Shown: positions 1-64,000 of the stretch, one piece after another
Numbering within the stretch: position 1 is the stretch's first letter
Layout: each line of letters opens with the position of its first letter
Assembly: GCA_949297145.1 (NCBI GenBank)
Contig: CASFQO010000012.1
Coordinates: forward strand, 1 to 64,000
Reading direction: 5' to 3'
DNA length: 64,000 nt
From: an uncultured Alphaproteobacteria bacterium
Lineage (GTDB): Bacteria; Pseudomonadota; Alphaproteobacteria; RF32; CAG-239
Notes under the pieces: model-generated
Told to the model about the DNA's origin: nothing
The model's input: the letters and a program-made list of their open reading frames with translations, nothing else
Database searches by the model: none
Made by a program: the position numbers and the translations under genes

Positions 1-91
1 CAATAACTTTTTTTAAAATTTTTCACTTTTTTTAAAAAATTTTTTGCCGCTTTCCTTAACCCCTTGTTTTATTTATCTTCTTTTATCCACC

Positions 92-1369
92 TCATCCATA
101 CACTCTTGCTGCTTCGTATCCCAACCCCGCCGATACGGATGAAAATTTCCCGTTTTCTGAAATCTCTGTATTAGAGAATAACCGGCATAATTCTTTCTTT
201 ATATATGGAATCTCGGTCGAACCACCCGTTAATATTACCAATTCTATATCTGCAAAACTTATTCCTGCCTCTCGCATACACTCCATCATGGAATCTGTAA
301 TCTTTTGAATATCTTTTTGGATGGATTCTTCAAATCTTTGTTTCTCTAAGCTTATATTGGGCTTTTCCTCTAAAAATTCTAATTCGCTATGTACAAATTC
401 TTGTTTTGATAAAGCTATTTTACTTATTTCTACATTATTAAGAAGAGTATGCCCTAACTCCTTTTGCACTGTTTCCCAAAGGATTCTTACTTTTTGAGGT
501 TCTGACGACTCCTCATATACTTTCTGAATCTCTTTTTTTGCTTTATATGTATATAGAGTATTAATACTGCTCCATTCCGATAGAGTCATATATGGCCCAA
601 AGGGGACTGGAAGAATCCGCCCATTATAGGGATTAGGTTTTAACATTGTTCCATATCCTAATTCCGGCATGTAGCATTTCATAGCCAAATCTCTATCAAA
701 ATCATTGCCGCCTACGCGGACTCCACTATTGGCTAATATATCTTTTGTCCTATCTATTTGCTTTTTATGTTCTGGTCCTAAGCGAATCACACTGAAGTCA
801 GATGTTCCACCGCCAATATCGATAACAAAAGCCAGTTTTTCTTTTTCGAGTTTTTGTTCATGTGCGTAAGCTGCTGCTAGTGGTTCGTATTGAAAATGTA
901 TTTGTTTAAAACCTGCCATTTTTGCTATATGCATCAGAAACGACTCTGCTTTTTTATCTGCATCCGGATCATAATCTTGAAAGTGCACAGGACGTCCTAA
1001 AACAGCTTGTTCTAATGAGACTCCGTTTTGTTTTTCAGCAACAGTCTTTAAGTGTTTTATAAAATATCCAATAATGTCCTCATAACTTAGGTAAATCTCA
1101 TTTATTTCTGTTTTGAGATTCATTAAATCCGTTCCGAGGATTCTTTTTATGGACCGCATAAAACGTCCATTTCCACCTGCTATATATTCTTTTATAGCTG
1201 CGACACCAAAAATAGGTTTATATGTATTTTCTTCTGGAAAAAATATTGCAGTTGGAATCGTTTCTCTATCTTTTTCAAAAAGTACTTGAGCTATATTTTT
1301 CTTATCATCAAATATGGATACAGCCGAATTGGTTGTCCCAAAATCAATACCACAATATGATTTAGGCAT
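92..1369 (-). CDS. YegD-like Hsp70-family ATPase
   Basis: Cytosolic actin-fold ATPase of the Hsp70 family, probably a chaperone or regulatory ATPase with unknown client. The phosphate-1 motif GIDFGTTNSA is near residues 7-16, the phosphate-2 motif DIGGGTSDF at 184-192, and an adenosine-binding ILTGGSTEIP stretch lies near the C-terminus. At 425 aa it ends after the nucleotide-binding domain and lacks the DnaK substrate-binding and lid domains, as in the YegD group. The start is well placed: GAGGAG lies just upstream of the ATG. It stands alone on the minus strand, with no grpE or dnaJ nearby, so it is not the housekeeping DnaK. The family call is firm; the role is not known. Confidence 0.88.
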   Translation of the reverse strand: MPKSYCGIDFGTTNSAVSIFDDKKNIAQVLFEKDRETIPTAIFFPEENTYKPIFGVAAIKEYIAGGNGRFMRSIKRILGTDLMNLKTEINEIYLSYEDIIGYFIKHLKTVAEKQNGVSLEQAVLGRPVHFQDYDPDADKKAESFLMHIAKMAGFKQIHFQYEPLAAAYAHEQKLEKEKLAFVIDIGGGTSDFSVIRLGPEHKKQIDRTKDILANSGVRVGGNDFDRDLAMKCYMPELGYGTMLKPNPYNGRILPVPFGPYMTLSEWSSINTLYTYKAKKEIQKVYEESSEPQKVRILWETVQKELGHTLLNNVEISKIALSKQEFVHSELEFLEEKPNISLEKQRFEESIQKDIQKITDSMMECMREAGISFADIELVILTGGSTEIPYIKKELCRLFSNTEISENGKFSSVSAGLGYEAARVYG

Positions 1370-1601
1370 TTTCTTCTCCTCTTTATATAAACGCGGAGAC
1401 TATATTGTGAATGTTTCTTTTTTTCAAGAAGTTCTTGTTTTTCTTTTAAATTTTTAAGTTTTCGTTAACTTTTTTCTTGAACAGTCCTTAAAAATATGTT
1501 ATATTTATTTTAAATTAAGAAGAATAAGAAATAGGACTCCTAAATATATATCTTAAACATTAACAAACCAACGTCGCTTCATTCCCCAGTGTGGCGACTT
1601 T

Positions 1602-2372
1602 TTATTTGTGTAAATCCCTTAATTGCTGTTGTTCGCGCCATTTTGCTATTTTTAAAAAGCGGAAATAGGCTAGATTTATCGATGTTACAAAACCCCATTC
1701 GCCATTTAGAAAATTTCTCTTTATTATATAATAGCATATGAATTGCCTCAAAAACTCTGTGGAAAGTCGTAAGCCACTATAATTTTTATGTTCGCTTATT
1801 GCTGTTTGCACGACTTGATCGGTGAAATTGTTTAATTTATTTACTTGATGATGCAAATCTAAGTATGAATAGTGATGAATTAGCCCTTTTAGTTGTCCGA
1901 TATGTGCTTTATTATTTATAGAGATTCTATCTTTGGTCAGATTATCTTTGGGCATACTTGCAAATTGACGATTATAGAGTCGGGCTAAATTATATTTTTT
2001 GGTCCCTATTCTTGGATGATTAAATCCCGGATACATATCCCCTATTCTTATTTTATAGATATCATATTGTGGTTTCTCTTTGATTTTTTGAATCTCTTCG
2101 ATTAGCTCCTTTGATAATACCTCATCTGCATCTATTGATAGCACCCACTGATTATTGCATAATTCTTGTGCGTAGTGCTTTTGGTCGGAATAACTTATCC
2201 AGTCTTTATGATAAAATTTTGCTTTATATTTTTCTGCTATTTTTTGTGTATTATCCGTACTACCGCTATCCACAATTATTATCTCATCAGCCACCTGAAC
2301 TGCTGCTTGTAATGTTTTTTCCAGTCTTTCTTCTTCATTCAATGTTATCATGTATACCGATAGTTGTATCAT
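1602..2372 (-). CDS. Family 2 glycosyltransferase (WaaE/KdtX-like)
   Basis: GT-A fold glycosyltransferase that probably adds a sugar to LPS core or another surface glycan on the cytoplasmic face. The N-terminus SVYMITLNEEERLEKTL, the nucleotide-binding VDSGSTDNT and the metal-binding SIDADE motif are typical of the WaaE-like branch of GT2. The start is set at 2372 because AAGGGG precedes that ATG; a longer reading frame adds 13 codons without a ribosome site. No transmembrane segment is visible. It is a single gene, so the acceptor cannot be deduced from context. Confidence 0.85.
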   Translation of the reverse strand: MIQLSVYMITLNEEERLEKTLQAAVQVADEIIIVDSGSTDNTQKIAEKYKAKFYHKDWISYSDQKHYAQELCNNQWVLSIDADEVLSKELIEEIQKIKEKPQYDIYKIRIGDMYPGFNHPRIGTKKYNLARLYNRQFASMPKDNLTKDRISINNKAHIGQLKGLIHHYSYLDLHHQVNKLNNFTDQVVQTAISEHKNYSGLRLSTEFLRQFICYYIIKRNFLNGEWGFVTSINLAYFRFLKIAKWREQQQLRDLHK

Positions 2373-2499
2373 ATCTCGCCCCTTGGTTATATTTGAGGCT
2401 GATATATGCACTATTTTTCTATTTACAATATACCTTCTTTTTTCTTGTCTTTATCTTATTATCTTTTATGGTAGACTATCAATTTAATTAGGAGGTACT

Positions 2500-2859
2500 A
2501 TGACTTTACTTTTTATTGAATACCCTAAATGCTCTACTTGTCAAAAAGCTAAGCGTTGGTTAATTGAGCATAATATTCCTTTTACTGACAGACATATTGT
2601 GGAAAATCCGCCTAGCGCCGAAGAATTAAAAAATTGGGCTAGCTCTTCTGATATTGCGCTTAGTAAATTTTTTAATACAAGCGGTCTTTTGTACAGAAGT
2701 ATGAATCTTAAAGATAAGCTTCCACTTCTTTCTGATGATGAGAAATTACAACTACTCAGTAGTAATGGAATGTTGGTTAAAAGACCGCTATTAGTTGGGA
2801 CGCAATTTTTACTTATTGGCTTTAATGAGAAAATTTGGCTTCAAACAATTTTACCATAA
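2500..2859 (+). CDS. ArsC/Spx-family reductase-like protein
   Basis: Small thioredoxin-fold protein of the ArsC/Spx/YffB family (119 aa, usual family length). It keeps the N-terminal CSTC (CxxC) motif and the downstream KRPLL segment that holds the family's conserved Arg-Pro. Members are glutaredoxin-dependent arsenate reductases or thiol-redox proteins of unknown substrate. No ars operon is present, so arsenate reduction is not implied. A strong AGGAGGT ribosome site precedes the ATG and a hairpin terminator follows directly. Confidence 0.85.
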   Translation: MTLLFIEYPKCSTCQKAKRWLIEHNIPFTDRHIVENPPSAEELKNWASSSDIALSKFFNTSGLLYRSMNLKDKLPLLSDDEKLQLLSSNGMLVKRPLLVGTQFLLIGFNEKIWLQTILP

Positions 2860-2860
2860 C

Positions 2861-2889
2861 AAAGAAGCACCATTTGGTGCTTCTTTATT
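2861..2889. terminator. Bidirectional rho-independent terminator
   Basis: An 11-bp perfect stem (2861-2871 with 2876-2886) and a 4-nt loop ATTT sit between two convergent genes. A-rich and T-rich flanks let it serve both the ArsC-like gene and the DotB-like gene, whose stop codon is at 2888. Confidence 0.85.
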
Positions 2890-4018
2890 AAAAGTCAAAT
2901 AGTGATAAACCTCTTTCTAATTTTGTTTTTTGAGATTCCATTATTGTTGCCAAATTTAATTTTCCTGTTCTGAGCATCGCTCGAACTTGACATCCCGAAT
3001 TGATATCTGGATTAGCAAACAAAGGTTCTACTTGTAATTTTCGTGGTGATCCAACTAAATTTTGATGAATGCATGCTAATAAACCATTTGCCATTAGTTC
3101 ATAAGCCATTTCTTCACTGATACCACTTGATACAGCATATTTAGCAACAGAATTTATTGCATCGCTTACATTATTTGCATGAATTGTTGATAACACCAAG
3201 TGTCCGGATGTTGCAGCTCGTAATAATTCCACCGCTGCTTCTGATGAACGAATTTCTCCGAGATAAATATATCTTGGTTTTGAACGAAGGGCTGATTTTA
3301 TCCCCTCTTCCCACAAGCCATCTGGTGGTGTTGTTTGTTTACAAAGTCCTAAATCACCATTTTCTGTTTGATACACACCGTCTAAAGGCATCTCTATCGG
3401 ATCTTCAATTGTAAAAGCATATCCGCCTTCTGTTTGAAGATATTTTTTTATAAGTGCTGCAATAGATGTGCTTTTTCCTGTTCCTGTAGCTCCAGCAAAT
3501 AGAATTAAGCCACTTTTGGGTGCTAAATTCACTAATTGGCGATATACCCCTATGGGGAGACCTAATTTTTCTAAATCTGGAATTTCTGTCGGCATCTTTC
3601 TTGCGCAGAACTGTTCACCCTCAAGCGCAACCGTTCGTTCTATTCGATAATTTCTTCCTTTGTAGCGCAAAGAGTAACTACTCATTTTGCCATCATATTT
3701 TTCTTCTACTGCAGATATAAACTCTTGGATATCTATGAATTTTCCAATTTTTAGTCCGCTATTGCTTTTTCCACTCCAAATATATGTTTTTTTATCAGGT
3801 GTTATGTATAAATCTGAAAAGTTTGTATCATTTACCATTTTCGGTAAGTCGTCTACATATGACGTCTTAGGAGCAGCTTTTGCCTCGCTATGCAGCAAGG
3901 AAGCACTACTCATTGTATTTCCTCTGACTACCTGCCCACGTATATCTGATGTATTTTTTTCTGGCTGTGAAGTTTTTGTTTCTATTTTATCTGTCTTTTC
4001 TTTACCAAACAATCCCAT
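2888..4018 (-). CDS. DotB/TraJ-type secretion ATPase
   Basis: PilT-superfamily hexameric ATPase of the DotB/TraJ group, which powers type IVB (Dot/Icm or IncI-like) secretion at the inner membrane. It has an N-terminal PAS-like region (about residues 55-140), Walker A GATGTGKST (176-184), an Asp box around TIEDPIE (203-209), Walker B IYLGEIR (251-257) and a His box around STIHANN (277-283). The first 50 residues are hydrophilic and probably disordered. At 376 aa it matches DotB length. No other type IV gene is adjacent; a coupling-protein cluster lies about 55 kb away. A PilT-type pilus retraction ATPase is the main alternative, but no pilin genes are seen. Confidence 0.82.
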   Translation of the reverse strand: MGLFGKEKTDKIETKTSQPEKNTSDIRGQVVRGNTMSSASLLHSEAKAAPKTSYVDDLPKMVNDTNFSDLYITPDKKTYIWSGKSNSGLKIGKFIDIQEFISAVEEKYDGKMSSYSLRYKGRNYRIERTVALEGEQFCARKMPTEIPDLEKLGLPIGVYRQLVNLAPKSGLILFAGATGTGKSTSIAALIKKYLQTEGGYAFTIEDPIEMPLDGVYQTENGDLGLCKQTTPPDGLWEEGIKSALRSKPRYIYLGEIRSSEAAVELLRAATSGHLVLSTIHANNVSDAINSVAKYAVSSGISEEMAYELMANGLLACIHQNLVGSPRKLQVEPLFANPDINSGCQVRAMLRTGKLNLATIMESQKTKLERGLSLFDF

Positions 4019-4176
4019 TTTATTTCTCGCATATTAAAATTCTTTTGCGCTTGATAATAATTTTTTTTAGTTGAGATTTCGTTAATGCAATTAAAAAATT
4101 TAGATATTTGAGATTTATCGTATATGGTTAACTTTTTCTTTTGAAAATATTTTTCTATCTTGAAAATTTAAAATAA

Positions 4177-4203
4177 AAAAGCCGCACATCTTGGCGGCTT
4201 TTG
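4177..4203 (-). terminator. Terminator downstream of tRNA-Gly
   Basis: GCCGC and GCGGC arms extended by A/T pairs (about 9 bp) close an 8-nt loop; the A-run on the left reads as a T-run on the minus strand, just 3' of the tRNA. Confidence 0.7.
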
Positions 4204-4217
4204 ATATATAAAAAAAA

Positions 4218-4292
4218 TGGAGCGGGCAATGGGATTCGGACCCACGACATCAACCTTGGCAAGGTTGCGCTCTACCCCTGAGCTATACCCGC
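4218..4292 (-). tRNA. tRNA-Gly (anticodon GCC)
   Basis: Read on the minus strand it gives a full cloverleaf: acceptor stem GCGGGT pairing with GCCCGC, a D-arm AGCTCAGGGGTAGAGC, an anticodon loop TTGCCAA carrying GCC, and a T-arm with GGGTCCGAATCCC. The 3' CCA is encoded (4218-4220). It reads GGC and GGU glycine codons. Confidence 0.96.
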
Positions 4293-4496
4293 ATCGTTTA
4301 ACAGGTGTGTTTTATAACATACTTTTTCTTTATTGCAAGAAAAAAATTTCAACTTTTTGATTTTTTTACTTATCGTTTTGTTTTTGCGAAAATAAAAATT
4401 ATTTTCCTTCTATAATACTTCTGAATTTCTTTAACAATTTATATATAATTGCCATGCTATAAGATTTTTATTACATGTGAATATAGAGGATTTGTT

Positions 4497-4655
4497 ATGA
4501 AAAAAACTACTACACCTAAAGATATTCGTTTTGAAAAAGAATCTAAAGCCTTAAAGAAAAATTTGGAGAAACGTAAAAAGCAAGAATCTGAATTAGCTAA
4601 ATTAAAGTCAAAATCTGTTTCGTCTCAGTCCGATACTAGTGAAAAGGATTTATAA
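4497..4655 (+). CDS. Small lysine-rich protein upstream of murA
   Basis: Unrecognised 52-aa basic protein, rich in Lys, Glu and Ser, with a likely helical middle (KALKKNLEKRKKQESELAKL) and a polar tail. The start at 4497 is chosen because AGAGGA precedes that ATG; the frame opens 48 bases earlier without a ribosome site. It ends two bases before murA, so the two are co-translated. A TATAAT-like -10 lies at 4411-4416 with no clear -35. Function unknown. Confidence 0.65.
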   Translation: MKKTTTPKDIRFEKESKALKKNLEKRKKQESELAKLKSKSVSSQSDTSEKDL

Positions 4656-4657
4656 AA

Positions 4658-5950
4658 ATGGATAAAATTAAAATCATCGGCGGAAATACACTTCGTGGAA
4701 AAATTTATATTAGTGGGGCCAAAAATGCTGCTTTGCCTCTTATCTGTGCATCTTTATTAACCTCTGAACCTGTTACTATAAAAAATGTTCCACAACTCTC
4801 TGATATCACGTTTTTAAATGGTTTACTTAAATATTTAGGCGTTCAGATTTCCGATAAACAAGAAATTTTCGAACAGCATCTTTCTACAACTTATACTTAT
4901 CAAACCAGTCATATTTCTGAATTGATTGCGCCATACGATTTTGTTAGAAAAATGAGAGCCTCTTATTATGTTTTAGGTCCTCTGTTGGCGCGTTTTAAAC
5001 ATGCGGAATTATCCTTGCCGGGTGGATGTGCTATTGGGGCTCGGCCCATAGATATTCACCTCTCATCTTTAGAGCAAATGGGCGCAAAAATTGAAATCAA
5101 AAATGGATATGTTATTGCTGACGCGCCTAATGGTTTAACCGGAGCACATATTATCTTTAGCAAAGCCTCGGTTGGTGCTACGTGTAATATTTTGATGGCT
5201 GCCACTCTTGCTTCCGGCGTTACAAAGATTGAAAACGCGGCTAAAGAACCCGAAATTGCGAATCTTATTGACTTGCTTAACAACATGGGGGCTAAAATTG
5301 ACGGCAAAGATACTTCTATTTTAACTATTGAGGGCGTTAAAGAGCTCCATTCCGGTCAAATTTCTGTGATTTCCGATAGAATTGAAGCTGGTTCGTACGC
5401 TATTGCAGCAGCGATTACACACGGAAAAATTGAACTTGTTAATGCTTGTGCCGATTTTTTACAACAACCTTTGCGTGTTTTAGAAAAAATGGGTGTAGAT
5501 GTTTCTGTTAGTGATAATTCGATTACTGTCAGCGGAGAAGGTAAAACTATCGTAGGTGAAGATATTTATACTGATTACTATCCTGGTTTTCCAACCGATT
5601 TACAAGCGCAATTTATGGCCTTGATGACAGTCGCCGAGGGAGCTTCACTTGTTACCGAAAGTATTTGGGAAAATCGTTTTATGCATGTTCCAGAGTTGTG
5701 TCGGATGGGCGCTAATATTAATATCCACGGGCACGCTTCTGCTATTGTCAGAGGGGTGAAAAAACTTTCAGGTGCTCCTGTTATGGCGACGGACCTCAGA
5801 GCCTCATTTGCCCTTGTTTTAGCAGGACTCGTTGCCGAAGGTGAAACTATTGTCAACCGTGTATATCATCTAGATAGAGGGTATGAACGTCTTGAAGAAA
5901 AACTGAAGTCCGTTGGTGCAAACATTGAACGTATCAAAGAATCTGATTAA
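4658..5950 (+). CDS. murA: UDP-GlcNAc 1-carboxyvinyltransferase
   Basis: Catalyses the first committed step of peptidoglycan synthesis: enolpyruvyl transfer from PEP to UDP-GlcNAc in the cytosol. Length (430 aa) is standard. The substrate-binding Lys is in SGAKNAALP (K22) and the catalytic Cys is present in LPGGCAIGARP (C124), so the enzyme should be fosfomycin-sensitive in principle. The FPTDLQAQFMA segment of domain 2 is intact. Its TAA stop overlaps the stop of the convergent glycosyltransferase: the bases TTAA at 5947-5950 supply both stop codons. Confidence 0.97.
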   Translation: MDKIKIIGGNTLRGKIYISGAKNAALPLICASLLTSEPVTIKNVPQLSDITFLNGLLKYLGVQISDKQEIFEQHLSTTYTYQTSHISELIAPYDFVRKMRASYYVLGPLLARFKHAELSLPGGCAIGARPIDIHLSSLEQMGAKIEIKNGYVIADAPNGLTGAHIIFSKASVGATCNILMAATLASGVTKIENAAKEPEIANLIDLLNNMGAKIDGKDTSILTIEGVKELHSGQISVISDRIEAGSYAIAAAITHGKIELVNACADFLQQPLRVLEKMGVDVSVSDNSITVSGEGKTIVGEDIYTDYYPGFPTDLQAQFMALMTVAEGASLVTESIWENRFMHVPELCRMGANINIHGHASAIVRGVKKLSGAPVMATDLRASFALVLAGLVAEGETIVNRVYHLDRGYERLEEKLKSVGANIERIKESD

Positions 5951-7011
5951 TTTTTAGAGAACAGAATTCCTCTGAGTTTGCCCAAGTTTCGGCAAGATTT
6001 TCTCTCTTCTTTGTTATATACGGCAAAGGTGTTATATGCCTTATATGCTTCTTCGTACGCTTGTTCGTTTAGTGCCCCAAAGCGGAGTAAATTGCTTATT
6101 CCCAAAATCGTCCATGATAACCACGCATCGTTGATGAGCATTTGAGTGCGTCTTTTTGCGGATTTATACTCTTTTGTTTGTTGTAAAACTTCTAGACCTT
6201 TACGATTTTCAGAGATAACATTTTTTGATTTAGCTAAGCTATCAGTACGATTGCGATAGTTATATACAGGTGTTGTTATAATTGATATTAGAGGATTTAC
6301 AAGAAAAGAACGATATACAAATACATCGTCTTCTCCACAGTTTATATTCAGCGGAAATGTGAAATTATGCTGTTTTATGAATTCTGTACGAAAAACTTGT
6401 CCTCTTACCCCCGTACCCGAGTAAAATAAATCGCTATAGGCTTCATCTCCTTTAAAGGGTGAAAACAGCGATAGATTATCTAATTTTGTACTGGGAAATT
6501 TGGCTTCTTTTTCTATTTCTGCAGCGGCTTCTGCTCCTCTTAAACTACTAACCCATTCAGCCCCATATACATCGTAGTATGCCGCCAGCAAAATATCTGG
6601 AGAATCTTGTTTCAGTTGTTCTAAAATTACCTTAAATGCATTTTCTTCTAGCCAATCATCACTATCTACAAATATGATGTATTTTCCCTTTGCTAGTTCC
6701 AACCCTTTATTTCTGCTAGCTGAAACGCCTTGATTGTTTTGGTTAATTAGGTGCATATTAGAGTATTTTTTAGCATATTGTTGTAGTATTTCTAAACTTT
6801 TATCTGTAGAACCGTCATTTATTACTATTACTTCAAAATTTCCACTTTGATTCATTATGCTATCTAAGCATCTTTCTAAGTATTTTTCGGAGTTATATAC
6901 TGGTACAATTACGCTTAGCGTAACTTGCTGCATTTTTATAATTCCAATGATTAAAACAGTAAGAATAACAACACCGATATAAAAAAATTTTGATTTAAAA
7001 ATTGTCATCAT
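5947..7011 (-). CDS. Membrane-anchored family 2 glycosyltransferase
   Basis: GT2 enzyme with an N-terminal membrane anchor (about residues 9-27, hydrophobic) followed by a GT-A catalytic domain: LSVIVPVYNSEKYLERCLDS, VINDGSTD and the DXD-type IFVDSDDWLE. The C-terminal 130 residues are helical and typical of GT2 enzymes that build surface polysaccharide. If translation instead began at the internal Met 27, the anchor would be lost; the upstream start has AAGGGC before it and is preferred. Donor and acceptor cannot be deduced. It is single and convergent with murA. Confidence 0.83.
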   Translation of the reverse strand: MMTIFKSKFFYIGVVILTVLIIGIIKMQQVTLSVIVPVYNSEKYLERCLDSIMNQSGNFEVIVINDGSTDKSLEILQQYAKKYSNMHLINQNNQGVSASRNKGLELAKGKYIIFVDSDDWLEENAFKVILEQLKQDSPDILLAAYYDVYGAEWVSSLRGAEAAAEIEKEAKFPSTKLDNLSLFSPFKGDEAYSDLFYSGTGVRGQVFRTEFIKQHNFTFPLNINCGEDDVFVYRSFLVNPLISIITTPVYNYRNRTDSLAKSKNVISENRKGLEVLQQTKEYKSAKRRTQMLINDAWLSWTILGISNLLRFGALNEQAYEEAYKAYNTFAVYNKEERKSCRNLGKLRGILFSKN

Positions 7012-7076
7012 ATGCCCTTATAATCTTCTATCCCTTTTAGAATAAAGTATAAAAGTATAATTGCAAGCAACTTCTA

Positions 7077-8012
7077 CTACAATATCTTTAATTGTTTATA
7101 GAGGGGTCTGTCTGTTCTAATGCTCAAATAATGGCATTTAATTCTTCGGCAAAAGTCTTCCATATCTTTTCGTTTTTGCAGAAAATGTTTATGATAGATT
7201 TCTTTAAACCCTGCTGAAAATGTTTCAAAAGACACTTTCTCGCCTTTGTATTCAGCTATGTATTGTCCATTGGCAGGTGCATCTTCTTCTATTATGTCAT
7301 ACACATTAATACAATATAGCTGTGACCGACGACTTAACGCGACAAGAACCTTTTTTGCTGCATCACTAATATTGTTGTAGTCGCTTATAATAAAAATCAT
7401 CGCTTTGCCTTTTGTGCAATATTGCAGAAGTTTGAGCGTATCTGATAAATCTTTTTTTTCTGCTGCCACCAAGTTTCTTTGCTGTAACACAGAAGAACTG
7501 GCCTCTGCAATAGCATTAAATATCGCCATTAGATTTTTCTGATTATTTTGAGGTTTAAACATTCTTGTTTCATACCCATCAAACAATACTACACCGAATC
7601 TATCTTTGTTGGCTAAGCTTTGCCATCCTAATAACGCTGTTAATTTTGCCGCAGATACTGATTTTAGCTCCTTTTTAGTACCAAAAAGCATATATGGCGA
7701 TATATCCAGAACAACATAGACTTCTCTGTCTTTTTCTTCAGAAAAGACTTTAGTATAAGTATCGCCCTTTCGTGCCGTTACACGCCAATCAATATCCCGT
7801 ACATCATCGCCATAACCATAACTTCGCACCTCTTCCAACTCCATTCCTCTGCCTTTAAAGGCTGAGCGAATATCACCCGCTTGATATGATGTTATGTTAT
7901 TATGACGCTGTTTAATATATGGCAAAAATTTGCGTTGGGCAATTAGTTCATCAACCCCTACGCTTAGGCCTTGCGTGTTTTGTTGTTTTATTTCTGCGTG
8001 CTTAAAAAACAT
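7077..8012 (-). CDS. DUF58 domain protein
   Basis: Cytosolic DUF58 protein (311 aa) with the family signature ELEEVRSYGYGDDVRDIDWR near residues 56-75 and a VWA-like fold (VVLDISPYM). DUF58 proteins are almost always paired with a MoxR ATPase, as here (27 bases downstream of it), and are thought to form a metal-dependent chaperone or insertase system for an unknown client. The usual third and fourth partners (BatA/BatB-like VWA proteins, DUF4381) are absent. No ribosome site is visible; the start lies in a 13-bp tandem repeat (8010-8035). Confidence 0.88.
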   Translation of the reverse strand: MFFKHAEIKQQNTQGLSVGVDELIAQRKFLPYIKQRHNNITSYQAGDIRSAFKGRGMELEEVRSYGYGDDVRDIDWRVTARKGDTYTKVFSEEKDREVYVVLDISPYMLFGTKKELKSVSAAKLTALLGWQSLANKDRFGVVLFDGYETRMFKPQNNQKNLMAIFNAIAEASSSVLQQRNLVAAEKKDLSDTLKLLQYCTKGKAMIFIISDYNNISDAAKKVLVALSRRSQLYCINVYDIIEEDAPANGQYIAEYKGEKVSFETFSAGFKEIYHKHFLQKRKDMEDFCRRIKCHYLSIRTDRPLYKQLKIL

Positions 8013-8035
8013 TTAAATACACCATTTAAATACAT
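8010..8035. repeat. 13-bp tandem duplication at the DUF58 start
   Basis: CATTTAAATACA-C and CATTTAAATACA-T sit head to tail; on the minus strand each copy carries an ATG, 13 bases apart and in different frames. The downstream one opens the DUF58 gene. Confidence 0.7.
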
Positions 8036-8039
8036 TGTT

Positions 8040-9029
8040 TTACGGCAAAGGAACCATCTTTAATATATTGGCAATAATGTCATCACTTTTTAAGCCTTCC
8101 GCTTGAGCTTCAAAGCTCAAAATAATACGGTGTCTTAAGACATCATATACAACATCATGAATATCTTCCGGAATAACAAAATCTCTTCCCTTTAGCCATG
8201 CATTGATTTTTGCACATTTATCTAATGCAATCGTTGCACGAGGACTTGCCCCATATAAGATTTTTTCTTTCAATGAAGATTCATATTTTTCGGGATGTCT
8301 TGTTGCCATTATGAGCTGAACAAGATAATTTTCAAGATTTTCATTCATATAGACAGATAAAACCGTTTTTCTTGCTTCTAGCACATCTTCTATTTTAATT
8401 TTTCCAATTTTACCGAAAAATTCTTTTTCTGCCGTTTTTTGCTGATACTCACCTTGTTGTTCATCTCTGACCAAGCGTAAAATTTTATGTTCGGTCTCTG
8501 CATCCGGCTGATCTATTTTTATATACATCAAGAAACGGTCCAATTGTGCTTCCGGTAGATTATACGTTCCCTCTTGTTCAATTGGGTTTTGGGTTGCCAG
8601 AACCATAAACAACGGTGGTAACTTGTATTGTTTTCCACCAACGCTCACTTGGCGCTCGGCCATAGCTTCCAGCAAGGCGGATTGAACTTTTGCCGGCGCA
8701 CGGTTAATTTCATCTGCTAAAACAAGATTTGCAAAAACTGGACCTTTGCGAAATTCAAATTCGCCTTTTTCTGCTACATAAATATCGCTTCCGGTAATAT
8801 CTGACGGCAATAAATCCGGTGTAAACTGGATACGATTATATTGGGCTTGGATACATTCTGACAAGGTTTTGATAGCTTTTGTTTTTGCTAACCCTGGAGC
8901 CCCCTCCAATAGAGCATGACCATCTGCCAACAATGTTATAATCAGCTTTTTTATCAATTCTTGCTGACCAACAATGCGGCTATCCAGATAATTTTGTAAA
9001 GCGACAATTTTTTCTCTGATTTCGCTCAT
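8040..9029 (-). CDS. MoxR-type AAA+ ATPase
   Basis: AAA+ ATPase of the MoxR family (329 aa), probably remodelling or metallating a partner together with the DUF58 protein downstream. Walker A is the MoxR-specific GAPGLAKTK (43-51), Walker B is LADEINRAP, sensor 1 is LATQNPIEQEGTY, and the arginine-finger region LPEAQLDRFLM follows. GAGAGGG precedes the ATG. Divergent from uvrD. Confidence 0.93.
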   Translation of the reverse strand: MSEIREKIVALQNYLDSRIVGQQELIKKLIITLLADGHALLEGAPGLAKTKAIKTLSECIQAQYNRIQFTPDLLPSDITGSDIYVAEKGEFEFRKGPVFANLVLADEINRAPAKVQSALLEAMAERQVSVGGKQYKLPPLFMVLATQNPIEQEGTYNLPEAQLDRFLMYIKIDQPDAETEHKILRLVRDEQQGEYQQKTAEKEFFGKIGKIKIEDVLEARKTVLSVYMNENLENYLVQLIMATRHPEKYESSLKEKILYGASPRATIALDKCAKINAWLKGRDFVIPEDIHDVVYDVLRHRIILSFEAQAEGLKSDDIIANILKMVPLP

Positions 9030-9148
9030 CTTTCCCTCTCTGTTTTATTTCTGTTCTAAAAAAACACAAAAAACTTTTCATTCAAAATTTATCTTGTATA
9101 ACTTTCTATATATGATTTTGATTAACAAAAAACAAGAAATTTTGCAAG

Positions 9149-11560
9149 ATGAGTAACATTTTTGATTTTGATGAGAGTGATGATAGTTCCACACCTATCA
9201 CCTATGATAATATTAGTGCGCTGAAACCTATTTGTCCTTTTTTGGAAGGGCTTAACCCTGAACAACTACAAGCCGTACGAAAAACGGAAGGCCCTTTATT
9301 AGTCTTAGCTGGTGCAGGAACAGGCAAGACTAAAGTTCTAACCACGCGACTTGCTTATATTTTGCAAAATAATTTTGCCCGCCCTTGGAACTGTTTGGTG
9401 GTAACTTTTACAAACCGGGCGGCCAATGAAATGAAAGAACGTGTCAGAGGGTTTATCGGAGATGCCGTTAATTCGGTTTGGCTCGGCACTTTTCATAGTA
9501 TCTGTGTTAAAATTTTAAGGAAATATCCTGAATATGTTAAGCTAAAATCTAATTTCACAATTTTAGGAGAGGACGACCAAAAACGCGTCATTAAAAAAGT
9601 TTTACAAGAAAATTCCATTGATGAGAAGCAGTATCCACCGCAAGCTGTTTTAGAAAAGATTTCTCGTTTTAAGGATAAAGGTTTTACGGTTGATAAGATT
9701 TTAAATGATTGCAAGACAAACCTCACCGCGCTCATTTATCGTGAATATCAGAAAAAACTTGTTGAAATGAATTGTGTGGATTTTGGAGATATTCTTTTAT
9801 ATGTCCTAGATATTCTACTCAAAAATCCTTCTATTTTGCAAGAATATCAACAACGTTTCCTTTATATCATGGTAGACGAGTATCAAGACACTAATGTGAC
9901 GCAATATCTGTTACTCAGACTTCTTTCTCAACTGCACCGCAACATTTGCTGCGTTGGCGATGATGACCAATCTATATATTCTTGGAGAGGTGCTGAAATT
10001 GAAAATATTTTAAAATTTACAGAAGACTTTCCAGAAGCCGTTACTATACGATTGGAAAGAAATTATCGTTCGGTTGCAAATATTCTTAATGCTGCTTCAG
10101 CGGTTATCAGCCATAACTCTAAGCGATTAGGCAAAACCTTAAAAGTTGCAGAACATAGTCCGGTTTCTCAATGTGCCAATGAAAAAATAAAAGTTGTCAG
10201 CACATATAGCGGTGATGATGAAGCGAAGTATATCACTCAAGAGATACAGCGTCTTAAATATAAAGGGTTTGCTTATGATGAAATTGCGGTTTTGGTTCGT
10301 ACGGCTTCGCAGACCCGCGCTTTTGAAGAAAGTTTTATTAAAGAATCGCTTCCTTATAAAGTCGTTGGTGGTTTAAAGTTCTATGAGAGAGCTGAAATAC
10401 GGGATATGTTGGCTTATTTTCGCCTTATTTTGCAACCTAGCGACGATCTCGCTTTTGAACGTATTATCAATAAACCGGCACGTGGAATTGGGGAGAAGAC
10501 CGTTGATAAATTCAGAGAGCGCGCCAAAGCTCACGATTGCTCTTTGTATCAAGCTATGATTGATTTGATGGCCGAAGGCGTGTTTTCTGGCAAAACACTT
10601 CACGCTTTGGATACTTTTGTTACCCACATCAATGAGTGGAGGCGCATTTTACCTGCAGTTTCTTTAAACGATTTTGCGGAACAGGTTGCTGACGAATCCG
10701 GTTATTTTGCAATGTTGGAACAAGACAAATCTGTTGAGGCGCCCGGAAGAATAGAAAATATTAAGGAACTTATTAACGTTATGAGTGATTCTGAAAATTA
10801 CCCGAATCTTTCAGAATTTTTGGAACACGTTAGCCTCGTTATTGATAATGAATATGGGGATAACTCCAACAAGATAATTATTTCTACTTTGCACGCCGCT
10901 AAAGGCCTTGAATTTGATGCTGTATTTTTACCAGGGTGGGAAGAAGGTTTGTTTCCGCATCAAAAGTGCCTTGACGGCGATGAGGGAAGTATTGAAGAAG
11001 AGCGTCGTCTTGCCTATGTTGCCATTACTCGTGCAAAGAAATTGCTTTACATCACTATGGCGTTTAATCGGAAATTATATGGGCAGTGGCAAAGTAATAT
11101 GCCTTCTCGTTTTCTTAATGAATTACCTCCGCAGTGTATTGAGCTTATCAATAATACCGGCTATGGTTCTCTTGCAAAAAATCAATCCGCTTCTGAAAAT
11201 TCCCATAATGCAGAGAAGAGATATTCCGGTCATGATAGGTATAGTGATGGATATAATTCTCGTTCCGACTATTCTAGAAGTTACGCCAATTCTTATTCTA
11301 AAAGAGAAAAGCACGGCTACTTTGATAATTACGAGAGTGCGGCTTATGACGAAAATGATCATTATACGTCTTATCGTTCCAGCTCTAAAAATGATTACTT
11401 TTACCAAACTAAAAAAGTTTCACCGTTGGTTGGCAAAAAAGTTCATCACGCTACATTTGGTTCCGGCACTATTACTGACGTAGAGGGAAACAAATGTGAA
11501 GTATTTTTTGAGAACTTCGGAAAGAAAAAAATAATGAAGAGTTTCTTGGAGATTCTCTAA
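9149..11560 (+). CDS. uvrD: UvrD/PcrA-type DNA helicase
   Basis: Superfamily 1A 3'-5' helicase for nucleotide-excision and mismatch repair and for removing RecA or RNA polymerase. Walker A AGAGTGKT is at residues 54-61, motif II is VDEYQDTN, motif III is DDDQSIYSWRGAE, and motifs V and VI are STLHAAKGLEFD and YVAITRAKK. After the helicase core comes an unusual Tyr/Ser/Arg/Asp-rich low-complexity stretch of about 75 residues (roughly 690-765), then a C-terminal Tudor-like module (about 48 aa) that binds RNA polymerase in relatives. Length 803 aa is above PcrA average because of this linker. Confidence 0.94.
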   Translation: MSNIFDFDESDDSSTPITYDNISALKPICPFLEGLNPEQLQAVRKTEGPLLVLAGAGTGKTKVLTTRLAYILQNNFARPWNCLVVTFTNRAANEMKERVRGFIGDAVNSVWLGTFHSICVKILRKYPEYVKLKSNFTILGEDDQKRVIKKVLQENSIDEKQYPPQAVLEKISRFKDKGFTVDKILNDCKTNLTALIYREYQKKLVEMNCVDFGDILLYVLDILLKNPSILQEYQQRFLYIMVDEYQDTNVTQYLLLRLLSQLHRNICCVGDDDQSIYSWRGAEIENILKFTEDFPEAVTIRLERNYRSVANILNAASAVISHNSKRLGKTLKVAEHSPVSQCANEKIKVVSTYSGDDEAKYITQEIQRLKYKGFAYDEIAVLVRTASQTRAFEESFIKESLPYKVVGGLKFYERAEIRDMLAYFRLILQPSDDLAFERIINKPARGIGEKTVDKFRERAKAHDCSLYQAMIDLMAEGVFSGKTLHALDTFVTHINEWRRILPAVSLNDFAEQVADESGYFAMLEQDKSVEAPGRIENIKELINVMSDSENYPNLSEFLEHVSLVIDNEYGDNSNKIIISTLHAAKGLEFDAVFLPGWEEGLFPHQKCLDGDEGSIEEERRLAYVAITRAKKLLYITMAFNRKLYGQWQSNMPSRFLNELPPQCIELINNTGYGSLAKNQSASENSHNAEKRYSGHDRYSDGYNSRSDYSRSYANSYSKREKHGYFDNYESAAYDENDHYTSYRSSSKNDYFYQTKKVSPLVGKKVHHATFGSGTITDVEGNKCEVFFENFGKKKIMKSFLEIL

Positions 11561-11573
11561 TAGCTTGCTTTTT

Positions 11574-12038
11574 CTATTTCGTTTTGCGAAATGAAAAATA
11601 TTTATGAACAAAAAATGTTAGTACTGTTATAATGACAATGCAACATAATTGAGCTATGGCTTTATCTAAATTTGGCACTTCTTGCAGAATGCTTTGTGGT
11701 GATAGTTTTTCTTTAATATGTATCATTCTGACGAAGAAGGCTAATAACCCTGTATTGATAAAATACAAAACGATATAGGATGAAACGCCTTTTAAATACT
11801 CTTGCTTAAAATTTCCCTGACTTTGAAAGACATAATACCGCATAGTTATTACGGAAATATTGATATTTATTATATTCATGAGCAATAAGGATATTTGCTC
11901 TCTCCCTTCCGTTAAATATAAAAATAAATAGTATAAGATGAACGATGTGGTGGTATTAAAGCCACCAACAAGCAGAAAACGGATTTTTTGATTTATTTTA
12001 AACCAGATATTTTCTAAATATTTATATGCTTTTATCAT
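11574..12038 (-). CDS. GtrA-like membrane protein
   Basis: Small four-helix membrane protein (154 aa) of the GtrA family, thought to flip or support polyprenyl-phosphate-linked sugars across the inner membrane. The conserved start FLLVGGFNTTTSFILYY and hydrophobic segments near residues 20-40, 50-70, 85-105 and 125-145 fit. It is the last gene of a four-gene operon and overlaps the deacetylase gene by 17 bases. In Bordetella and Francisella lipid A glycosylation loci a comparable membrane protein is proposed as the flippase; here that is inferred. Confidence 0.85.
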   Translation of the reverse strand: MIKAYKYLENIWFKINQKIRFLLVGGFNTTTSFILYYLFLYLTEGREQISLLLMNIININISVITMRYYVFQSQGNFKQEYLKGVSSYIVLYFINTGLLAFFVRMIHIKEKLSPQSILQEVPNLDKAIAQLCCIVIITVLTFFVHKYFSFRKTK

Positions 12039-12858
12039 CTTTCAGCCCTTTCAGACAATCTTTATTGAGTGCAGTCAAAAATTCCACCTCTCTTGTATGT
12101 GATATTATGTTTTTATCTGAAATACTATTTATATTTTGTTTATCTACATCCGGAAGTCCTGGATGAAGCATTATTTCTATTCCGTTATATTCTTCAGGTA
12201 CACGAACTTTTTGAAGAATCTTAGTATTTATATTACCGGTGTATATAATACTGAAAAAATAAATTTCAGATTTTGCTTTTGTGAGCCACCCTAAAACTGT
12301 TAGAACCAATAATTTAACGATTCCACCATTTTTTATGCCTGATATCTGGCCTTGATTTTTCCAGGTATTGTAAATGCTCTCATTTATTATTCGCATTCTC
12401 GATATTTTATATTTTTTTTGAAGTTTTCTCATTATTTTATAAACCATCGGTATCATTTGGACATGACGATGGCCATCCATATGAGTAATACTTAAATTAT
12501 TTTTTTGCATAATTTTGATTTGCGCTTCAATTTCTCTCCATATTTGAAATTTTATTCTTTTTAAATACACCGTTTTTAGCAACAGTTTTACAAACCCATT
12601 ACAGAAAAAACCATCTGCTTCTGTTAAATCTTGCAGTTTATTTTTATTACAAACGGCTCTTCCAGTGGTCAATGTTACATGCAGGCCTAAATCTATATTT
12701 TTCATTTTTCTGCTTAGCTGTATAGCTTCTTTGGTGCATTCTTGATTAACCATGATGCTTGTGGAGTTTATTATACCCTCCATGCTTCCTTTATATATGG
12801 CAAGATTTACGCCCTGGCTAAAGCCAAAATCATCTGCATTAATATATATTTTTTTCAT
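12022..12858 (-). CDS. YdjC/NaxD-like carbohydrate deacetylase
   Basis: Metal-dependent sugar N-deacetylase of the YdjC/ChbG family (278 aa). The metal and catalytic motifs are visible: NADDFGFSQG near the N-terminus, LGLHVTLTTGR, HMDGHRHVQMIP in the middle and MLHPG near the end. In Francisella NaxD and Bordetella LgmC, YdjC enzymes deacetylate a polyprenyl-phosphate-linked N-acetylhexosamine before transfer to lipid A. The flanking ArnT-like, GtrB-like and GtrA-like genes strongly suggest the same job here. It abuts the GtrB-like gene with a 4-base overlap. AAGG precedes the ATG. Confidence 0.87.
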   Translation of the reverse strand: MKKIYINADDFGFSQGVNLAIYKGSMEGIINSTSIMVNQECTKEAIQLSRKMKNIDLGLHVTLTTGRAVCNKNKLQDLTEADGFFCNGFVKLLLKTVYLKRIKFQIWREIEAQIKIMQKNNLSITHMDGHRHVQMIPMVYKIMRKLQKKYKISRMRIINESIYNTWKNQGQISGIKNGGIVKLLVLTVLGWLTKAKSEIYFFSIIYTGNINTKILQKVRVPEEYNGIEIMLHPGLPDVDKQNINSISDKNIISHTREVEFLTALNKDCLKGLKDDKSI

Positions 12859-13847
12859 CTTTTACCTTGTCTATCTTTAAATACATTGTTTTCACCATTT
12901 GATACAATATAATCAGCCATATACAGAGGGCGCTGTTTCACTTCCATATGTATTTTTCCAATATATTCTCCAATAATACCCAATGCCAACAAAATGATGG
13001 AACCTAAGAAGGATATTGTTACCATAATTGTTGCATAGCCTGGTGTTCTATGCTGAATAATATAATATTCCACAATCACGTATATCGCTAAAATGATTGA
13101 TATAAGCGCTCCTAGAAGTCCAATGTATGTGGCTAAGCGCAGTGGTCTTACCGAAAATTGGATTATACTATCCATTGCCAGAGCAAAGCTTTTAAATACA
13201 CTGTATTTTGATTCACCTTTAAATCGCTTAGGGGCGACAAACTCTATTGTCTTAACTTTATCTGTCGGCATTATCCAACTTAGCAGACCTCGAAATAATC
13301 TATCATGTTCATTAAAACCCTTCAAAAAGTCCACGTATCGTCTATCAAGCAAGCGAAAATCCGGACTTTTTGAGGGAATTTTTGTATCAGATAACCAGTT
13401 TAAAATTTTATAAAAAGTTGCAGCACAAAACTTATAGATTGTACTTGTGCCTAAATTATCTGTTCGGCGGCTTAAAACAATTTCTGCCCCCTCTGACCAT
13501 AATTTTATCATTTGAGGAATATAAAGCGGCGGATGCTGCAAATCTGCATCCATAAAAATAACGGCGTCTCCCAAAGCATGATCCATACCTGCCGTCATGG
13601 CTATTTCATGACCAAAATTTCTTTTTAAATTCACTATACAAATATCTTTATCCTGCTTTTGGAGTTGCTTAACTTTTTTCAGTGTACCATCGCTCGAACC
13701 GTCATTTACAAAGACATATTCAAATACATATTTTGAACCGATATTTTTGTCTTGTTTTGTGTGCTTCAGCAATTCTTTATATAACTCTGCAATATTTTCT
13801 TCTTCATTATATGCTGAGATGACAATACTTATGATTTTTTGAGACAT
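12855..13847 (-). CDS. GtrB/DPM1-like polyprenyl-phosphate glycosyltransferase
   Basis: GT2 enzyme that charges polyprenyl phosphate with a sugar on the cytosolic side, like ArnC, GtrB or FlmF2. The catalytic domain has SIVISAYNEEENI, VNDGSSDGT and the DXD motif IFMDADLQHPP; two C-terminal membrane helices (about residues 230-260 and 270-295) match the family. The start at 13847 is preferred because GGAG sits six bases before that ATG and because it then follows the upstream stop codon by one base. Sugar unknown; N-acetylhexosamine is suggested by the next gene. Confidence 0.9.
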   Translation of the reverse strand: MSQKIISIVISAYNEEENIAELYKELLKHTKQDKNIGSKYVFEYVFVNDGSSDGTLKKVKQLQKQDKDICIVNLKRNFGHEIAMTAGMDHALGDAVIFMDADLQHPPLYIPQMIKLWSEGAEIVLSRRTDNLGTSTIYKFCAATFYKILNWLSDTKIPSKSPDFRLLDRRYVDFLKGFNEHDRLFRGLLSWIMPTDKVKTIEFVAPKRFKGESKYSVFKSFALAMDSIIQFSVRPLRLATYIGLLGALISIILAIYVIVEYYIIQHRTPGYATIMVTISFLGSIILLALGIIGEYIGKIHMEVKQRPLYMADYIVSNGENNVFKDRQGKR

Positions 13848-13848
13848 T

Positions 13849-15306
13849 TTACTCTCCATCTATAAAGCCGTAGTAATAGCGTTTAAACCTTGTTTTTCCA
13901 AGAATATTACTAAATTGAAATTTAATTTCTTTAGGTGCAGTTGCTTTGGGATAGCTTTCTGTATATTTTTTATAATCTTTTCTTGTTTCCGCAAAAACTA
14001 TTCCTCCTTCTTGTTTTAATTTCTGTGCTGATACCCAAGGGTTTCTGTGTGCATCACCCCAAATAACTGGCTTTGGTTTATCCGGACTTTCTAAAGTTAG
14101 AATACTTGAAAGCCAGACATCACCTAAAACGTATTGTAGTTTCTTTTCGTCACGCTGATGCCACTTTCGTGTTAATTGAATTGCAAAGTTTTTGCCATTC
14201 AGATTATATTTCGGGCTTGTACTTAGAAATATACTGGCTGCATAAGCCATCCCCATCATCAGCATCAAAGTATATGTGATTTTCTGCGTTTTCACATATA
14301 TCTTCTCTCCAATTTCTCCTTTTACTCCCATAAATAAGACTATTCCTAAAAGATAAAGTAAAGGATACCCCCACATACTTTTAATTGGTGTTCCGCTTAT
14401 TATGCCAAATAATATGATAAAAATTATCGGAAAGACACCCAACCAAAACAAAAATTTGTTGTTAAAAGAATTATCTACAACTGTGTCAGCCTCGAACTTT
14501 TTCCCAAATACACTTACAAAAATTAACACACTCCCCAGACCGTAAAAAAATAACGACGCGAAAAATTTAGATGGATATATAATGTGATTTATCCAGTCTG
14601 GGCGAATATTTTTTCCGCCTCGCTCTGAAAAGTATTCTAACACCATAAAATCATGAGCATAGAGCCAATAAATGTGCGGAATTATCATTGCCACAAAAAT
14701 CGCCACACCTATATAAGCCCTATAGGATTTTAGGCATTTTATCCCCTCTGCCGTGAAAAGTATGAGTAGCACGCACCCCAGAAGTTGCAATCCGCTTGTA
14801 TATTTATTAAGGATATTCAGCCCACACGCCACGGCTGCACACACCCACCATATCAACTTATCTTCTATTAGTGCTCTATAAAAATAGTAAGCGCACATTG
14901 GCCAAAGAGCCAATGACAATACATTCACATTATATTCGGGAGAGCAATATCCATAGAAAACGCACCCTTCTAGTATCATTACAGATAATACTGCTTTTGT
15001 ATTATCTTTTAAGAGCAACTGCGCCAATTTATATATGTAAACAAAACCTATTATGACACACAGTTGGCTTAAGAAATATATTGCTTTCGCGTTTTCAAAA
15101 AAAAGTAAATATATTCCATAAGCCGGAAATCCTGATATAGGAGGATGCTTATTGGTACCAAGTAAGCAATATTTTCCCCACCATATTGCTTCCAAACTAT
15201 CCATTGGGACACCGGTGCGCAGGAGAGGTAAAATACTCCAAACACAAAGATGTATGAGACAAAAGAGAACTAGAGGGTGTTTGTTCGCTATACTTTGTAT
15301 TCTCAC
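13849..15306 (-). CDS. ArnT/PMT-like lipid-linked sugar transferase (GT39/GT83)
   Basis: Polytopic inner-membrane glycosyltransferase (485 aa, about 11-12 helices) that should take a sugar from a polyprenyl-phosphate carrier and attach it to lipid A or another periplasmic acceptor. The first periplasmic loop holds an acidic residue pair region MDSLEAIWWG and then NKHPPISGFP, as in PMT-2/ArnT-like enzymes. A soluble C-terminal domain follows the last helix. It starts with GTG, with AAGGAG upstream, and heads the operon with the GtrB-like, YdjC-like and GtrA-like genes. Relatives FlmK and LgmB add galactosamine or glucosamine to lipid A phosphates; the acceptor here is inferred. Confidence 0.83.
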   Translation of the reverse strand: MRIQSIANKHPLVLFCLIHLCVWSILPLLRTGVPMDSLEAIWWGKYCLLGTNKHPPISGFPAYGIYLLFFENAKAIYFLSQLCVIIGFVYIYKLAQLLLKDNTKAVLSVMILEGCVFYGYCSPEYNVNVLSLALWPMCAYYFYRALIEDKLIWWVCAAVACGLNILNKYTSGLQLLGCVLLILFTAEGIKCLKSYRAYIGVAIFVAMIIPHIYWLYAHDFMVLEYFSERGGKNIRPDWINHIIYPSKFFASLFFYGLGSVLIFVSVFGKKFEADTVVDNSFNNKFLFWLGVFPIIFIILFGIISGTPIKSMWGYPLLYLLGIVLFMGVKGEIGEKIYVKTQKITYTLMLMMGMAYAASIFLSTSPKYNLNGKNFAIQLTRKWHQRDEKKLQYVLGDVWLSSILTLESPDKPKPVIWGDAHRNPWVSAQKLKQEGGIVFAETRKDYKKYTESYPKATAPKEIKFQFSNILGKTRFKRYYYGFIDGE

Positions 15307-15477
15307 TTAATCTATCTCCTTTTCAGTGTTTTTGTTATTAGACATGATAAAACCTTATTTGACAAGCACAAACGTCTGCTTTTCATATTCCCTCTTTTGT
15401 TCTTTTTTAGAAAATTTAAACTTGAAAAAAATCTTAAGAGTGCTAGTAATTTATGGTATTTTAAAAGGAGATTACTT

Positions 15478-15765
15478 ATGGCTGTTGATAACGAAACCGT
15501 TAGACGGATTGCTTTTTTGGCCAGATTAAAAGTGGAACCGGAAAAGTTAGAAGATACAAAATCTGAATTTAATAAAATTTTAGCATGGGTTGAAGAATTA
15601 GGTGAAGTTAATACCGATAATGTTACCCCGCTTGTTTCCGTTAATGATGAAGCGTTGTCTTTACGACAAGATGAGATAACTGCCGGACATATTAGTGAGA
15701 AAATATTAAAAAATGCTCCGGCTCAGGAATTTGGTTATTTTGTTGTACCGAAAGTTGTGGAGTAA
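15478..15765 (+). CDS. gatC: Asp/Glu-tRNA amidotransferase subunit C
   Basis: 95-aa GatC that wraps around and stabilises GatA in the GatCAB complex, which converts Glu-tRNA(Gln) and/or Asp-tRNA(Asn) to the amide form. The start METV-like segment [14 protein letters not shown] and the C-terminal PLV...FVVPKVVE are typical. The frame is open further upstream, but AAAAGGAG precedes the ATG at 15478 and the homologous region begins there. First gene of gatCAB. Confidence 0.95.
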
Positions 15766-15769
15766 TAAA

Positions 15770-17224
15770 ATGAACGATTTAACAGATATAACAATTGCAG
15801 AGAGCTTGTCTAAATTAAAAGCAAAAGAAATTTCACCCGTTGAATTAACGCAAGCTTATATTAAAAAACTTGATGAAAATCATAAATACAACGCCTATAT
15901 TACTTTGACAGCCGAAAAGGCTTTGCAAGATGCTCATGAAGCTGAAAAGCGCTATGCCAATAATACAAATCGCAACTTAGAGGGTATTCCTTTAGGAATT
16001 AAAGACCTCTTTTGCACAAAAGATATTAAAACAACTGCGTGTTCACATATTTTAGATAATTTTATTCCTCAATATGAATCAACAGTTACACAAAATCTCC
16101 TTGATAACGGTGCGCTTTTTTTGGGTAAATTAAATATGGATGAATTCGCCATGGGCGGAAGTAATGAAACAAGTTACTTCGGTCCGGTTGTTAATCCGTG
16201 GAGCAAAGAAACACCTTTAGTTGCCGGAGGATCTTCCGGTGGCTCTGCTGCTGCTGTTGCTGCAAAAATGTGTGCAGCTGCCACTGCTACAGATACTGGT
16301 GGATCTATCCGTGAGCCTTCTGCCTTTTGCGGTGTTACCGGTATTAAACCAACTTATGGCAGATGCTCTCGTTATGGTATCGTTGCTTTTGCGTCATCGC
16401 TTGATCAGGCTGGACCTATTTGCAAAGATGTTACCGATTGTGCTTTATTGCTAAATTGTATGGCTGGATATGACGCTAAAGATTCAACATCATCCAAACG
16501 TGAAGTTCCTGACCTCTCAGCTTTTGTCGGTATGGATATTAAAGGATTGAAAATCGGTATTCCTGCAGAATATAGACCTGATGGATTAAATAAAGAAGTT
16601 GCTTCTTATTGGGATAAAGCTGCTAAAATTCTTGAAGATTGCGGCGCAGAAATTATTCACATCAATCTGCCTCACACCAAATATGCGTTACCGACATACT
16701 ATGTTATTGCTCCGGCGGAAGCCTCTTCTAACTTAGCAAGATATGATGGCGTTCGTTATGGTTTAAGAGTAGATGGAAATGGTCTTGATGAACAATACAT
16801 TAACACAAGAACTGCCGGATTTGGCGCAGAAGTTAAACGTCGTATTTTAATTGGTACTTATGTTTTGTCTGCCGGATACTATGATGCTTATTATCTCAAA
16901 GCACAAAAAGTTCGTCGCTTGATTAAAAATGATTTTGATGAAGCTTTCAAAAAGTGCGATCTTATTTTAACACCAACTTCTCCTGTGGAGCCTTTTGCTA
17001 TCGGCGATACAAAAATGTTAGAAAACCCGATAAATATGTATCTTAATGATGTCTTTACCGTTTCGGTTAACTTGGCAGGATTGCCTGCTATGAGTTTGCC
17101 TATCGGGCTTTCACAACACGGCTTACCGTTGGGTATGCAGTTAATTGGCAGAGCTTTTGATGAAGGTACAATTTTCAAAGCGGCTTATCAGTTGGAACGT
17201 GGTGCTAATTTTGTTAGGATGTAA
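15770..17224 (+). CDS. gatA: Asp/Glu-tRNA amidotransferase subunit A
   Basis: Glutaminase subunit of GatCAB (484 aa), releasing ammonia from glutamine for tRNA amidation. It has the amidase signature [15 protein letters not shown] with the cis-Ser and nucleophile Ser, and the catalytic Lys in [10 protein letters not shown]. The start at 15770 follows GGAG and lies five bases after the gatC stop; the open frame upstream is inside gatC. Full length with no missing domain. Confidence 0.97.
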
Positions 17225-17227
17225 GAT

Positions 17228-18682
17228 ATGTCTGATTATGTGATTGAAACTGAAAAAGGGAAATGGGAAGTTATTTGCGGGTTGGAAATTCACTGTCAAA
17301 TTATTTCTAAATCAAAAATATTTAGTGGTGCATCTACAGAATTTGGCGACGATGTAAACGAAAATGTTTCTTTTGTTGATGCCGGTATGCCGGGAATGTT
17401 ACCAACACTTAATCAAGAGTGTGTTCATCAGGCTATTAAAACTGGTCTAGGCTTAAATGCGGTTATCAATAAATACTCTGAATTTTCTCGTAAAAACTAT
17501 TTTTATGCTGATTTGCCACAGGGATATCAAATTACGCAATTTCAATATCCTATCGTTGGAGAGGGATTTATTGATATTGATTTATCCGACGGAAAGACAA
17601 AACGAATCCGTATAGAAAGAATGCATATTGAGCAGGATGCCGGAAAGTCTATTCACGATATTGATCCTCACAAAAGCTTTATAGATCTCAATCGTGCTGG
17701 TGTTGGTTTGATGGAAATCGTAACCAAACCTGATTTTCGCTCGCCTGAAGAGGCCGGTGCATTTTTGCGCAAGCTTCGTTCCATTGTTCGTTATCTTGGA
17801 ACTTGTGACGGTAATATGGATGAAGGTTCGATGCGTTGCGATGTCAATGTTTCCGTTCGTCCGTTAGGTACAAATGAGTGTCGCACACGCTGTGAAATGA
17901 AAAATGTAAACAGTGTCAAATTTGTTATGCAGGCTATTGAAGTTGAAGCTAAAAGACATGTGGACGTTTATGAAAATGACGGAGAGATTTGTCAGGAAAC
18001 TCGTCAGTTTGATCCTGTGGCTTTAACTACAAAAGTTATGCGTAAAAAAGAATTTGCTCACGATTACCGTTATTTCCCTGAGCCGGATCTTCCTCCTCTT
18101 ATTTTAAGTGATGATTTAATAAATCAGATAAAGAAAGAATTGGTTGAATTGCCGGATGCCAAAAAGGCGCGGTTTGTACACGAACTTGGCTTAACACCGT
18201 ACGATGCTATGGTTATTTGTGAAAACAAAGAGGTTGCTGATTTCTTTGAGAAAGCTGCTCAAGGAAGAGATGCAAAGAAAGTTGCAAACTGGCTTATGGG
18301 TGACTTTTTTGCTATGCTTAAAAAGAAAAATCTTGATATTGCGCAATCTCCTGTTTCTGCAGAGAATCTGGGCAAACTTGTTGATTTGATTACGCATGAT
18401 GTAATTTCAGGAAAAATTGCAAAAGATGTTTTTGAAATTATGGCGGAAACTTCTGAAGATCCTGAAAAAATTGTTGAAGAGCGTGGTTTAAAGCAAGTAA
18501 CCGATACCTCTGCAATTGAAGCCATCATTGATGCTGTTATTGCATCGAATCCGGAAAATGTTGCAAGTTATAGAGCTGGAAAAGTTAACCTTTTAGGATG
18601 GTTTGTCGGACAAGTTATTAAACAATCTCAGGGAAAAGCAAACCCAGCCATGGTTAATAAATTGCTGAAAGAAAAACTTTAA
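17228..18682 (+). CDS. gatB: Asp/Glu-tRNA amidotransferase subunit B
   Basis: Kinase and amidation subunit of GatCAB (484 aa). The cradle domain has the family motifs [22 protein letters not shown] and [15 protein letters not shown]; the helical and YqeY-like tail that binds the tRNA D-loop is present to the C-terminus. It starts three bases after the gatA stop and completes the operon. A strong hairpin follows at 18714-18748. The presence of GatCAB implies that the cell makes Gln- and/or Asn-tRNA by the indirect route. Confidence 0.97.
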
Positions 18683-18713
18683 TCTTTATCTCATATTTAC
18701 AACTTTCGTTTTG

Positions 18714-18748
18714 TTATAAAGCTGTCTAGTCTCTAGGCAGCTTTATAA
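18714..18748 (+). terminator. Hairpin downstream of gatB
   Basis: An 11-bp stem (18714-18724 with 18738-18748) encloses a second CTAG/CTAG stem. There is no strong T-run, so termination is likely but not certain. Confidence 0.55.
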
Positions 18749-18827
18749 ACATAGACATTAGTTTTATATCCCTTTATTTTGCCAAAATATTTTTTATATT
18801 GTCTATATCTATTGAGAGGAGTTGAAT

Positions 18828-19022
18828 ATGAGTAAAGTAAATATTGCAAATTTTGTCATCTATGACCTTGCCAGCCGTTTTAACTTTGTTGAAAATCATG
18901 AGTTGGACAGCGAAATTGTTGGCCTTGTTGCCGATAATTGGAATAAAAAGCATTTCGTATCCGGGGATAAAAATCTTAAGTTTAATCACGATAAAAATAT
19001 CCGGCAAAAATTTATGATTTAG
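18828..19022 (+). CDS. Hypothetical 64-aa protein
   Basis: Unrecognised small soluble protein. An AGAGGAG ribosome site lies seven bases before the ATG at 18828, which supports translation. The sequence is mixed, with no signal peptide or membrane helix: a hydrophobic N-terminal half (ANFVIYDLASRFNFV) and a basic, Asn/Lys-rich tail. It stands alone between gatB and another small gene. Confidence 0.55.
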   Translation: MSKVNIANFVIYDLASRFNFVENHELDSEIVGLVADNWNKKHFVSGDKNLKFNHDKNIRQKFMI

Positions 19023-19137
19023 AATCGGCTTTTCTATGCCTTTATTATTGTCAAGATAGCTTTTTTTAGAGCTTTAAAATATCTTTTTCATCTATACCTC
19101 TACACTTGTTCGGATTATTTTTTTTGTGAGGTATGAT

Positions 19138-19389
19138 ATGAAAAAAAGTCAGAAAGATTTATTAAAGGAAAATCTCATATTTGTCGGAACTATTTATGAT
19201 AGTTTTGAGGCTCTTGAGGAAACCCTTGGAAAATTAAAATTAGAAAAACCTCTTTTTATTACTCATGTAGCAAAGATGGCTTTTGCGGAAGAAGTTTTTA
19301 AACGTGTTGAAGGAGCACCCGAGCTCTGCCGATTTACACAACATAAGAAAGTTAATGCTCCTTCCATATCTCCTCGTTTCTATAATTAA
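19138..19389 (+). CDS. Hypothetical 83-aa protein
   Basis: Unrecognised protein with a mixed alpha/beta pattern (LIFVGTIYDSFEALEETLGKL, then KPLFITHVAKMAFAEEVFKRV). The start at 19138 has GAGG nine bases upstream. It is followed by a terminator hairpin shared with secF. No family assigned. Confidence 0.55.
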   Translation: MKKSQKDLLKENLIFVGTIYDSFEALEETLGKLKLEKPLFITHVAKMAFAEEVFKRVEGAPELCRFTQHKKVNAPSISPRFYN

Positions 19390-19395
19390 CCTATT

Positions 19396-19430
19396 AAAAA
19401 AAGCTCCTTGATGTTCAAGGAGCTTTTTTC
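19396..19430. terminator. Bidirectional terminator between the 83-aa gene and secF
   Basis: A perfect stem of about 14 bp (AAAAAAGCTCCTTG with its complement) closes the 5-nt loop ATGTT, with A- and T-runs at the ends; it serves both convergent genes. Confidence 0.9.
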
Positions 19431-20366
19431 TTATCCGATTGTTCCGAAATAATTATCTTCTTCTTGATGATGTACTGCTCGCAAATCAAACAGATTTAAT
19501 ATTGTTGCTGATACATAAATTGAAGAATATGTGCCGATAATCAAGCCGGACAATATTGTAAAGGAAAAGCTTTCAAGTGCATCACCACCCCATAAATACA
19601 ATGGAATAACAGCAATCAATGTTGTTACACCTGTCAATATTGTACGAGAAAAGATGTCATTGATACTTTTATTGATTAGCTCTTCTTGTGGCATTTTGCG
19701 ATATTTTTTCAGATTTTCACGAATTCTATCATAAGTTACCACTTTATCATTTACGGAATATCCGACTAATGTCAGAATTGCCGCAATAGTTGTTAAGCTA
19801 AAATCAAATCTGAAAAATGAAAGCAATCCTACAACAATGATGGTATCATGAAACAAGCCCAATAAAGCCCCAATTGCAAACTGCCATTCAAATCTAACCC
19901 AAATATAGATTGCTATGGCTAATATAGCTAAAATTGAAGCTATCGTGCCGGCCATTTTTAGTTCATCACCAACTTGAGGACCTACGGTTTCAACACGACG
20001 ATATTCATAGTTATTGCCTAAAATCTCTCTAATTTCAGCAACAGCTTTTCTTTGAGCTTCATCATTTGCATTATCTGCTTGAGCTCTTATCATCAGCTCT
20101 TTACCTTCGGTTCCAATAGTTTGAAGATTTAGTTCATCAAGCTTAACAACGCTTAATTTTGAGCGTATATCTTCAATGTTTATCGGTTGTTCTGATTTGA
20201 TTTCCATCAAAACACCACCGGAAAAGTCTATACCAAAGTTAAAACTTTTTAGGTATATACTTGCTATTGATAATATCACCATGATTGACGACAGTATGTA
20301 GGTAAAATACCGCGCTTTCATGAAATTGATATTTGTATCTTTGGTTATAAATTTTAACATTGTCAT
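19431..20366 (-). CDS. secF: Protein translocase subunit SecF
   Basis: Inner-membrane RND-like subunit (311 aa, six helices) that, with SecD, uses proton flow to pull exported proteins out of SecYEG. The first periplasmic start FNFGIDFSGGVLMEI, the VGPQVG segment and the helix-4 motif VGYSVNDKVVTYDRIREN are typical. It follows secD by 18 bases and ends at a terminator, so yajC-secD-secF form one operon. Confidence 0.97.
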   Translation of the reverse strand: MTMLKFITKDTNINFMKARYFTYILSSIMVILSIASIYLKSFNFGIDFSGGVLMEIKSEQPINIEDIRSKLSVVKLDELNLQTIGTEGKELMIRAQADNANDEAQRKAVAEIREILGNNYEYRRVETVGPQVGDELKMAGTIASILAILAIAIYIWVRFEWQFAIGALLGLFHDTIIVVGLLSFFRFDFSLTTIAAILTLVGYSVNDKVVTYDRIRENLKKYRKMPQEELINKSINDIFSRTILTGVTTLIAVIPLYLWGGDALESFSFTILSGLIIGTYSSIYVSATILNLFDLRAVHHQEEDNYFGTIG

Positions 20367-20384
20367 TTTTCTATTCCCTTTGTC

Positions 20385-21932
20385 TTAAATCGGTAGTGTC
20401 TTTGGTTTATAGCGGTTAAACCAAGCAGCTATTATCAACCTTGTTACCGTTACAGAGGTAAACATTGAGGTTGCGATACCTATTGATAATGTTACGGCAA
20501 AACCTCTTACCGGACCACTTCCAAAATAGAACAGAACTGCAGCTGCAATTAAAGTTGTTAAGTTTGAGTCAATAATTGTTCCCCATGCAATTGAGAATCC
20601 GCTTTCAATAGCGTCCTTAATAGAACGTCCACCTTTTACTTCTTCACGCATACGTTCAAAGATTAACACATTTGCATCTACGGCCATACCAATGGTTAAA
20701 ATAATACCGGCAATACCAGGCAATGTTAAGGTTGCTCCAATTAGACTTAAAGCTCCTAACATTAAGAATAAGTTCAAGAATACGGTAATCGTTGTAAACA
20801 AACCAAACAAGCCATAAGCAAGCACCAAGAATACAACAACGCCTATAAACCCGATTACAGATGCAAATATTCCGGCTTCAATAGAATCCGCACCCAATCC
20901 AGCACCAACTGTTCTTTCTTCCAAGATATTTAAAGGAGCTGGCAAAGCACCTGAACGCAACAACAAAGCCAGTTCTTGTGCACTTTCCGATGTATAATTT
21001 CCGGTAATTACACCAGAACCACCTGTGATGGCTGACTGAATCGTCGGAGCAGAAATAACTTCATCATCAAGAACAATGGCTAACTGTTCGCCAATGTTAT
21101 TTTTTGTTACTTCACCAAATTTTTTAGCACCTAAATTATTAAACTTAAAGCTAACCGCAGGTGCTCCTTCTTGAAAAGATACACCGGCATCAGTTAATGT
21201 TTCACCACCAACAGCAGGCTTTCTAACAATAACATATTGTTCACCTTCAATTCCGCGGATAATACGAGATGAACTCTTTAATTTACCGCGTTTTGCTTCG
21301 GCTACGGTTGTTGAACTATCAACCAAGTGGAAAGTCATTTTTGCTGTTTTACCGAGCAAAACTTTAACTTCTTCCGGATTTTGAACGCCTGGCAATTGAA
21401 CCAAAATTCTTCCTTCGCCTTGGCTTTGGATGATTGGTTCATTTGTTCCATATTCATCAATACGTTTACGGACGATTTCAATAGATTGATCTATCAGCTT
21501 TCTTTTAATTTCATTTAATGCCGGTTCATCATAGTTGACAACCAAAACATCATTGCCGTTATCTGTTACCTTAAGACCATCATCCATCTTCCGCAAGGGC
21601 ACCATGGCTTTTGCTCTGGAATTTGTGCTCTCAATTTTTACCTTTACACCATCTTCATCTGAACTGATGCTTTGGTAACGAATTCTTGCATCTTTTAGTG
21701 CAGCACGAGCAGAATCTTCTAGTGTCTGCATTCTGTCTTTTAGGGCTGTCTTCATATCTACTTCAAGCAACAAGCTTGAACCACCCTGTAAGTCTAGCCC
21801 TAAATTTACAGGCTGCCACCATGATGGCAAGGTTGTTTTTGGATCTTTAACGAAATTTGGAACGGCAAAGAAAATGCCGAGCAAACATATCGCTAAAATC
21901 ATCACTATTCTTTGTAACGATAATTTATACAT
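20385..21932 (-). CDS. secD: Protein translocase subunit SecD
   Basis: Inner-membrane protein-export subunit (515 aa). It has the N-terminal helix, the signature NLGLDLQGGSSLLLEVD, a P1 periplasmic domain with the LVQLPGV segment, and five C-terminal helices with the conserved DANVLIFERMREE. AGAGAG precedes the ATG. Partner of SecF directly downstream. Confidence 0.97.
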   Translation of the reverse strand: MYKLSLQRIVMILAICLLGIFFAVPNFVKDPKTTLPSWWQPVNLGLDLQGGSSLLLEVDMKTALKDRMQTLEDSARAALKDARIRYQSISSDEDGVKVKIESTNSRAKAMVPLRKMDDGLKVTDNGNDVLVVNYDEPALNEIKRKLIDQSIEIVRKRIDEYGTNEPIIQSQGEGRILVQLPGVQNPEEVKVLLGKTAKMTFHLVDSSTTVAEAKRGKLKSSSRIIRGIEGEQYVIVRKPAVGGETLTDAGVSFQEGAPAVSFKFNNLGAKKFGEVTKNNIGEQLAIVLDDEVISAPTIQSAITGGSGVITGNYTSESAQELALLLRSGALPAPLNILEERTVGAGLGADSIEAGIFASVIGFIGVVVFLVLAYGLFGLFTTITVFLNLFLMLGALSLIGATLTLPGIAGIILTIGMAVDANVLIFERMREEVKGGRSIKDAIESGFSIAWGTIIDSNLTTLIAAAVLFYFGSGPVRGFAVTLSIGIATSMFTSVTVTRLIIAAWFNRYKPKTLPI

Positions 21933-21969
21933 TATTGTTCTCTCTTTTCTATTTGCTTATTCATTAGCT

Positions 21970-22287
21970 TTACTGTTTTGAAACAACTTCTCTAACGCTT
22001 GAGCGAGATATTTTTATCTCAACTCCGTTAGCTATTTCTACTGTTAAAACAGCATCTTCTGCTTTAACAACTTTTGCATAAACGCCACCACCCGTGATAA
22101 TTTCATCTTTAGGCTTAATTGCATTTAGCATATCTTCATGTTCTTTCATTTTTTTCTGTTGTGGACGGATTAGCAAAAAATAAAATATTGCAAAAACAAT
22201 AACCAATTGCACAATAAAGCCTAACATTGGATTTGGCTCTACTGTTGCAGCAGTTCCCGTCGCAGCAATAGCTTCTGATATAAACAT
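21970..22287 (-). CDS. yajC: Preprotein translocase subunit YajC
   Basis: Small single-pass membrane protein (105 aa) associated with SecDF. A hydrophobic helix (about residues 25-45) ends in the family hallmark FYFLLIRPQQKKMKEHEDML, followed by an Ig-like cytosolic domain containing GGGVYAKV. The start at 22287 is chosen because GGAG precedes this ATG by six bases; an ATG four codons earlier overlaps that site. First gene of the yajC-secD-secF operon. Confidence 0.95.
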   Translation of the reverse strand: MFISEAIAATGTAATVEPNPMLGFIVQLVIVFAIFYFLLIRPQQKKMKEHEDMLNAIKPKDEIITGGGVYAKVVKAEDAVLTVEIANGVEIKISRSSVREVVSKQ

Positions 22288-22417
22288 TGTTTTCTCCATT
22301 TAAAATTTAATCTTTTTCGGGTGGATTTTACTCAAAAAAAATACTTGATACAACTCAAATTGCTGAGATTTACCACGAAAATTTTATTTTTAAGGAATAT
22401 TTTTGTCTTTATTTGCT

Positions 22418-23401
22418 TTATGGCAAATATGAGCGAGGGTTTACAGCCTTTTTTCCTGCTCGCACCTCAAAATGAAGCTGTGGGAAATTAACACTTCCGG
22501 TACTTCCCACCGTTGCGATTTTTTCGCCTCTTAATACCTTTTGTCCTTTTTTAACATATAGTCTTTGATTGTGCGCATAGGCTGTAATATATCCATCGCT
22601 ATGTTTGATTAACACTAGATTGCCAAATCCCTTAAGTTCGTTCCCTGCGTAGGCAACAACACCTTTATCTGCTGCCTTCACATTTGTTCCCATTGCAGCC
22701 TTTATGTTAATACCATCGTTTTTACGCCCTTTACCAACAATGCCAAAGTTTGAGACAACGGTTCCTTGTACGGGCCAGATAAATTTGGTTTTGCGATATG
22801 TCGAAACGTTTTTACGTGGCGTTTTCTTACTTATGCTTTTAGTTGTTGCGCTTGATTTTTTAGTTGTTGTTTTACTTTTAGTTGTTTTAGCTGGAGCTGC
22901 CGTCGTTTTTTTTGTAGTATTTCCTTTGGTGTATGAATAGCTTGAAGATCCTCCCGAACTTGCTTTTGAGGCTATTTGATATTGCTTTGTATTTCCCGTT
23001 GCCAACGTTTCCGGCAGCATGAGTGTTTGTCCAACACTTATGGTATAGGGAGCTTCTAAATCATTTAAGCGGCTGAGAGAGGTGATATCTACATTATATT
23101 TTTTTGATATACTGTATAGTGTCTCACCTTTAGAAACTACATGCTTTTGACGTTTGGGAAGTCTCAGATTTTGACCAATATTCAGTGCATATGGTGCGGA
23201 TAGATTATTTTCTTCTATCAAACCTCGCAAGGGAACTTGATATTTTCTAGATAAGCTATAAAGGGTATCTCCCTTTTGAACAACGACACTTCCCGGTGTA
23301 TAGTTATACCCGTAACTATTAAACAAAGGTATACCACCGCTTCTGGCGTAGCAGCCCAAAAGCAGGGGGAGAAACAGTAATGTAATTAGCGCCTTTCTCA
23401 T
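22418..23401 (-). CDS. LysM/M23 lipoprotein, NlpD-like amidase activator
   Basis: Predicted lipoprotein (327 aa; lipobox LLLGC, acylated Cys 17) with two LysM peptidoglycan-binding repeats, a Lys/Thr/Ser-rich linker and a C-terminal M23 domain. The M23 zinc ligands are degraded: the usual HxGxD is NDGIN and the final HLH is QLH, so peptidase activity is unlikely. This is the pattern of NlpD and EnvC, which activate cell-wall amidases in division. AAAGGA precedes the ATG. No surE or pcm neighbour. Confidence 0.88.
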   Translation of the reverse strand: MRKALITLLFLPLLLGCYARSGGIPLFNSYGYNYTPGSVVVQKGDTLYSLSRKYQVPLRGLIEENNLSAPYALNIGQNLRLPKRQKHVVSKGETLYSISKKYNVDITSLSRLNDLEAPYTISVGQTLMLPETLATGNTKQYQIASKASSGGSSSYSYTKGNTTKKTTAAPAKTTKSKTTTKKSSATTKSISKKTPRKNVSTYRKTKFIWPVQGTVVSNFGIVGKGRKNDGINIKAAMGTNVKAADKGVVAYAGNELKGFGNLVLIKHSDGYITAYAHNQRLYVKKGQKVLRGEKIATVGSTGSVNFPQLHFEVRAGKKAVNPRSYLP

Positions 23402-23532
23402 TGTTTTCCTTTGTTTATTATGTTCTTAACTTAAAAACACTAAATATTCGTTAAACTCTTTGAGAATCTGTTCTTGATTTTTGTTATGCATTATTTTATA
23501 CAGAAGTAAATTATAGTTTTGAGGAAAAATTT

Positions 23533-24978
23533 ATGAGTAGTGTTCCAGATATTGTTGATGAAAGCGGTGACAAATATAAATTCGGCTTTGTAACAGATAT
23601 TGCCGCAGATGTTGCGCCTAAAGGGCTTAATGATGATATAATCCGTTTGATTTCTCAAAAAAAAGGGGAGCCGGAATGGTTGTTACAGTCTCGTCTTAAG
23701 GCTTATCATCACTGGCTTATAATGAGTGAACCAACATGGGCAAAATTAACCTATGATAAGATTGATTATCAGGATTTGTACTACTATTCTGCGCCAAAGC
23801 AGGCTGTTCACCCTAAGAGTCTGGATGAAGTTGATCCTAAATTATTGGAAACATATAATAAACTAGGAATTCCGCTTAAAGAACAAGAAGCTTTAGCCGG
23901 TGTGGTTGCTGTTGATGCGGTTTTTGACAGCGTATCTGTCGCTACGACCTATAAAGCTCAACTAAAAAAACAAGGGATTATTTTCTGCTCTATTTCTGAA
24001 GCCATAAAAGAACATCCTGATTTAGTCAAAAAATATCTTGGTTCTGTTGTGCCTTACACCGATAACTTTTTTGCGGCACTTAATTCTGCTGTGTTCACAG
24101 ATGGTTCTTTTGTGTATATCCCTAAAGGGGTTAAATGCCCCATGGAGCTATCTACTTATTTCCGCATCAATGCAAAAAATACCGGACAATTTGAACGCAC
24201 ACTTATTATTGCCGATGAGGGGAGTTATGTTTCCTATTTGGAAGGATGTACCGCTCCGCAACGTGATGAAAATCAACTACATGCAGCCATTGTTGAAATT
24301 GTTGTTCATAAAGATGCCGAGGTTAAATATTCTACTGTTCAAAACTGGTATCCCGGAGATAAAGACGGCAAGGGTGGCGTTTATAATTTTGTAACCAAAC
24401 GTGCTCTTTGTGACGGCGATAACTCTAAAGTTTCTTGGACACAGGTTGAAACAGGCTCTGCTGTTACCTGGAAATATCCTTCTTGTGTTTTGAAAGGAGA
24501 TAATTCTAAAGGTGAATTTTATTCTGTTGCCATTACGAATAACAAGCAGCAGGCAGATACCGGTACTAAAATGATTCATCTCGGGAAAAACACAACTTCT
24601 AAAATTATTTCTAAAGGTATTTCTGCAGGCTTTTCCAACCAAACTTACAGAGGGCTGGTTAAAGTCAGCAAAAATGCTGATAATGCTCGCAACTATTCTC
24701 AATGCGATAGCTTGTTAATTGGCCAAACTTGTGGCTCTCATACTGTTCCATATATTGAAAATAGCAACAAAACAGCTATTTTGGAACATGAGGCGACAAC
24801 TTCTAAAATTAGCGATGAGCAACTTTTTTATTGCAAACAGCGTGGTTTATCCGAAGAAGATGCGGTTAGTTTGATTGTTAATGGTTTTTGCAAGGAAGTT
24901 ATGCAAAAATTGCCTATGGAATTTGCGATTGAAGCTGCTAAACTCATTGATATTTCATTAGAGGGGAGTGTCGGCTAA
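23533..24978 (+). CDS. sufB: Fe-S cluster scaffold protein SufB
   Basis: Subunit of the SufBCD scaffold that assembles iron-sulfur clusters in the cytosol (481 aa, usual length). The core has [27 protein letters not shown] and the C-terminal [21 protein letters not shown] with the conserved His and Glu. GAGGAAAAA precedes the ATG. The expected sufC and sufD do not follow: the next gene is topA on the other strand, after a terminator. sufS, sufT and sufE are 12 kb away. Confidence 0.96.
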
Positions 24979-25054
24979 AATTCTGTGCATATTCTATTTT
25001 CTTTCTTCCTTTAACGCTTTTTGAGAATATGATTACCTTGTTATTAGAGAAAAC

Positions 25055-25085
25055 AAAAGAGCTCTTTTTTTAAGAGCTCTTTTTT
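25055..25085. terminator. Bidirectional terminator between sufB and topA
   Basis: A perfect 12-bp stem (25055-25066 with 25072-25083) with the GAGCTC core, a short T loop and flanking A/T runs, between two convergent genes. Confidence 0.9.
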
Positions 25086-25089
25086 AGTT

Positions 25090-27543
25090 TTATTTTGTAC
25101 CATCTATAACTTTTATGGCATCATCCAATGTGATATCTTTACCGCGCAGATTATTAGGAATCCGATAGTTGTTTTTACCGCATTTGATATATAAGCCATA
25201 ACGACCTGTTGCCAATAAAATATCTGCTTTCAATTTCGGATGTTGCCCCAAAACTTTAGCTTCCGGCTTTTCAGCAACATTTTTCAACAATTCTTCAGCG
25301 CGTTCTTTGGTTATATTAAAAATATTATCGTTACCGGTTAGTGATTTTGACTTAAGTCCTTGTTTGATGTATTGACCAAATTTCCCTATATTAGCACTTA
25401 TTCCATCACCCAAATCTCTTGGTAAACTTGCTAATATTTCTGCTTGTTCAAAGGTTACTTCTTCCGGCTTTAGGAACTTTGGCAAAGCTATTCTTTTCGG
25501 CTTTTCCGTTGTTGCCGTTGCATCTTCACCTAATTGAACATAATATCCATAAGGTCCTTTTTTCAAATATACATTTAACCCGCCATGTTGTCCCAGCAAC
25601 TTATCTTCCGGATTGGGTTGCTTTTCTACACTTTGTTCCTCTTCTTCTTTAATATCCGTTAAAGGCATGGTATACTTGCACTCCGGATAATTTGAACAGC
25701 CCAGAAATGCACCAAATTTGCCTAATTTAATGCTTAAGTGCCCTTTGTGACATTCCGGGCAAATGCGTGGGTCTGAGCCATCTTCTTTTGCCGGAAACAG
25801 ATGATAAGCCAAGACTTCATCTATCTTATTGATAACTTCACTCACTTGTAGAGGTTGAACGGCTTGAATGTTTTTATAAAATTTCACCCAGAATCCGGCA
25901 AGCAACTTTTTCCACTCCATAGATCCTGCTGAAATATCATCCAGATATTCCTCCATTTGTGCCGTAAAGTCATACTCCACATATTTCTTAAAGAAGTTTT
26001 CCAAAAAGATTGTCACTATTCTTCCTCTGTCTTCCGGAATAAAGCGCAATTTTTCTACTCTGACATATTTACGCTCTTGTAGCACAGCGATAATAGAAGC
26101 ATATGTTGACGGACGGCCGATACCCAATTCTTCCAATTTTTTAACGAGGCTTGCTTCAGTAAAACGCGGCGGAGGTGTCGTATAGTGTTGTTCAGGCTTA
26201 ATGGCCTTCTTTTCTACTGCTTCGTCTACTTCAACATTTGGCAGTAATCTATTTTCGTCATCTTCTGTATCGTCATCTTTACTTTCTTGATACAATTTTA
26301 AGAAACCGTCAAATGCTATTACCTGCCCATTTGCTCGTAATAAAATTTTGCTGTCTGCTGATAACGAATCAATGACCACTTTATCCATAATAGCCGGTTC
26401 CATTTGACAAGCAATGGTTCTCTTCCAGATTAACTCATACAACTTATAGGCGTCAGAATCTAATTTGCCTTCCATCTTTTTCGGTGTATTCATTACATCT
26501 GCCGGACGGATAGCTTCGTGTGCTTCTTGTGCATTTTTAGATTTTGTTTTGTATTCTTTAGCTTCTTTGGGGAGGTATTTTTCACCAAAATATTTTAAAA
26601 TGGCTTCTCGGCATGCGCTAATCGCTTCAACAGATAAATTTACCGCATCCGTTCTCATATAGGTTATATAACCGGATTCATACAAGTTCTGTGCAATCTG
26701 CATTGTCTTTTTGGCTGAGAAACGGAGCTTTCTTGCGGCTTCTTGTTGCAGAGTAGAAGTGGTAAACGGAGGTGCCGGATAACGATTGGCTTTTTTACGT
26801 TCAATTTTTGAAATCTTGAAGTTTTGAGCTTCTATCTTGTTTTTAGCTTCCTCTGCTTTTTCTTTTGTGTTGATATCAAATTTTTCAAGTTTTTTTCCAT
26901 CTAAATTTATCAGATGTGATGGAATTATGGCTTTTTCTGATGTTTCTAAATCAACATCTACCGTCCAATACTCTTCGGGCTTAAATTTTTCAATCTCCAT
27001 TTCGCGATCGCAAATTAAGCGCAACGCAACAGACTGAACACGCCCTGCCGATTTTGATCCCGGAAGTTTACGCCACAAAACCGGTGATAAAGTGAAACCC
27101 ACTAAGTAATCTAATGCTCGACGAGCCATATATGCTGATACTAAATTTTCATCAATTTGACGCGGATTTTGAATAGCCTCTGTGATGGCGTGCTTTGTAA
27201 TTTCATGGAACACAACGCGCTCAATCTTCTTATCTTTTAATTTCTTCTTTGCGCTGAGTTCTTCTAAAATATGCCAGGCAATTGCCTCTCCTTCTCTATC
27301 CGGGTCGGATGCGAGAATCAGTGTATCACAATCTTTTAAGGCTGTTATAATATCATTAAGGCGTTTTTTTCCTCCCGGACTTAATTCCCAGACCATGCTA
27401 AAATCTTTATCCGGATCAACTGATCCGTCTTTACTCGGCAAATCGCGAATATGACCGTAACTGGCCAAAACTTTATAGTCTTTTCCCAAATACTTATTAA
27501 TTGTTTTGGCTTTTGCCGGTGATTCTACTACAACTAATTTCAT
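25090..27543 (-). CDS. topA: DNA topoisomerase I
   Basis: Type IA topoisomerase that relaxes negative supercoils (817 aa). It has the TOPRIM domain (VVESPAKAKTI; ASDPDREGEAIAWH), the catalytic Tyr 295 in ITYMRTDA, one four-cysteine zinc ribbon (CPECHKGH...CSNYPEC) and then three C-terminal TopA repeats with the GxYGxYxxxG pattern. That C-terminal layout is the alphaproteobacterial type. GAGGGA precedes the ATG. dprA lies 12 bases upstream, forming plsY-dprA-topA. Confidence 0.97.
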   Translation of the reverse strand: MKLVVVESPAKAKTINKYLGKDYKVLASYGHIRDLPSKDGSVDPDKDFSMVWELSPGGKKRLNDIITALKDCDTLILASDPDREGEAIAWHILEELSAKKKLKDKKIERVVFHEITKHAITEAIQNPRQIDENLVSAYMARRALDYLVGFTLSPVLWRKLPGSKSAGRVQSVALRLICDREMEIEKFKPEEYWTVDVDLETSEKAIIPSHLINLDGKKLEKFDINTKEKAEEAKNKIEAQNFKISKIERKKANRYPAPPFTTSTLQQEAARKLRFSAKKTMQIAQNLYESGYITYMRTDAVNLSVEAISACREAILKYFGEKYLPKEAKEYKTKSKNAQEAHEAIRPADVMNTPKKMEGKLDSDAYKLYELIWKRTIACQMEPAIMDKVVIDSLSADSKILLRANGQVIAFDGFLKLYQESKDDDTEDDENRLLPNVEVDEAVEKKAIKPEQHYTTPPPRFTEASLVKKLEELGIGRPSTYASIIAVLQERKYVRVEKLRFIPEDRGRIVTIFLENFFKKYVEYDFTAQMEEYLDDISAGSMEWKKLLAGFWVKFYKNIQAVQPLQVSEVINKIDEVLAYHLFPAKEDGSDPRICPECHKGHLSIKLGKFGAFLGCSNYPECKYTMPLTDIKEEEEQSVEKQPNPEDKLLGQHGGLNVYLKKGPYGYYVQLGEDATATTEKPKRIALPKFLKPEEVTFEQAEILASLPRDLGDGISANIGKFGQYIKQGLKSKSLTGNDNIFNITKERAEELLKNVAEKPEAKVLGQHPKLKADILLATGRYGLYIKCGKNNYRIPNNLRGKDITLDDAIKVIDGTK

Positions 27544-27555
27544 CTAAAAATTCCC

Positions 27556-28695
27556 TCAAATTTTAGCTACTTTATTCCCCGGAAGGCGTGTCAGTTTATT
27601 GTCCAACTCTAACTCTACCAGCATCATTAAAACTTCTTCTGTCGGAAGTTGCATGGCGCGGATGAGTTCATCAATATCCTCTCCACTGGCGGAAATTAAT
27701 GATAATAATTTTTTATATTTATCTTCGGTTTCAGTTATTTCCAGTGTTTCTTCTTTTTGTTCTGGAATATCGGAATTATTTTGTTGCTTGTCAAGCGAAT
27801 ATTCAAATAAATCTGCTATTTCATCTTTTTCATATTTATTTGATTCAAATTGCATCGGCGAAAAATTAAAGTCTCTTAATATATCTTCTGCGCCTTCTAC
27901 AAGTTGAGCTCCTTCTTTTAGTAATTTATTGCATCCGGCTGATCGCGCGTCGTATGGCGCCCCCGGAACAGCATAAACGTCTCTGCCCTGCTCTAGAGCC
28001 TGATGAGCTGTAATCAATGAGCCTGAGCGAAGCCCTGCCTCTATGACAAGGACACCTTTACTAAGCCCCGAGACTATTCTGTTTCTTCTGGGAAAGTTTG
28101 ATGCTTGTGGACGCGTGTGAAAAGGATATTCTGTTAAAATTAAGCCACCTTTTTTGATAATTGTTTGATATAAATCTTCGTTTTCTTGAGGATAAACTAT
28201 ATCTACACCCGTCCCCATAACGGCAATTGTACTTCCTTCACCGTCAATTGCTCCCGTATGCGCTGCTTTATCTATGCCGCGCGCCATACCTGAAACAACC
28301 GTTATTTGGTTATTTGCGATTTCTTTTGCCAGATTTTCAGCAAGTTTCATTGCGCTGAGCGAAGCATTTCTTGACCCAACTATGGCAAACATATTGTTAT
28401 TTTTTAGTAGTTCAACATTGCCTTTTGCATAGAGAATCGGCGGGAAATCTTCTATTTGTTTCAAATTATATGGATAAATATCATCTTCTGCCGAGATCAA
28501 CTTCACACCTTTTATTTCAGCTGTCATTACTTCTTCTTGAGCTTTTTTATAAGGCATAATGACTTTCTTTTTAGATATCTCGCTTAATGCATTTTCAACA
28601 TTACCATATTGTTTCACGAGACGTTTGAAACCAATCGGACCTACTCCGTTGGTATTTATGAGCTGAATGTATGATATAAGTTTTTCTCTATCCAA
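27556..28695 (-). CDS. dprA: DNA-processing protein DprA
   Basis: RecA loader for single-stranded DNA taken up by transformation (379 aa). It has an N-terminal helix-hairpin region (TNGVGPIGFKRLV), the Rossmann-like core with VGSRNAS and SGMARGIDKAAH, the FPRRNRIVSGLS segment, and a C-terminal winged-helix domain. The apparent start is TTG at 28695, without a clear ribosome site, 12 bases after plsY. Together with comF at 41.5 kb it suggests remnants of a natural-transformation system, though both are widely kept in non-competent bacteria. Confidence 0.94.
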   Translation of the reverse strand: MDREKLISYIQLINTNGVGPIGFKRLVKQYGNVENALSEISKKKVIMPYKKAQEEVMTAEIKGVKLISAEDDIYPYNLKQIEDFPPILYAKGNVELLKNNNMFAIVGSRNASLSAMKLAENLAKEIANNQITVVSGMARGIDKAAHTGAIDGEGSTIAVMGTGVDIVYPQENEDLYQTIIKKGGLILTEYPFHTRPQASNFPRRNRIVSGLSKGVLVIEAGLRSGSLITAHQALEQGRDVYAVPGAPYDARSAGCNKLLKEGAQLVEGAEDILRDFNFSPMQFESNKYEKDEIADLFEYSLDKQQNNSDIPEQKEETLEITETEDKYKKLLSLISASGEDIDELIRAMQLPTEEVLMMLVELELDNKLTRLPGNKVAKI

Positions 28696-28707
28696 TTTTT
28701 TATGCTT

Positions 28708-29331
28708 CTATTCTGATTTTTTTAATTTTATTTTGCTTTCTTCCCCTTTGAGAAGTCTTCTGATATTTGCATGATGGCGAATAACAACTAAAATTACAAT
28801 TAGAGTGTAAACTATTGTGTATTCCGGTGTCGGAGCAAAGAAGTAAGCTGCTACAGGTACAAAAACTGCCGCGGTTAGAGCTGATAATGAAGAATATTTA
28901 AACGTGAAGGCCATAATCAACCACACTGCCAAAGCAATCACAGCAACAGGCCAGCAGGTTACCAATATAAAACCGAATGTTGATGCAACACCTTTGCCTC
29001 CTTTGAACTTTAGCCATATAGGGAAATTATGTCCCAATACACCGAAGGCTCCGGCTATCAACATTGCCGTTATGCATGCTTCATTTTCTGTCCCTACTGC
29101 ATATTTTGCAGCAACGGCCGCTATACCTGCCTTAAATGCATCACATAAAACTGTTAGTAGGGCTAATGTTTTGTTCCCAGTTCTTAAAACATTCGTCGCG
29201 CCAATATTCCCTGAGCCTATTTTTCTAATATCTCCATACCCAGCCATTTTGGTTAAGATTAACCCAAATGGAATAGAGCCTACCAAATATCCAAATATTG
29301 CACTTAATGCATATACAGCTTCCGCCGACAT
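28708..29331 (-). CDS. plsY: Acyl-phosphate:glycerol-3-phosphate acyltransferase
   Basis: Polytopic enzyme (207 aa, about five helices) making lysophosphatidic acid from acyl-phosphate and glycerol-3-phosphate, the first step of phospholipid synthesis. Motifs: GSIPFGLI, GSGNIGATNVLR and the catalytic LKFKGGKGVAST. GGAGAAAAA precedes the ATG. Divergent from pyrH, and first in plsY-dprA-topA. Confidence 0.96.
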   Translation of the reverse strand: MSAEAVYALSAIFGYLVGSIPFGLILTKMAGYGDIRKIGSGNIGATNVLRTGNKTLALLTVLCDAFKAGIAAVAAKYAVGTENEACITAMLIAGAFGVLGHNFPIWLKFKGGKGVASTFGFILVTCWPVAVIALAVWLIMAFTFKYSSLSALTAAVFVPVAAYFFAPTPEYTIVYTLIVILVVIRHHANIRRLLKGEESKIKLKKSE

Positions 29332-29501
29332 ATTTTTTCTCCTAAAATATTTTTTGCTTATGTTAGTAAAAAGAGTAAAAATTTCAACTTATTTTAAATT
29401 TGCATGTGTATTTTATCTTTTTGTATATTAGGCAAAAAAAATTAATGACATTGTTGTTTAATTGTTTATTATAGGCTTAAATATTTAATTTAGGGGAGCA
29501 A

Positions 29502-30212
29502 ATGAAAAAAACTTTTAAGAGAATCCTTTTAAAACTTTCTGGTGAAGGTTTAATGGGGAAGCAGGCTTTTGGCATTGACGAAAATGTTTTGGATATGTTT
29601 GCTGAAAGTATTAAACAAGTTAGAAAAGATAAAATTGAACTTTGTATCGTTATTGGCGGGGGCAATTTTTATCGCGGCGTTAATAATACTAACAAGTGTG
29701 TCGCTCGCCCTATTGCAGACCAAGCAGGAATGATTGCAACCGTCATAAATGCCTTATTCCTTAAAAGTATTTTGGATAGTAAAGGCATTCCTTCTGAAAT
29801 ATTATCCGGTTTAAGCATTCCTCAAGTTGCGGAAACTTATTCTTATCGTTCTGCAAAAAGTTTATTAAAACAAGGGACTGTCGTTATTTTTGCAGGAGGA
29901 ACCGGAAACCCCTATTTTACAACAGATACAGGTGCAACCCTTAGAGCCTTAGAAACTGAGTGCGATGCTTTGTTTAAGGCCACTCAGGTAGATGGCGTTT
30001 ATGACAGCGACCCTAAAAAGAATCCGAATGCCGTGCGTTATGCAACAGTTTCTTATGACGACGTTATTACCAAAGAACTAAAAGTTATGGATATGACAGC
30101 TATTTCCATGGCAAGAGAAAATAAACTTCCAATTGTTGTGTTTAAACAAGTTGACAAGAACTCTTTAATTGATGCAATAAAAGGAAAAGGAAATTATACA
30201 ATTATAAAATAA
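29502..30212 (+). CDS. pyrH: UMP kinase
   Basis: Amino-acid-kinase-fold UMP kinase (236 aa) giving UDP for RNA, peptidoglycan and LPS precursors. Motifs: ILLKLSGEGLMG, VIGGGNFYRG and FAGGTGNPYFTTDT with the nucleotide loop. Strong GGGGAG site. First gene of a long envelope operon reaching fabZ. Confidence 0.97.
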   Translation: MKKTFKRILLKLSGEGLMGKQAFGIDENVLDMFAESIKQVRKDKIELCIVIGGGNFYRGVNNTNKCVARPIADQAGMIATVINALFLKSILDSKGIPSEILSGLSIPQVAETYSYRSAKSLLKQGTVVIFAGGTGNPYFTTDTGATLRALETECDALFKATQVDGVYDSDPKKNPNAVRYATVSYDDVITKELKVMDMTAISMARENKLPIVVFKQVDKNSLIDAIKGKGNYTIIK

Positions 30213-30229
30213 CCAAAAGAGAGGTACCA

Positions 30230-30793
30230 ATGACCGATTTTAATGAAATAAAAAAAGATACAGCCGAGCGTATGGAAAAAACGCTTGAAACTTTGCGTGG
30301 CGATTTTGGAGGCTTACGCGCCGGAAGAGCTCACGCAAGTTTGTTAGATAATGTTATGATAGAAGCTTATGGGAATTTAACTCCTATTGCCCAGGTTGGT
30401 ACAATTAGTGTTCCAGATGCAAGAACTCTTTCTATCAGCGTATGGGATAAAAGTTTAGCTAAAGCTGTTGAGAAAGCATTAAGAGAATCGGACTTAGGAT
30501 TAAACCCTGTTTCTGACGGTCAACTTATCCGTATTCCAATTCCACCACTTTCTGAAGAAAGAAGAAAAGAACTTGTTAAGGTGGCCGGTAAATATGCAGA
30601 ACAAACTAAAGTTGCTATCCGCAATATTCGCCGTGATGCTTTGGATGATGTTAAGAAGTTGAAAAAAGATAATCTCATTTCTGAAGATGATGAAAAGAGA
30701 TATGGAAATGAAATCCAGAAAATGACTGACGATTCAATCAAAAAAATTGATGAGATGTTAGCTCAAAAAGAGAAAGATATTTTGCAAGTATAA
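30230..30793 (+). CDS. frr: Ribosome recycling factor
   Basis: Splits post-termination ribosomes together with EF-G (187 aa, full length). The three-helix-bundle tRNA mimic shows GLRAGRAHASLLD, VSVPDARTL-like ISVPDARTLSI and IRNIRRDALDDVKKL. GAGAGG precedes the ATG. It sits 17 bases after pyrH, as in most proteobacteria. Confidence 0.97.
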   Translation: MTDFNEIKKDTAERMEKTLETLRGDFGGLRAGRAHASLLDNVMIEAYGNLTPIAQVGTISVPDARTLSISVWDKSLAKAVEKALRESDLGLNPVSDGQLIRIPIPPLSEERRKELVKVAGKYAEQTKVAIRNIRRDALDDVKKLKKDNLISEDDEKRYGNEIQKMTDDSIKKIDEMLAQKEKDILQV

Positions 30794-30797
30794 GACT

Positions 30798-31505
30798 ATG
30801 GACACGACAAATATTTGTAATCATATTGCCATTATTATGGATGGAAATGGTCGTTGGGCCAAAAAAAGAGGAATGCCTCGGACATACGGACATAAAAAAG
30901 GCGCTGAAAATGTTGTAAAGATTACACGTTCTATGAAGGAATCCGGTGTTAAATATTTGACATTATACGCCTTTTCTACGGAAAACTGGCAGCGCTCTAA
31001 AGATGAAGTGGATGCTTTAATGCAGTTGCTTAACGAGTATCTGGATAAAGAGCTTAAAGAGATTATGGAAAATAATGTTCGCATTATTTTTATCGGTGAA
31101 AGATATATGCTTTCCGAAGATATTCAAAAAAAGATGCTTTATCTGGAGCAAGAATCAGCAAAGAATACTGATTTAACACTTTGTATCGCCCTTTCTTATG
31201 GCTCAAGGCAAGAAATCTTATCCGCCGTTAAGAGTATCGCAACTAAAGTCAAAAACGACGAATTAAAAGTTGAAGATATAACTCAAGAAAGCTTTTCTAA
31301 TGAACTCTATACTAAGGGCATTCCAGATCCGGACATTTTAATTCGTACCAGCGGGGAACAAAGGATTAGCAATTATTTGTTGTGGCAAATAGCTTATACA
31401 GAGCTGTTTTTCACAAATACTTTATGGCCAGATTTTGGCAAAGATGAATTATGGGACATTATTAAAAAATTTTCTTCTAGGGAGAGAAGATATGGCAAAA
31501 ACTGA
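30798..31505 (+). CDS. uppS: Undecaprenyl diphosphate synthase
   Basis: cis-Prenyltransferase (235 aa) producing the C55 lipid carrier for peptidoglycan and for the polyprenyl-linked sugars used by operons such as 11.6-15.3 kb. Motif HIAIIMDGNGRWAKKRG with the catalytic Asp, YAFSTENWQRS and the C-terminal PDILIRTSGEQRISNYLLWQ are intact. Its end overlaps cdsA by 14 bases. The ribosome site is weak, so translation may be coupled to frr, four bases upstream. Confidence 0.97.
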   Translation: MDTTNICNHIAIIMDGNGRWAKKRGMPRTYGHKKGAENVVKITRSMKESGVKYLTLYAFSTENWQRSKDEVDALMQLLNEYLDKELKEIMENNVRIIFIGERYMLSEDIQKKMLYLEQESAKNTDLTLCIALSYGSRQEILSAVKSIATKVKNDELKVEDITQESFSNELYTKGIPDPDILIRTSGEQRISNYLLWQIAYTELFFTNTLWPDFGKDELWDIIKKFSSRERRYGKN

Positions 31506-32334
31506 ATTTACATCGTTACAAAAAAGAATACTGACATCTCTTGTTATGATTCCGGTAGTTATCGGAGCATTGCATTCCGGTCACCCGTATATTGATATTT
31601 TAGTATTTCTAGTTGGCTCTTTATTATCTTGGGAATGGGCTTCTATGGTTCCTAATAAGAAGAGTAGCGTTTATGTTGCAAGCTATATCTTTGCTTTAGG
31701 TTGCTCTCTATTTGTTTTTAATCGGTGGGTTTTGCTTTCAGCCATCATTTTAACAACGCTTTTTGTTTATCTTAAAGCCAAAGGCGAAGAGCATAGAAGG
31801 TTGTTAACTCTGGGCGTTCCATATATTTCTATCGGCGTTGGTGCTTTATATTGGATTTATTATCTTTTTGATGCATTCGGAAGTATCCCCGGTGAAAAGG
31901 GCAGTTTCGTTATGACGCTATGGTTCATTTTAATGGTCTGGGGTGTTGATATTGGCGGATTTATTGTCGGTTCTTCTTTAAAAGGGCCGAAATTAGCCCC
32001 CAAAATCAGTCCTAACAAAACGTGGTCAGGTTTAATCGGCGGAGTTATTTTATCTGTTGCGGTTAGTTTTATTTATATGTTTTGCATTAAAAATATTTTT
32101 GACTTGCCTATGCCTTTAAGCGAACAACTTAAATTTGCACAATTTGGAGCACTCATTGCCATTATTGCTCAAATTGGCGATCTTATCGAATCCGCCATTA
32201 AGAGACATCTTGGTGTTAAAGACAGCAGTGCTTTAATTCCCGGTCACGGCGGTATATTTGATAGAATTGACGGACTAATTTTTGCAGCGCCTATTGTTTA
32301 CTGCTTATTTGCTTTAATTTCATTTAATTACTAA
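31492..32334 (+). CDS. cdsA: Phosphatidate cytidylyltransferase
   Basis: Membrane enzyme (280 aa, about eight helices) making CDP-diacylglycerol for phospholipids. The C-terminal signature begins at KISPNKTWSG and ends in KRHLGVKDSSALIPGHGG with the FDRIDG motif. The start at 31492 is chosen from GGGAGAGAAG upstream; the open frame extends into uppS. In many alphaproteobacteria dxr follows; here rseP does. Confidence 0.96.
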   Translation: MAKTEFTSLQKRILTSLVMIPVVIGALHSGHPYIDILVFLVGSLLSWEWASMVPNKKSSVYVASYIFALGCSLFVFNRWVLLSAIILTTLFVYLKAKGEEHRRLLTLGVPYISIGVGALYWIYYLFDAFGSIPGEKGSFVMTLWFILMVWGVDIGGFIVGSSLKGPKLAPKISPNKTWSGLIGGVILSVAVSFIYMFCIKNIFDLPMPLSEQLKFAQFGALIAIIAQIGDLIESAIKRHLGVKDSSALIPGHGGIFDRIDGLIFAAPIVYCLFALISFNY

Positions 32335-32347
32335 GGAATAAAAGATT

Positions 32348-33484
32348 ATGGAGTGGTTGTTAAATATTATCCATTACGTCGTTCCTTTTCTTATCTTGCT
32401 CGGCGTATTGGTTTTTGTGCATGAGTTTGGACATTTTATTATTGCCAGATGGACAGGAGTCAGCGTTAGCGCCTTTTCTATTGGATTTGGAAAAGAACTT
32501 TGGAGCAGAACAGATAAAAAAGGAACGGTATGGAAAATTTCAGCTATTCCTCTCGGAGGATATTGTCAATTTTTAGGAGATGCAGACGAATCTTCTTCTA
32601 CATCAGAGGTTGATTTGAGCAAATATTCCGAAGAGGAACAAAAACATTTGTTTGCGACGCAGTCTCCCTACAAAAAATTAGCTATTTCCGTGGCAGGACC
32701 TTTGTTTAATTATCTTTTTGCGTTCATTACCTTTTTTGGCTTGTTTTATTTTGTCGGCAGCTATGATATACCTCCGGTTGTTTCCGATGTTATAAAAGAT
32801 AGTCCAGCACAAGCAGCGGGAATTATGAAGGATGATAAGATTTTAGAAATTAACGGTAAAAAAGTTAATGACTGGTCTGATATTAACAAAGAAATCAGCA
32901 TTGCTATTGATAGCGTTGATTTAAAAATTGAAAGAAAAGGTGAAACTATTGCTCTGCATGTTCCTTTGGTTGAAATGGACTACGCCTTTGATGAGACGGA
33001 AAAACCTATTAAACGCAGAATGATCGGAATTAAAGGAGAAACGAAACAATTTAAAATTGTGAAAGATAATTTTCAATTTCTCCCTTCCTTAAAAAAAGCT
33101 GCCGAAGAAGTCTACAATATTACGGATATGACTTTGCGCGGTGTGGGGCAAATGATTATGGGGGAACGCTCCGGTGAAGATGTTGGTGGAATTATTCGTA
33201 TTGCGGAAATGTCCGGTGACATTTCAAAAACTCGAGGTGTATTGGATTTCTTATATTTCATGGCGTTACTTTCTATCAATTTGGGACTTATCAACTTATT
33301 CCCAATCCCTGTATTAGATGGTGGACATGTTGTAATTTATCTGTTAGAAATAGTTTCAAGGCGCGAGCTTAATACTAAAATAAGAGATGGTTTATTTAAA
33401 ATCGGTCTGGGCTTTATCCTGTTTTTAATGGTATTTGCTACCTGGAATGATATAAGACACCTCTTAACACGTTGGTTTTATTAA
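32348..33484 (+). CDS. rseP: RseP-like site-2 metalloprotease
   Basis: Intramembrane zinc protease (378 aa) that cuts anti-sigma factors and leftover signal peptides. HEFGH (H25-H29) in the first helix and the LDGGH motif near the C-terminus give the zinc site. One PDZ domain is visible (around PPVVSDVIKDSPAQAAG), where E. coli RseP has two. No rseA or rpoE nearby. AAGGAA precedes the ATG. Confidence 0.95.
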   Translation: MEWLLNIIHYVVPFLILLGVLVFVHEFGHFIIARWTGVSVSAFSIGFGKELWSRTDKKGTVWKISAIPLGGYCQFLGDADESSSTSEVDLSKYSEEEQKHLFATQSPYKKLAISVAGPLFNYLFAFITFFGLFYFVGSYDIPPVVSDVIKDSPAQAAGIMKDDKILEINGKKVNDWSDINKEISIAIDSVDLKIERKGETIALHVPLVEMDYAFDETEKPIKRRMIGIKGETKQFKIVKDNFQFLPSLKKAAEEVYNITDMTLRGVGQMIMGERSGEDVGGIIRIAEMSGDISKTRGVLDFLYFMALLSINLGLINLFPIPVLDGGHVVIYLLEIVSRRELNTKIRDGLFKIGLGFILFLMVFATWNDIRHLLTRWFY

Positions 33485-33500
33485 TTTGAAGGATGAAAAA

Positions 33501-35753
33501 ATGAAGCTTAAATTAGCGGGGATTTCGTTATTGACTTTAGCTATTTGCTCAAATGCGATGGCTCAAAGTGTTATCAAAAATATTAACATTAACGGACTAC
33601 AACGTGTTGAGCGTGAAACGGCTTTGTCTTATGCTGGAATTGACACCAATAAACAGATTTCATCCGAAGAGCTCAATCAGGCTCTAAAAAGACTTTATGA
33701 TACCGGCTTATTTAGCGATGTCAGCTTTGATACCAAGGGCGATACCTTAGTTATCAATGTTAAAGAGAATCCTGTTATTGGGATTATGGCTTTTGACGGT
33801 AATGATAAGATTGATGATAAAATTTTGGAATCAGAAGTTCAATCTACTTCTCGCTCTGTATTTAGCAAAACAAAAGTTCAACAAGATGTTCAGAGAATCC
33901 TTGAAGTTTATAAAAGAGCCGGTCGCTATGGTGTTTCTGTGGAGCCGAAAATTATTAAAAAGTCAGAGAATCGCGTCGATTTGATTTTTGAAATCGAGGA
34001 AGGCCCAGAAGCTAAAATTGATACGATTAACTTTATCGGCAACAAGCACTACACAGGTGATGATTTGCAAAATGAAATTATGAGCAAAGAAAGCCGCTGG
34101 TATAGATTGTTTTCTAGTGCAGAAAATTTTGACCGCGAAAAGATGAACTATGACCAAGAATTGTTGAGACGCTTTTATAATCGTCATGGTTATGCAGATT
34201 TTGCTGTTGTATCGGCTATTGCAGAGTTATCACGCGATAAAACATCCTTTATCTTAACCTTTACCATCGATGAAGGTAAGCGCTATAAAGTTAACGATAT
34301 TCAGATCAAATCTTCTGTTCCGGATATTGATGCCAATATGTGGTATAAATATGTTACATTTAAGACAGATACTTGGTATAATTCCGATGAAATAGAAAAA
34401 ACAGTTAATGCTTTAACAGAAGAATTGTCTCGTAAAGGTTTCGTTTTTGTTGAGGTTGTTCCGAATATTTATAAAGACCGTGAAAGCGGTAAATTAAGCG
34501 TTGTATTTGATATTAAAGAAAATGCAAAAGTCTTTGTTAACAGAATTAACATTACTGGCAACACAAGAACTCTTGATGAAGTTATCAGACGTGAATTCCG
34601 CATCTCTGAAGGAAACGTATTTAATGTTGCAAAAATTAGAGAATCCAGAAGAAACGTTGAACGTTTGAATTATTTCAGCAAGGTTGATATTGATACGCAA
34701 CGTGTTGATTATGATAAAGCAGACATTAATGTTAATGTTGAAGAAAAGTCTACCGGTTACTTTAATGTTGGTGTCGGATACTCTACGGTTAACGGAGCAT
34801 TAATCCGTGCGGGTATTACAGAAAACAACTTCCTTGGCAAAGGACAGCAGGTTAGCTTGAATGCCGGCGTTTCACAACGTTCTACCGACTATAGTTTCAG
34901 CTTTACAGAACCGTATTTCTTAGACCGTCGTTTAAGCGCAGGTACGGATTTGTTCTACCAGACAGAAGATTATCAGGATGAAAGTAACTATGATATGGAT
35001 ACCATGGGTGGTAGAATTAGATTTGGTTGGGATTATACGGATGATTTGAGCCAATATGTTCGTTACACCTTAAAGCAGGATAAGATTAAAAACGTTAGCA
35101 GCGCTTCTAAATACATTAAAGAAGAAGAGGGCGACGCTATAGACTCCGTTATCGGACAGACTATCGTTTATGATAAGAGAGATAATATTCTTAAACCACG
35201 TGAAGGTTATTACTTATCTTTCGGTAACGATGTTTCCGGCTTGGGCGGTGATGATAAGTATTTGAAATTTGATGCAAAGGCATATAAGTTCTATACACTT
35301 AATGATTATTACACCTTTAAGTTCTTCATCAACGGTGGTTATATTGCCGGATATGGTGGGGAAGATGTTCGTCTTGCTCAAAGATATTTCTTAGGCGGCA
35401 ATACAATGCGCGGTTTTGAAACTGGCGGTATCAGCGCACGAGATAAAGTTACAAAAGACGCCTTGGGCGGTAACTGGATGCTGTACGGTGGTGCTGAGTT
35501 AGCTTTCCCGATGGGATTGGATGAACTTGGAATCCGCGGACGTACCTTTGTTGATATCGGTACAACAGGTAAGCCTGATAATATTAACACAAACGATGTT
35601 GACTACTCTTCAAGTCCTCGTGTGGCTATCGGTTTCGGTTTTGAATGGACTTCTCCAATGGGTAAGATTGATATTGACTTCGGCTTCCCGATTGTTAAAG
35701 AAGACTACGATGAAACAGAAGTATTCCGTTTGAACTTCGGTACAAGTTTGTAA
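33501..35753 (+). CDS. bamA: Outer membrane assembly protein BamA
   Basis: Omp85 insertase for beta-barrel proteins (750 aa). Signal peptide about residues 1-22 ending AMA, then five POTRA domains (about 23-420) and a C-terminal 16-strand barrel with the lid-lock motif region [12 protein letters not shown]. The last residue is Leu after FGTS, slightly different from the usual terminal Phe. The start at 33501 follows AAGGA; a TTG five codons earlier is less likely. Confidence 0.96.
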
Positions 35754-35772
35754 TTTTACAGAGGATTTTAAG

Positions 35773-36786
35773 ATGGTTGATACTGTGTTTTATAAGCATA
35801 ACGGACCAAAGACAATTAAAGAAATTGCAACGATTGCTGATGCCGTTTTGGTGACAGAAGGAAAAGAAAAAGAGCAGATAGAAAATGTCTGCTCTATCAA
35901 CTCTGCCGGGAATAACGACCTTTGTTTCTTTTATGATAAAAAAAACAAGGCAAAGGCAGCTCAAATTAAGGCGAAAGCTTGCATTACGACTGAGGAGCTC
36001 GCTCGTTTTATTCCGGAAGGGGTGATTGTTTTAACGTGTACAAATCCGAAATTATCTTTTATCAAGTTGGTTAGTAGTTTTTATGCTGAAAATAAACCGG
36101 CTCCGCGAATTTCTCCTAATGCAACAATTTCCGGTTCAGCTAAAATCGGTAAAAATTGTTCCATTGCTGCAGGCGTTGTTATTGAAGATGATGTCGTTAT
36201 CGGAGATAATTGTGTTATTGAGCCGAATGTTGTTATTGCTCATGGTTGCAAAATTGGTAACAACTGCCGAATCGGCAACAATGCGAGCATTGCTTATTGC
36301 TTGATGGGAAATGACTGCTACATCTATACAGGTGCTAGAATCGGGCAAGATGGTTTTGGTTTCTCGGTTGTTAATGGACAACACAAGCGTATTCCGCAAA
36401 TCGGGCGCGTTATTATCGGTAATGACGTTGAAATTGGAGCTAATACTTGTGTTGACAGAGGTGCTCTGGACGATACGATTATCGGGGATGGGTGCCGCGT
36501 TGATAATTTGGTTCAAATTGCTCACAACGATAAAATCGGGAAGTACTGTATTCTTGTTTCACAAACAGGTATCGCAGGTAGTTGTACATTTGGAGATTAT
36601 GTTGTTTGCGGCGGACAGACCGGCTTTGCAGATCATTTAATCGTCGGTAGCGGCGCTCAGGTTGGCGCTCAATCCGGTGTTATGCGTGATATTGAGCCCG
36701 GTGCTATTGTTATGGGAACACCGACTGTTCCGTTCAAAGATTTTATGCGCCAAGTTGCGTTTTTACAAAAAAATAGTAAAAAATAA
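35773..36786 (+). CDS. lpxD: UDP-3-O-acyl-glucosamine N-acyltransferase
   Basis: Third step of lipid A synthesis: N-acylation of UDP-3-O-acyl-glucosamine from acyl-ACP. The 337-aa protein has the N-terminal uridine-binding domain and a long left-handed beta helix of hexapeptide repeats (from about residue 100), with the catalytic His in [10 protein letters not shown]. Its presence shows the cell makes lipid A. AGAGGA precedes the ATG. Confidence 0.97.
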
Positions 36787-36801
36787 AATAGGAGACTTGT
36801 T

Positions 36802-37254
36802 ATGGCTGAAGATGTAAAAATTTATCCAATTGAAGAAATTATGAAAATGCTTCCTCACCGTTATCCTTTCTTGTTGGTTGATCGTTTGGAAGTTGAAGTT
36901 CCTGGCGAAAAAGGTGTTGGTATTAAAAACGTTACTATGAATGAGGAATTTTTCCAAGGACATTTTCCAGGAAATCCGGTTATGCCTGGTGTTCTTCAAA
37001 TTGAAGCTATGGCTCAAACTGCAGGTGCTGTTGTTATTTCTCAAGACGAAAACTATGCTGCTTCTAAGCGTAATGTGCTTTTTATGGCTGTTGACGGTGT
37101 TAAATTCAGAAAGCAAGTTAAACCTGGTGATCAACTGAGAATGCATGTTGAAAAAGTTAAAGCCCGCAGAAATATTTTTGTATTCAAAGGCACTTGTATG
37201 GTTGACGGACAAGTTGCTTCTGAAGCTGAGCTTACGGCGATGATTCTTGAATAA
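36802..37254 (+). CDS. fabZ: 3-hydroxyacyl-ACP dehydratase FabZ
   Basis: Hot-dog-fold dehydratase of fatty-acid elongation (150 aa). Catalytic His in PHRYPFLLVDR and Glu in PGVLQIEAMAQ are present, with the GHFPGNPVMPG motif. TAGGAG precedes the ATG. The usual followers lpxA, lpxI and lpxB are missing: a terminator closes the operon. Confidence 0.97.
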   Translation: MAEDVKIYPIEEIMKMLPHRYPFLLVDRLEVEVPGEKGVGIKNVTMNEEFFQGHFPGNPVMPGVLQIEAMAQTAGAVVISQDENYAASKRNVLFMAVDGVKFRKQVKPGDQLRMHVEKVKARRNIFVFKGTCMVDGQVASEAELTAMILE

Positions 37255-37281
37255 ATTTATTATTCCATTGATTTAAAGTTG

Positions 37282-37321
37282 AAAAAATTAGAGATAGGAT
37301 TTATCTTATCTCTAATTTTTT
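37282..37321 (+). terminator. Terminator between fabZ and sufS
   Basis: A/T-rich stem of about 15 bp (AAATTAGAGATA with TATCTCTAATTT, one G-T pair) followed by a T-run. It separates the envelope operon from the SUF genes. Confidence 0.8.
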
Positions 37322-37331
37322 GAGGTGTAAA

Positions 37332-38546
37332 ATGTTTGATGCTCATATTGTCAGAAAAGATTTTCCTATTCTAAACCGCTTGATTGACGGTAATAAGAAT
37401 ATTTATATGGATACAGCGGCTTCTGCTCAAAAGCCATTTGTACTGATGCAAAAGTTAGAAAAAGCCTATATGGAAGAATATGCTAATGTTCATCGTGGCA
37501 GTTACTGGCTTTCAGAAGTCGCTACAGAAAATTATGAACAAGCAAGAAAAATTGCTGCAAAATTTATAAACGCAAGTTCTCCTGATTCTGTCATTTTCAC
37601 CAGAAGTGCGACAGAGGGTATCAATTTAGTTGCGGCAACATATGGATTAGAAAATCTTCACGAAGGGGATGAAATTCTTCTATCACGTGCCGAGCACCAT
37701 GCAAATCTTGTAACCTGGCAGCAAACGGCCTTAAAAACAGGCGCTAGAGTTGTTTATTTTGATTTGGGTGAAGATGGAAGCTTTATATGGGAGAACTTTG
37801 AAAAAGCTCTATCCAAGCACACTAAAATTGTTGCCGTGACAGCTATGTCTAATGTTTTGGGCACGATATTCCCTGTTGAAAAAATTTGCACTGCAGCACA
37901 TAAAATCGGAGCAAAAGTTCTTATTGATGCTTGTCAGTTTGCCGTGCACAAAAAAATTGATGTTCAAAAATTTGATTGCGACTTTTTAGCTTTTTCCGGG
38001 CACAAGGTCTATGGGCCAACAGGTATTGGTGTTTTATACGGCAAATATGATTTGCTTAAAGAAATGCCTCCTTACCAATATGGCGGTGATATGATTGAAA
38101 ATGTTAGCTATGAGATGACGACGTTTACACTTCCGCCGGCACGATTTGAAGCTGGAACCCCTGCCATTGTTCAAGCAATTGGGTTAGGTGCTTCTCTTGA
38201 ATATATGATGCAATTTGATTTTAATGAAATTGAAAAGTATGAAGAGGAGTTGATTAAATATACGACCAAGCAATTACTTGATATTGATGGATTAAAACTG
38301 TTTGGTACTGCAAACGAAAAAGGTGGTGTATTTTCTTTTGCCATAGAAGGAATACATCCGCAAGATTTGGCTTTTATTTTAGCTAAGGAGGGTGTTGCTA
38401 TTCGTACCGGGCATTTTTGCGCGCAACCGCTTGTTAATGCTTTAGGTTATAATTCGCTTGCACGAGCTTCTCTGGGAATTTATACAACAAAAGAAGATAT
38501 TGATGATTTTATAACAGCTTTGCGGAAAGCAAAGGACTTTTTTTGA
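37332..38546 (+). CDS. sufS: Cysteine desulfurase SufS
   Basis: PLP enzyme (404 aa) that takes sulfur from cysteine for Fe-S assembly. PLP Lys is K225 in FSGHKVYGPTG, and the mobile-loop catalytic Cys is in RTGHFCAQP near residue 365. The short loop marks it as group II (SufS/CsdA), which needs SufE. The start at 37332 has GAGG upstream; an in-frame TTG four codons earlier overlaps the terminator. It heads sufS-sufT-sufE-sucC-sucD-comF. Confidence 0.96.
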   Translation: MFDAHIVRKDFPILNRLIDGNKNIYMDTAASAQKPFVLMQKLEKAYMEEYANVHRGSYWLSEVATENYEQARKIAAKFINASSPDSVIFTRSATEGINLVAATYGLENLHEGDEILLSRAEHHANLVTWQQTALKTGARVVYFDLGEDGSFIWENFEKALSKHTKIVAVTAMSNVLGTIFPVEKICTAAHKIGAKVLIDACQFAVHKKIDVQKFDCDFLAFSGHKVYGPTGIGVLYGKYDLLKEMPPYQYGGDMIENVSYEMTTFTLPPARFEAGTPAIVQAIGLGASLEYMMQFDFNEIEKYEEELIKYTTKQLLDIDGLKLFGTANEKGGVFSFAIEGIHPQDLAFILAKEGVAIRTGHFCAQPLVNALGYNSLARASLGIYTTKEDIDDFITALRKAKDFF

Positions 38547-38556
38547 ACGAGAAATA

Positions 38557-38985
38557 ATGACTGATACAGAAAATAATGAAATAGTTGATGAAAATGAAGC
38601 GCAACTGCTCAATGCTATGAGTGTTGACGAGTTGCCTGTCTATAAAGCTTTTGCCGGCAAAGAATTAGATTCATCCTCAAAAAAAGCGAAAATGTTTGAT
38701 ATTGTAGAGGCAATCAAGACTGTTTGTGATCCGGAAATTCCCATTAACGTTTATGATTTAGGATTAATCTATAAAATTAACCAAGAAGACAATGGTAACC
38801 TCCATATAGATATGTCTTTAACAGCGCCCGGTTGTCCGGTTGCCGGCGTATTACCGCAACAGGTTGCAGATGCCGCCGCAAGCGTTGAAGGGGTTGGGAA
38901 AGTTGAAGTTGAAGTTGTATGGGAGCCTGCTTGGTCTTTAGAAAGATTAAGCGATGAAGCTCGGATGATGCTAGAAATGATTTGA
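38557..38985 (+). CDS. sufT: SufT-like MIP18/DUF59 protein
   Basis: Small Fe-S maturation factor (142 aa) with an acidic N-terminal extension and a DUF59/MIP18 domain: CDPEIPINVYDLGLIY, and the conserved TAPGCPVAGVLP containing the reactive Cys. SufT helps mature Fe-S proteins under high demand. It lies between sufS and sufE, 10 bases after sufS. Confidence 0.92.
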   Translation: MTDTENNEIVDENEAQLLNAMSVDELPVYKAFAGKELDSSSKKAKMFDIVEAIKTVCDPEIPINVYDLGLIYKINQEDNGNLHIDMSLTAPGCPVAGVLPQQVADAAASVEGVGKVEVEVVWEPAWSLERLSDEARMMLEMI

Positions 38986-38993
38986 GGTTGGTT

Positions 38994-39440
38994 ATGAGTA
39001 TTGAAAATTTAATAGATGATTTTTCTTTTTTAGATAATTGGGAAGACAAATACAGATATCTTATTGAACTCGGAAATCAGCTGCCTCATTTTGATGACAC
39101 TCAAAAAATTGATCAATGGAAAATTTCCGGATGTCAATCTCAAGTATGGATCATTCCTCACTTTTCTAACTCTACTCTATCCTTTCAAGGAGATAGCGAT
39201 GCTATTATTGTGCGCGGTATCATTGCTGTGGTTTTAGAAATCTTCAATGATAAATCTGCACAAGAAATTTTAGATATTGATGTTGAAGAAATTTTTGATA
39301 AAATGGGGTTGCGGGAACATATTACCCCTAATCGACGGAGTGGTATGCTCTCTATGGTTGATAAAATTAAATTCTATGCCAAAGAGTCATTAGAGGGCAA
39401 GCATGAACATTCACGAGTACCAAGCGAAGAAAATCTTTAA
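38994..39440 (+). CDS. sufE: Sulfur acceptor protein SufE
   Basis: Accepts persulfide from SufS and passes it to the SufBCD scaffold. The acceptor Cys is C47 in KISGCQSQVWI. Start at 38994 with GAGG eight bases upstream. The last 38 bases overlap the start of sucC, so the final residues, HEHSRVPSEENL, are written in a region that also encodes the SucC N-terminus. Length 148 aa is slightly above E. coli SufE. Confidence 0.94.
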   Translation: MSIENLIDDFSFLDNWEDKYRYLIELGNQLPHFDDTQKIDQWKISGCQSQVWIIPHFSNSTLSFQGDSDAIIVRGIIAVVLEIFNDKSAQEILDIDVEEIFDKMGLREHITPNRRSGMLSMVDKIKFYAKESLEGKHEHSRVPSEENL

Positions 39441-40611
39441 GCAATTCGGGATCAACGTTCCAAACGGACTTGTTGCGTATACTCCTACTGAAGCTAAACT
39501 TGCCGCAGAAACTGTTTCTGAATTTGGTCCTTGGGTTGTTAAAGCACAAATTCAAGCCGGTTCGCGTGACATTGGTAAATTTTCTGATAAACGTGCCGGC
39601 AGAAAAGGCGGAATTCGTTTATCCAAAACATTAGATGAAGTTTATGATAATGCCGACGAGATGCTTGAGAATCTGCTTGTGACAAATCAAACCGGCGCCA
39701 GAGGACGTTTGGTCAGCAGAGTTTATGTGGAAGAATATATTAAAACTATTCGAAAGTTCTATCTTGGACTTGTGGTTGATTGGGTTTCTGCATCAATCGT
39801 TTTACTTGTTGCGCCTGTTTCAGATAAAGACGATGATGATATTGTACAGCTTGCCATAGAATCTCCTGAAACTATACTTAAGATTAACTTAGGCCTACAG
39901 AAAGAGATTAAGTCTGAGCAACTTAAAGAAATAGTTTCTTTTATGAATATGCAAATTGAATTATCCGAATTGAAAACATTCTTGAATAGGATGCTTAAAC
40001 TCTTTTATACTTATGATGCTACACTGCTTGAAATTAATCCTATCGGTATCAATAAATTTGGTAATATTTGGGCGCTTGATGCTAAAATTGTTTTTGATGA
40101 AAACGCCTTATACAGACATCCGGAAATCCAAAAACTTTTTGATGATTCCGAAATCGAAGAAAGAGAACTTATCGCTGCAAAATACGGTTTTCAATACAAA
40201 GAGTTGGAAAGCGGAATGGGAATTATTGTTAATGGTGATGGTGTCGCATTAAACACAATTAATCAGGCGAAAAATATGGGGATCAACACTGCTTGCTTTC
40301 TTAATTTGAAAGGTGGCGTTGATAGAGATAAAATTTCGGCAAGTATTAAGCTTATTATGACGAATCCGCGTGTTGATGGCATTTTTATCAATATTCTTGG
40401 TGGTTTTTCTCGTTGCAACCTTATTGCTGACGGAATTATTACCGTTGCTGATGACTTGGGGCTAAATATTCCTTTGGTTGCTCGTTTTGAAGGAACTAAT
40501 AAAGATGAAGCTACAGATATCTTAAAGAAATCGGGGCTGCCTCTTTCTATTGCAGAAGATACCACTCAAGGTCTGCTACTCTTAAAAGAAGCTATTGCGG
40601 AGGACTTGTAA
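39403..40611 (+). CDS. sucC: Divergent succinyl-CoA synthetase beta subunit
   Basis: ATP-grasp subunit (402 aa) homologous to SucC, which binds nucleotide in ADP-forming succinyl-CoA synthetase. The start MNIHEYQAK, the Mg-site region LLEINPIGIN and ALDAKIVFDENALYRHP are kept. The nucleotide loop, normally GGRGKGKF in alphaproteobacteria, reads GSRDIGKF, and the C-terminal NIFGGIVRCD reads NILGGFSRCN. GAGGG precedes the ATG, which lies 38 bases inside sufE. Its partner SucD is also altered. Homology is clear; activity as a normal ligase is doubtful. Confidence 0.85.
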   Translation: MNIHEYQAKKIFKQFGINVPNGLVAYTPTEAKLAAETVSEFGPWVVKAQIQAGSRDIGKFSDKRAGRKGGIRLSKTLDEVYDNADEMLENLLVTNQTGARGRLVSRVYVEEYIKTIRKFYLGLVVDWVSASIVLLVAPVSDKDDDDIVQLAIESPETILKINLGLQKEIKSEQLKEIVSFMNMQIELSELKTFLNRMLKLFYTYDATLLEINPIGINKFGNIWALDAKIVFDENALYRHPEIQKLFDDSEIEERELIAAKYGFQYKELESGMGIIVNGDGVALNTINQAKNMGINTACFLNLKGGVDRDKISASIKLIMTNPRVDGIFINILGGFSRCNLIADGIITVADDLGLNIPLVARFEGTNKDEATDILKKSGLPLSIAEDTTQGLLLLKEAIAEDL

Positions 40612-41477
40612 TGTCTGTTCTTATTGATAAACATACAAAGGTTTTAGTACAAGGTATTACTGGCGCGCAAGCCTCTTTCCACGTGCAACGTGCAATTAAG
40701 TATGGGACAAATATTGTTGCCGGTGTTGCTCCTAATAAAACTGAAACATCCTATTTAGGCTTGCCACTTTTTGGTACTGTTAAAGAAGCTCAAGAAAAAA
40801 CAGGAGCTACTGCCTCTATTGTTTTTGTACCGGCAAAATATGCAAAATCAGCCATTCTGGAAGCTATTCGGGCCGACCTTGATTTGGTTGTTGTGATTAC
40901 TTCTGGAATTCCTGTGCGTGATATGATGGAAATTAAGCACGAGCTCTTAAATTCATCCACCACCCTTATTGGCCCCAATACTCCGGGCATTATTACACCG
41001 GAAGAGGCTTATATGGGCATCTTTCCAGATAATATTCATAAGAGCGGTCATGTGGGTATTATTTCTCGTTCATCAACTCTCACTTATGAGGTTGTTTTAG
41101 AAATCAATAAAATTGGTATTGGCGAATCTACTGTTGTCGGATTAGGTGATGACTTTATTATTGGGACAAGTTTCGTTGATATTATTAAAAAATTTAATGA
41201 TGATAAAGATACAAAGGCCATTATTTTAATTGGAGGAATCGGTGGTAATTATGAAACGGAAGCTGCAGACTTTTATGCGCAATTAAAAGCAAAAAAGCCT
41301 ACTCTTGCCCTTATTCTTGATGACCCAACACCTTTATCTGACAATAAAGGACTCGCCCCTGAAATTATTTGCAGAGGCATTACTTCTGCTGCTGATAAAA
41401 AAAGAATTTTGAAACAATCCGGTATGATTGTTGTTGATAATATTCAATCGCTTAAAGATGAACTCGCGCGCTTATGA
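40611..41477 (+). CDS. sucD: Succinyl-CoA synthetase alpha homologue lacking the active-site His
   Basis: CoA-binding subunit homologue (288 aa, normal length). N-terminal VLVQGITGAQASFH and SRSSTLTYEV match SucD. The phosphohistidine, normally in GHAGA, is replaced: residues 247-251 read GLAPE (codon for Leu at 41352-41354). The Glu that orients that His (IGEIGG) is Gly 209 in IGGIGG, and the conserved Cys of PNCPG is Thr 124. All three changes hit the phosphoryl or CoA site while the fold is kept. Start overlaps the sucC stop by one base. It may have a different or regulatory function. Confidence 0.85.
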   Translation: MSVLIDKHTKVLVQGITGAQASFHVQRAIKYGTNIVAGVAPNKTETSYLGLPLFGTVKEAQEKTGATASIVFVPAKYAKSAILEAIRADLDLVVVITSGIPVRDMMEIKHELLNSSTTLIGPNTPGIITPEEAYMGIFPDNIHKSGHVGIISRSSTLTYEVVLEINKIGIGESTVVGLGDDFIIGTSFVDIIKKFNDDKDTKAIILIGGIGGNYETEAADFYAQLKAKKPTLALILDDPTPLSDNKGLAPEIICRGITSAADKKRILKQSGMIVVDNIQSLKDELARL

Positions 41478-42193
41478 TTGGATGGTTAAAATCTATTTTT
41501 AATCTTATTTTACCGCCGAGGTGCCTTATCTGTGGGAAGGAAGTTTCTTCAGACAATTCACTTTGTTCTGAGTGTTTTTCTCATATTAATTTTATTAGTT
41601 TCCCCTTTTGCCAACGTTGTGGTAAACCTTTTGATATTTCTATGTCTAATAGCGATTTGCTTTGCCCTGATTGCCTTCATAAGAGGTTACCTTTCAGGTT
41701 ATGCCGTTCTGCAGTTGTGTATGATGAAAATTCAAAAAAATTGATTTTAGATTTTAAGTTTTTTGATCATCTGGAAAATAAATATTTATTAGCTAATTGG
41801 TTACTTTTAGCGGGCAAAGATATTTTTGATAACGGAGTTGATTTAATCATCCCCGTACCTTTACATTTTTCACGCTTATTAAAACGAAAATACAATCAAT
41901 CTGCTGTTCTTTGTGATGCTTTATCTAAACTTACGCATATTCCTGCCAACTATAAGGCACTCAAAAAAGTCAGACACACTCGTCCTCAAGTTTCTTGTAA
42001 CGGGAAGCAGCGACTACATAACGTGCGTGGTGCATTTGAAGTTGTTCTTCCTGAAATGATAAAAGATAAGCGAATCGTTTTAGTTGATGATGTTTTTACA
42101 ACAGGCTCAACCTTAAAAGAATGCGCTAAAATATTAAAAAAAGCAGGAGCCAAATCCGTTGACACTTTAACAATTGCTCGGGTCTGCGACTAA
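41474..42193 (+). CDS. comF: ComF-family phosphoribosyltransferase-like protein
   Basis: ComF-like protein (239 aa) with an N-terminal zinc ribbon of CxxC pairs (CLICGKEV, CSEC, CQRCGKP, CPDC) and a PRTase domain with the PRPP loop VLVDDVFTTGSTL. ComF supports DNA uptake in competent bacteria and is otherwise linked to replication restart. It overlaps sucD by four bases (ATGA) and ends the SUF-suc transcript. Confidence 0.92.
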   Translation: MIGWLKSIFNLILPPRCLICGKEVSSDNSLCSECFSHINFISFPFCQRCGKPFDISMSNSDLLCPDCLHKRLPFRLCRSAVVYDENSKKLILDFKFFDHLENKYLLANWLLLAGKDIFDNGVDLIIPVPLHFSRLLKRKYNQSAVLCDALSKLTHIPANYKALKKVRHTRPQVSCNGKQRLHNVRGAFEVVLPEMIKDKRIVLVDDVFTTGSTLKECAKILKKAGAKSVDTLTIARVCD

Positions 42194-42196
42194 AAA

Positions 42197-42222
42197 ATAA
42201 AGCAGGTATAAAACCTGCTCTA
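42197..42222. terminator. Bidirectional terminator after comF
   Basis: AGCAGGT pairs with ACCTGCT across a 5-nt loop, with A- and T-rich flanks, between comF and the convergent 76-aa gene. Confidence 0.75.
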
Positions 42223-42224
42223 TT

Positions 42225-42455
42225 TTACCTTGTTACACAAAGAAGTTTCGCATATTTTCGTAAGATACACTCGGCTACACCGGCTAGTTCTGATGTTTCA
42301 TTTTTATCAAAACTATGCCCTTGTATGCGCATATCAGAAGTTAGTTCAAAAACTTCTCCTGTATAATCACGCACACAGTGTCTTTTGCTCTTTGCATCTA
42401 TAACACTTTGGCGAACAATCTCTGTTACATTATCAATTTTTTTTTGTTCAGACAT
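42225..42455 (-). CDS. Hypothetical 76-aa protein downstream of tolC
   Basis: Unrecognised soluble small protein with three Cys or His-containing short segments (KRHCVRDY, ECILRKYAKLLCV). AGGA precedes the ATG. It starts eight bases after the tolC-like gene stop and ends at a terminator, so the pair is probably one operon. Confidence 0.6.
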   Translation of the reverse strand: MSEQKKIDNVTEIVRQSVIDAKSKRHCVRDYTGEVFELTSDMRIQGHSFDKNETSELAGVAECILRKYAKLLCVTR

Positions 42456-42463
42456 TTAATATC

Positions 42464-43840
42464 CTACTCTTTATCAATACTTGTTGACAACCACTTTCCT
42501 GATGTTTCTTTATATTTAGCATCTGCATCATATAAATCAACATCTAATTTCAAATCTGCGGCTGTCAACTTGCCCATTGCTTGAAGTAATTGCAGGCCTG
42601 ATACATAGTAATCATGACGTGTGGTTACTTCTTCAACTTCAGAATCAAGCAAGTATTGGTATTGATTCAATACGTCTAATACCGTTCTATTACCCAGGGC
42701 TTCTTCTTCACGAACACCATTTAAGGCTACTTGGTATGCTTTAATTTGAGCCTTTACAGATTTAATTTTAGCCTTGTTTGCACTTAAATATTCCCAATAG
42801 CTTGTTATATCCGCATGCAAAGCGTCTTGCGTGTTCAGCACATCTTCTTGAGCTTGCCAACGATAATATTTGCTTTGACGAATCTTGGCACGGCTGGAAC
42901 CGGCATTATATAAAGGAATCGAGAAGTTTACTCCTAATTCTACTGAATTATCGGTTGGATTTTTATCCATTGTATAATCTTGACTTTTCAAACGACCGGC
43001 CGATGCATACGCGTTGATAGACGGCAGTAACTCGCCTTGACTTGTTTTAACATCATATTTCTTTGCTTTTAAGGTATGTTTTGCGGCATTTAAGTCATAG
43101 TTATGCGTCTTTGCATATTCCAATGCTTCTTCTATACTTTTCGGAAACATCTTTTCTATTTCTTTTGGATCTTTTGTTTCTTTGGGTTCTTCACCAATAA
43201 TTTGTTTATATATAGCTTTAGATGCTTCTAAATCTCCTTCCGCAGAAATTCTCTGTGATTGAGCTGAGGCATAACTTGCTTCGGCTTGTGATACGTCTGT
43301 TGTGGTTACTTCCCCAACCTTAAAGCGTTCACGGGTTTCTTCTAATTCTTTTTTGAGCAATTTTTCATTGTTTTTTTGAAGTCTAACAATAGCTTCATCA
43401 CGAAGAACATTTAAATATGCCGTAGCAGCACTCAATAACAAACTTTGCTCGGTGGACATTAAACTTGCTTGAGCTGCTTTTACGGAACTTTTGGCTGAGC
43501 TCACAGAATTTACGGTTTGAAACCCACTAAAAATAGGTTGTGAAATTGTTGCGGCCAAACTTCTTTCATATCCATCTATCGGGCGTTGTGCCGTACCATG
43601 TTCACTTCTGTTTGTATTGATTTTAGAATCGCTATAACCTCCATCAATGGTTAATGTGGGACGATATCCTGATTTTGCGATGGCAACATTTTCATCTATT
43701 GCACCCGTTGCCGCACGCGCTGCTTTTAGTGCCGGATTATATTCATAGGCTTTTGCCAAGGCTGTTTCCAATGTGTCTGCTTGTGCAGAAAGCGCTGTTG
43801 AAACAGTAAGAGCCAACGCAAGAATACTTAGCTTTTTCAT
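42464..43840 (-). CDS. tolC: TolC-family outer membrane efflux protein
   Basis: Outer-membrane channel (458 aa) for type I secretion or RND efflux. Signal peptide about residues 1-22 (ALSAQA). Two outer-membrane-factor repeats with long coiled helices, e.g. LETALAKAYEYNPALKAARA and the NRTVLDVLNQYQYLLDSEVE segment. No inner-membrane ABC or RND genes lie adjacent. AAGGGAAA precedes the ATG. It is divergent from glgP. Confidence 0.92.
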   Translation of the reverse strand: MKKLSILALALTVSTALSAQADTLETALAKAYEYNPALKAARAATGAIDENVAIAKSGYRPTLTIDGGYSDSKINTNRSEHGTAQRPIDGYERSLAATISQPIFSGFQTVNSVSSAKSSVKAAQASLMSTEQSLLLSAATAYLNVLRDEAIVRLQKNNEKLLKKELEETRERFKVGEVTTTDVSQAEASYASAQSQRISAEGDLEASKAIYKQIIGEEPKETKDPKEIEKMFPKSIEEALEYAKTHNYDLNAAKHTLKAKKYDVKTSQGELLPSINAYASAGRLKSQDYTMDKNPTDNSVELGVNFSIPLYNAGSSRAKIRQSKYYRWQAQEDVLNTQDALHADITSYWEYLSANKAKIKSVKAQIKAYQVALNGVREEEALGNRTVLDVLNQYQYLLDSEVEEVTTRHDYYVSGLQLLQAMGKLTAADLKLDVDLYDADAKYKETSGKWLSTSIDKE

Positions 43841-44013
43841 ATCTAAATTTCCCTTTTTTACATTTCTATCTATGTGTTTTTTAACACTTAATTGTTAAAA
43901 AAATACCAATCCCGTTTTTATTTTTCTAAATACTCTTATATTATTAACGAAAATTCAAACTATTTCACTTAGTTTTGTGAATAGTAAAGTATGTTTAATT
44001 GGGAGATTGTGTA

Positions 44014-46521
44014 TTGAGAAAAGGTAAATTAGAAATTAGCGATGAGATGAGAAAGGCTAGATTGAAACTTTCTATTGAGCATTATATTAAATATTTCATC
44101 GGTAAGAGAACTTGCGAAGTTACAAAAGAAGAGGCCCTTTATGCTATCTCTTTGGCAGTTAGAGAATTTGCTATGGATGAAATGTATAAAACCATGGCTC
44201 GTTATAATGAGAAATCTGCCAAGAGAGTTTATTACCTGTCTATTGAATATTTGATTGGGCGCTCTTTGGAAAATAATTTACATAACCTTGGTTTGTATGA
44301 TTTATTAAAAGATATCAAGATTGATGGTTTTCCGGATATTTCATTAGAAGAAATTTTTGATACAGAATATGACCCGGCGTTAGGTAACGGCGGTTTAGGT
44401 CGTTTGGCTGCTTGTTATTTGGACTCTATGGCTTCTTTGGGATTGCCTGGGTTTGGATATGGTATAAATTATCAATTCGGCTTGTTTAAGCAAAAATTTG
44501 AAAATGGTTGGCAAGTTGAACAGGCTGATGACTGGTTTTCTGATTTTTCACCTTGGGAACTAGCAAGACCAGACAGACAAGTTACCGTTCCAATGTTTGG
44601 TAATGTTGAAACATATAAAGATGCAAACGGCAGAGATACGTATGTTTGGGCGAATACTCAAACGCTTTATGGCGTTCCGTATGACTTTCCGGTTGTCGGA
44701 TATGACGGGAAAGCCGTTAACTATTTACGTTTGTTCTCGGCTAAAACCGATGATGAATTTGACATAGATATTTTCAACAACGGCGGCTATATTGAAGCAG
44801 TGGAAGATAAAATCAAAACAGAAGCTATTTCTAAAGTTCTTTATCCTTCTGATGCTTTAGAATCCGGTAAAGCACTTCGTCTTTCTCAACAATATTTCTT
44901 CGTTTCTTGCGCTATTCAAGATATTTTCAGAAGATTTTTGGAGAAGAGTAACGACTTTGACAAATTGCCTGACGCTATTTGTATCCAACTAAACGATACG
45001 CACCCGGCTTTGGCTATTGTTGAAATGATGAGACTCTTGATTGATGTTTATGGACAAGAATGGGAAACTTCTTGGAACATTGTTACAAAAATCTTTGCTT
45101 ATACAAACCACACCTTGTTGCCGGAAGCTCTGGAAACATGGCCGGTTAAATATTTTAAGCATATGTTGCCGAGACATTTGCAGATTATTTATGAAATTAA
45201 CCGTCGGTTTATTGAATTTGCAAAGACTAAATTTGGCGAGACCAGTGAGAAATTAGCTAAAGTTTCTATTGTTTCCGGTGACGGTGATGCACAAATCATC
45301 CGTATGGCTAACTTGTCTATTGTCGGCTCATTCTCTGTTAACGGTGTGGCAAAAATCCACTCTGAGCTGATTAAGACCTCGCTTGTGCCTGAATTTTATG
45401 AATTATGGCCGGAGAAATTTATTAACATTACAAATGGTATTACGCCAAGACGTTGGTTATTGCACGCAAATACGAATCTGTCTAACTTGATTTCTGATAA
45501 AATCGGAAAAGACTGGATTTCTAACCTAGATTTGTTGACCAAGATTGCTGATTATGCCAACGATGCTGATTTTGTTAAACGGTTTAGCAAAATTAAGAAA
45601 ATCAACAAAGAATTACTGCGTCATGAAATCTTTAAAAAGACAAATGTTGCCGTTACGACCAATAGTATGTTTGTTATTCAAGCAAAGCGTATTCATGAAT
45701 ATAAGCGTCAGCTTATGGCCATTTTGCAGGTTATCGGCGATTATTTGGCAATTGTGCGCGACAATGTTCGTCCGATTTGCCCAAAAACATATATTTTTGC
45801 CGGTAAAGCTGCGCCGTCATATACCTTTGCTAAGTTAATCATCAAATTGATTAACAACGTGGCAAACGTCGTTAATAATGACCCGAAAGTCGGCGACTCG
45901 CTGAAAGTGGTATTTGTTCCGGATTATAAGGTTTCTTTGGCGGAAATTCTTATTCCGGCGGCTGATGTCAGCTTGCAGATTTCCACCGCAGGTTTTGAAG
46001 CTTCCGGTACGGGTAATATGAAATTTGCCTTAAACGGCGCTTTGACTGTTGGTACATACGACGGTGCTAATATTGAAATTCGTGAAGCCGTTGGCGAAGA
46101 TAATTTCTTCCTCTTTGGATTGCGCGAAAACGAGATTCAAGAAATGCGCCCGACCTATAATCCACGCAAAATTTATGAAGAGTCGGAATATGTTAAGCGT
46201 ATTTTGAACACATTAACTTCTAATCTGTTTTGTGAAAAAGATGCGCCGTCTTTGTTTAAGCCGATTTTTGATGAATTGCTTAACCGCGACTACTTCTTTG
46301 TTTTGGCGGATTTGGAAGCCTTTGACAAAGCGATGAAAGAGGCTGAAAAAGCTTATCTTAACAAAGAAGAATGGGCGAAAAAAGCTATTTATAACGTGGC
46401 AAGAGTTGGCTATTTTTCTAGCGACCGCGCGGTTAGAGAATATGCTGAGAAGATTTGGCACGTTCAAAGCTATGATTCGGATGATGATTACATTGCCGAA
46501 GATGAAGCTAAATCTGCTTAA
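44014..46521 (+). CDS. glgP: Glycogen/alpha-glucan phosphorylase
   Basis: PLP-dependent phosphorylase (835 aa) releasing glucose-1-phosphate from glycogen or maltodextrin. Family motifs include YYLSIEYLIGRSLENNL, EYDPALGNGGLGRLAACYLDS and the PLP segment EASGTGNMKFALNGALTVG, with K670 the cofactor lysine. The start is a TTG at 44014 with GGGAGA eight bases upstream; an earlier TTG overlaps that site. No glgA, glgB or glgC is in the window. Confidence 0.95.
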   Translation: MRKGKLEISDEMRKARLKLSIEHYIKYFIGKRTCEVTKEEALYAISLAVREFAMDEMYKTMARYNEKSAKRVYYLSIEYLIGRSLENNLHNLGLYDLLKDIKIDGFPDISLEEIFDTEYDPALGNGGLGRLAACYLDSMASLGLPGFGYGINYQFGLFKQKFENGWQVEQADDWFSDFSPWELARPDRQVTVPMFGNVETYKDANGRDTYVWANTQTLYGVPYDFPVVGYDGKAVNYLRLFSAKTDDEFDIDIFNNGGYIEAVEDKIKTEAISKVLYPSDALESGKALRLSQQYFFVSCAIQDIFRRFLEKSNDFDKLPDAICIQLNDTHPALAIVEMMRLLIDVYGQEWETSWNIVTKIFAYTNHTLLPEALETWPVKYFKHMLPRHLQIIYEINRRFIEFAKTKFGETSEKLAKVSIVSGDGDAQIIRMANLSIVGSFSVNGVAKIHSELIKTSLVPEFYELWPEKFINITNGITPRRWLLHANTNLSNLISDKIGKDWISNLDLLTKIADYANDADFVKRFSKIKKINKELLRHEIFKKTNVAVTTNSMFVIQAKRIHEYKRQLMAILQVIGDYLAIVRDNVRPICPKTYIFAGKAAPSYTFAKLIIKLINNVANVVNNDPKVGDSLKVVFVPDYKVSLAEILIPAADVSLQISTAGFEASGTGNMKFALNGALTVGTYDGANIEIREAVGEDNFFLFGLRENEIQEMRPTYNPRKIYEESEYVKRILNTLTSNLFCEKDAPSLFKPIFDELLNRDYFFVLADLEAFDKAMKEAEKAYLNKEEWAKKAIYNVARVGYFSSDRAVREYAEKIWHVQSYDSDDDYIAEDEAKSA

Positions 46522-46541
46522 TAAAACAAGCTTATTAAGAC

Positions 46542-46573
46542 AAAGCCCGAAGCGCAAAACTTCGGGCTTTTTA
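46542..46573 (+). terminator. Terminator after glgP
   Basis: An 11-bp stem AAAGCCCGAAG with CTTCGGGCTTT (46542-46552 and 46560-46570), a 7-nt loop and a T-rich tail. Confidence 0.92.
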
Positions 46574-46628
46574 TTTATTTTCAAAATATTACCCCGCAGA
46601 CGACTCTAAAAAACGAATCGACAAAGGC

Positions 46629-46657
46629 TTGACGTGAGGTAAAAAATGTGGTATATT
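46629..46657 (+). promoter_or_regulatory. Sigma-70 promoter for the leader RNA and lipoprotein gene
   Basis: TTGACG at 46629-46634 and TATATT at 46652-46657 are separated by exactly 17 bases, an unusually good match for this AT-rich genome. A start near 46664 would give a 5' leader of about 300 bases. Confidence 0.75.
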
Positions 46658-46663
46658 AAAGTT

Positions 46664-46965
46664 CTAAAGTGAATTATTCTGTTTTCTAAGTTTTATTTTT
46701 ATTATTGTAAAAATTCTCTTAGTGCGGCGTAGTTCACTTAATAAAATTGAATATTAACAACGCATTTGGAAGTACCGGATCAGCAGTTTGTAAAATTTAT
46801 CAATCGAAGTTTTTTTATTATTACGACATAACACCGTGAGCGAAGAACAGTACCTCAGGTTAACCGATTGAAAATTTTAATGAACTTGCCCCCAATAGCC
46901 AAATGCTATTTTAATTATAACGCGTGAGTAGACAGATGGAAACATCTTGAGGAGCGCGTCAAGAC
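46664..46965 (+). ncRNA. Candidate structured 5' leader RNA
   Basis: This gene-free stretch of about 300 bases folds by eye into a series of helices: 46667-46673 with 46733-46739; an internal 46686-46701 with 46708-46722 hairpin; a 15-bp helix 46791-46806 with 46865-46879 (single bulged A at 46799) enclosing 46833-46840 with 46854-46860; 46894-46899 with 46905-46910; and 46920-46924 with 46955-46959 enclosing a GAAA tetraloop stem (46934-46947). The last helix surrounds GAGGAG (46949-46954), the ribosome site of the next gene, so a translation switch is plausible. It matches no RNA family that I recognise. Confidence 0.6.
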
Positions 46966-47853
46966 ATGAGAAAAAATTTATTTTTCTTTGTCGTTATTTT
47001 GTTAAGTGTAAATGTATTATTAATTTCTTGCGCAGGCGAGGAATTAATCCAAACCAGAGCGGAATCTCCGGTCACCTCAGTTCCTGAGGAAGATGAAGAA
47101 TATGTAGAGTGGTCTTACAGCCGCTCTGAGCTAGTTAAAAATGAAACTACACTGTCTGAGGATGGTGTTGTGGATTTTCATATTCAAATTAAGGACATAT
47201 ACACAGCGGTGTATATGGGAAAGACTGCCTATTCTGACAGCCTTCGCTCCTATAATTTTTCTGACACTCAGAGCGCTGAGTGGCGTGCTATTAACCTTGC
47301 ATTTAGCAAGGGGTATAAGGCATACCAAAAAGAGTTCACGAACCATAACAACATGGCTCGTCAGAGCTATGTAGAAATGGACTCTACCTTCTGTGAAGAA
47401 GGTGGTTGGACCGTAGTTCGCGAAGAAAAGGCCGCCCACTTCAACTACGTTTCTTCAACTTGCGAGGCGGACTCTTTTGACCCAATCGCTTCTTGCAATA
47501 ACTTCGCCGGTTTCTTTACCGACGAAAAGTTGGGACAAATCCAACTGAAGCCGGTGGTGATTACGGTTTACCCTCGCGGGTATGAATCTAAACACCACAA
47601 AGATGAGACTTACCGCTACGACGGTGAGTCAGGTCTTTGGATTGACCGCCCTTGGGAAGAAGCAGAAGACAGACAGAGCTCACGCTCTGCCGTTGAGAAT
47701 GGCGTAGAGTACCTCCGGTACCCGATTATCATTTCTGCAGAATTTTCTTGCGAAGACTTCGGTCTGAGCGAAAAGAGAACTGCTGAATACGACTATTGGA
47801 TCAAGTTCAATCGCGATGAAGCGATTGCTGAAGGTAGCGCTATTCCGTTCTAA
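46966..47853 (+). CDS. Predicted lipoprotein of unknown function
   Basis: Secreted lipoprotein (295 aa; hydrophobic leader, lipobox LISC, Cys 22), then an acidic, Ser/Thr-rich stretch and a soluble domain with four further Cys (TFCEE, STCEAD, ASCNNF, FSCEDF) that could form disulfides in the periplasm or on the surface. No family recognised. Base composition is visibly richer in G and C than the flanking genes, suggesting different origin or strong expression. It is preceded by a strong promoter and long structured leader. Confidence 0.75.
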   Translation: MRKNLFFFVVILLSVNVLLISCAGEELIQTRAESPVTSVPEEDEEYVEWSYSRSELVKNETTLSEDGVVDFHIQIKDIYTAVYMGKTAYSDSLRSYNFSDTQSAEWRAINLAFSKGYKAYQKEFTNHNNMARQSYVEMDSTFCEEGGWTVVREEKAAHFNYVSSTCEADSFDPIASCNNFAGFFTDEKLGQIQLKPVVITVYPRGYESKHHKDETYRYDGESGLWIDRPWEEAEDRQSSRSAVENGVEYLRYPIIISAEFSCEDFGLSEKRTAEYDYWIKFNRDEAIAEGSAIPF

Positions 47854-47876
47854 GCACAGCGGTGCTGCACTAAGAT

Positions 47877-47912
47877 AAGGGTCCCAAGCATTTGCTTGGA
47901 ACCCTTTTTTTT
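47877..47912 (+). terminator. Terminator after the lipoprotein gene
   Basis: GGGT-CCAAGC pairs with GCTTGG-ACCC (one C-A mismatch), followed by eight T. A second small hairpin AGCAC/GTGCT precedes it at 47853-47866. Confidence 0.88.
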
Positions 47913-47967
47913 ATGCTCTATTTAGGCTTTTTATCAGTTTTTTATCCGCGAATCTTTTTGATTTATT

Positions 47968-48912
47968 CTAGCGATAATCCCACTCTTCTTTTGCACGTTT
48001 GTTTCGTGCTTCTATGGATAAAGCTCTACTTTTATATCTTTGAGGCTTTTCTGAGAACTCTCTTACGCGTTCCATCGCTTTTGCATAACGATTTTCTTCA
48101 TACTCCGCTTTTTTAGAAATATCTTCATATCGTTTGGCTTGCTCCGCATTATTTGCTTCTCTACTCAAAGCGGTGGCAGTTATGCGTATGGCATAATTAA
48201 AATTCTTTTTTAGCTTAAATTTAGCACTGCGATTGTATTTTTCAGCAGGTAAACAATCCACAATGTTTAAACAATTTTCATACAACGACAATTTTTCCGC
48301 ACAGCCTTTTATTCTTCTCAATTCCTCGTTGTTCATCACTTCTTTAAAAAAATACAACGCGTCCTTTTCATAATCTTTAGATGCCTTTTGATTTTGGCGG
48401 CGCAGGCGGTCATATCCTTTTTTCATATCCCGAATGCGCAGGGCTTGGCGATTATACTCCTCCAGCAACATTTTATCGTGATATTCCGGCAACTGACGCT
48501 TACAATTATATTCCAGCGCCTTTAGAAGATACATATTCTCCGAGTATATCTGCGGACGAAAGTGCTCTATCCCTTTTAGTAATTTCCGATAGCGATGTTC
48601 GCTTAAATTGTGCGCATTGCTCGCATATAAATCTACAGATTGGCGATATTCTTCCAAACAATCACAAAAATCTGCCGCTTTTGCGGTTTCGGTATATAAT
48701 TGCGAATCGTCGGCAAAAATGCTTAATTGCCCATCATGCTTTTTATGATGAGCTATTTTGCTCTGATAGATAGAAATTTCTGTGTTTACGGGGGTGTTTT
48801 CGTGATTTGTGCAGCGTGAAACGGCTCGGTTTATTATCCGATATAATTCTTGTATTTGCCCATTCTCCGCCATTGTTGCACTTTCTTTGTTTGCTTTTAT
48901 GTATCTTAACAT
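47968..48912 (-). CDS. Hypothetical charged helical protein
   Basis: Unrecognised 314-aa protein, highly charged, rich in Glu, Lys, Arg, Tyr and Asn, without signal peptide or membrane helix. Long stretches look helical and may form coiled coils (e.g. YDRLRRQNQKASKDYEKDAL). The start is uncertain: Met 14 (48873) is an alternative and neither has a good ribosome site. It is monocistronic and convergent with the lipoprotein gene. Function cannot be named. Confidence 0.6.
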   Translation of the reverse strand: MLRYIKANKESATMAENGQIQELYRIINRAVSRCTNHENTPVNTEISIYQSKIAHHKKHDGQLSIFADDSQLYTETAKAADFCDCLEEYRQSVDLYASNAHNLSEHRYRKLLKGIEHFRPQIYSENMYLLKALEYNCKRQLPEYHDKMLLEEYNRQALRIRDMKKGYDRLRRQNQKASKDYEKDALYFFKEVMNNEELRRIKGCAEKLSLYENCLNIVDCLPAEKYNRSAKFKLKKNFNYAIRITATALSREANNAEQAKRYEDISKKAEYEENRYAKAMERVREFSEKPQRYKSRALSIEARNKRAKEEWDYR

Positions 48913-48948
48913 ACTTTATATTTGTTTGCAAAAGAAAATTATATGCAA

Positions 48949-48975
48949 AAAAAAGAGCCGCTATTACTTGCGACT
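48949..48975 (-). terminator. Terminator after the TerB-like gene
   Basis: Read on the minus strand, GAGTCGC and GCGGCTC pair (one U-G) across an 8-nt loop and are followed by eight T. Confidence 0.75.
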
Positions 48976-48999
48976 CCTTATCTGTGCTTTAAACGGATA

Positions 49000-49431
49000 T
49001 TATTCGTTTTCTAAAATGATATCGCCGGTTTTTAATAAAACTAACTTATCTAATACCCATTTGTTGATTTGTTTGATTTTTTCGTTTTCAACATTCAAAC
49101 GTTCTGCAATGTCTATAATAAAATCTATTTCTTCATCATCCAAACCACTGTCTGAATTTGCTAAAAAGCAGAGTTCTTTTACCAACTGTAGAGCTTTTTT
49201 GCGTTCGGTTATTTTGCTTACTTTGGCTAAAATCTCTTCTTTGTTTAGATTTTTCATTATATTTACAATTTCTGCTTCCGGAATTTCATACATCTTTCCG
49301 ATATTTTTTAAAAAATCTATTTCCTCTTTTGCTACTTTTTTATCTGAGCATACCATACAGCAGAAGCTCTCTACAAAAATTCTTTTTTCTTCCGGACTTA
49401 AAGTCGCTATGTACTCATATTCCTGGTTCAT
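49000..49431 (-). CDS. TerB-like domain protein
   Basis: Small acidic helical protein (143 aa) resembling the TerB/DjlA N-terminal metal-binding fold: CCMVCSDKKVAKEEIDFLKNIG and a second half CFLANSDSGLDDEEIDFI repeating the same Asp/Glu pattern. TerB domains occur in tellurite-resistance and stress or defence complexes; no ter genes are nearby. The start at 49431 has GGAG seven bases upstream. Family assignment is from pattern only. Confidence 0.65.
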   Translation of the reverse strand: MNQEYEYIATLSPEEKRIFVESFCCMVCSDKKVAKEEIDFLKNIGKMYEIPEAEIVNIMKNLNKEEILAKVSKITERKKALQLVKELCFLANSDSGLDDEEIDFIIDIAERLNVENEKIKQINKWVLDKLVLLKTGDIILENE

Positions 49432-49586
49432 ATTCTTTCTCCATTGAAATTTACTGCGCATAATATACCGCAATTTATTTAAAATGCAGTAAATAAATGA
49501 AATCTGTGCATTTCTGATAATTTGCTCAAATTCTTAAAAAATGTGTTGACGTTACCGAAAACTTAATGTAAATGTTCTTAAGTTAC

Positions 49587-49674
49587 GGAGTGTTGGCAGA
49601 GCGGTAATGCAGCGGATTGCTAATCCGTCATCCCGAATAAGGATGCACAGGTTCGAGTCCTGTACACTCCGCCA
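49587..49674 (+). tRNA. tRNA-Ser (anticodon GCT)
   Basis: 88 bases with acceptor stem GGAGTGT/ACACTCC, anticodon loop containing GCT flanked by GGATT and AATCC, a long variable arm (CATCCCGAATAAGGATG) typical of serine tRNA, a T-loop GGTTCGAGTCC and an encoded CCA. It reads AGC/AGU codons. Confidence 0.96.
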
Positions 49675-49678
49675 CTTA

Positions 49679-49705
49679 AAGGCCTGCTTTAATTGCAGGC
49701 TTTTG
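49679..49705 (+). terminator. Terminator after tRNA-Ser
   Basis: GCCTGC pairs with GCAGGC over a 7-nt loop and a T-run follows, five bases after the tRNA. Confidence 0.85.
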
Positions 49706-49844
49706 TTTTATATGACACCTACCGGTATTTATCCCCTGTTTTATCCACCATTTAGACAAAATATATCTTTTTTCTTTACTTTAATTTAAGACTTTGCTGA
49801 TATATATTTATGTGTAGATATTTTTTACTCTATTTGTAAAAATA

Positions 49845-49890
49845 ATTATTGACAAAAATAAATCTTCCTGTCATTTATTATGTCAATAAT
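49845..49890. repeat. 10-bp inverted repeat upstream of the 74-aa gene
   Basis: ATTATTGACA at 49845-49854 is repeated in perfect inverted orientation at 49881-49890, with a 26-base spacer. The left arm contains a TTGACA -35-like hexamer and the right arm ends 17 bases before the next ATG, so a dimeric repressor operator is possible. Confidence 0.45.
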
Positions 49891-49907
49891 AAGAAAGGAA
49901 ATAAATT

Positions 49908-50132
49908 ATGATTAAGGCTACAATTAATAACGAGACTAAAAGAAACGCTTTTGCCAAAGCCGGTGCTAAGAAAATTGCCGGCGGGCTATGCTCTACTAAA
50001 AAGAAACTTTCGTGCGGGGTAATCCTTAATCAATATAAAGTTATTGCAACAGGTATTTGTTCTGATAGAGAAATTAAACATGAATTAAATAATGTTTTGC
50101 TTTTCAACAAGAACCAAAAAGAAGTTGCTTAA
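49908..50132 (+). CDS. Hypothetical 74-aa basic protein
   Basis: Unrecognised small basic protein. A good AAGGAA site precedes the ATG, and a terminator follows. The middle has two Cys close together (GLCSTKKKLSCGVI) and a third further on (GICSD). An inverted repeat lies upstream, suggesting regulation. Confidence 0.6.
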   Translation: MIKATINNETKRNAFAKAGAKKIAGGLCSTKKKLSCGVILNQYKVIATGICSDREIKHELNNVLLFNKNQKEVA

Positions 50133-50156
50133 AAAATAAAATATTTGTTGTTGCTT

Positions 50157-50188
50157 GTAGTCCGCTTTAAATGGCGGACTTTTTTATA
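50157..50188 (+). terminator. Terminator after the 74-aa gene
   Basis: AGTCCGC pairs with GCGGACT over a short AT loop, followed by six T. Confidence 0.88.
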
Positions 50189-50302
50189 CTTAATAAATCC
50201 GCCTTACCGCTTCCGTTTTATTTTATCAAAAATCTCTTGCAAATATTGCGCAAATTTATATATTCATTGGTGAGATTTAATATTTATTATAAGGAGATTA
50301 TA

Positions 50303-51340
50303 ATGCCTTTAGTTTCTATGCGTCAGATTTTGGATCACGCTGCCGAAAACAACTATGGTGTTCCGGCTTTTAATGTTAATGATATGGAACAAATTATCGC
50401 TGTTTTGGAAGCAGCTAAAGAAGTTAACGCACCGGTTATTATTCAAACTTCTACAGGTGCTAGAAAATTTGCCGGCGATCCAATGATTCGTCATATGATT
50501 GCTGCCGGAATCGAAATGTTCCCAGAATTGCCAATCTGTTTACACCAAGACCATGGTTCTTCCGTTGATATTTGCCAATCTGCTTTGGTTAACGGTTATT
50601 CTTCCGTTATGATGGATGGTTCTTTGGAAGCTGATGGTAAAACACCTTCTTCTTTTGAATATAATGTTCGCGTTACTAAAGAAGTTGTTGCAAGAGCTCA
50701 CGCTGTTGGCGCTTCGGTTGAAGGTGAACTCGGTGTTATCGGTTCTTTGGAAACAGGTAAAGGTGACAAAGAAGATGGTCACGGTGCTGAAGGCGTTATT
50801 GATAAAAAACGTTTGGTTACAGATCCTGATGAAGCTGCAAAATTTGTTGCTGAAACAAATATTGACGCTTTAGCCGTTGCTGTTGGTACTTCCCACGGTG
50901 CTTATAAATTTACCCGCAAGCCTACCGGCGATATCTTGGCTATTGATGTTATTGAGAAAATTCACGCAAAATTGCCAAATACACACATGGTTATGCATGG
51001 CTCATCTTCTGTTCCACAAGAATTGCAAGATTTAATTAACGCTTATGGCGGTGCTATCCCTCAGACATTCGGTGTACCGGTTGAAGAAATTGTTCGCGGT
51101 ATTAAATCTGGTGTTCGCAAAGTTAATGTTGATACAGACTGCCGTATGGCTATTACTGGTGCTATTAGAAAATTATTTACAGAGAATCCAAAAGAATTTG
51201 ATCCTCGTAAATATTTGAAACCAGCTATTGAAGAAATGAAGAAAGTTTGTATTGACCGTTATGTTGCTTTTGGTGCAGCTGGTCATGCAGATAAAATTAA
51301 GCCTCTTCCGCTATCTGTTATGGCAAAGAAATACGCTTAA
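50303..51340 (+). CDS. fba: Class II fructose-bisphosphate aldolase
   Basis: Zinc aldolase of glycolysis and gluconeogenesis (345 aa), interconverting fructose-1,6-bisphosphate with GAP and DHAP. Zinc and substrate motifs are visible: [32 protein letters not shown] and the HGSSSVP segment. The start at 50303 is set by AAGGAG; the frame is open a further 44 codons upstream through the preceding terminator, which is not coding. A terminator follows. Confidence 0.97.
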
Positions 51341-51358
51341 GTTTCTTAGCATTTTATA

Positions 51359-51388
51359 GAGCCGTACAAATTACGGCTCTTTTTTTAT
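51359..51388 (+). terminator. Terminator after fba
   Basis: GAGCCGTA pairs with TACGGCTC over a 5-nt loop and eight T follow. Confidence 0.92.
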
Positions 51389-51496
51389 ATGATTTTGTTT
51401 ATTTCCTTTATTTTTGCACAACTTTACATATTTGAGCTCCCTTCTCTTTGAATAAAATTTCTTGCATTTTATTTCTTATCCTTTAATCTTAGAAAT

Positions 51497-51711
51497 AGGG
51501 CAGGTTGGTGTCTGCCCCGAGGGTTCAAAGCCTCATCACAGGTTGCCAATACCATTGGCGTAAAAACTCCTTCTGGTCTCCCGACTGGAAGGAGGCTAAT
51601 AAGTTTATATAAGGGATAAGCGTTTGTTTATGCCTGATTTAAATCAATATGCCCACTATTCCTGTGAGTAGCTTTGAACTTCCAGTCGCCTTTGCACCAA
51701 GGCGATTTTTT
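51497..51711 (+). ncRNA. Candidate structured RNA with terminator, upstream of the methyltransferase
   Basis: A GC-rich patch in AT-rich DNA, gene-free and packed with helices: 51498-51503/51512-51517; 51519-51522/51531-51534; 51545-51550/51554-51559; a 12-bp stem 51567-51578/51583-51594; 51613-51621/51626-51634; 51656-51661/51666-51671; and a terminator stem 51686-51692/51699-51705 plus T6. Two exact 9-nt long-range pairings also exist: 51523-51531 with 51671-51679, and 51583-51591 with 51679-51687. The second competes with the 12-bp stem and clips the terminator stem. This fits a pseudoknotted RNA or an attenuator for the methyltransferase 15 bases downstream. No known family recognised; promoter weak or unseen. 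Confidence 0.68.
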
Positions 51712-51725
51712 GTTGGGAGCAGGGC

Positions 51726-52742
51726 ATGGGAAATCAAAGCTTACACAAAGCCAAAGATGCCAAGAATGATGAATTTTATACCACTTACGAAGACATCAAA
51801 AAAGAGCTGGCCAATTATGCCAAATACTTCAAAGGCAAAGTGATTTATTGCAACTGCGATGATCATAACGGAATCGGCCTGGGCACGCCGAAATCCAATT
51901 TTTTGAAATATCTGGCGGATAATTTTGAGGCGTTCAAAATCAAAAAAGTTATCGCCACGCACTATGAAAAAGACAAAGACTCGTCCACAATGTATATTTT
52001 AAATAAAGACAATACGGGCAACGGAATCACCTGCTTTGAAGATATTACGGAAATCCCGATGAAAGGAAACGGCGACTTTCGGAGCGAAGAATGTGTCAAA
52101 CTGTTGCAACAGGCGGATATTGTTATTACGAATCCGCCATTTTCTTTATTTCGGGAATATGTGGCACAGCTGATAGAATATAAGAAAAAGTTTCTGATTA
52201 TCGGAAATGATAATTGCCGCACCTATAAGGAAATTTTTCCGTTAATAAAAGAAAATAAATTTTGGTGCGGACTGCATCATGTTAAGCAGTTTTACAAGCC
52301 AGACGGTTCGGTTAAGAACTTTGGCAATGTTAGCTGGTATACAAATTTGGAGAACAGTCGCAGAAATGAAGTAATTAATACCGGCAAGAAATATTACGGA
52401 TTTGAGAAGACGTATCCCAAATACGATAATTATGATGCGATTAACGTTGATAAAGTCAGCGATATCCCGATGGATTATGATGGGGTTATGGGCGTGCCGA
52501 TAACCTTTGTTGATAAATATAACCCCGAGCAATTTGAGATTTTGGGATGTGCCGATTATACCGGAAGGTATGGATCCGATGAACTTGGAGTGAAACGTAT
52601 AGGTGAAAAATGGTTGAAAAAGTATCGAGAACAAGGAGGACGAGGACACTATACCGCTAATATGACAAGTCTTGTCTATTATAGTAATCAGGGAGGAGCT
52701 CAACCTACATTTAAACGCATACTAATTAAAAGGAAAAAATAA
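51726..52742 (+). CDS. EcoRI-type adenine-specific DNA methyltransferase
   Basis: N6-adenine methyltransferase of the EcoRI family (338 aa). The catalytic NPPF motif is at residues 136-139 (DIVITNPPFSLF), and the SAM-binding part VIYCNCDDHNG is at 39-50. It probably protects host DNA from the nuclease encoded next. GGGAG precedes the ATG by six bases, just downstream of a terminator hairpin. The following gene starts two bases after its stop. Recognition site unknown. Arg codons such as CGG and CGA differ from the neighbours, a sign of transfer. Confidence 0.9.
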   Translation: MGNQSLHKAKDAKNDEFYTTYEDIKKELANYAKYFKGKVIYCNCDDHNGIGLGTPKSNFLKYLADNFEAFKIKKVIATHYEKDKDSSTMYILNKDNTGNGITCFEDITEIPMKGNGDFRSEECVKLLQQADIVITNPPFSLFREYVAQLIEYKKKFLIIGNDNCRTYKEIFPLIKENKFWCGLHHVKQFYKPDGSVKNFGNVSWYTNLENSRRNEVINTGKKYYGFEKTYPKYDNYDAINVDKVSDIPMDYDGVMGVPITFVDKYNPEQFEILGCADYTGRYGSDELGVKRIGEKWLKKYREQGGRGHYTANMTSLVYYSNQGGAQPTFKRILIKRKK

Positions 52743-52743
52743 T

Positions 52744-53967
52744 ATGACTATGAAAACATCACAACCGGATATCCGAATCGGGGATTTGGTAAACGGTTAT
52801 CAAGACAGCGGCGAAAAAGGCGTGGTTGCTTATGGCGGAAAACTTAATATCCGACCAGCTTATCAGCGGGCTTTTGTTTATAATCCTGATGACCGAGATA
52901 GGGTTATGTTGTCCGTTTATAACAATATGCCGTTGAATAGTATGTATTGGGCGGTTAATCCGAACGGAACATTTGAAGTTATTGACGGACAGCAACGGCT
53001 TATTTCTATCTGCCAGTTTATAACCAACGATGACGGAAACGGGAATCCGGTCGCCATAGACTTTAACGGGCGGAATACTCAGACTTTTGAAGGCTTATCC
53101 GCGGAAAAACAAAAAGAAATACTGGATTATCGCTTACAGGTTTATGTTTGTGAAGGCTCAGATGACGAAAAACTGGATTGGTTTCACACTATTAATATAG
53201 CCGGAAAACAGATGACTGACCAAGAGTTGCTTAATGCTAACTATACCGGAAAATGGCTGACTTCTGCAAAACATTTTTTCTCCAAACGGCAAAATAACGA
53301 GGCTATAAATATGTCTTATTACGACAATGATGACCGAAAAACCTTGCTAAGCCTTTCGGCGGATAAAGTTTTAGGCGATATGGGTGGTTTGGGTGAAAAA
53401 GCCAACCGCCAATTACTACTTGAATTGGCGCTAAAATGGCGTATTAATGCAGAAACCTCGGAATATCCTCAAATTAAAGATTATATGAGTAAACACCGTT
53501 TTGACAATGATGCAAATGAGCTTATACAATATTTTACAAATACTATTAATTGGGTAAAACATACTTTTAATGTCTATCGTTCTGATATGAAAGGTTTGGA
53601 GTGGGGAATTTTGTATAACAAGTATAAGGAAAAGAATATTAACCCAATAGAAATTGAAAAGGAACTCAAACGTTTATATGACTTGTATGAGGTTGACCCT
53701 GACGGTTTGAAGAAAAAAGGATTTTACGAATATTGCCTCTCTGGTGACAGAACATTAATTTGGCATCGGGCTTTTAGTGACCGACAACAAAAACAAGCTT
53801 ATGACCACCAAAAGGGTAAATGTGCTCGGTGTGGTAGAGCTTTTGCTTTAAAAGAATTAGAAGGACATCATAAAAAGGCTTTTGCCGACGGAGGTGAAAC
53901 AATTATAGAAAATTGTTTAATGCTTTGTAAAAATTGCCACATTGATTATCACGCAGAACATAAATAA
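52744..53967 (+). CDS. DUF262-HNH nuclease-like protein
   Basis: Two-domain protein (407 aa). The N-terminal DUF262 domain has the signature RPAYQR (37-42) and DGQQR (81-85), which in GmrSD and SspE belongs to a nucleotide-hydrolysing DNA-sensing module. The C-terminal HNH domain (from about 357) has CARCGRAF, the GHHKKAFADGG motif and CKNCHIDYH, giving a four-Cys zinc site and HNH catalytic histidines. Probably the restriction arm of a methyltransferase-nuclease pair. It ends in a terminator. Activity is inferred from domains. Confidence 0.85.
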   Translation: MTMKTSQPDIRIGDLVNGYQDSGEKGVVAYGGKLNIRPAYQRAFVYNPDDRDRVMLSVYNNMPLNSMYWAVNPNGTFEVIDGQQRLISICQFITNDDGNGNPVAIDFNGRNTQTFEGLSAEKQKEILDYRLQVYVCEGSDDEKLDWFHTINIAGKQMTDQELLNANYTGKWLTSAKHFFSKRQNNEAINMSYYDNDDRKTLLSLSADKVLGDMGGLGEKANRQLLLELALKWRINAETSEYPQIKDYMSKHRFDNDANELIQYFTNTINWVKHTFNVYRSDMKGLEWGILYNKYKEKNINPIEIEKELKRLYDLYEVDPDGLKKKGFYEYCLSGDRTLIWHRAFSDRQQKQAYDHQKGKCARCGRAFALKELEGHHKKAFADGGETIIENCLMLCKNCHIDYHAEHK

Positions 53968-53992
53968 AGGGAGGATTTACCTCCCTTCTTTA
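53966..53992 (+). terminator. Terminator after the DUF262-HNH gene
   Basis: GGGAGG pairs with CCTCCC over the 5-nt loop ATTTA, with flanking AAA/TT. It closes the cassette before the convergent infC. Confidence 0.82.
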
Positions 53993-54008
53993 TCGCTTAT
54001 CCAACTTA

Positions 54009-54548
54009 TTATGCCGGAGATACTATCATAAACATCTGCTTCCCTTCTAATTTTGGTGCAGAATCTACTTTACCAATCCCTTCCAAATCTTCTACCAACC
54101 TATTGAGAATTTCTTTTCCCATATCGTTGGCGCTCATTTCACGACCTTTGTAGCGCATAGTAAACTTAACTTTATCTCCTTGTTCCAAGAATTTCTTTGC
54201 TTGCTTTACCTTCACCTCATAGTCGTGAGTATCAATCATCGGGCGTAACTTTAACTCTTTGATATTTACAACTTTTTGATTCTTTTTCGCCTCGTTTTTC
54301 TTTTTTTGCATCTCGTATTTATACTTGCCGTAATCTAATACTTTGCAGACAGGTGGCGTTACTTGAGGAGAAATTTCAATCAAATCAAGCCCTACTTCTT
54401 GAGCTATCTTTAAGGCTTCTGTAATTGAAACGACACCTAAATTTTCTCCATTATAATTGATTAAACGAACTTCTTTTGATTTTATTTCACGATTTATGCG
54501 TGGTCCGTCACTTTCACGTACTGGCGCATTGGTATTTTCTGTAGCTAT
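54009..54548 (-). CDS. infC: Translation initiation factor IF-3, apparent AUA start
   Basis: IF-3 (179 aa) with the N-domain GPRINREIKSKEVRLI, basic linker and C-domain KFTMRYKGREMSANDMG. A perfect GGAGG lies five bases before an ATA codon at 54548-54546, and no ATG, GTG or TTG occurs in frame after it until well inside the conserved domain; the only earlier candidate, a TTG at 54560, overlaps the ribosome site. An AUA start parallels the AUU start of E. coli infC, which IF-3 uses to repress its own synthesis. The usual rpmI and rplT partners do not follow in the window. Confidence 0.9.
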   Translation of the reverse strand: MATENTNAPVRESDGPRINREIKSKEVRLINYNGENLGVVSITEALKIAQEVGLDLIEISPQVTPPVCKVLDYGKYKYEMQKKKNEAKKNQKVVNIKELKLRPMIDTHDYEVKVKQAKKFLEQGDKVKFTMRYKGREMSANDMGKEILNRLVEDLEGIGKVDSAPKLEGKQMFMIVSPA

Positions 54549-54647
54549 GGTTGCCTCCAATTAAAATTAATGTTACTTTTTATATAATAGTTATATTTAT
54601 TATACTTCGCAACAAAAATCTTTGAAATTTTTTCTAATTTATCAGCT

Positions 54648-55508
54648 TTATAGCGCTTTTCCGAATCTGCTTTTTATTTGCCACAATGAGTGATTTTTGA
54701 ATATTGTCTGCACCTTTGGAATATAGTATTGAGAGTGTGCAAATAAGACCTCTCCTTTTTCTTTGTTAAAATCTATACCCACAAAGCCTTTTGATATCAT
54801 ATAATCAATCATTTCTAAACGCTCAAAAGGAATTGATATCTTAGGCTTAAAACACGATAAAACGCTTTCCTTATCTATCGGCTTATGCAAGAGTGATATT
54901 TTTCCGCCATCAGAGGGATCCGTAGCTGTCTCAAAAAGATTAAATCTGCTGGCAAAATAAGGTGCCATATTCCAACGATTTTTTCTATCTACTATTGAAG
55001 TACAATCTGTGCATCCTAATTTTTGAGCCAAATCCAAACGATAGTTTATCATTACCGTATTTAAAGAATTACCACGATAAATCGGCAGAACAGAATCCCC
55101 ACCCATTGAGCCTATTTTATTTTTTCCATAATTCCTCTTGCTATGAAAAAAATCATATTTGCAATTTGGCAACTCCTCTTGTAATTCACTTTTGCTTTGA
55201 CAAATTCGCAAATATGACATCCCAATTAAGCTATTTCCGACAAATACGCCAATATACCGAATTTGCGGATTTTCAAACACTTCATAAAAATATTCTTTTG
55301 TGTGCTTATGGATAAAACATTCTTCTCCACTTTTTAAATGTTCGTAAATGTTTTCAGATAATTTTCCCATTTGCTCAGCATCTGCACGATTTAATGGGCG
55401 AATGTAGAAATTAATGGCTTTTTCTTGTTTGATATTATCAATTTTATTAAGCTTACCTACCCAAATATTTTTACCATTAACTTCATATTTCTTTATTTCT
55501 GAACTCAT
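54648..55508 (-). CDS. GNAT-like acetyltransferase
   Basis: Protein of 286 aa with a GNAT-type acyl-CoA fold in its middle: YIGVFVGNSLIGMSYLRI and the acceptor-side LPIYRGNSLNTVMINYRL. Substrate not known; N-terminal and C-terminal extensions are unusual. Start set at 55508 (GGA eight bases upstream) because the longer frame runs through a perfect terminator hairpin. A micro-ORF and that hairpin precede it, suggesting attenuation. Confidence 0.6.
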   Translation of the reverse strand: MSSEIKKYEVNGKNIWVGKLNKIDNIKQEKAINFYIRPLNRADAEQMGKLSENIYEHLKSGEECFIHKHTKEYFYEVFENPQIRYIGVFVGNSLIGMSYLRICQSKSELQEELPNCKYDFFHSKRNYGKNKIGSMGGDSVLPIYRGNSLNTVMINYRLDLAQKLGCTDCTSIVDRKNRWNMAPYFASRFNLFETATDPSDGGKISLLHKPIDKESVLSCFKPKISIPFERLEMIDYMISKGFVGIDFNKEKGEVLFAHSQYYIPKVQTIFKNHSLWQIKSRFGKAL

Positions 55509-55523
55509 CTTCTTTTTCCATAA

Positions 55524-55546
55524 AAAATGCGGGGTAATACCCCGCC
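55524..55546 (-). terminator. Hairpin with T-run just before the GNAT gene
   Basis: On the minus strand GCGGGGT pairs with ACCCCGC over three bases, followed by ATTTTTT. Located 16 bases before the GNAT start codon, it may act as an attenuator. Confidence 0.8.
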
Positions 55547-55579
55547 ATTTATCCATCTTGTTTAATTTGAAACACAGAC

Positions 55580-55648
55580 TTACTCAAACGACGGGATACG
55601 CTCCTGACGTTTTATTTTCATCTGTTTTGTTGCTATTGATTGCAGCAT
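55580..55648 (-). CDS. 22-codon micro-ORF upstream of the GNAT gene
   Basis: Short frame on the minus strand encoding a basic 22-residue peptide that begins MLQSIATKQM and ends RIPSFE. AAAGGAA precedes the ATG by about seven bases, a promoter lies 33 bases further up, and the frame stops 34 bases before a terminator hairpin. This layout is that of a leader peptide, or of a small stand-alone transcript. No homologue recognised. Confidence 0.45.
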   Translation of the reverse strand: MLQSIATKQMKIKRQERIPSFE

Positions 55649-55680
55649 CTTGTTGTTCCTTTTAAACATTTTGGGGGTAT

Positions 55681-55708
55681 TCTATATTGTTCTGTGGCAA
55701 TCTGTCAA
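55681..55708 (-). promoter_or_regulatory. Promoter for the micro-ORF
   Basis: On the minus strand, TTGACA (55703-55708) and TATAGA (55681-55686) are separated by 16 bases; a TAGAAT with 18-base spacing is the alternative. It fires away from ligA. Confidence 0.65.
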
Positions 55709-55748
55709 TAGATTTTCTATACTTATAGAGAATCGGTTTGGAGTTTAG

Positions 55749-57824
<2,076 letters not shown>

Positions 57825-57833
57825 TTAAAATTT

Positions 57834-58565
57834 TTATATTTTTGGAGCACGTTTGCGCTTATAAAATACCTTGTATATGTCAACAAACATAACATTGAAA
57901 AATATGGCTAACACGGAAATAACGTATATATGGCTATTTATTTTAAAGGACAAATCTATTGCGTATGAAAGTATGCATAAACTGCTCATAAACAAACCGC
58001 ATCCAACAAAATTCCAATAATTCCCTTGGGTCTTTTTATAGGCATCAAAAATTGAGCGGCTTTTGCCTATAACTGATGACAACCATGCTAAATAAGGACG
58101 GCTTATTGTATATGGCGACAGCAACAGCATTAAAATGTAGAATAATGTTTTGCCTAGCAGAGAATCGTGGCTTTGTAAAATTTCCATATAATTTTCAAAA
58201 AATTCCAGGTATTTATCCCTAAACCCCATAAACAAAGGAATATATGGAGCAACAACCAAAACTAAATAAATGCTGATGTTTATAAACATTATCTTACTGG
58301 CTGGTATCAAGCCATTAAAAATCCTTATGAGGGAGAAATATGGCGGATGTTGCTGAATATGGCGGATAAAGATGCACCAATAAACATAATATCCTACCAA
58401 CCATAAAATACTTAGAGAATTTGTCCACCCATTTGGAATTAAAGAAAAAGCATAAAGAAAAGCAAAATTGACTAAAGTCCAAAGAATAAAAGTCCTTTTA
58501 TAGAGCAGTACGAACTTCGTACTGCTCTTGATTGAGGACAATAGAGAAAAACTTTTTGCCTCCAT
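57834..58565 (-). CDS. Multipass membrane protein next to the coupling protein
   Basis: Unrecognised integral membrane protein (243 aa, five or six hydrophobic segments) with a basic C-terminus (FYKRKRAPKI). The start is taken at 58565, ten bases after the coupling-protein stop; the longer frame reads through codons of that gene's acidic tail. Probably part of the secretion cluster by position only. Confidence 0.62.
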   Translation of the reverse strand: MEAKSFSLLSSIKSSTKFVLLYKRTFILWTLVNFAFLYAFSLIPNGWTNSLSILWLVGYYVYWCIFIRHIQQHPPYFSLIRIFNGLIPASKIMFINISIYLVLVVAPYIPLFMGFRDKYLEFFENYMEILQSHDSLLGKTLFYILMLLLSPYTISRPYLAWLSSVIGKSRSIFDAYKKTQGNYWNFVGCGLFMSSLCILSYAIDLSFKINSHIYVISVLAIFFNVMFVDIYKVFYKRKRAPKI

Positions 58566-58575
58566 TGCGGAAGAT

Positions 58576-60795
58576 TTACGCTTCGTCTTCTTCAAAACCT
58601 TCCTCTTCTTCTGCGTTAGGATCATAATCTATACCTAATTTTGACAAGATATCTTCATTTTCATCTGTTCTTTGGGCCACAATCCAATCCGGAACCCATG
58701 GTGAATGCGGTAATTTAGACATTGCCAACATTTTTTTATCCAGATAGAAACGAGGAGCATCTGCCATAATCGGTGTATCAATAGAGCCTTGCATCAGGAC
58801 AACTTGTTTCAGCATCGGCAAACTTAACAAGTCATTCGCACTTATGGCTGAAACGCCTTGCAGCTGATAACTTACGTTTTTAGCAAACGGATTGTACTCT
58901 TTGGCCAAACTTCCTTCTTGTCTACTGTATGACGTTGTTTGTACCGTTTTGTTACCAATCATTTTGGAGAAACGTTGAGCTGTCTGTTCATTGTTTTGGG
59001 ACAAAATCACCTTGCATGCCGTTGTTGAAATCACAGTTTCCAGGTCATCCTTTCCATATTTACCGGAAATTTGGCCTAAGTCTTGTCCAATCAGCAAATA
59101 AGATACTTTTTGACCACGTCCTACCGCAGGACCGTCAATAACCGCTTTCAACTTCGGCATTTGCGGAAACTCGTCGAGTACGAACAAAGCAGGAAATGGC
59201 CCCATCTTGCCATCGGTCGGGTGTACCGAATTCGGCGGATTGGAAATTAAGTATGCACTAATTAAATCCACGAATGTTGCACTAATCGGGTTTAAGGCTT
59301 GCGCATCGGTTTGGTTAACAGACAGATATACGGAAATAGGTTTCCACTCTCCGGTTACAGGGTCTTTCATTCCGCGCAAATCCTTAAATTGAATATCGGA
59401 AAAACTTGTTCTCGCTACCACCGCAGAGTTCTTAAAGATACCGATACCCGTTAAACCTGTTGACATAACTGAGCCACGCTCTTTATCCGGCATCGCGCTC
59501 AAGGCACTCAATTCTGTTACGCAACGACGTGAGTAGCCATAGTTATTCGCTTCTTCCACCGCAGCATCCAGCAAATCACGCATTGGGTCTGCCATTGCGG
59601 CCATTTGGTCACCTTCTTCCAAACGGCGTTTAATCTCGTTTGCTTGCTCAATTTGTGAGGAGGTAATCCATTCCAAAATCATCGCCATACATGGTTCATG
59701 ATTTACCCATTTATCTGGTAATAAATTCCATGTTCCTATCGGCAAATAATTTTCTATAGTCAAATTACCATTTTGCAAATCTTGGATTGCACGTGCCGCA
59801 TTTGCTCGCAAACCACCAATACTCATGTCATCATAGTATTGCATTAGCTCGGCTTTGTCTTCTGCAGTCATGGAGCCTTCATATATTTTTTGAATAAAGC
59901 GCTCATTGGCCAGGGCTCGTTCGCATTTTGATGAGATAAAGTGAATAAATCCACACAATGCACTACGTCCGGTTTTTGACCAGTGAGGGTCTGCACCACC
60001 TTTTGGATCTTCCACTAACGTATTGCACATTGAGTCAACATACAAATCTCTATCCGGACCAGGTTTTGGCAATGCTCCCGGTGACAGAGGGTTCCAACTC
60101 GGATAGTATTCGCCTGTTGCCGGATTATCTTCTTTACCCCAGTTAATAACGAATACCGGACCTACTTTGCTTCTTGCTCCCGTTGTTTGGTAGCACAACT
60201 CAGGCTTCGGGTCGTTCACGATAATACTCAGGCCTTCCGAATTAAATATTGTTGGAATTACGACTCCGGCCGTTTTACCGGTTCCCGGAGGTGCGCAGCA
60301 CAAAGTTGACAAAGTTTCTTTCAATTTCAGCATTTTACCTTGGAATTTTCCGACTACCATACAAAAGCCGTCAAATCCTAGCAAAGGCATATTTTCAATA
60401 TCTCTTAATGTTGCAATATGCGCAGAACCATGGATGTTTGATTGGAATTTATATGGACACTTTATTCCGCCAACCAATAAAATGATTGGAAAAGATAAAA
60501 ATGGCAGAATCGGCGGCCATAAACTTATTTTAAACTCACCACTGTAATGGTATATTTTTCTAAACCATCTCATATACCATTCCCATAAGTATCCGAAGTC
60601 CCCTAAGGATTTTTTCAAGAATATTCCCGCAACTTCCACGCTTTTTTTAGATATGCCATTTTGCATAAAAAAAGCAATTATTGGCGATAAATAAAGAAAT
60701 GCAATAGTTACTGCTACTGATATGGCAAATGTTATTGTCATCCAGCGCACCGCGTTATCATATTCTTCCCATTCTTTTCCTCTTTCTTTTGCCAT
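58576..60795 (-). CDS. Type IV secretion coupling protein (VirD4/TraG/DotL-like)
   Basis: Inner-membrane hexameric ATPase (739 aa) that recruits substrates to a type IV secretion apparatus. Two N-terminal membrane helices (about 18-44 and 91-111), Walker A APPGTGKT (168-175), a Walker B region FVLDEFPQM (near 535) and the TraG-type GRGQKVSYLLIGQDL segment are present. The C-terminus is very acidic (EEEEGFEEDEA), as in DotL-type proteins that bind adaptors. AGAGG precedes the ATG. Neighbours are membrane and coiled-coil proteins. A conjugative rather than effector role cannot be excluded. Confidence 0.9.
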   Translation of the reverse strand: MAKERGKEWEEYDNAVRWMTITFAISVAVTIAFLYLSPIIAFFMQNGISKKSVEVAGIFLKKSLGDFGYLWEWYMRWFRKIYHYSGEFKISLWPPILPFLSFPIILLVGGIKCPYKFQSNIHGSAHIATLRDIENMPLLGFDGFCMVVGKFQGKMLKLKETLSTLCCAPPGTGKTAGVVIPTIFNSEGLSIIVNDPKPELCYQTTGARSKVGPVFVINWGKEDNPATGEYYPSWNPLSPGALPKPGPDRDLYVDSMCNTLVEDPKGGADPHWSKTGRSALCGFIHFISSKCERALANERFIQKIYEGSMTAEDKAELMQYYDDMSIGGLRANAARAIQDLQNGNLTIENYLPIGTWNLLPDKWVNHEPCMAMILEWITSSQIEQANEIKRRLEEGDQMAAMADPMRDLLDAAVEEANNYGYSRRCVTELSALSAMPDKERGSVMSTGLTGIGIFKNSAVVARTSFSDIQFKDLRGMKDPVTGEWKPISVYLSVNQTDAQALNPISATFVDLISAYLISNPPNSVHPTDGKMGPFPALFVLDEFPQMPKLKAVIDGPAVGRGQKVSYLLIGQDLGQISGKYGKDDLETVISTTACKVILSQNNEQTAQRFSKMIGNKTVQTTSYSRQEGSLAKEYNPFAKNVSYQLQGVSAISANDLLSLPMLKQVVLMQGSIDTPIMADAPRFYLDKKMLAMSKLPHSPWVPDWIVAQRTDENEDILSKLGIDYDPNAEEEEGFEEDEA

Positions 60796-60816
60796 TTACA
60801 CCTCTAATAAACAAAA

Positions 60817-62118
60817 TTAAGCCAAACTACGTATAAGTTTTTTAAGTTTTTCAAATGTGTTTTTATCTGTTTTTTCTTCACAATTGTCTAAAGATTTGGA
60901 GAACAACCGAATTTCTTTCGGACTTCCTCTGTTGATACGTGTCACATTGATATTCATATTGTTCCAAATTTCAAACATATCTTCTGCATTTATAATATTG
61001 CCCGATTGAATAACCACATAAGAAACTATTTCAAAATTCATATCTCCTACAGCAAGTTTTGTTTTTAATATATCGCGAGCGATATCTACTTTTCTTACCG
61101 GAGAGATGCGATGGCTGCTCTCTGAAAACCACAGGGGCTCTTCATCATTAAATTTCTCTTCATCTGCCAGCCAATCGCCTACTTCTTTATCTACTAAGCA
61201 AAGAATCAACTGATTTTTTGATACTGCAACATAATCTATTGTTGTATTTTTGATTATTGCAGATGGAATGACATCATATCCTTTTTGGTTAAGCACATCC
61301 AATACCGGCGTATGAGATTCTTTTATTGGAGCTGGTGTCTGATTATCTTGTTGTCTGTTCTTTTGCTGATTATCCTTTTTATTATTTTGGTTTTGTCCCT
61401 TATCTTGATGTTGTGGTTTAGAAGCAATTTCTGGTTCTATGTCTTTAATTATTTCTGCATCTATTGTTTCTGGCTTATCAACAACCAATGCTGATGGGAT
61501 ATCCTCATCTATATCGGGTTTCTTATCTTTTTTCTCAAAATCAAAATCTAAATCAAAATCATCATCATCAAAATTAAATAAGGCATGATTTGTCGGAATT
61601 TCTGCATTATCTTTTTTAGCTGGCGTATAAGGCGATGTTGTTCTTGAACTCAAGTTGTTGTTTATATTGGATTGCAACAGTGTTGCAGAAGGCAGTGGAG
61701 GTCTTTTCATCGGAGCCTTTTTGATGATTGGCGTCTTTTTTACAACTTTGGGTTCTTCTGCTATGGATTTTTTCTTTACGACGACTGGAGCTTTTGTTTT
61801 TAATGTGAGTTTTCTGAAAATATATAAAGGACTTAAGGCGACTTTTTTAACTAAACGTTCCCACTTAACTAAGCATAGCCCAACCCAGCCTGCAATCCAC
61901 AAAGGAATTGAACTCACCACAATCATAAAGAAGCCTAATTCGGAATTACTTATCGGGGCTCCGCTATTCCATTTATATCCCAGTAATCTCCAGTGTTCTG
62001 CCAACAGAATATCAAAATGCCAGTTAATGAGCAACAAAACCCGAATACCATCTATGAAGACTATACTCCATAGATAACCTACTATCAGTGTTTTTAATAT
62101 TATTATTAGTGGTTTCAA
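60817..62118 (-). CDS. Secretion-cluster membrane protein with C-terminal soluble domain
   Basis: 433-aa protein: two N-terminal hydrophobic segments (about 5-30 and 60-85), a long Pro/Lys/Gln/Asp-rich disordered middle (about 110-270) and a folded C-terminal domain of about 160 residues beginning near PVLDVLNQKGYDVIPSAI. It precedes the coupling-protein gene by 21 bases, the position of DotM/TrbA in type IVB systems, but the sequence was not matched to DotM. The start is a TTG at 62118 with GGAG six bases upstream. Confidence 0.68.
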   Translation of the reverse strand: MKPLIIILKTLIVGYLWSIVFIDGIRVLLLINWHFDILLAEHWRLLGYKWNSGAPISNSELGFFMIVVSSIPLWIAGWVGLCLVKWERLVKKVALSPLYIFRKLTLKTKAPVVVKKKSIAEEPKVVKKTPIIKKAPMKRPPLPSATLLQSNINNNLSSRTTSPYTPAKKDNAEIPTNHALFNFDDDDFDLDFDFEKKDKKPDIDEDIPSALVVDKPETIDAEIIKDIEPEIASKPQHQDKGQNQNNKKDNQQKNRQQDNQTPAPIKESHTPVLDVLNQKGYDVIPSAIIKNTTIDYVAVSKNQLILCLVDKEVGDWLADEEKFNDEEPLWFSESSHRISPVRKVDIARDILKTKLAVGDMNFEIVSYVVIQSGNIINAEDMFEIWNNMNINVTRINRGSPKEIRLFSKSLDNCEEKTDKNTFEKLKKLIRSLA

Positions 62119-62170
62119 GTTTTTCTCCGGTTTTATTCCTTATTGTATTATGATATTAGTTAATAAGTCA

Positions 62171-62662
62171 TTATTGTTTTTCGTTTTCCTCTATTTTTGC
62201 AGCAATTTGTTTTCTTAAATTTGCAACTTCATGCGGTGCACCTTTGTTTCCGCCTTCTTGTTCTATTTTGTCTTTTATTATTTCATCCAAAGTTTTATCT
62301 TTAGATCCTAGGTTTTTGATAGAAACGTGCTCAATTTCCATATTTTTTGGACGAGTTAAGCGTCTATACAGTGCAATAAAAGGTTTTCCGAAAAATTTTC
62401 CAAGACCGTATTTGTAGAGTTTATGACTGAGAACGAGCCAGATTATAGGAAGCAGAATTAAGCAAACACCTAAACTACAATCTCGGAATGTATTGAAGAC
62501 ACCGCCATTTTCCCAGTATTCGTACATTATTCTGTATGATTGAATATCAAAAATGTCAAATTTCCATAAAAGCTTAAAAAGAAATTGCCCAACATAGGCC
62601 AACACGACAAAAACAATTATACTGCTAGATAAAAATCTTATCATTTTACCTATTTTTTTCAT
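62171..62662 (-). CDS. Two-helix membrane protein of the secretion cluster
   Basis: 163-aa protein with hydrophobic segments about residues 10-32 and 65-88 and a charged, probably cytosolic tail ending in a helical stretch (EVANLRKQIAAKIEENE). The start is set at 62662 from the AAGGAG site. Layout (two helices then a basic region, RRLTRPKN) resembles the N-terminus of the 433-aa protein downstream, so the two may be related or interacting. Family not recognised. Confidence 0.6.
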   Translation of the reverse strand: MKKIGKMIRFLSSSIIVFVVLAYVGQFLFKLLWKFDIFDIQSYRIMYEYWENGGVFNTFRDCSLGVCLILLPIIWLVLSHKLYKYGLGKFFGKPFIALYRRLTRPKNMEIEHVSIKNLGSKDKTLDEIIKDKIEQEGGNKGAPHEVANLRKQIAAKIEENEKQ

Positions 62663-62672
62663 ATTTAGCTCC

Positions 62673-64000
62673 TTATCTTCCAAACCTATATTCTCTTATA
62701 GCTTTAGAAAATTGCTTTTCAGTTAACGTGAACTCATCTTTTTGGGTTGCAGCTTCTCTTTCTGATATTTTTTCACCATTTAACTCAAAATTGTCAATAG
62801 CAGCACTTATTTTTGCAACGGCTGCCTTGGCCTGTTTATGCTTGCTGCGGTCATTAATATTTTTCATAATGATTTTGTCTGTTTCCAACTTTGCTGCTTT
62901 ACCAGCATTGTTAACTGATGTCAGATATTGCTTGATGTTTTCTTTTATTGTTTCCGGATTGTCTTTGTTTGCCTCATGTATTTTATCTATATTTCCCATT
63001 AATTTTTGGTAATACTGTTGACTGCGTTTTTGAATGTGCGCTTTTATTATTTCTTCATTATCAATAGCATCTTTGCTTGCCGACCTTACTTCTTTAATTT
63101 TTTCAGATACTTGTTTCTTTATTTCTGCGATTTTTTTGCCATCATTTGCTATTTTATTAATTTCTTCTAATTTTTTGTTGATTTCCTTACAAGCTGCATC
63201 ATCACCACCTATTTCACTTTGCAATTCTGATACTTGCGTTGATATATTTGTTTTTAATTGACTTATATCTAAGCTTTTATTTTTTAAGCTTTTTTCTAAA
63301 TTATCTAATTTATTTGAAAATTCTGGGGAAATTGTATTTTTTGCATCACTTATTACTTCTTCGATTGTGGCTAATCTTGTGGCTATCGTAAATATTTTTT
63401 CTTCTTTTGCAAAACGCCCCGCGACGATTTCTTTATCTACGCCTAAACCATATTTTTGCATAAAATCAGCTTCCGGAGATGATGGATCCGCTAGTGCTTT
63501 TTCTTGAATATCACATAATTTTTTATAAAAATCCGGTTCTTTTCCCCATAATACCCATGTCGGAGCAATACCATCTTTTGTTTTAGCAAGATTTTCATTG
63601 AGTTCTGCTAATTTCTCTTTTTCTTTGGTAAACCTGTCTGCCCGCTCTTTATAAAACTCATCCCCTATCATATAGATATTTTTCTTTGCTTTTTCATTTT
63701 TTTCTTCAACTTTACCTCCTGATTTATAAGGAGCAAACAATACCCACTCTGCAAAATCTAATGTATTATCAACAATTGAGTCAATTCCCCAGGCATAAAA
63801 GGCCATAATGCAATCATTCCAAAAAACCTCCATAATATTATCACCGCCGGATTTTCCTTTTGTTCCGCCTCTATCACGTTTGGGCGGTACTATGGAACCT
63901 TTGGATATGACATTTTTTTCTTTTTTATCTTGTGGAGCCTTGGTATCAAACCCATCTAACGGCATTTCATCATATGCTCTTGATATGCCGTCTGGCGTTC
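62673..64000 (-). CDS. Coiled-coil protein, 5' end outside the window
   Basis: At least 430 aa; the frame stays open from the first in-window Met (63965) to the window edge, without a ribosome site at that Met, so the gene probably continues upstream. It is very rich in Lys, Glu, Asn and Ile, with long helical stretches likely to form coiled coils between about residues 195 and 370, and an N-terminal basic Gly-rich patch (PPKRDRGGTKGKSGG). It ends 11 bases before the 163-aa gene. No enzymatic motif seen. Confidence 0.6.
   Translation of the reverse strand, partial: TPDGISRAYDEMPLDGFDTKAPQDKKEKNVISKGSIVPPKRDRGGTKGKSGGDNIMEVFWNDCIMAFYAWGIDSIVDNTLDFAEWVLFAPYKSGGKVEEKNEKAKKNIYMIGDEFYKERADRFTKEKEKLAELNENLAKTKDGIAPTWVLWGKEPDFYKKLCDIQEKALADPSSPEADFMQKYGLGVDKEIVAGRFAKEEKIFTIATRLATIEEVISDAKNTISPEFSNKLDNLEKSLKNKSLDISQLKTNISTQVSELQSEIGGDDAACKEINKKLEEINKIANDGKKIAEIKKQVSEKIKEVRSASKDAIDNEEIIKAHIQKRSQQYYQKLMGNIDKIHEANKDNPETIKENIKQYLTSVNNAGKAAKLETDKIIMKNINDRSKHKQAKAAVAKISAAIDNFELNGEKISEREAATQKDEFTLTEKQFSKAIREYRFGR

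Follow-up and report, generated by a model that had tools for sequence, protein, structure and literature searches.

The window analysed here is a 64,000-nucleotide stretch of DNA from an uncultured alphaproteobacterium, and its forward strand carries a restriction-modification (R-M) operon of a methyltransferase and a nuclease gene (Table 1). An aldolase gene (50171-51340, named by eye) flanks the element at 51497-51711 on the side opposite to this operon. Elsewhere in the window, at 58576-60795 on the minus strand, an ORF resembles a VirD4/TraG-type coupling protein by eye. On the plus strand, the element folds to a predicted minimum free energy (MFE) of -86.9 kcal/mol versus -57.3 kcal/mol (sd 4.3) in shuffles, with a z of -6.9 and 0/200 shuffles as good; the minus strand folds more weakly, with a z of -5.3.

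The initial annotation described a 17-base segment, 51671-51687, as complementary to two upstream stretches, and this proved exact to the base. The 9-mer GTTCAAAGC at 51523-51531 is the exact reverse complement of 51671-51679, and GACTGGAAG at 51583-51591 is that of 51679-51687, C51679 being common to both and giving the 17-base segment. We found a third long-range helix, P3, which is absent from that description and is formed by TCACAGG (51536-51542) and CCTGTGA (51661-51667). The seven local helices of the initial annotation were confirmed by count (P1, P2, P4, P5, P6, H7, and the terminator), several of them mutually incompatible, and the T-run ends, as it had stated, at 51711, ahead of the methyltransferase ATG at 51726. 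The P6 arm contains a conserved, unpaired, A-rich internal loop (AAATAA/CAATA). The promoter match in the window is poor, with five mismatches; the Shine-Dalgarno (SD) sequence is not GGAAGTT, and its match to the hub strand P8b is limited to 6 bp including one G-U.

Table 1. Coordinates of the leader element, its parts, and the downstream genes in the window
Feature	Position	Strand	Evidence
P1 hairpin, likely RNA 5' end	51499..51517 (51499-51504 : 51512-51517)	+	6/6 pairs with both-side changes; 86.7% of cells paired, n=29
P2 hairpin GAGG/CCTC; loop is the putative upstream target box, a1-like	51519..51534	+	100% paired, n=29; 3/4 pairs invariant
PK1 5' strand (P2 loop), pairing with 51672-51677	51525..51530; exact match 51523-51531	+	100% paired; 4/6 both-side changes; top covarying pairs
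P3 5' strand (P3a) TCACAGG, putative second upstream target box, b1-like	51536..51542	+	Exact complement of 51661-51667; locus-specific in relatives
P4 hairpin	51545..51559 (51545-51550 : 51554-51559)	+	MFE fold; poorly aligned region, 13-24 of 26-29 paired per column pair
P5 hairpin, predicted to sequester P8a	51567..51594 (5' arm 51567-51578)	+	93.6% of cells paired, n=29; 4/12 both-side changes; middle open in 5-6/29
P8a, closing stem (5' strand) of the cloverleaf antisense core	51583..51591	+	Complement of 51679-51687; 9/9 pairs paired in 29/29; 7 invariant, 2 with both-side changes
P6 arm	51592..51654 (base 51592-51596 : 51651-51654)	+	97.8% paired; 4/5 both-side changes
H7 hairpin CTAT/GTAG; loop 51661-51667 is the putative antisense box b'	51656..51671	+	100% paired; 1 both-side pair; locus-specific pairing with P3a
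Linker H7-P8b, putative antisense box a'	51672..51678	+	PK1 3' strand
P8b hub strand CTTCCAGTC; partners P8a, terminator 3' arm (last 4 nt) and, weakly, the Shine-Dalgarno region	51679..51687	+	
Intrinsic terminator, then T	51684..51711 (51684-51692 : 51699-51707)	+	-11.3 kcal/mol; -5.9 with last five P8b bases blocked
TGGGAG, Shine-Dalgarno-like	51714..51719	+	6 bp (one G-U) with the hub strand
EcoRI-type adenine methyltransferase	51726..52742	+	PF13651, E 6.2e-104; PADLOC MTase_II
GmrSD_N-HNH nuclease, Type II restriction enzyme model	52744..53967	+	PF03235 + PF01844; PADLOC REase_II, E 1.5e-91

Competing folds and the terminator in related elements

A plain DNA search of 175 related genomes gave matches in 48, mostly partial and often several per genome, and the loci read share one recurrent architecture that is followed by a start codon. 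We aligned 29 of 30 elements, leaving out L017. The pairing of the P2 loop with the 3' linker stands at the top of the covariation ranking, and pairs of P1, P5, P6, P8, and the terminator were also picked up; the ranking is noisy because of common descent, only 28 of the 75 highest-scoring column pairs being complementary. In the 29 relatives, the proposed structure (P1, P2, PK1, P8, P6, and H7) pairs in 97.3% of the cells versus 86.1% in column shuffles, 17 of its 34 pairs are changed on both sides, and its covariation score is 0.387, where column shuffles give 0.170 and slid versions no more than 0.090. On four of the five measures no shuffle out of 500 reaches the proposed structure, and on the fifth 2/500 do.

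The both-side changes are found in 6/6 pairs of P1, 4/6 of PK1, 4/5 of P6, 2/9 of P8, 1/4 of H7, and none of P2, with P8, H7, and P2 mostly invariant in the 29 relatives. Since most P8 pairs are invariant, the support for this helix comes from conservation more than from covariation. Of the two 9-nt pairings proposed in the initial annotation, the P2-loop pairing thereby has strong covariation, and that of 51583-51591 is always paired with few both-side changes. The alternative state, consisting of P5 and the terminator, is 93.0% paired in the same relatives, with both-side changes in 17/31 pairs and a covariation score of 0.469 versus 0.222; the two ends of P5 are almost always paired and its middle is open in 5-6/29. 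Because covariation is present in both states, both competing folds look selected, P8a pairing with P5a or P8b and P8b with P8a or the terminator. The earlier suggestion of a pseudoknotted functional RNA with competing pairings before a terminator is supported by this covariation, whose absence the initial annotation had named as refuting. As judged from the aligned relatives, the element is an evolutionarily conserved folded RNA leader, similar to small RNAs that phages use to silence genes of their own, and we hold it to be functional with near certainty.

The terminator was analyzed in 160 elements from the gut lineage and relatives, obtained from 163 parsed ones (122 unique plus 41) by demanding P8 pairing and distinct sequence; the set includes one antisense-strand artefact (L187:245-412:-) and one weak match (L082). 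An intrinsic terminator starts in or just after P8b in 133/160 elements, with an overlap of 2-5 nt in 128, versus 1-6/160 after shuffling; among 30 loci of the Rfam family sRNA-Xcc1 (RF02221), discussed below, none has a terminator overlapping P8b. With the last five bases of P8b blocked, the median hairpin energy moves from -10.7 to -4.5 kcal/mol; among the 147 elements with a T-run, 131 lose 3 kcal/mol or more, the P8 duplex being worth -13.4. The 5' half of P8b, extended by two bases of the linker, forms a further strand with a tendency to match the SD sequence. The SD sequence GGAAGTT precedes 59/147 linked genes (22/97 outside G034 and G090, the two genomes with most copies) versus 4/175 other ORFs of the same loci, and the own strand fits the SD better than foreign strands do (0/10000 permutations, with and without G034 and G090). 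In the 20 loci with another strand, the own strand is better than the common one in 13 and worse in 6, with mean scores of 12.1 and 12.3, respectively. With matches to P8a, the terminator, and the SD, the hub strand P8b therefore has three possible partners. Hints of a 5' end made by RNase P, as in C4, are slight: a U at position -1 occurs in 109/158 elements and RCC after P8b in 108/160, the latter confounded by the terminator; the RF02221 loci give 21/30 and 10/30.

Distribution and downstream genes

We searched wider genome sets with a covariance model, R1, which has 172 positions, does not include P1, and gives rough E-values. R1 matches 77/92 genomes of the family, 128/154 of the order, and 24/385 of the class, and 2/299 genomes of a phylum sample, both alphaproteobacterial and one of them the own genome. 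Nearly all relatives are draft genomes. Seven genomes searched deeper contain 98 (G034), at least 150 (G090), 14, 13, 11, 10, and 9 copies; 24 and 28 copies were read in G034 and G090. Both of these genomes are about 1.6 Mb in size (loci L067, L068, L072, L073, L078, L080, L085, L086, and L092-L131). An exact 19-mer search returned 39 stretches, 38 of them titled Alphaproteobacteria or other proteobacteria, many with isolate names from ruminants. The record titled Mollicutes bacterium Phil14 (L149, MSHB01000021.1) also carries the 19-mer, and is probably a mislabelled alphaproteobacterial bin. A blastn search of the window element against plasmid and phage collections gave no match.

The own genome has two R1 copies, the second of which (G000:C12:133763-133928, L033) precedes an outer-membrane beta-barrel gene. 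A third copy (G000:C11:49316-49398, L246:1117-1199) is RF02221-like with 35.4 bits and stands alone with its own terminator, flanked by an N6_N4_Mtase gene and, about 180 nt away, an ORF resembling ftsH by eye.

The element has a fixed orientation to the gene: in 81/91 elements with long flanks, an ORF of at least 100 aa on the same strand begins no more than 60 nt away, versus 0/91 on the divergent side. The looser count, an ORF of at least 50 aa on the same strand within 200 nt in 117/122 distinct elements, is weak because such an ORF is also present in 53/91 divergent flanks. The five exceptions to it include three first copies of tandem pairs (L064, L079, and L088), and tandem copies also occur in G044; in L064, L079, and L088 the copies are only about 100 nt apart and the first is without its own ORF. 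Promoter-like sites with at most two mismatches place a -10 element 20-29 nt upstream of the element start in 38/39 cases, versus 3/21 in shuffled sequences; on this clustering, the RNA therefore probably starts at P1 and fills the entire 5' leader. These features bear on a reading in which the RNA is a trans-acting sRNA that merely adjoins genes, as published for sRNA-Xcc1. The stand-alone copy in the own genome would suit it, as would sRNA-Xcc1 itself, an 88-nt RNA with mapped ends (PMC2996969), but the one-sided ORF positions, the promoter clustered at the RNA 5' end, and an SD tuned to the RNA make it highly improbable.

The genes served are of many kinds. Paralogous pilin-like genes lie downstream in 24/24 sampled copies of G034, and one other small secreted-protein family in 26/28 of G090. 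Pfam searches of 95 downstream proteins from the wider set, with overlap among the families and no listed match for many of the proteins, gave outer-membrane beta-barrels (14), Opacity (10), Surface_Ag_2 (7), and PilS (3), with glycosyltransferases and DNA methylases in a few. With G034 and G090 set aside, a secretion-like or pilin-like N terminus, assigned by a rough rule, is present in 53/101 linked proteins, versus 25/164 other ORFs of the same loci. The most window-like subgroup, L002-L006 (85-91% identical), has a DNA methyltransferase gene downstream in 5/5; L002, L003, L005, and L006 precede the same EcoRI-type enzyme (72-91% amino-acid identity), and L004 precedes an N6_Mtase gene. A leader private to R-M systems was considered and dropped, as relatives have other gene kinds downstream; it holds only for the subgroup L002-L006.

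Compared with G003 (L257), identity per 100-base bin is 98-100% in the DNA upstream of the element, falls to 38-86% across the RNA and the methyltransferase gene, and rises again to 83-100% in the latter half of the nuclease gene. With near-identical flanks around a divergent leader and methyltransferase gene, the two may therefore have been exchanged as a block between genomes (window 51500-53000). Such apparent cassette exchange, together with the high copy number and the tandem copies of G044, could indicate a mobile or recombination element acting at the DNA level, such as an attC-like site or a MITE. We find this barely credible in view of the compensatory changes at distant strands, the fixed orientation to the gene, and the placement of promoter and terminator; the integron attC recombination site was dropped on the same grounds.

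Locus-private boxes and probable kinship to sRNA-Xcc1

The 5' boxes of PK1 and P3 pair privately, that is, with the antisense boxes of their own locus. In a random 80 of the 160 elements, 0/20000 permutations reached the own pairing for each box, in tests that keep base composition and not phylogeny. The P2-loop pairing with the own partner is best or tied in 23/24 sampled loci of G034 and the H7 pairing in 17/24, and in G090 each is best or tied in 20/28. The numbers of distinct linkers are 15 in G034 and 18 in G090, and some loci therefore share keys. At the orthologous site beside the aldolase gene (L002, the window, versus L003 of G011), 10/16 PK1 positions differ and 0/15 P3 positions, versus 4/139 positions outside the boxes and the P6 tip. 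L004, L005, and L006 have identical PK1 boxes while the rest differs, which accounts for 3/10 pairs of L002-L006. Replacement of the box pair as a block would fit antisense specificity better than a merely structural helix.

In C4 RNA, the antisense boxes also act near the ribosome-binding site (RBS): according to a passage of PMC5320573, RNase P cuts at the closing stem's 5' end, and b' blocks the RBS. Copies of the boxes at the RBS are weak in the gut lineage, with 105/20000 permutations for the linker and 1168/20000 for H7. In 98 terminator-bearing elements the values are 1 and 251 of 10000 with small gains, and in 27 elements without a detected terminator there is no gain. The copy in the window is not significant, the linker having an 8-nt match at codons 3-5, as do 4.4% of foreign linkers.

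Rfam searches of the window at gathering level returned two tRNAs only, and no clear match of the element to a housekeeping RNA. At E values up to 5, seven matches surround the element, all far below their cut-offs and leaving no Rfam class matched, and the element has no match to RF02221 or to C4 (RF01695) even at E 5. The initial annotation had not recognised the family, and this holds for the element itself, but a nearest relative can be named, Rfam sRNA-Xcc1, with the C4 antisense RNA of phage P1 closest in layout. Divergent members from other alphaproteobacterial families match RF02221 with E values of 1.4e-5 (L200), 4e-5 (L203), 0.004, and 0.008, scoring 33.9-45.4 bits, below its gathering cut-off of 53 bits. 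In the reverse direction, R1 finds 3/31 RF02221-type loci, L216 (7.5e-5), L221 (3.5e-4), and L246 (0.005), with two further matches elsewhere (0.02 and 0.49), and in G167 both models match the same two loci on the same strand and at the same place. The RF02221 consensus structure, P8{P6,H7}, shares the topology of a closing stem, an arm with an internal loop, a second hairpin, and a linker. The proposed link to RF02221 thus consists of intermediates below the curated cut-off together with identical anatomy. No covariance model joined the gut-lineage family or sRNA-Xcc1 to C4, for which the Rfam consensus (RF01695) places two hairpins and a linker within a closing stem.

RF02221 matches 51/299 genomes of the phylum sample, 35 of them above the cut-off. 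Upstream of the core, the 31 RF02221-type loci (including L246) have a 5' domain made of a hairpin whose loop pairs with the linker and then a box that pairs with the H7 loop, although it is not clearly visible in a few, such as L222 and L238. As a group these pairings are locus-private (0/20000 permutations each), and the own loop pairing lies above the cross median in 29/31. The Rfam sRNA-Xcc1 model omits this 5' domain, whose own pairing beats 20000/20000 permutations over the 31 loci. In 30 RF02221 loci, the boxes also pair near the RBS of the next gene (2/20000 permutations for the linker and 0/20000 for H7). Among 23 proteins downstream of such loci are Bro-N (4), Rha (3), P22_AR_N (1), and KilA-N (1), that is, up to 9/23 of antirepressor or regulator types. 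In Escherichia phage Rac-SA53, 38 nt separate the end of the RF02221 match from the start of the annotated ant gene, and in Vibrio phage VPBES sRNA-Xcc1 is annotated just before a CDS. By eye, in many of L216-L245 the 5' boxes are separated from the core by a terminator-like hairpin with a T-run and GTGCC, a region that recalls the isrK-matching part of phage P1. The annotation order in phage P1 is a1, b1, c4 RNA, a2, b2, icd, and ant1. From the 5' boxes, the RBS copies, and this layout, sRNA-Xcc1 therefore looks built to work like C4. Passages of PMC12444791 describe for sRNA-Xcc1 an association with mobile elements, which we count among its likenesses to the leader: an integron cassette, and the RNA upstream of symE.

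A different reading is that of a cis-only riboswitch of a new class, in which the P6 internal loop or the pseudoknot binds a small molecule and decides between P5 with the terminator and P8, and the private boxes are drifting structural helices. It would account for the attenuator topology (1:2, 2:3, and 3:4), the conserved A-rich internal loop, and the many copies before genes often of one kind. We consider it unlikely, since PK1 boxes are replaceable as a block at orthologous sites (a purely structural helix needs no such replacement, but three of the ten pairs are identical), in the RF02221 relatives the boxes recur at the RBS, and the genes served have no obvious metabolite in common. The copy numbers of G034 and G090 and the conserved core sequence would instead suit one trans regulator, a shared RNA-binding or antitermination protein that recognises the core and turns on a regulon of surface-protein and R-M genes. 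This would leave the private boxes unexplained, and we rate it as more doubtful still than the riboswitch.

Proposed mechanism and comparison with known systems

We regard it as probable that the methyltransferase-nuclease operon has 51497-51711 as its leader RNA, a lineage-specific antisense leader of C4/sRNA-Xcc1 type turned into an attenuator with private keys. That it is of the C4/sRNA-Xcc1 kind in its working principle we hold with greater confidence; the main lines of the attenuator scheme we judge somewhat less secure than the reading as a whole. The mostly invariant P8, the sometimes identical PK1 boxes, the lack of an RF02221 or RF01695 match in the window, its poor promoter match and deviating SD, and the weak RBS copies count against the overall reading. 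The attenuation switch suggested in the initial annotation agrees with the anatomy of the terminator and P8b, but a meter of the methyltransferase-nuclease cassette alone does not agree with a leader that is widespread and serves many gene kinds. Its other suggestion, an RNA partner of the encoded proteins, gains no support from the results.

Sequence comparison gives the architecture, the competing helices, the mostly private boxes, the overlap with the terminator, and the placement ahead of the gene. In the proposed scheme, whose folding order and switch direction we infer, two putative target boxes (the P2 loop and P3a) are followed by the cloverleaf core with its closing stem P8 and the arms P6 and H7, and the H7 loop and the linker complement the target boxes, mostly by locus-private sequences. 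In the OFF state, P5 would fold first and hold P8a away from P8b, so that the terminator could form. In the ON state, free boxes would pair with H7 and the linker (P3 and PK1), the core would close, and P8 would take the base of the terminator stem, letting transcription enter the methyltransferase gene. Termination together with a C4-style cleavage at the 5' end of P8 could release the core RNA. The released core might then pair in trans with the boxes of the following leader during its synthesis and shift it towards the OFF state, giving a self-limiting and sequence-private feedback.

A broader proposal is more tentative, and we give it somewhat less than an even chance: gut Alphaproteobacteria would have co-opted a phage immunity RNA of the C4/sRNA-Xcc1 kind as a gene switch that can be addressed locus by locus, changed it from translational antisense repression to a transcription attenuator, and copied it before surface-protein arrays. 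Private keys changeable as a block could keep loci independent or let recent duplicates silence each other, and might be a basis for surface variation and R-M timing. The comparison makes it testable how one genome runs about 100 alike RNA switches with little cross-talk, little because in most sampled loci the own boxes give the best pairing. Should it hold in the laboratory, the leaders would form a naturally occurring, largely orthogonal collection of RNA regulators, and they could be how uncultured gut bacteria vary their surface proteins.

By anatomy, the analysis links sRNA-Xcc1 and C4, the latter together with its a1/b1 leader, to an unnamed family of leaders from gut Alphaproteobacteria; the three stand apart in Rfam and in the literature searched, and in the passages seen there, family names that co-occur in papers are named without being joined. 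The leader shares with RF02221 the closing stem, two inner hairpins, and the linker, as well as the 5' domain with the loop and P3 boxes that true RF02221 loci have as a group. In contrast to RF02221, the gut lineage has the terminator on P8b (133/160 versus 0/30) and little RBS copy of the boxes, and it serves surface-protein, R-M, and other genes instead of the antirepressor-type genes that follow up to 9/23 RF02221 loci. The likeness to IsrK / STnc1160 of Salmonella Gifsy-1 is by layout only: passages of PMC4825925 describe a terminator-bearing upstream RNA, an antirepressor operon reached by readthrough, and a complementary RNA within the same transcript, but the terminator there follows the upstream RNA and not the antisense RNA.

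The order of promoter, two target boxes, cloverleaf antisense RNA, and gene is shared with C4 of phages P1 and P7 (RF01695, clan CL00128) and its c4-a1b1 leader (RF03163). In both, the hairpin-2 loop and the linker would be the antisense boxes b' and a', and the upstream a1/b1 complements are present, exact in the window. Compared with C4, the window has no sequence-model match, the closing stem of C4 is longer, and the gene in the window is an R-M methyltransferase, whereas C4 controls an antirepressor; the blocking of the RBS via a2/b2 in C4 would here be largely replaced by the terminator and the hub strand. Attenuators of the trp type and of riboswitches have mutually exclusive strands, 1:2, 2:3, and 3:4, before an intrinsic terminator, and the leader has the same arrangement. 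Unlike in those attenuators, in which a leader peptide or an aptamer would be expected and neither was identified here, the decision elements appear to be private base-pairing boxes.
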